NCBI GenBank assembly: GCA_030267965.1
Contig: BRYA01000554.1
Coordinates: forward strand, 1-13,858
Direction: 5' to 3'
DNA: 13,858 nucleotides
Source: Triparma columacea
Taxonomy: Eukaryota > Sar > Bolidophyceae > Parmales > Triparmaceae
The translations under genes were made by a program, and so were the position numbers. This document shows positions 1-13,858 of this stretch, in pieces. The notes below the pieces were generated by a model. The model was not told the DNA's origin and did not search any database. It worked only from the letters and a program-made list of their open reading frames with translations. The number at the start of each line of letters is the position of its first letter. Position 1 is the first letter of the stretch.

Positions 1-174
1 ATATAAAATCGGTGTTATAGAATGATCCCTTTCTCCCCAATCTGGGCTTCCCCATTTCCTCTGAGGTTCACATAGCTAATTTTTGACAAATTTTGTTGAC
101 CTACACACAACCCGATAAACAAGGTCGCTGGATTCTTTTTTCAAGACATTTTGTATACTTAAAACTCCCTTGTG
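1..174. other. Left-edge 3' flank of the fusion gene
   Basis: A/T-rich sequence downstream (in the gene's sense) of the TrhO-TrmR stop codon at 175. It should contain the 3' untranslated region and the polyadenylation site, but no canonical AATAAA is visible on the minus strand. No gene was seen. Confidence 0.5.
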
Positions 175-2958
175 CTACCGCCGTCTGATGATTGTCAGTC
201 CGTCCCTGAGTGGCAGCATAGTAACCTCTAGCCTTTCGTCCCTACAAACTGCCCCGTTAAACTCGTGCATAATCCTCGCCAGCTTTCTCCTCCTCCTGTT
301 GAGCTTGATCAGCCTCTTCTCCTCCTTCTCTTCCCCGCCATCCCCCTCTCCCCCCTCTCCCCACATGTTTTCATCGGCATCTACAACGGCCCCCTTCCAA
401 AGTACATTGTCGACAAGGATGACACCACCCTCCGCGAGGATGTTCTGGTTCCTTATGCAAACGTCGACGTACTCCAGCAATCTCCCCTTATCAGCGTCTA
501 TGAAGACGAGATCGAATCCTTCCGCCTCTTCCTTCTCCCTTGCTGCCATGTCCTCCAGGTGAACGAGTGCGTCATCAACCTTTCTCACTTCCACCGTGGT
601 TCCCGAGCCCATCTCAACTGTCCCCCCAACCCCCCCCTCTAGTTCTCTCTCTGCGATTTTCCTCCCTCCCTCACCCCATCCGCCCTCGTTCGCTGCCAGG
701 ACGTGGTGCCACGCAATCTGGCAAGCCTTCGGGTCCCTCTCGAGGCTAATCACCGTCCCCCCTCTCTTTACCCCCTCCGCAAAGCAGCACGTTGCGTACC
801 CTGTGAAGGTCCCGACCTCAAGCACCCTCCCCCCCCCCATCCCGGCCATTGTCCTCAGCAGTCTCCCCTGAATCCCGCTGCTAACCATGTGTGCCCCCGT
901 CGGCAGGTGCTTCTCCGTGTTCCTCTGTATCGCTCCGTAGATTTCCCCTACCCCCGAGCTGTATTCTTCGCAGTACCCCTGAACATCGTCAAACACTTGC
1001 GGGTCGAATTCTACCCTTTCCTTCCCCAACACCGTCCTGCTGGTGGTCCTCCCCAGCCTCCCCACGAAGACGTTCTTGCACCCTTCCCCGCAGCAGCCGT
1101 CCAGTTCCTTCCTGCAGGTGCTGCACTGCACCATCTTCTTGTGACAGGCCTTGTTGTTGCAGTTGGCAAGTAGGTTGGTCTCTCCCCCGCACGTGATACA
1201 CTTTCCCAGCTTGTGTTCCGTGATCTGCCTTCCCACCCTCCCGTCGAAGACGTAGTTGGTCCCCTGAAACAAGCTCTCCTTCCCCTCCCCCCTCTCCCTG
1301 ATCATTCTGTCGTATCCGATGACCCCCCCTTTTAATCGCCCAACGTTCGAGAACCCCATCTCCTGCTTCAGCCATGCCCCGACCTTGACGCACCTGATCC
1401 CCCCCGTGCAGTACGTCATGACCTCTCTGTCTTTCGGCACGCCCTCCAGCCTCTCCTTGAGTTTCCCCCAAGTGTCCTTGAAAGTCTCCGTCCCCAGCGG
1501 TTCCGCGTTGACGAACTTCCCTACCCCCGTCTCGTAATCGTTCCTGCAGTCAAGGAGTATTGGTCCATCTTCCCCCCCCACCTCCTGAACCTTGTTGTGC
1601 CACTCCTCCGCCGTCATGTCCCAGCCCGCGTTCTCCCAATCCAGCCCCTTATCCAGCCCGTCTGCCAGTACCTGCGCCCTGACCCTAACGTGGAGGTTCT
1701 TGAATGGCCTGTCCTTTTCGAATTCTTCCCTGCTGATGACCTCGTCGACGTTGATGCCGTTCTCCATGCACGCGAGTTCCTCCATTTCCATGCAGACATC
1801 AGTGAAGATAGGGAGGACGGAGGTCGGCACGCTCATCTGGGCGTTCACACCCTCGAAGGCAACGTACACGCGCCCGAGGGCCCCGAAGTGCTTCCAGACC
1901 CGGCGGAGGTTTTCCCCGAAGGTCTCGGGGTCGCTGATGCCTTTCTTGGGAAATGAGTAAAAGGAGATCATGCTGTTGAAGGGGTAGGGGGAGTGAAAGG
2001 AGGAGAAGGGTGAGCGGAGATTCAGTTTTGTATTTAGATCGATTGTCACTTTCCTCCTCTTAACCCCCCCCTCCCCCCCTCCTTCCACCTACCTCCAGCC
2101 CTGACTCTCCTCAACTTTCTCCTTCAGTCCTTCCATCCACTCCGGTTTCCACTCCTCCTTGACGAAGTCCGGGTTCTCCAAAATATGGACGTACGCCGTC
2201 GGCCTCTTTGGAGCCTCCTCATCACCACTCCCTTGGGCATCCTCAAACCTCTCCTCCGCTTCCCTGAACATTCTAACAACGTCCTCGTCCCCATCCACTC
2301 TTTCCCTCATCTCCCCCTCCTCCCCCTCCCCCCTCCCGAACTCGATCAAATACTCCCCCTTCCTGAGCGCCCTGAAGAAGTCGTGCAGCGTCTGTCTGAA
2401 CTCTTGTACATCCCCCATAGCCTTGGAGTCCCTCTCAACGAACATCCGCCCCCTCTTCTCCCTCCCGTTGAGGTGAAGGCTTTCCCTGAGCTCCGGGCAG
2501 ACGCTAACCTTCACAGCATAAAGATCGTCTCCTGGTGTTGGAGCAGAATCTGCAGCGGCTGTTGACATTTTCCTCCTCGCTATCCCTCTTAACCTCATAT
2601 TCCTCTTCTTTACCTCATCCTTAGTCCTCATCCTGGCCATTTTCTTCCCTTCTCTCCTCTCCTTGGCGCTTGGAGCATTTGTAAGGGAGTTGCTGCTGGA
2701 GTAGTTGCTGCTGGAGTTTGTCTCCAAATCTTCATTCACGCTCCCCAATATTGTGCACACTCGAGCTGATGCCACCCCAGCTCCCCCGCAATTGAATGCA
2801 GCAGGAAACCCCTTACACTGGTGCCATCGACATCGGCCTTTCAGCAAGTGTCCATATTTTGGCCCTATTCCAGCTCTCCCAACAACGTTAATGAAAGTGT
2901 TGTAGCTAGATACAATTGATACGCGACTGAGCAACATAATCAGCAGTAACGTAATCAT
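175..2958 (-). CDS. Fused TrhO-type tRNA U34 hydroxylase and TrmR-like O-methyltransferase
   Basis: Two exons (2958-2093, 1972-175) around a 120-bp GTAGGT...AACAG intron in phase 2; 887 residues. Residues 1-~22 are a hydrophobic leader. Residues ~150-289 are acidic and of unknown fold. From residue 290 the protein follows the UPF0176/TrhO/TSTD2 family: FYSF, then YVAFEGVNAQ, a rhodanese domain with LLDCRNDYE (~428-436) and the active-site loop CTGGIRC (477-483), then a cysteine cluster (~547-587) likely to bind zinc. Residues ~615-887 are a family-3 (CCoAOMT/COMT-like) methyltransferase: SAM motif VLEVGTFTGY (~672-681), FIDADKG (779-785), VDNVLW (809-814) and a C-terminal LPLRDGL. Known: TrhO converts tRNA U34 to ho5U using O2; TrmR, of this methyltransferase family, methylates ho5U to mo5U. 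Inference: a bifunctional mo5U34 synthase. Both domains lie in one uninterrupted exon, so the fusion does not depend on the intron call. Glycine/acid-rich insertions sit in the methyltransferase. An in-frame ATG at 3033 would add 25 residues; 2958 was chosen because the leader starts there. The methyltransferase substrate could differ from TrmR's. Confidence 0.88.
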
Positions 2959-3106
2959 TACACCCACAAATGGGGATAGTGTGGGCAAGGTAAGTCTGCT
3001 GCAGAAACTCGGGGCACTCGACCCGGGCCACATTCGTCAAGGTTTTCACAACTTTATTCACACCGAGTCAGGACTCAATTTGCCCCCATCTGACCCGAAA
3101 GTGCCG
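2959..3106. promoter_or_regulatory. Divergent intergenic promoter region
   Basis: These 148 bp separate the start codons of the TrhO-TrmR fusion gene (leftward) and the Na+/H+ exchanger (rightward), so both promoters must lie here or inside the 5' ends. I see no TATA box. An ATG at 2970 on the plus strand is followed by a good splice-donor sequence (GTAAGT at 2990-2995), which could mark a short 5' leader exon of the exchanger. The alternative upstream start of the fusion gene (3033) also lies here, so the regulatory space may be under 80 bp. Confidence 0.4.
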
Positions 3107-5180
3107 ATGGGAGACCCCCACGACGATCCGCACTCTACCGATGACGAGTCTGATGGTGTGTCCCACGACATGCCTGAGAACACAGCCCTCCTCCTGCTGT
3201 TTATTCTCACTGGCTTGCTCGTTGCTCATTTGTTAGAAATCATCATCCACAGATACCATATATACAGCATTCCGGGTTCAGGTGAGGGTCGATGAGGCTT
3301 CATTTCCCTATGAGTCCCGTTAGGACCCCCCTCTCCCCCTTCCTCTTCTCCCTCCCTGCACTTTGGATCTTACCAGATCTTACTCACAATCACCCCCTCC
3401 CCCCCCAACCCCTCCCATCCCATCCTCGACTAGGCGCCGTAATGGTGGTCGGAATTTTGACCGGCGCCGCTGTCAATTGTTTCGACAATGAAGGTCTTGG
3501 GAAGGACTGGAAGGCTGATCTTAGTGAGTAACAGTGGCCTAACTAATTCAAGGAAACGTAGTCCCCTCTCCCCCCCACTAACCCCCCCTCCCCAGTCTTC
3601 GATGAGCACCTGTTTGCCTTAATTTTCCTCCCCGTAATCATCTTCCAGTCTGGTTACTCCCTCTCAATGTCTCATTTCTTCAACCGCCTAGGGAAGATCC
3701 TCACCTACTCCTTCCTCGGGACCTTCATAACCACCCTGTTCATTGGCTTCTCACTTTTCGGCATAAGCGAGGCGGGACTTCTCAGGTGAGGGGTTGAAAA
3801 CAAAGGCCATTTTGTATATATATATATCCTCTAACTCCCCCCCTCCCCCCTCTCCCCTCCTCCCTCCCCCCTCCCTAGCAATGTTGAATTCAACCTCGCC
3901 GAGTCCCTTGCATTTGCCGCCCTAATCTCTGCAATTGACCCCGTCGCGACCCTCTGTACTTTTGGTTGCCTCCGCGTAGAGCCCAAGCTCTCCATAACGA
4001 TTATGGGCGAGTCTGTCATCAACGACGCTGTCTCCCTCGCCCTATACAGGGCGTTCGAGGGCTTTGTCGTCAACGGTTACTCCGGCTCGAGTGCCCTCCT
4101 CAAGCAGGCTGGTCTCTTTTTCTACCTAGTCATTGTATCCACCCTCATAGGGATCGTTGTCGGCTGTATTGCCGCCTTCCAGATAAAGCTGGTGTCCTCC
4201 AAGATGGGGATGAATGTCCAGGCGACCGTCATAATTCTCTGGTCGTACTTCGCCTACGCGGCAGCCGAATCTTGCAGAGTATCTGGGATAATAAGCAGCG
4301 TGATCTGCGGCATCATTATGAATCACTTCTGCAAAAAGAACCTCTCAAAGGAACAGAAGGCCTACGTGAACAAGGTCTTGCTCCTCCTCGCGTCATTTTT
4401 CGACATGTGTATCTTCTATATGGCGGGAATATCTATCGCCTTCTTCCTTTCCTCGATGGACTACGAGCTCCTACTTTGGATGTTGCCTCTGTGCCTTGTG
4501 GGGAGAGCCCTGAACATCTTCCCCATGAGCGCCATACTCAACTGGTTCGACAGCGAGGATAGAATTACACTCAAGGAGCAGACTGTGATGTGGCACGCCG
4601 GCCTCAGGGGGGCTATCGCTTTCTCCATTGCCCTTCACTTCCCCGACAACAATGGTCTCAGGGACCCGGTGATTGACTGCACCTCCATGATCATCCTCCT
4701 GTCCGTCTTCTGCCTCGGCGGCACGACCAAACCCCTCCTCAACAAGATGGGCATCCCCATGGGGGTTACTGACACCCACGAGGATCACCTGGCCGCTGTC
4801 AAGACTGCCACCAGAAATAGCAAATTTAAGAAGCAACTCCAGCACTTTGACAAGAATGTCATGAGGAAGTTGTTCATCAAGAAGAAGATGAGACACGACA
4901 GTTTCACTGGTCTCACCGAGGAAGTAAGTTGCCCTGCGCGTGTTGGTGTTAGAGATATGGGGCGTCGGCCCTCGGCCCTACCGTCTTGCTCACTCCCACC
5001 CCCCCCTTTCAGCTCCTCACTCCACCCTCCGCTGCCTCTCAACAGTTTAACCCCGGAAGCCACGACGACGATGACGCCGAGATAAAGGAAAATGCCGACC
5101 TCGGCGTGGGTGTGGTGGGGGGCGGGGGCGGCGTAACCCTTCTCGCGGGCGAGAACAATAACTCGGCTAACTTTGTCTAG
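3107..5180 (+). CDS. CPA1 family Na+/H+ exchanger (NHE)
   Basis: Five exons: 3107-3281, 3434-3523, 3596-3785, 3879-4923 and 5013-5180 (or 5046-5180), all with GT-AG borders and matching phases; 555 or 544 residues. It is a multi-pass membrane exchanger of Na+ or K+ for H+, most likely on endomembranes. Visible family signatures: first membrane helix at ~22-45; FDEHLFALIFLPVIIFQSGY (family amiloride-site region); ISAIDPVAT (168-176); GESVINDAV (195-203) with the Asn200-Asp201 pair typical of electroneutral CPA1 exchangers; and HAGLRGAIAFSIAL with conserved Arg395. The core matches the usual 12-13 helix length, followed by a short cytoplasmic tail (~100 residues) with an Asp cluster and a Gly-rich stretch. 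The start is the first in-frame ATG (a GTG-begun frame extends upstream to 2981); a leader exon from 2970 cannot be excluded. Resemblance to eukaryotic intracellular NHEs is clear; the exact subfamily is not. Confidence 0.9.
3810..3828. repeat. TA dinucleotide run in NHE intron 3
   Basis: A short run of alternating T and A sits in the third intron of the exchanger, upstream of a CTAAC branch-point-like motif at 3831-3835. It is a simple-sequence tract with no other visible role. Confidence 0.6.
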
Positions 5181-5261
5181 TTCTGTTTTGTGGGGTGGAG
5201 GTGGGATGGCGATAATACACACGCAAGAATGTTCTAATACCAACACACCCTCCCATTACTA

Positions 5262-5318
5262 CCCCCCTCCTCCCCCGCCCCCCCCCTCTCCCCCCCCCCC
5301 CCCCCAATTGCCCCCCCA
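5262..5318. repeat. C-rich tract in the convergent 3' spacer
   Basis: Runs of 4 to about 16 consecutive C residues are broken by single T, G or AATT. The tract lies between the stop codons of the exchanger (5180, rightward) and the CYRI homologue (5327, leftward). Four or more C-runs could fold as an i-motif, with a G-quadruplex on the opposite strand and in the exchanger's antisense RNA. I see no AATAAA in this 146-bp spacer. Confidence 0.7.
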
Positions 5319-5326
5319 TCCTCCCC

Positions 5327-6627
5327 TCATTCCAACAAATCTTCCACAAATCCGGGCGTTGTCGCATCCCCATAGTGGATCGTCGAGTACTTCAACCCAT
5401 TCTTAAGCCCCATGACCACTCCAGCGTTCCGTCCGTTCCCCCCCCCCTCTTGCCCCCCCTCCCCCTTGAGCACGGCCAGGCACTTCCTGACCATGACCCC
5501 ACTGGTTCTCACGAACACCCCCCTGCTGTGCGATCTGTCAAAGAGAATCATGCTCTGCACCATTGCCTTTAAGAGCTGCGCCTTCTCACTACTGCCCATT
5601 TCCGAGTCCTTCGCGACGATCCAGGCACACATGTTCGCCACCTTGGCCAGAGCCATGTGCTCGGGCCCATCGCTTGCCCTCCCCCCCGCCTTCTTGAGGG
5701 TCTGCCCGACCCCCGCGGTTGTCGGGCCGGCCTCGGCGATCCACATGCTAATCTGGTTCGCTTTTGTTTCGCTAACGGAAGCTTGACTTTGAAACTTTCC
5801 AACGCTACGCCGGTAGAATGAAAAGTCATTCTGCAGCCCCGGGGACATCATTTTCTTTTGGTCCACGTCATAAATCAAACCCAAAAGTTCCACTACCCTC
5901 CGAGCCATCCACAAGTCCTGCATGATACAGCCTTCCCCCCCCAGTTCCCCCAGCACCGTTGGCAAGTAATCCGCCACCGCAGCAGCCTTCGTGTAAAACT
6001 CCTCAGTCTTCTTCACATTCCCAGTGAGGGCGGAAAACGCCTCTTGCTGCAGCTCCATGTCGCTCGGCTTCGAAAGCGCCTTCCGAATGGGCTCCAAGCA
6101 AGGCTTGTATGAGTCGAGCCATTCCAAGACCTCTCTCATGGCCTTTATGTGACCTTCAATCTCCTTCCCATTGCCCTTGCTCTCAGCACCTGGGGGGGGG
6201 GAGTGGAGGGGGAGGCGGACGAACGTTAGAGGATCGAAGCGAAAGCCTGTGCGCCCGCATAACGATTGCTACTTCTGAGCCACTACTTCTTTGCCATCAC
6301 AAGCCACCTTATAACTTCTTGTGCCGATCTTGTTCTGGCACACCCTATCGGCCAGCAATCAATCACCCCAACGAGGTCCAAACCAAACATTACTTCCCCG
6401 GACACCTCCCCACTCCATAACACCCGAGCCCCCAACCCCTCCACAGCACGTGACCCTCCCCCCCCCCCAACCAACTGGAAAAATCTTGCGAGAACCCGCC
6501 GTGCTCTCCAACACCCAACACCCCTCACAGCCCATATTTCCCACATCAAAAACCTAAACCCACCGTTCAAAACCTCATACTGTAGCACCCGCGGGTCGGC
6601 GGGGGGCTTTTCGAAGAGGTTGCCCAT
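5327..6627 (-). CDS. CYRI/FAM49 homologue (CYFIP-related Rac1 interactor)
   Basis: Two exons: 6627-6564 and 6189-5327, joined in phase 1 across a 374-bp GTGGGT...CCCCAG intron; 308 residues against about 320 for animal CYRI. The first exon begins MGNLFEKPP, matching the MGNL start of animal CYRI proteins, where Gly2 is myristoylated for membrane attachment. The body is the DUF1394/CYRIA-CYRIB Rac1-binding domain. The strongest match is residues ~133-149, KMMSPGLQNDFSFYRR, equivalent to KMTNPAIQNDFSYYRR in human CYRIB. It includes the Arg-Arg pair (here Arg148-Arg149) known to be needed for Rac1 binding. The C terminus (LKYSTIHYGDATTPGFVEDLL) also follows the family pattern. Known role: CYRI sequesters active Rac1 and so opposes the SCAR/WAVE complex at the plasma membrane. 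Inference: the host keeps a Rac-WAVE-actin control circuit. A Gly-rich insert lies near residue 270. Confidence 0.88.
6190..6563 (-). other. Long first intron of the CYRI homologue
   Basis: This 374-bp intron is the longest in the window. It starts GTGGGT, is G/T-rich, has a CTAAC motif at 6229-6225, and ends in a run of C before CAG. A 6-bp inverted repeat (GCCGAT / ATCGGC, about 18-nt loop) lies around 6322-6352. I looked for a snoRNA or tRNA inside and found no convincing box or cloverleaf. Open frames on the plus strand across it lack any recognisable protein. Confidence 0.6.
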
Positions 6628-6856
6628 AAGAATTCACCAAACTTTTGGGCCCTCCTGGACCCCCCACCCAGCTCCCCCAGCCCCCTCCGATCGGGGCTCC
6701 CCCGGTAAGTAGCAGGGAAGTTAGAGCCACTTCTGACCTCTACCCTTCCCCATTTCTTCCTCCTCGCATCCGAATACACTTGTACCCCTCGGCGCACCTC
6801 CTTACCTAGCTCCTTCCCTTTCCCTTTATCCGCTTCCCTTGAGGGCCCCCTCCCAC

Positions 6857-6866
6857 TCATAAATAC
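6857..6866 (+). promoter_or_regulatory. Possible TATA-like element
   Basis: The sequence TCATAAATAC lies 15-24 bases before the ATG at 6881. If it is a true TATA box, transcription would start near 6885-6890, and translation would begin at the next in-frame ATG (6905) rather than 6881. The match is short and A/T-rich in a C-rich region, so it may be chance. Confidence 0.3.
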
Positions 6867-6880
6867 AAGCCCCAACCCCG

Positions 6881-8282
6881 ATGAAGGCCCCACAAACCCC
6901 GTCCATGGACAGGGATGCTTCTGTCCTCCCCGCGACCCCACCCGCACTGGACGCCGTTAACTCAAGTGCTGGCTCCGGGACGAAGCTGACGGACCCGATA
7001 AATATTAGTTGTAGTAAGTTGTCCAATGGGCGTGCCCACTCGACATGGGTTGGTGGTTTGAGTGTTCTTTGCGGGATTTTAAACGGGCAAGAGGGCATAA
7101 GTATAGACACCAGCCAGCTTCCAAAGAAGCTGGTGGTTATATTGAACTGCAGCACGCGTTCGATGTGGCAGTTCTGGTTGTTCACTGGGTGCTTACCTGG
7201 TCTGTTTGGGGTACTTTTCAACTGCGCAGGGTCTGTAGACGAGCTGCACTTCGAGAAACAGCACGACGGATCGATAAATATGACCCGGATACGGCGATAC
7301 TGTAGCAAGATCGTAACAGATCGGGCAATCAAGGTTCAGGCTGTTGGGCATTTGGACGACAATGAAAGTGGAGACAGCAGCGAAAGCGGATCACAAGGCG
7401 GATTAGGATCTAATAGCAACAGTGATTCCCCGACTAACAGCAACAATGAACAAAAACACGTTGAAAACCTGGTAGTCATTGATGGTGCCACTGGGGCCAA
7501 GATTAAAGAGGACCACTTGATCGTCAACGGAAACAAGTTAATTAAATCCACATTTCACACGACGAGTATTGACGCCGAGGGGGACGCTAGCACACTTATC
7601 AAGGCATTCTGCAATTTTCCCCTTAGCTACGAGGAGTACAGTTGGGTAGAGGAGGTGAGGAGATGGAGAGAGAGAGAGAGATGTGTCAAGGGCAAGCGAA
7701 ATCAAACGAACGGAGGGAAGGGGAGCGAAGCGATCCTGCGTGTCCATACATCAGCAGTCACGACACGACGGCAAACCAAGCCAGTGAAGCCAGCCAGCAA
7801 GCCAGTCAGCCAGCCAGCCAAGCCATCTAAGCCAAACCATGCCATCTAAGCCATAACGTCCATTCCATTCCATTCCACTCCACTAACCCGACCCCTCCCA
7901 CTACTAGAATGCGTCTTCTTTACTTCCCGACATAAAGTCTATGACACAAAAAGAGCTGGATCTACACAAAATTCAGATGCTGCAGCTCACCCTGCAGAGG
8001 ATCCAGGGACTCGAGGAGAAGCAGGCTTTGGGGGTCATACTTACACCACAAGATTTAAATAAGATGGGACAAAGGCCAGTCCTTAGTGACCAGTTAGCCT
8101 GCCTGAAGTTCAACATGAGTTTGTCGGAACTTAACGAATTAAAAAGAATGGACCAAAACAATGCATCATCGGAAGCAATCTACAAAGATAGCTATGACGA
8201 CATTGAAGATGTTGCGGACGCGGTTGCGGACGCGCTCGTGCTAAATTATGATGATGGAGCTTCGAGCGACGAAGACGAATGA
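6881..8282 (+). CDS. Unknown protein with eIF2A/PYM-like C-terminal helical module
   Basis: Two exons: 6881-7654 and 7908-8282, joined in phase 0 over a 253-bp intron (GTGAGG ... CTACTAG, CTAAC motif at 7883-7887); 382 residues. I do not recognise the N-terminal 258 residues. They hold a Pro/Ser-rich start, a hydrophobic stretch at ~95-117 that might be membrane-embedded but is rich in Cys and Gly, and a Ser/Asn/Gly/Asp low-complexity linker at 159-192. The second exon encodes KIQMLQLTLQRIQGLEEKQ followed by GVILTPQDLNKM and LSDQL (~279-320). This fits the pattern of basic helix, I-x2-L-x2-K-x3-G-x2-L-x3-Q-x2-K seen near the C termini of eIF2A and PYM. It ends in a very acidic tail (SSDEDE). 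An in-frame TAA at 6860 bounds the first exon; Met9 (6905) is an alternative start. Inference: an RNA- or ribosome-associated protein, weakly supported. Confidence 0.65.
7666..7682. repeat. (GA)n simple repeat
   Basis: An alternating GA tract just inside the intron of the unknown gene, about 10 bases past the donor site. Confidence 0.7.
7776..7856. repeat. (AGCC)n-type degenerate tandem repeat
   Basis: Repeated AGCC/AAGCC/AGTC units run through the second half of the 7655-7907 intron. Reading through gives a low-complexity Lys-Pro-Ala-Ser-Gln peptide with no homology pattern, so I treat it as intronic satellite, not coding sequence. Confidence 0.75.
7860..7884. repeat. (CATTC)n / CACTC tandem repeat
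   Basis: Five-base units (CATTC, then CACTC) lie immediately upstream of the CTAAC branch-point-like motif at 7883-7887 in the same intron. Length variation here would alter the distance from donor to branch site. Confidence 0.65.
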
Positions 8283-8304
8283 CACTGACGAAAAAAAAAA
8301 GGCT

Positions 8305-8310
8305 AATAAA
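8305..8310 (+). promoter_or_regulatory. AATAAA-type polyadenylation signal
   Basis: AATAAA occurs 23 bases after the TGA of the unknown gene (8282), just past an A-run at 8290-8300. Its position fits the poly(A) signal of that gene, which converges with the secreted-protein gene ending at 8427. Confidence 0.5.
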
Positions 8311-8426
8311 AATGTGATTCAAAAATAGAATAGAAGGTTATGCATTTTTTTCAATAATGTCGGGCCAGTGCAATCGAAAACATTTCATGGCAGCTAAACC
8401 GGAATCAAAAGCATTCTTCGACGAGC

Positions 8427-9708
8427 TTAGGCAAGGGCCTTGGCGGAGCCACGGAGGCTCTTGGAGACCTTGACAATCTCGGCTTGTCCGTCCTGAGTAA
8501 GAACCATGTCAATGGTCATAACGGAGTACTTCACGGTGACGGTAACCTCGTCCTTGGATTCGTCGTAGGTGGCACTCTTGAAGGTGACGCCGTTCTCATC
8601 TAAAGCATCATGGGCGCAGTCCCCATCAACATCCAAATTGTCAACAACGACCTCGCTTCCGTCGAGGTGATAAGACTCGTCGGTGCAGGAGAGGCTAATG
8701 ACGCCAGAGATGGCAAGGTCCATGGAGGTCTCGGAGTTGACCTTGATATGGGTCTCAATCTTTTGACCTAGGACAGTCTTTGAGCCGGTGTAAGAGCCGT
8801 GGGGTGCATCAGCGAGGGTAATGACAGTCCTGTACTCGCCGTTCTTGGAGAGTACAAGATCGATTGAGAGGACAGAGTACTTAACAGAGACGGTGATTTC
8901 ATCGTTGGCATCATCGTAGGAAACAGACTTCAAGGTCACGCCGTTCTCGGCGAGCGCGTCATGGGCGCAGTCTCCATCCTGATCAATGTTATCAACAACG
9001 ACATCGCTCCCGTCAAGGTGGTAGGCCTCGTCGGCGCAGGAGAGCTCAATGACGCCGGAGATGGTGAGATCCATGGAAGTGTCAGAGTTGACGCTCACAA
9101 GGGCGTTGATGGTCTCACCGAGAACGGACTTGGAGCCAGAGTAAGCGCCACTGGGGGTGGTGGAGAGGGAGGCGGGGAGGGCGACCTTGATGACGGGGGC
9201 GTCGAAAGCAGAAGCCTTGGAGAGGACGAGGTCAATGGAAAGCACAGAGTACTTCACAGAGACGGTGAGGGTGTCCGCACTCTCGTCGTAGACGGTCTGT
9301 CAGGGGAGGGGACGGGCCGGGACGCGTTGGGGAGTGTTAGGTTGGCACGAAAAAGACGAAGAAAATCCAAGAAAAGCCAAGAAAAGCATGTTAGCCATGT
9401 CGCACCGCCATGTCGCACCGCACCTTCTCAAGCTTGACATTGTTTTGCTCAAGCGCATCGTGGGCACAGTCACCAGCCTCATCAATGTGGTCGAGGGTGA
9501 TCTCGGTGGCACCCATGGTGTAAGCCTCATCAGTGCAGGCAAGGTCAATCACCCCAGAGATCTGAAGATCAAGCAAGCTCTCGGAAGTTACAGAGATCTG
9601 GGCATTGATTGTTTCCCCAAGAACAGTCTTGGACCCAGTGTATACCCCACTGGGGTTGGCCAGGGCGGTGGCAAGGACGGACAATAGAGCAGCAGCGCGA
9701 AGGAACAT
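8427..9708 (-). CDS. Secreted protein with three tandem cysteine-containing beta-rich repeats
   Basis: Two exons: 9708-9424 and 9296-8427, joined in phase 0 across a 127-bp GTGCGG...TGACAG intron; 384 residues. MFLRAAALLSVLATALA is a clear signal peptide, so the protein is exported. The rest is three copies of one domain, starting near residues 21, 145 and 262. Each has G-x-Y-(T/S)-GSK-(T/S)-VLG, then MDL-x-ISGVI-x-L-x-C-x-DE-x-Y, GDCAHDAL-x-(E/Q)-N, and finally V-KYSV-x-(S/T)-ID-(L/M)-VL. Alternating hydrophobic residues suggest beta sheet. Two conserved Cys per repeat (Cys58 and Cys81 in the first) probably form a disulphide. The join was chosen because repeat 1 then matches repeats 2 and 3 exactly in phase. 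The tail (SKSLRGSAKALA) is basic. I do not know the family; a lipocalin-like barrel or cell-surface/extracellular-matrix role is possible but unproven. The TATA box and uniform, strongly C-ending codons suggest high expression. Confidence 0.88.
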
Positions 9709-10113
9709 CTTTACAGCGAGAAAACAAAAACTGAAGTAATTGCTGGCCAGTCGGAACAAGGAACGAGCGAGAGATGGTGTCAAGAAGGGCCAATGAAAGT
9801 GATTTATAGGTTTTCATGGCTTTAGGAGGTGCAAGACTCGGATTTTTTTTCAGGAAGGCAGCGAATGCGTTGTGAACGGAAGGTGCATGGGGGCGATGGG
9901 GAGAAGGACGCAAATATCTTCGTTTTTAACCTTTGTTGAGGCAACTTACCCCAACCTCACGCTGCATTTCGCGTAAGATTCGGTCAGGTTCTTATAAGAT
10001 ATGTTCCCCGAAGGCCTACCAACCTGCTCTGACGCATTCACTACATATATATCAAATCTTCATTTCATAACCGCCCACTGTTTCCCTGCCTGACCAAAAG
10101 TGTGTTGGGGAAA
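9709..10113. promoter_or_regulatory. Divergent intergenic region between secreted-protein and cNMP-binding genes
   Basis: 405 bases without a gene. Besides the leftward TATA box at 9801-9810 it has a TATATATC element at 10046-10053, about 60 bases before the rightward ATG at 10114. Between them is a T-run (9842-9850) and A/T-rich sequence with no repeat or RNA gene that I can recognise. The TTG-begun frame running upstream of 9708 lacks an ATG and was not used. Confidence 0.5.
9801..9810 (-). promoter_or_regulatory. TATA box of the secreted-protein gene
   Basis: The minus strand reads CCTATAAATC about 95 bases upstream of the ATG at 9708, a near-canonical TATAAA box in a sensible place for a 5' leader of about 60-65 bases. 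It is the best core-promoter element in the window. Confidence 0.65.
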
Positions 10114-12618
10114 ATGGAAGGCTCCAAGCCCCCTTCCCCTACCCCACCCCTCACAAGCAGGCACGAGGACAAAGACCAGCGGGGATCGCTGATCAAGAGG
10201 CAGCCCCGTAGGTCTTACGGCGGCAAAACCAGCCCAACCTCTCCCTCACTGTCCAGGAGAGGCTCTTTATCAGGGTCCTCTGTTACCTCCCCGGAGGTTT
10301 CTGGCTCCAATGCGCGCGCGCGTTCGATAAGGAAGTCACTCAATTCGCCTCGGTCGGAACAGGGCAAACAGCTGGCCACAATGATTAATGACAAGCAAGC
10401 CCTGGTCGAGCACTTCCAGAAAGCCCACATGTTTACGGAGAAGAGGATCTCCGTAAGGGAGGGTGGCAGAAGCCCCAATATCAAGCATAGAACTATACAT
10501 TTGAAGAACTCGCCTAGTGGAAACTCTCCAACAACCAACAAGAGGACTCCGAGCATGTTGATGAAATCACTTAGGAAGCACGCAAAGGCAGTTGGGAAGG
10601 CGGCGATAATGCTGGAAATGATGAAACCTCAAATGATCACGCACAAGAAGGGGGCAAAGCCTGCGAACTACGACGCTTGCAAGAGCATTCTGGAAAAGTC
10701 CCCCTTCCTTCGCTCCAGGAAGGACTGTGTGCAGCTCTTGCAGCTCGTGAAGAATGTGAAGTTCTTCCAGAACCTGGGAGAGACCCAGCAGCTCGACTTG
10801 TGCAAAGTCATGGGACACATGGACGTGGCCTGGACCAGGCAGACCATCATGTCACAAGGGGATCTTGGAAGCACTTTTTACGTAATCCTCGTCGGCTCGT
10901 TCCACGTTCAGGTCAAGGTTGAAGATAGCAAAAATTTGAAGACGGTGGCGCACCTCCACCCAGGAGATAACTTTGGAGAGGCGGCCCTGATAAACAACAA
11001 TCCGAGAAACGCCACCGTGGTGAGCGCAGAGCCCAGTGAGCTGCTAATGATTGAGAAGGAAGACTACGAGAGGGTCATCAAGTCATTGCACGTCGACGCT
11101 CTGAATAAGAAGAGTAAGTTCATCAGGAGCATTCCCGCCTTCACCAGCTTCCCAGAGGAAATAGTGAAAGGTAAGTGGGGAGAGGGGGTGAGGTGTTGGG
11201 GTGTTTGTGTGTGGGGGTGTGGGGATGTGGGGGTGTCGGTCTGTGGGGGGAGGCCGCTCAGGGCTCACCGTGCCGCGCCGCGCCACACCGCCCCACCCCG
11301 CTAAAGAAATCCTAATCTCACGCCCACTCAACAACTCACCCAGACTTGGCCACGAGGGTGCACTTTGAAAAGGTGCCCATCCATCACCCTATTTGGAAGC
11401 AGGGAGACGATGTTGATCCCATGAAGTATATCATGATCGTTAAGCACGGTGAAGTGCACGTGATTAAGGACTTCACAGTTCCGAAGATTGCTGCGTGCGG
11501 GACGACAACAAGTAGTTTCAGGACACCCACAAATAAGGAACAAGATTTCACGGAAAAGAAGAGAGCAGACCTTTGCGCCCTAGGTCCGAGCTCGGCCTTC
11601 TTAGAGAGGTCCATGTTCGACAACGGGGTGGAGAAGAAGGAGGGGGAGAGGATTACTTTGGAGGATAGGAAGAAGATGGAGGCGGGGGAAAAGCGATGTT
11701 CTTCGCTGGTGACGAGCAGCTGTTGCGAAATTGGATGGCTTTCCAAGCATATTTTCAACCAACTGACAAAGTTTGGCCTCAAGGGAGTCAACAACCAAAT
11801 ATCCCACGTCGAAGACCCGGCAGATGTAGCAGGTATCGAAGGCGATCACATTGATCACCGGGAGATGAAGAAGATCGAAGAGAGTGCCGAAAAAATGATG
11901 ATGGATTTGAGGGAATGGATGATTGAGGTAGGTTAAAATGACGGGGCGTTGGAAATCCTGGGGTCAGGGAAGGCATGGAGGGGCAATGAAGATCAACTCC
12001 ACCAAACTAACTTCCTAAACTCGCCCCTCCTCACAGTACCCCAACGAGATGGAACTGAGGCAGCTGTACGCCGAAAACAATCTCTGGAAGGAATTCAAGG
12101 AGAAAGTCATGGCGATGACCTTGGCTCAGGCCGGTACGAAGCGCTTGAAGGAGAAGATCAAGGCCGAAAAGGAGCAGAATATTGTTGAGAAGGTCAGGAA
12201 CGCCAAGTACGGCGACCACCCGCTGACCTGCGACGTTGTACTCCCGTTCCGAAAACCTGTCGATCTTCTTCCCATGAGCACAGGCACGGATCTTTCATCG
12301 CCAGAATTTGGCCTGGCACCCAGAGAGCAGCTGTACGACTTCGTTGAGAAAGACCTTACTCCGAGGAGCAAGGTGAAGCAGGTCGACCCGAAGCTGGCGA
12401 AAACCTTCGGCTACGTGAGCCCGACGACGTCGCCTAGGGACAAGGATGGTGAAAAAGGCAAAGGAACGAGAGGGAAAAAAATGAAAGGAGGGCGACAGAT
12501 AACAATCAAGAAGAGCGGGAAGAGAAGTTCTTTTTTGCTTTCTTCGCAGCGCAGGGATCTAGTAGGAGAGAAGGCAAGGGAGAAGTTGAACATACAATAT
12601 ATGGGCAACACCATGTGA
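10114..12618 (+). CDS. Protein with tandem cyclic-nucleotide-binding domains
   Basis: Three exons: 10114-11170, 11344-11927 and 12037-12618, with GTAAGT/GTAGGT donors, CAG acceptors and consistent phases; 740 residues. Residues 1-~180 are basic and Ser/Pro-rich, with several basophilic kinase sites (RRGS at 48-51, RRS, RKS) of the PKA/PKG type. CNB-A (~211-321) has the full phosphate-binding cassette FGEAALINNNPRNATV (287-302), including the Glu and Arg that contact cyclic nucleotide. CNB-B (~333-500) keeps the shape (IVKHGEVHVI 384-393; LGPSSAFLE 432-440; CCEIGWLSK 479-487) but has no intact cassette and carries a charged insertion around 441-473, so it probably does not bind nucleotide. A charged helical region and a Lys-rich tail follow. 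There is no kinase or channel domain. The layout resembles CNBD2-type proteins or PKA-regulatory-like proteins; inference: a cAMP/cGMP sensor. The start is the first ATG in frame; a GTG at 10102 is not used. Confidence 0.85.
11176..11250 (+). repeat. G-run-rich intron segment
   Basis: The first intron of the cNMP-binding gene carries at least seven runs of 4-6 G separated by short T/G-rich loops, directly after the donor site. On the transcribed RNA this could fold as a G-quadruplex. It is also low-complexity sequence prone to length change. Confidence 0.6.
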
Positions 12619-12707
12619 TGTGGTGGTGGAGGGACGGGAGGTGGGTGGGGAGACGAGAGGCAAGAAAAAGAATCATGTTTTTGTATATTTAATTCGCTAT
12701 GCTTTGC

Positions 12708-13046
12708 TTAAACACGGGAAGGGTAAAGCATCACACGAACGGGGGCACCAATAGACTGAGGGGGAAGAGGGCGGGAGAACTTGGCCTTCACAACACCGTT
12801 TCCTCCATGAGCCCTGCACACCTTTCCCCAGTTGACCTTGAACTTGGATCCGTCCTTTCCAGCGTTTGAGCTCTTGGTAATGTAAGCGATCTTCTTTCCA
12901 AGGTAGAAGTCAACAGCACTCTTGTCATCGACACCAGCGATCTTGATGAGGGAGGTGTGGTTGTACTGGTTCCTGAGGCCACGCTTGAATCCAAGGTGGA
13001 CGCCCTTGACGTAAAGGCGGGTAGGCTGAGTGGCGTTCTTAGTCAT
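12708..13046 (-). CDS. Large-subunit ribosomal protein eL33 (RPL35A)
   Basis: A single uninterrupted exon of 112 residues, full length for the family. It is a structural protein of the cytosolic 60S subunit. Recognisable eukaryotic eL33 landmarks in order: RLYVKGVHLGFKRGLRNQYNHTSLIKI, shown here only in part as LYVKG...FKRG..NQ..HTSLIKI; D-x-K-x-A-x-DFYLGKK-x-AY; a short basic segment; WGKVCRAHGG-NGVVKAKF; and PPQSIGAPVRVMLYPSRV at the C terminus. The ATG at 13046 gives the usual MTK-type start. It converges with the cNMP-binding gene, whose stop is only 89 bases away. CTCTCCCAAACACAG just upstream (acceptor ending at 13062) may end an intron in the 5' leader; eL33 genes often have an intron near the start. 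Confidence 0.96.
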   Translation of the reverse strand: MTKNATQPTRLYVKGVHLGFKRGLRNQYNHTSLIKIAGVDDKSAVDFYLGKKIAYITKSSNAGKDGSKFKVNWGKVCRAHGGNGVVKAKFSRPLPPQSIGAPVRVMLYPSRV

Positions 13047-13190
13047 TTTATTAGTACTATTCTGTGTTTGGGAGAGAAGCGGAGCGGATTAGAGCCATTT
13101 TGGGGAAGAGCATTCAGAGGCGGTGTGGGTGAGGGTTTGTATTTTGGCCAATTCATCGTTTTGTGATACACCATGGAATGAGATACGATA

Positions 13191-13208
13191 TTGTATATAT
13201 TTTATCGT
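13191..13208 (-). promoter_or_regulatory. A/T-rich TATA-like element upstream of eL33
   Basis: The minus strand reads GATAAAATATATACAA about 150 bases upstream of the eL33 ATG. It could be the core promoter, in which case the leader would be about 115-120 bases (or shorter if the candidate 5' intron is real). It is a weak call because the whole flank is relatively A/T-rich. Confidence 0.3.
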
Positions 13209-13299
13209 GGGGATATGGTCTTGTGGGGTATTCGAAGCCGGGCAAGCCTGTATTTGGCAAAAACCTAAAGCTCGATTTTGGGTCACCAGGTGGGCTTGT

Positions 13300-13371
13300 T
13301 CCTGGCTGGGTGGCACATATATCGCATTTCGTTCGTTCGAGAGGTCTTAAAAAGACACAGGTGGCACATCG
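13300..13371 (-). CDS. Possible exon with RanBP2-type-like zinc finger
   Basis: The minus strand encodes RCATCVFLRPLERTKCDICA, with spacing C-x2-C-x10-C-x2-C as in RanBP2/NZF zinc fingers, and the family-like TKC-x2-C ending. A good acceptor (CCCCTTTCAG) ends at 13372, immediately before it, and a GTGAGT donor lies 57 bases earlier (13428). The open frame runs from 13488 to 13153 without an ATG. The usual Trp before the first Cys and the Asn after the second are absent. It may be an exon of a small unrecognised gene, a decayed copy, or chance. No complete gene model could be built, and the stop at 13153 leaves only 107 bases before eL33. Confidence 0.3.
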
Positions 13372-13858
13372 CTGAAAGGGGACGGGGTGTTTCGCACGTT
13401 TGGAAGAGTTTGGAGGTGAAGGACTCACTGTCGATTTTGGCTTTTTCTTGATGAGGAAATTGGGTGATGAGACATGTTGGAGAGCTCTTCAAAATTGTGA
13501 TGGAAGTGACGGGAGGGAAGGATGGGGGTGGAGGATGGGCGTTGGTGCGTTGTGGTTTGCGCAGTGTGTTTGGTTGGGGCGGGGGGATGCGGGGGAATTC
13601 AAAATGATGAAGTTTCATGCCAAAAGTGGTGGACTTCAAAAGCACATGCATCACTCCAACCACGACAATTTCATTGCATGCCCTAGCGCTTCGGCGAGGT
13701 TAAGTGTTGGGGCACAGAATATGGCGCTAAAAGTGCTTCGTGTTTCTCACACAACAACATAACATCCTTTATATTAGTTTATCACTTTTCAAACAGAAAC
13801 CACCCTCTTATACCCCCCAACCCCATTCATCCCTGACTACGCTTGCACTGTCTTTGTT
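13372..13858. other. Right-edge region without a confident gene
   Basis: 487 bases. Long open frames exist on both strands (for example 13400-13762 plus, 13283-13663 minus) but they start without ATG or show only low-complexity Pro/Gly sequence. I found no tRNA, snRNA or rRNA signature. The last 100 bases turn pyrimidine-rich, perhaps the flank or intron of a gene beyond the window. Confidence 0.5.

Follow-up and report, generated by a model that had tools for sequence, protein, structure and literature searches.

The minus strand of contig BRYA01000554.1 from Triparma columacea (13,858 nucleotides, all of which were analysed and are referred to here as the window) carries a gene in which a TrhO-type unit is followed by a family-3 SAM-dependent O-methyltransferase. 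This locus raises the question of whether a eukaryote holds, in one polypeptide, the two consecutive steps that would turn the wobble uridine of tRNA into 5-methoxyuridine (mo5U34), and in which compartment such a protein would work.

Gene structure and domain organization

On the minus strand, to which all coordinates of the gene refer, the frame at 175-2088 is open over 637 codons. The spliced model consists of exon 1 (2093..2958, read from 2958 to 2093), an intron of 120 nt (1973..2092) and exon 2 (175..1972, read from 1972 to 175), and its product is an 887-residue protein with a single terminal stop. The intron is of the GT-AG type (GTAGGT...CCCCTTCAACAG) with a pyrimidine-rich 3' end, and the exon junction ...GWSMISFYSF is matched by the relative P0004, whose protein is uninterrupted. 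Exon 1 encodes an N-terminal extension, made of a candidate presequence and a conserved region without known family, while exon 2 encodes the TrhO unit and the O-methyltransferase in a single frame closed by a TAG stop. A further in-frame ATG at 3033 leaves the start codon of the model unsure. The original prediction had placed both enzymes in one uninterrupted exon within the range 175..2958; both do lie within exon 2, but the range spans the 120-nt intron and the gene is hence made of two exons.

Pfam domains and motif residues are numbered on the exon-2 protein. UPF0176_N (1-101), Rhodanese (135-217), Rhodanese_C (236-299) and Methyltransf_3 are all found over their cut-offs, the last as two stretches of which the best covers 460-597, and the motifs on which the prediction had relied were recovered as CTGGIRC at 188-194, GTFTGY at 387-392, FIDADKG at 490-496 and VDNVLW at 520-525. 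The TrhO model of NCBIfam, NF001133, matches with an E-value of 1.7e-47 and 161.9 bits, slightly below the 170-bit cut-off of the bacterial equivalog, and we therefore use the term TrhO-type unit and not NCBI's bacterial equivalog.

The gene stands among ordinary eukaryotic neighbours, namely a Na+/H+ exchanger (3835-5085, plus strand), a CYRIA/CYRIB Rac1-binding domain protein (5327-6268, minus strand), a cyclic-nucleotide-binding protein (10033-11304, plus strand) and the ribosomal protein L35Ae (12708-13088, minus strand). The window also holds an open frame at 8427-9299 on the minus strand in which the repeat LSC.DE.YHLDGS.VVVDN..DGDCAHDAL occurs at least twice and no Pfam family reaches its cut-off, as well as a related, signal-peptide-like frame at 9391-9813.

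Conservation of the fusion among relatives

A search of 5.8 billion proteins returned 477 matches, and Rhodanese_C (PF12368) and Methyltransf_3 (PF01596) are both present, according to precomputed domain annotation, in all of the best 120 of these 477. Among the matches listed, the nearest relative is 79% identical and the two named Triparma proteins are 55-56% identical; the named sources are Triparma verrucosa, T. laevis, diatoms and one entry labelled Alexandrium, a dinoflagellate, which is probably a matter of labelling or contamination. Seven of the best 120 come from MMETSP transcriptomes, which supports a single mRNA in relatives. Given the TrhO model match and the presence of both domains in these relatives, the fusion is not due to chance: it is real and conserved, as had been predicted of a natural fusion, and its catalytic residues are kept. 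An assembly or gene-model artefact that merged two genes has a negligible probability, with no point found in its favour; such a joining is ruled out by the single open frame, which has no intron between the domains, and by the occurrence of the fusion in the best 120 of 477 relatives, whether these come from genomic, metagenomic or transcriptomic data.

When the methyltransferase alone was used as query, fragments of the fusion ranked first and were followed by stand-alone enzymes (best 120 of 7412 matches), mostly of 210-235 residues and about 30% identity, those with an organism name being Bacteroidota. An origin from a bacterial operon was considered and rejected, a TrhO-like frame being found near the methyltransferase at one of the 80 nearest loci (L069) within a fetched stretch of up to 5 kb per side, often less. 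Moreover, none of 41 sampled genomes of Bacteroidota, the phylum of a Chryseobacterium locus, carried both a TrhO match and a methyltransferase match in a single frame, nor did any of the 6 genomes of a further sample, which shares one genome with another sample. A long TrhO match (E-value 2.4e-31 or better, from residues 2-20 to about 300) was present in 21 of the 41.

The TrhO-type unit

The first half of the exon-2 protein presents the domain order of TrhO (UPF0176) with all gathering scores exceeded: an acylphosphatase-like UPF0176_N domain (PF17773, 1669..1971), a rhodanese domain (PF00581, 1321..1569) with the CTGGIRC active-site loop at 1390..1410, and the cysteine-rich Rhodanese_C domain (PF12368, 1075..1266). 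Conservation was read from an alignment of P0003 with 120 relatives (121 rows). The residues described as essential in E. coli TrhO, C200, T201, G203 and R205 (PMC6599085, in the portion available), correspond to C188, T189, G191 and R193, which are invariant in 121/121 rows, as are the eight cysteines of Rhodanese_C. On the tRNA surface, E. coli K112 is represented by R96 (121/121) and R114 by position 98 (R in 119 rows, K in 2). In a tree of 23 rows, to be taken with caution as it contains two long branches, the TrhO half groups with E. coli TrhO and the TrhO of a Chryseobacterium genome (99/99) and other eukaryotic TrhO-family rows stand apart from it.

Six TrhO-family genes are present in the window's assembly, of which five were recognized by Rhodanese_C and the sixth by similarity. 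One of them (G000:C164:42312-43080; L088, L095) has in one frame a rhodanese active site followed by an RluA-type pseudouridine synthase (PF00849). Relatives of this fusion, which is without a long N-terminal extension, are common in diatoms and Parmales, both motifs with TrhO first being found in 58 of the 120 matches listed; a literature search gave no paper about it, as judged by title. Two other TrhO-like genes, G000:C773:23204-23755 (L086) and G000:C589:7237-7473 (L087), have RNA-binding tails, one an RRM (E-value 1.4e-6) and the other a CCCH-type zinc finger (21.4 bits, cut-off 25.8).

The methyltransferase half and its substrate

After a linker (997..1050, residues 308-325) with pLDDT < 50 in the AlphaFold2 model, the family-3 SAM-dependent O-methyltransferase domain (PF01596) occupies 178..996, and its structural matches cover roughly residues 325-598. 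The Methyltransf_3 fold expected of TrmR is present, with SAM and metal motifs. In the 121-row alignment, which also covers the SAM-binding motif GTFTGY (796..813), the metal-binding motif FIDADK (487..504) keeps D492 in 121/121 rows and D494 in 120/121, while in VDNVLW (397..414) both D521 and N522 are kept in 120/121, with one gap. It is very unlikely that one half has lost its activity and that hydroxylase or methyltransferase function is left alone: the threonine T388 of the SAM motif is substituted in 20/121 rows, a weak point in favour, and the window's protein retains it, whereas little or no variation is seen at the tested TrhO residues of the first half or at the metal ligands of the second.

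A basic RRRRK run lies in the substrate (insertion) loop at 283..297, in a register that matches TrmR. Scored as basic residues at both -10 and -12 ahead of the conserved N of the FN/YN motif, the loop is found in 119/121 fusions, in 0/171 of the nearest stand-alone relatives and in 0/6 other references, and in 3/4 TrmR-type references, 3ntv failing at -12. In most fusions GTFTGY and F(V/I/L)DADK stand where the four TrmR-type references have GTAIGY/GTATGY and FIDAAK, and no TrmR model is among the NCBIfam matches of the domain and of five relatives.

In the methyltransferase tree, 16 sampled fusions form a separate starred clade. Fusion and TrmR lie on one side of a branch whose support is unstarred (95/28), and a grouping of fusion and Bacteroidota is not rejected (p 0.36). 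Membership in the plant CCoA O-methyltransferases was tried as well, and their union with the fusions in one clade is rejected (AU p 0.000334), so that the check proposed with the original prediction places the C-terminal domain outside them. The assembly contains a second match to PF01596 (C190, 25.1 bits); the methyltransferase profile did not recover it at 1e-8, and the tree was built without it. The description of this half as TrmR-like thus holds for the family, the catalytic residues and the basic loop, but less well for the motifs, which are replaced, and for the joint branch with its support of only 95/28. The domain belongs to the family of TrmR, judging from sequence comparison, and the tree does not place it inside TrmR.

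One alternative is that the TrhO half makes ho5U34 and the methyltransferase has another target, either a small metabolite of the catechol type or a different nucleotide; co-regulation or targeting, rather than a shared pathway, would then account for the fusion. The closest solved structures to this half are indeed small-molecule O-methyltransferases, the placement in the tree points the same way, and the mycobacterial relative Rv0187 is described, in the available part of PMC6543040, as a methyltransferase of catechols and free ho5U whose activity towards tRNA containing ho5U was not significant. Against these stand the rejection of the CCoA clade and the low value for a wider group with SafC, SynOMT and 2hnk (p 0.017), the TrmR-matching basic loop that the 171 nearest stand-alone rows lack, and the two domains staying joined in the best 120 of 477 relatives, and we regard another substrate as improbable. 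A further protein in the data, P0146, has 441 residues with two tandem methyltransferase copies and a basic KGPERRSLLIRD stretch ahead of the FS position; it is perhaps another TrmR-like enzyme.

The N-terminal extension and its possible role in import

Two elements were distinguished in the extension. The first is a candidate bipartite plastid presequence (2890..2958, approximate), in which the hydrophobic stretch MITLLLIMLLSRVSIVSS is followed by Y-N-T-F. The second (2161..2523, approximate) is a domain of about 120 residues ahead of TrhO, conserved in the diatom and Triparma fusions (LYAVKVSVCPELRE.. GREKRGRMFVE .. FFRALRK), for which neither Pfam nor the PDB gave a match over cut-off (best E-value against the PDB 0.65). 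Its weak resemblance to UPF0176_N was examined as a possible duplication and dismissed, the profile comparison being not significant (probability 0.6%).

The xAF motif is typical of diatom plastid presequences. It was sought in 95 relatives that have an initial M and more than 380 residues ahead of the active-site loop. An early hydrophobic stretch is present in 40/95 (shuffles: mean 19.4, maximum 28), and a hydrophobic stretch followed by xAF in 20/95, 75/95 failing, with thresholds set after the sequences were seen and with related rows; the controls were 500 shuffles, in which 3.4 rows passed on average and never more than 9, and 200 draws of internal stretches, none of which gave more than 1. 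Furthermore, the TrhO-pseudouridine-synthase fusions, taken as control, show xAF in 0/44 usable rows and the hydrophobic stretch in 2. The median number of residues to the EGxN motif is 53 in these against 307 in 89 TrhO-methyltransferase fusions, 18 of which pass (18/89 vs 0/44, Fisher p 0.0007 on related rows). Because of this enrichment over shuffles and controls, import of the fusion into the plastid is likely as a sequence-based prediction, tempered by the window's own N-terminus MITLLLIMLLSRVSIVSSYNTF, a hydrophobic signal-like stretch that passes only the looser W/Y/L form, Y replacing F.

The two-step chemistry could also take place in the mitochondrion or the cytosol, a rival to the compartment alone. 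It may be noted that Phytophthora is without a plastid. The fusion is reported from this genus in the available part of PMC6599085, so its location may differ between lineages; the failure of 75 of the 95 relatives in the xAF test and the arginine-rich look, by eye, of some N-termini (P0005, P0108) speak for such a location too. On the other side are the 20 passing relatives, above the shuffles and set against none of the 44 unextended TrhO-pseudouridine-synthase paralogues, and the signal-like N-terminus in the window, and we consider a non-plastid site rather unlikely. Provided that the two-step chemistry is right, import into the plastid is modestly favoured by these N-terminal features. 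The search for organelle genomes gave no match to the psbA-type and COX1 families in the window's assembly.

Proposed activity and significance

The evidence from this analysis is the domain anatomy, the gene structure, the conservation of catalytic residues and the basic loop with its register, from which we infer both activities, the order of steps, the hand-over, the substrate tRNAs and the compartment. The N-terminal TrhO unit would use O2 to hydroxylate U34 of quartet-box tRNAs to ho5U, and the C-terminal metal- and SAM-dependent methyltransferase would then methylate the new hydroxyl to give mo5U34; the anticodon arm may be held by the basic loop and the intermediate passed between the halves by the flexible linker. 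Whatever its compartment, the fusion is probably a bifunctional mo5U34 synthase with the two-step chemistry of TrhO plus TrmR. A fuller picture, which we put forward tentatively as a possibility a little short of even, is that diatom and bolidophyte plastids hold a one-polypeptide mo5U34 synthase, built from two bacterial enzymes and imported by a bipartite presequence, that would let a minimal plastid tRNA set read whole quartet boxes, thus bringing a bacterial (Gram-positive-type) xo5U pathway into a eukaryote.

In the portions available, PMC10516636 presents 5-hydroxyuridine derivatives as a feature specific to the tRNA of bacteria, and PMC8877259, a review on chloroplast tRNA, lists U34 of plastid quartet boxes as either unmodified or an unknown U* and says that mass spectrometry found no xo5U derivatives in Chlamydomonas. 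Given that listing, a plastid role is directly testable, and the fusion is a concrete, testable candidate for the plastid quartet-box U34 mark in an ecologically important group, the diatoms, bringing the xo5U question into the red plastid lineage. One polypeptide with both steps would also be a handy system for studying the hand-over of a tRNA intermediate.

Comparison with known systems

The TrhO half and bacterial TrhO (E. coli YceA; B. subtilis TrhO, PDB 9j5o) have their domains in the same order and share the CTGGIRC loop, the cysteine-rich domain at the C-terminus and the basic residues of the tRNA surface; E. coli TrhO is a stand-alone protein of 350 residues, whereas in the Triparma protein a further domain precedes the TrhO unit and a methyltransferase follows it. 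With TrmR (B. subtilis YrrM, PDB 5zw3/5zw4) the second half has in common the family-3 O-methyltransferase fold, the metal ligands and the register of the basic insertion loop, but the fusions have GTFTGY/FIDADK where TrmR has GTAIGY/FIDAAK, and they form a clade of their own. The nearest stand-alone sequences, bacterial O-methyltransferases of about 210-250 residues, mainly from Bacteroidota and about 30% identical, share the GTFTGY and DADK motifs and are without the basic loop (0/171); we know of no tested function for them. Plant CCoA O-methyltransferases share the Pfam family, and the grouping with them is rejected (AU p 0.0003).

The closest precedent comes from Sakai et al. 2019 (PMC6599085), who reported that yceA is fused to trmR in Phaeodactylum tricornutum, Phytophthora sojae and P. 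ramorum, species which the available text wrongly calls bacterial; there the fusion served as a clue to TrhO, and eukaryotic TrhO homologues were said to suggest xo5U modification in eukaryotes. The earlier claim that no eukaryotic enzyme of this kind had been described therefore falls, and the remaining interest lies in a eukaryotic, probably plastid, putative activity. A literature search on the fusion and on mo5U in diatoms found, in the portions of text available, no mention of the fusion besides that paper, from which alone the oomycete fusions are known here, none being among the best 120 of 477 matches. Compared by published description, the two cases join the same two enzyme families in one gene. 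In the part available, the report of Sakai et al. consists of one sentence and a figure legend, without activity, compartment or domain analysis, and to it the Triparma fusion adds evidence from conservation, the basic loop, the tree and the presequence.
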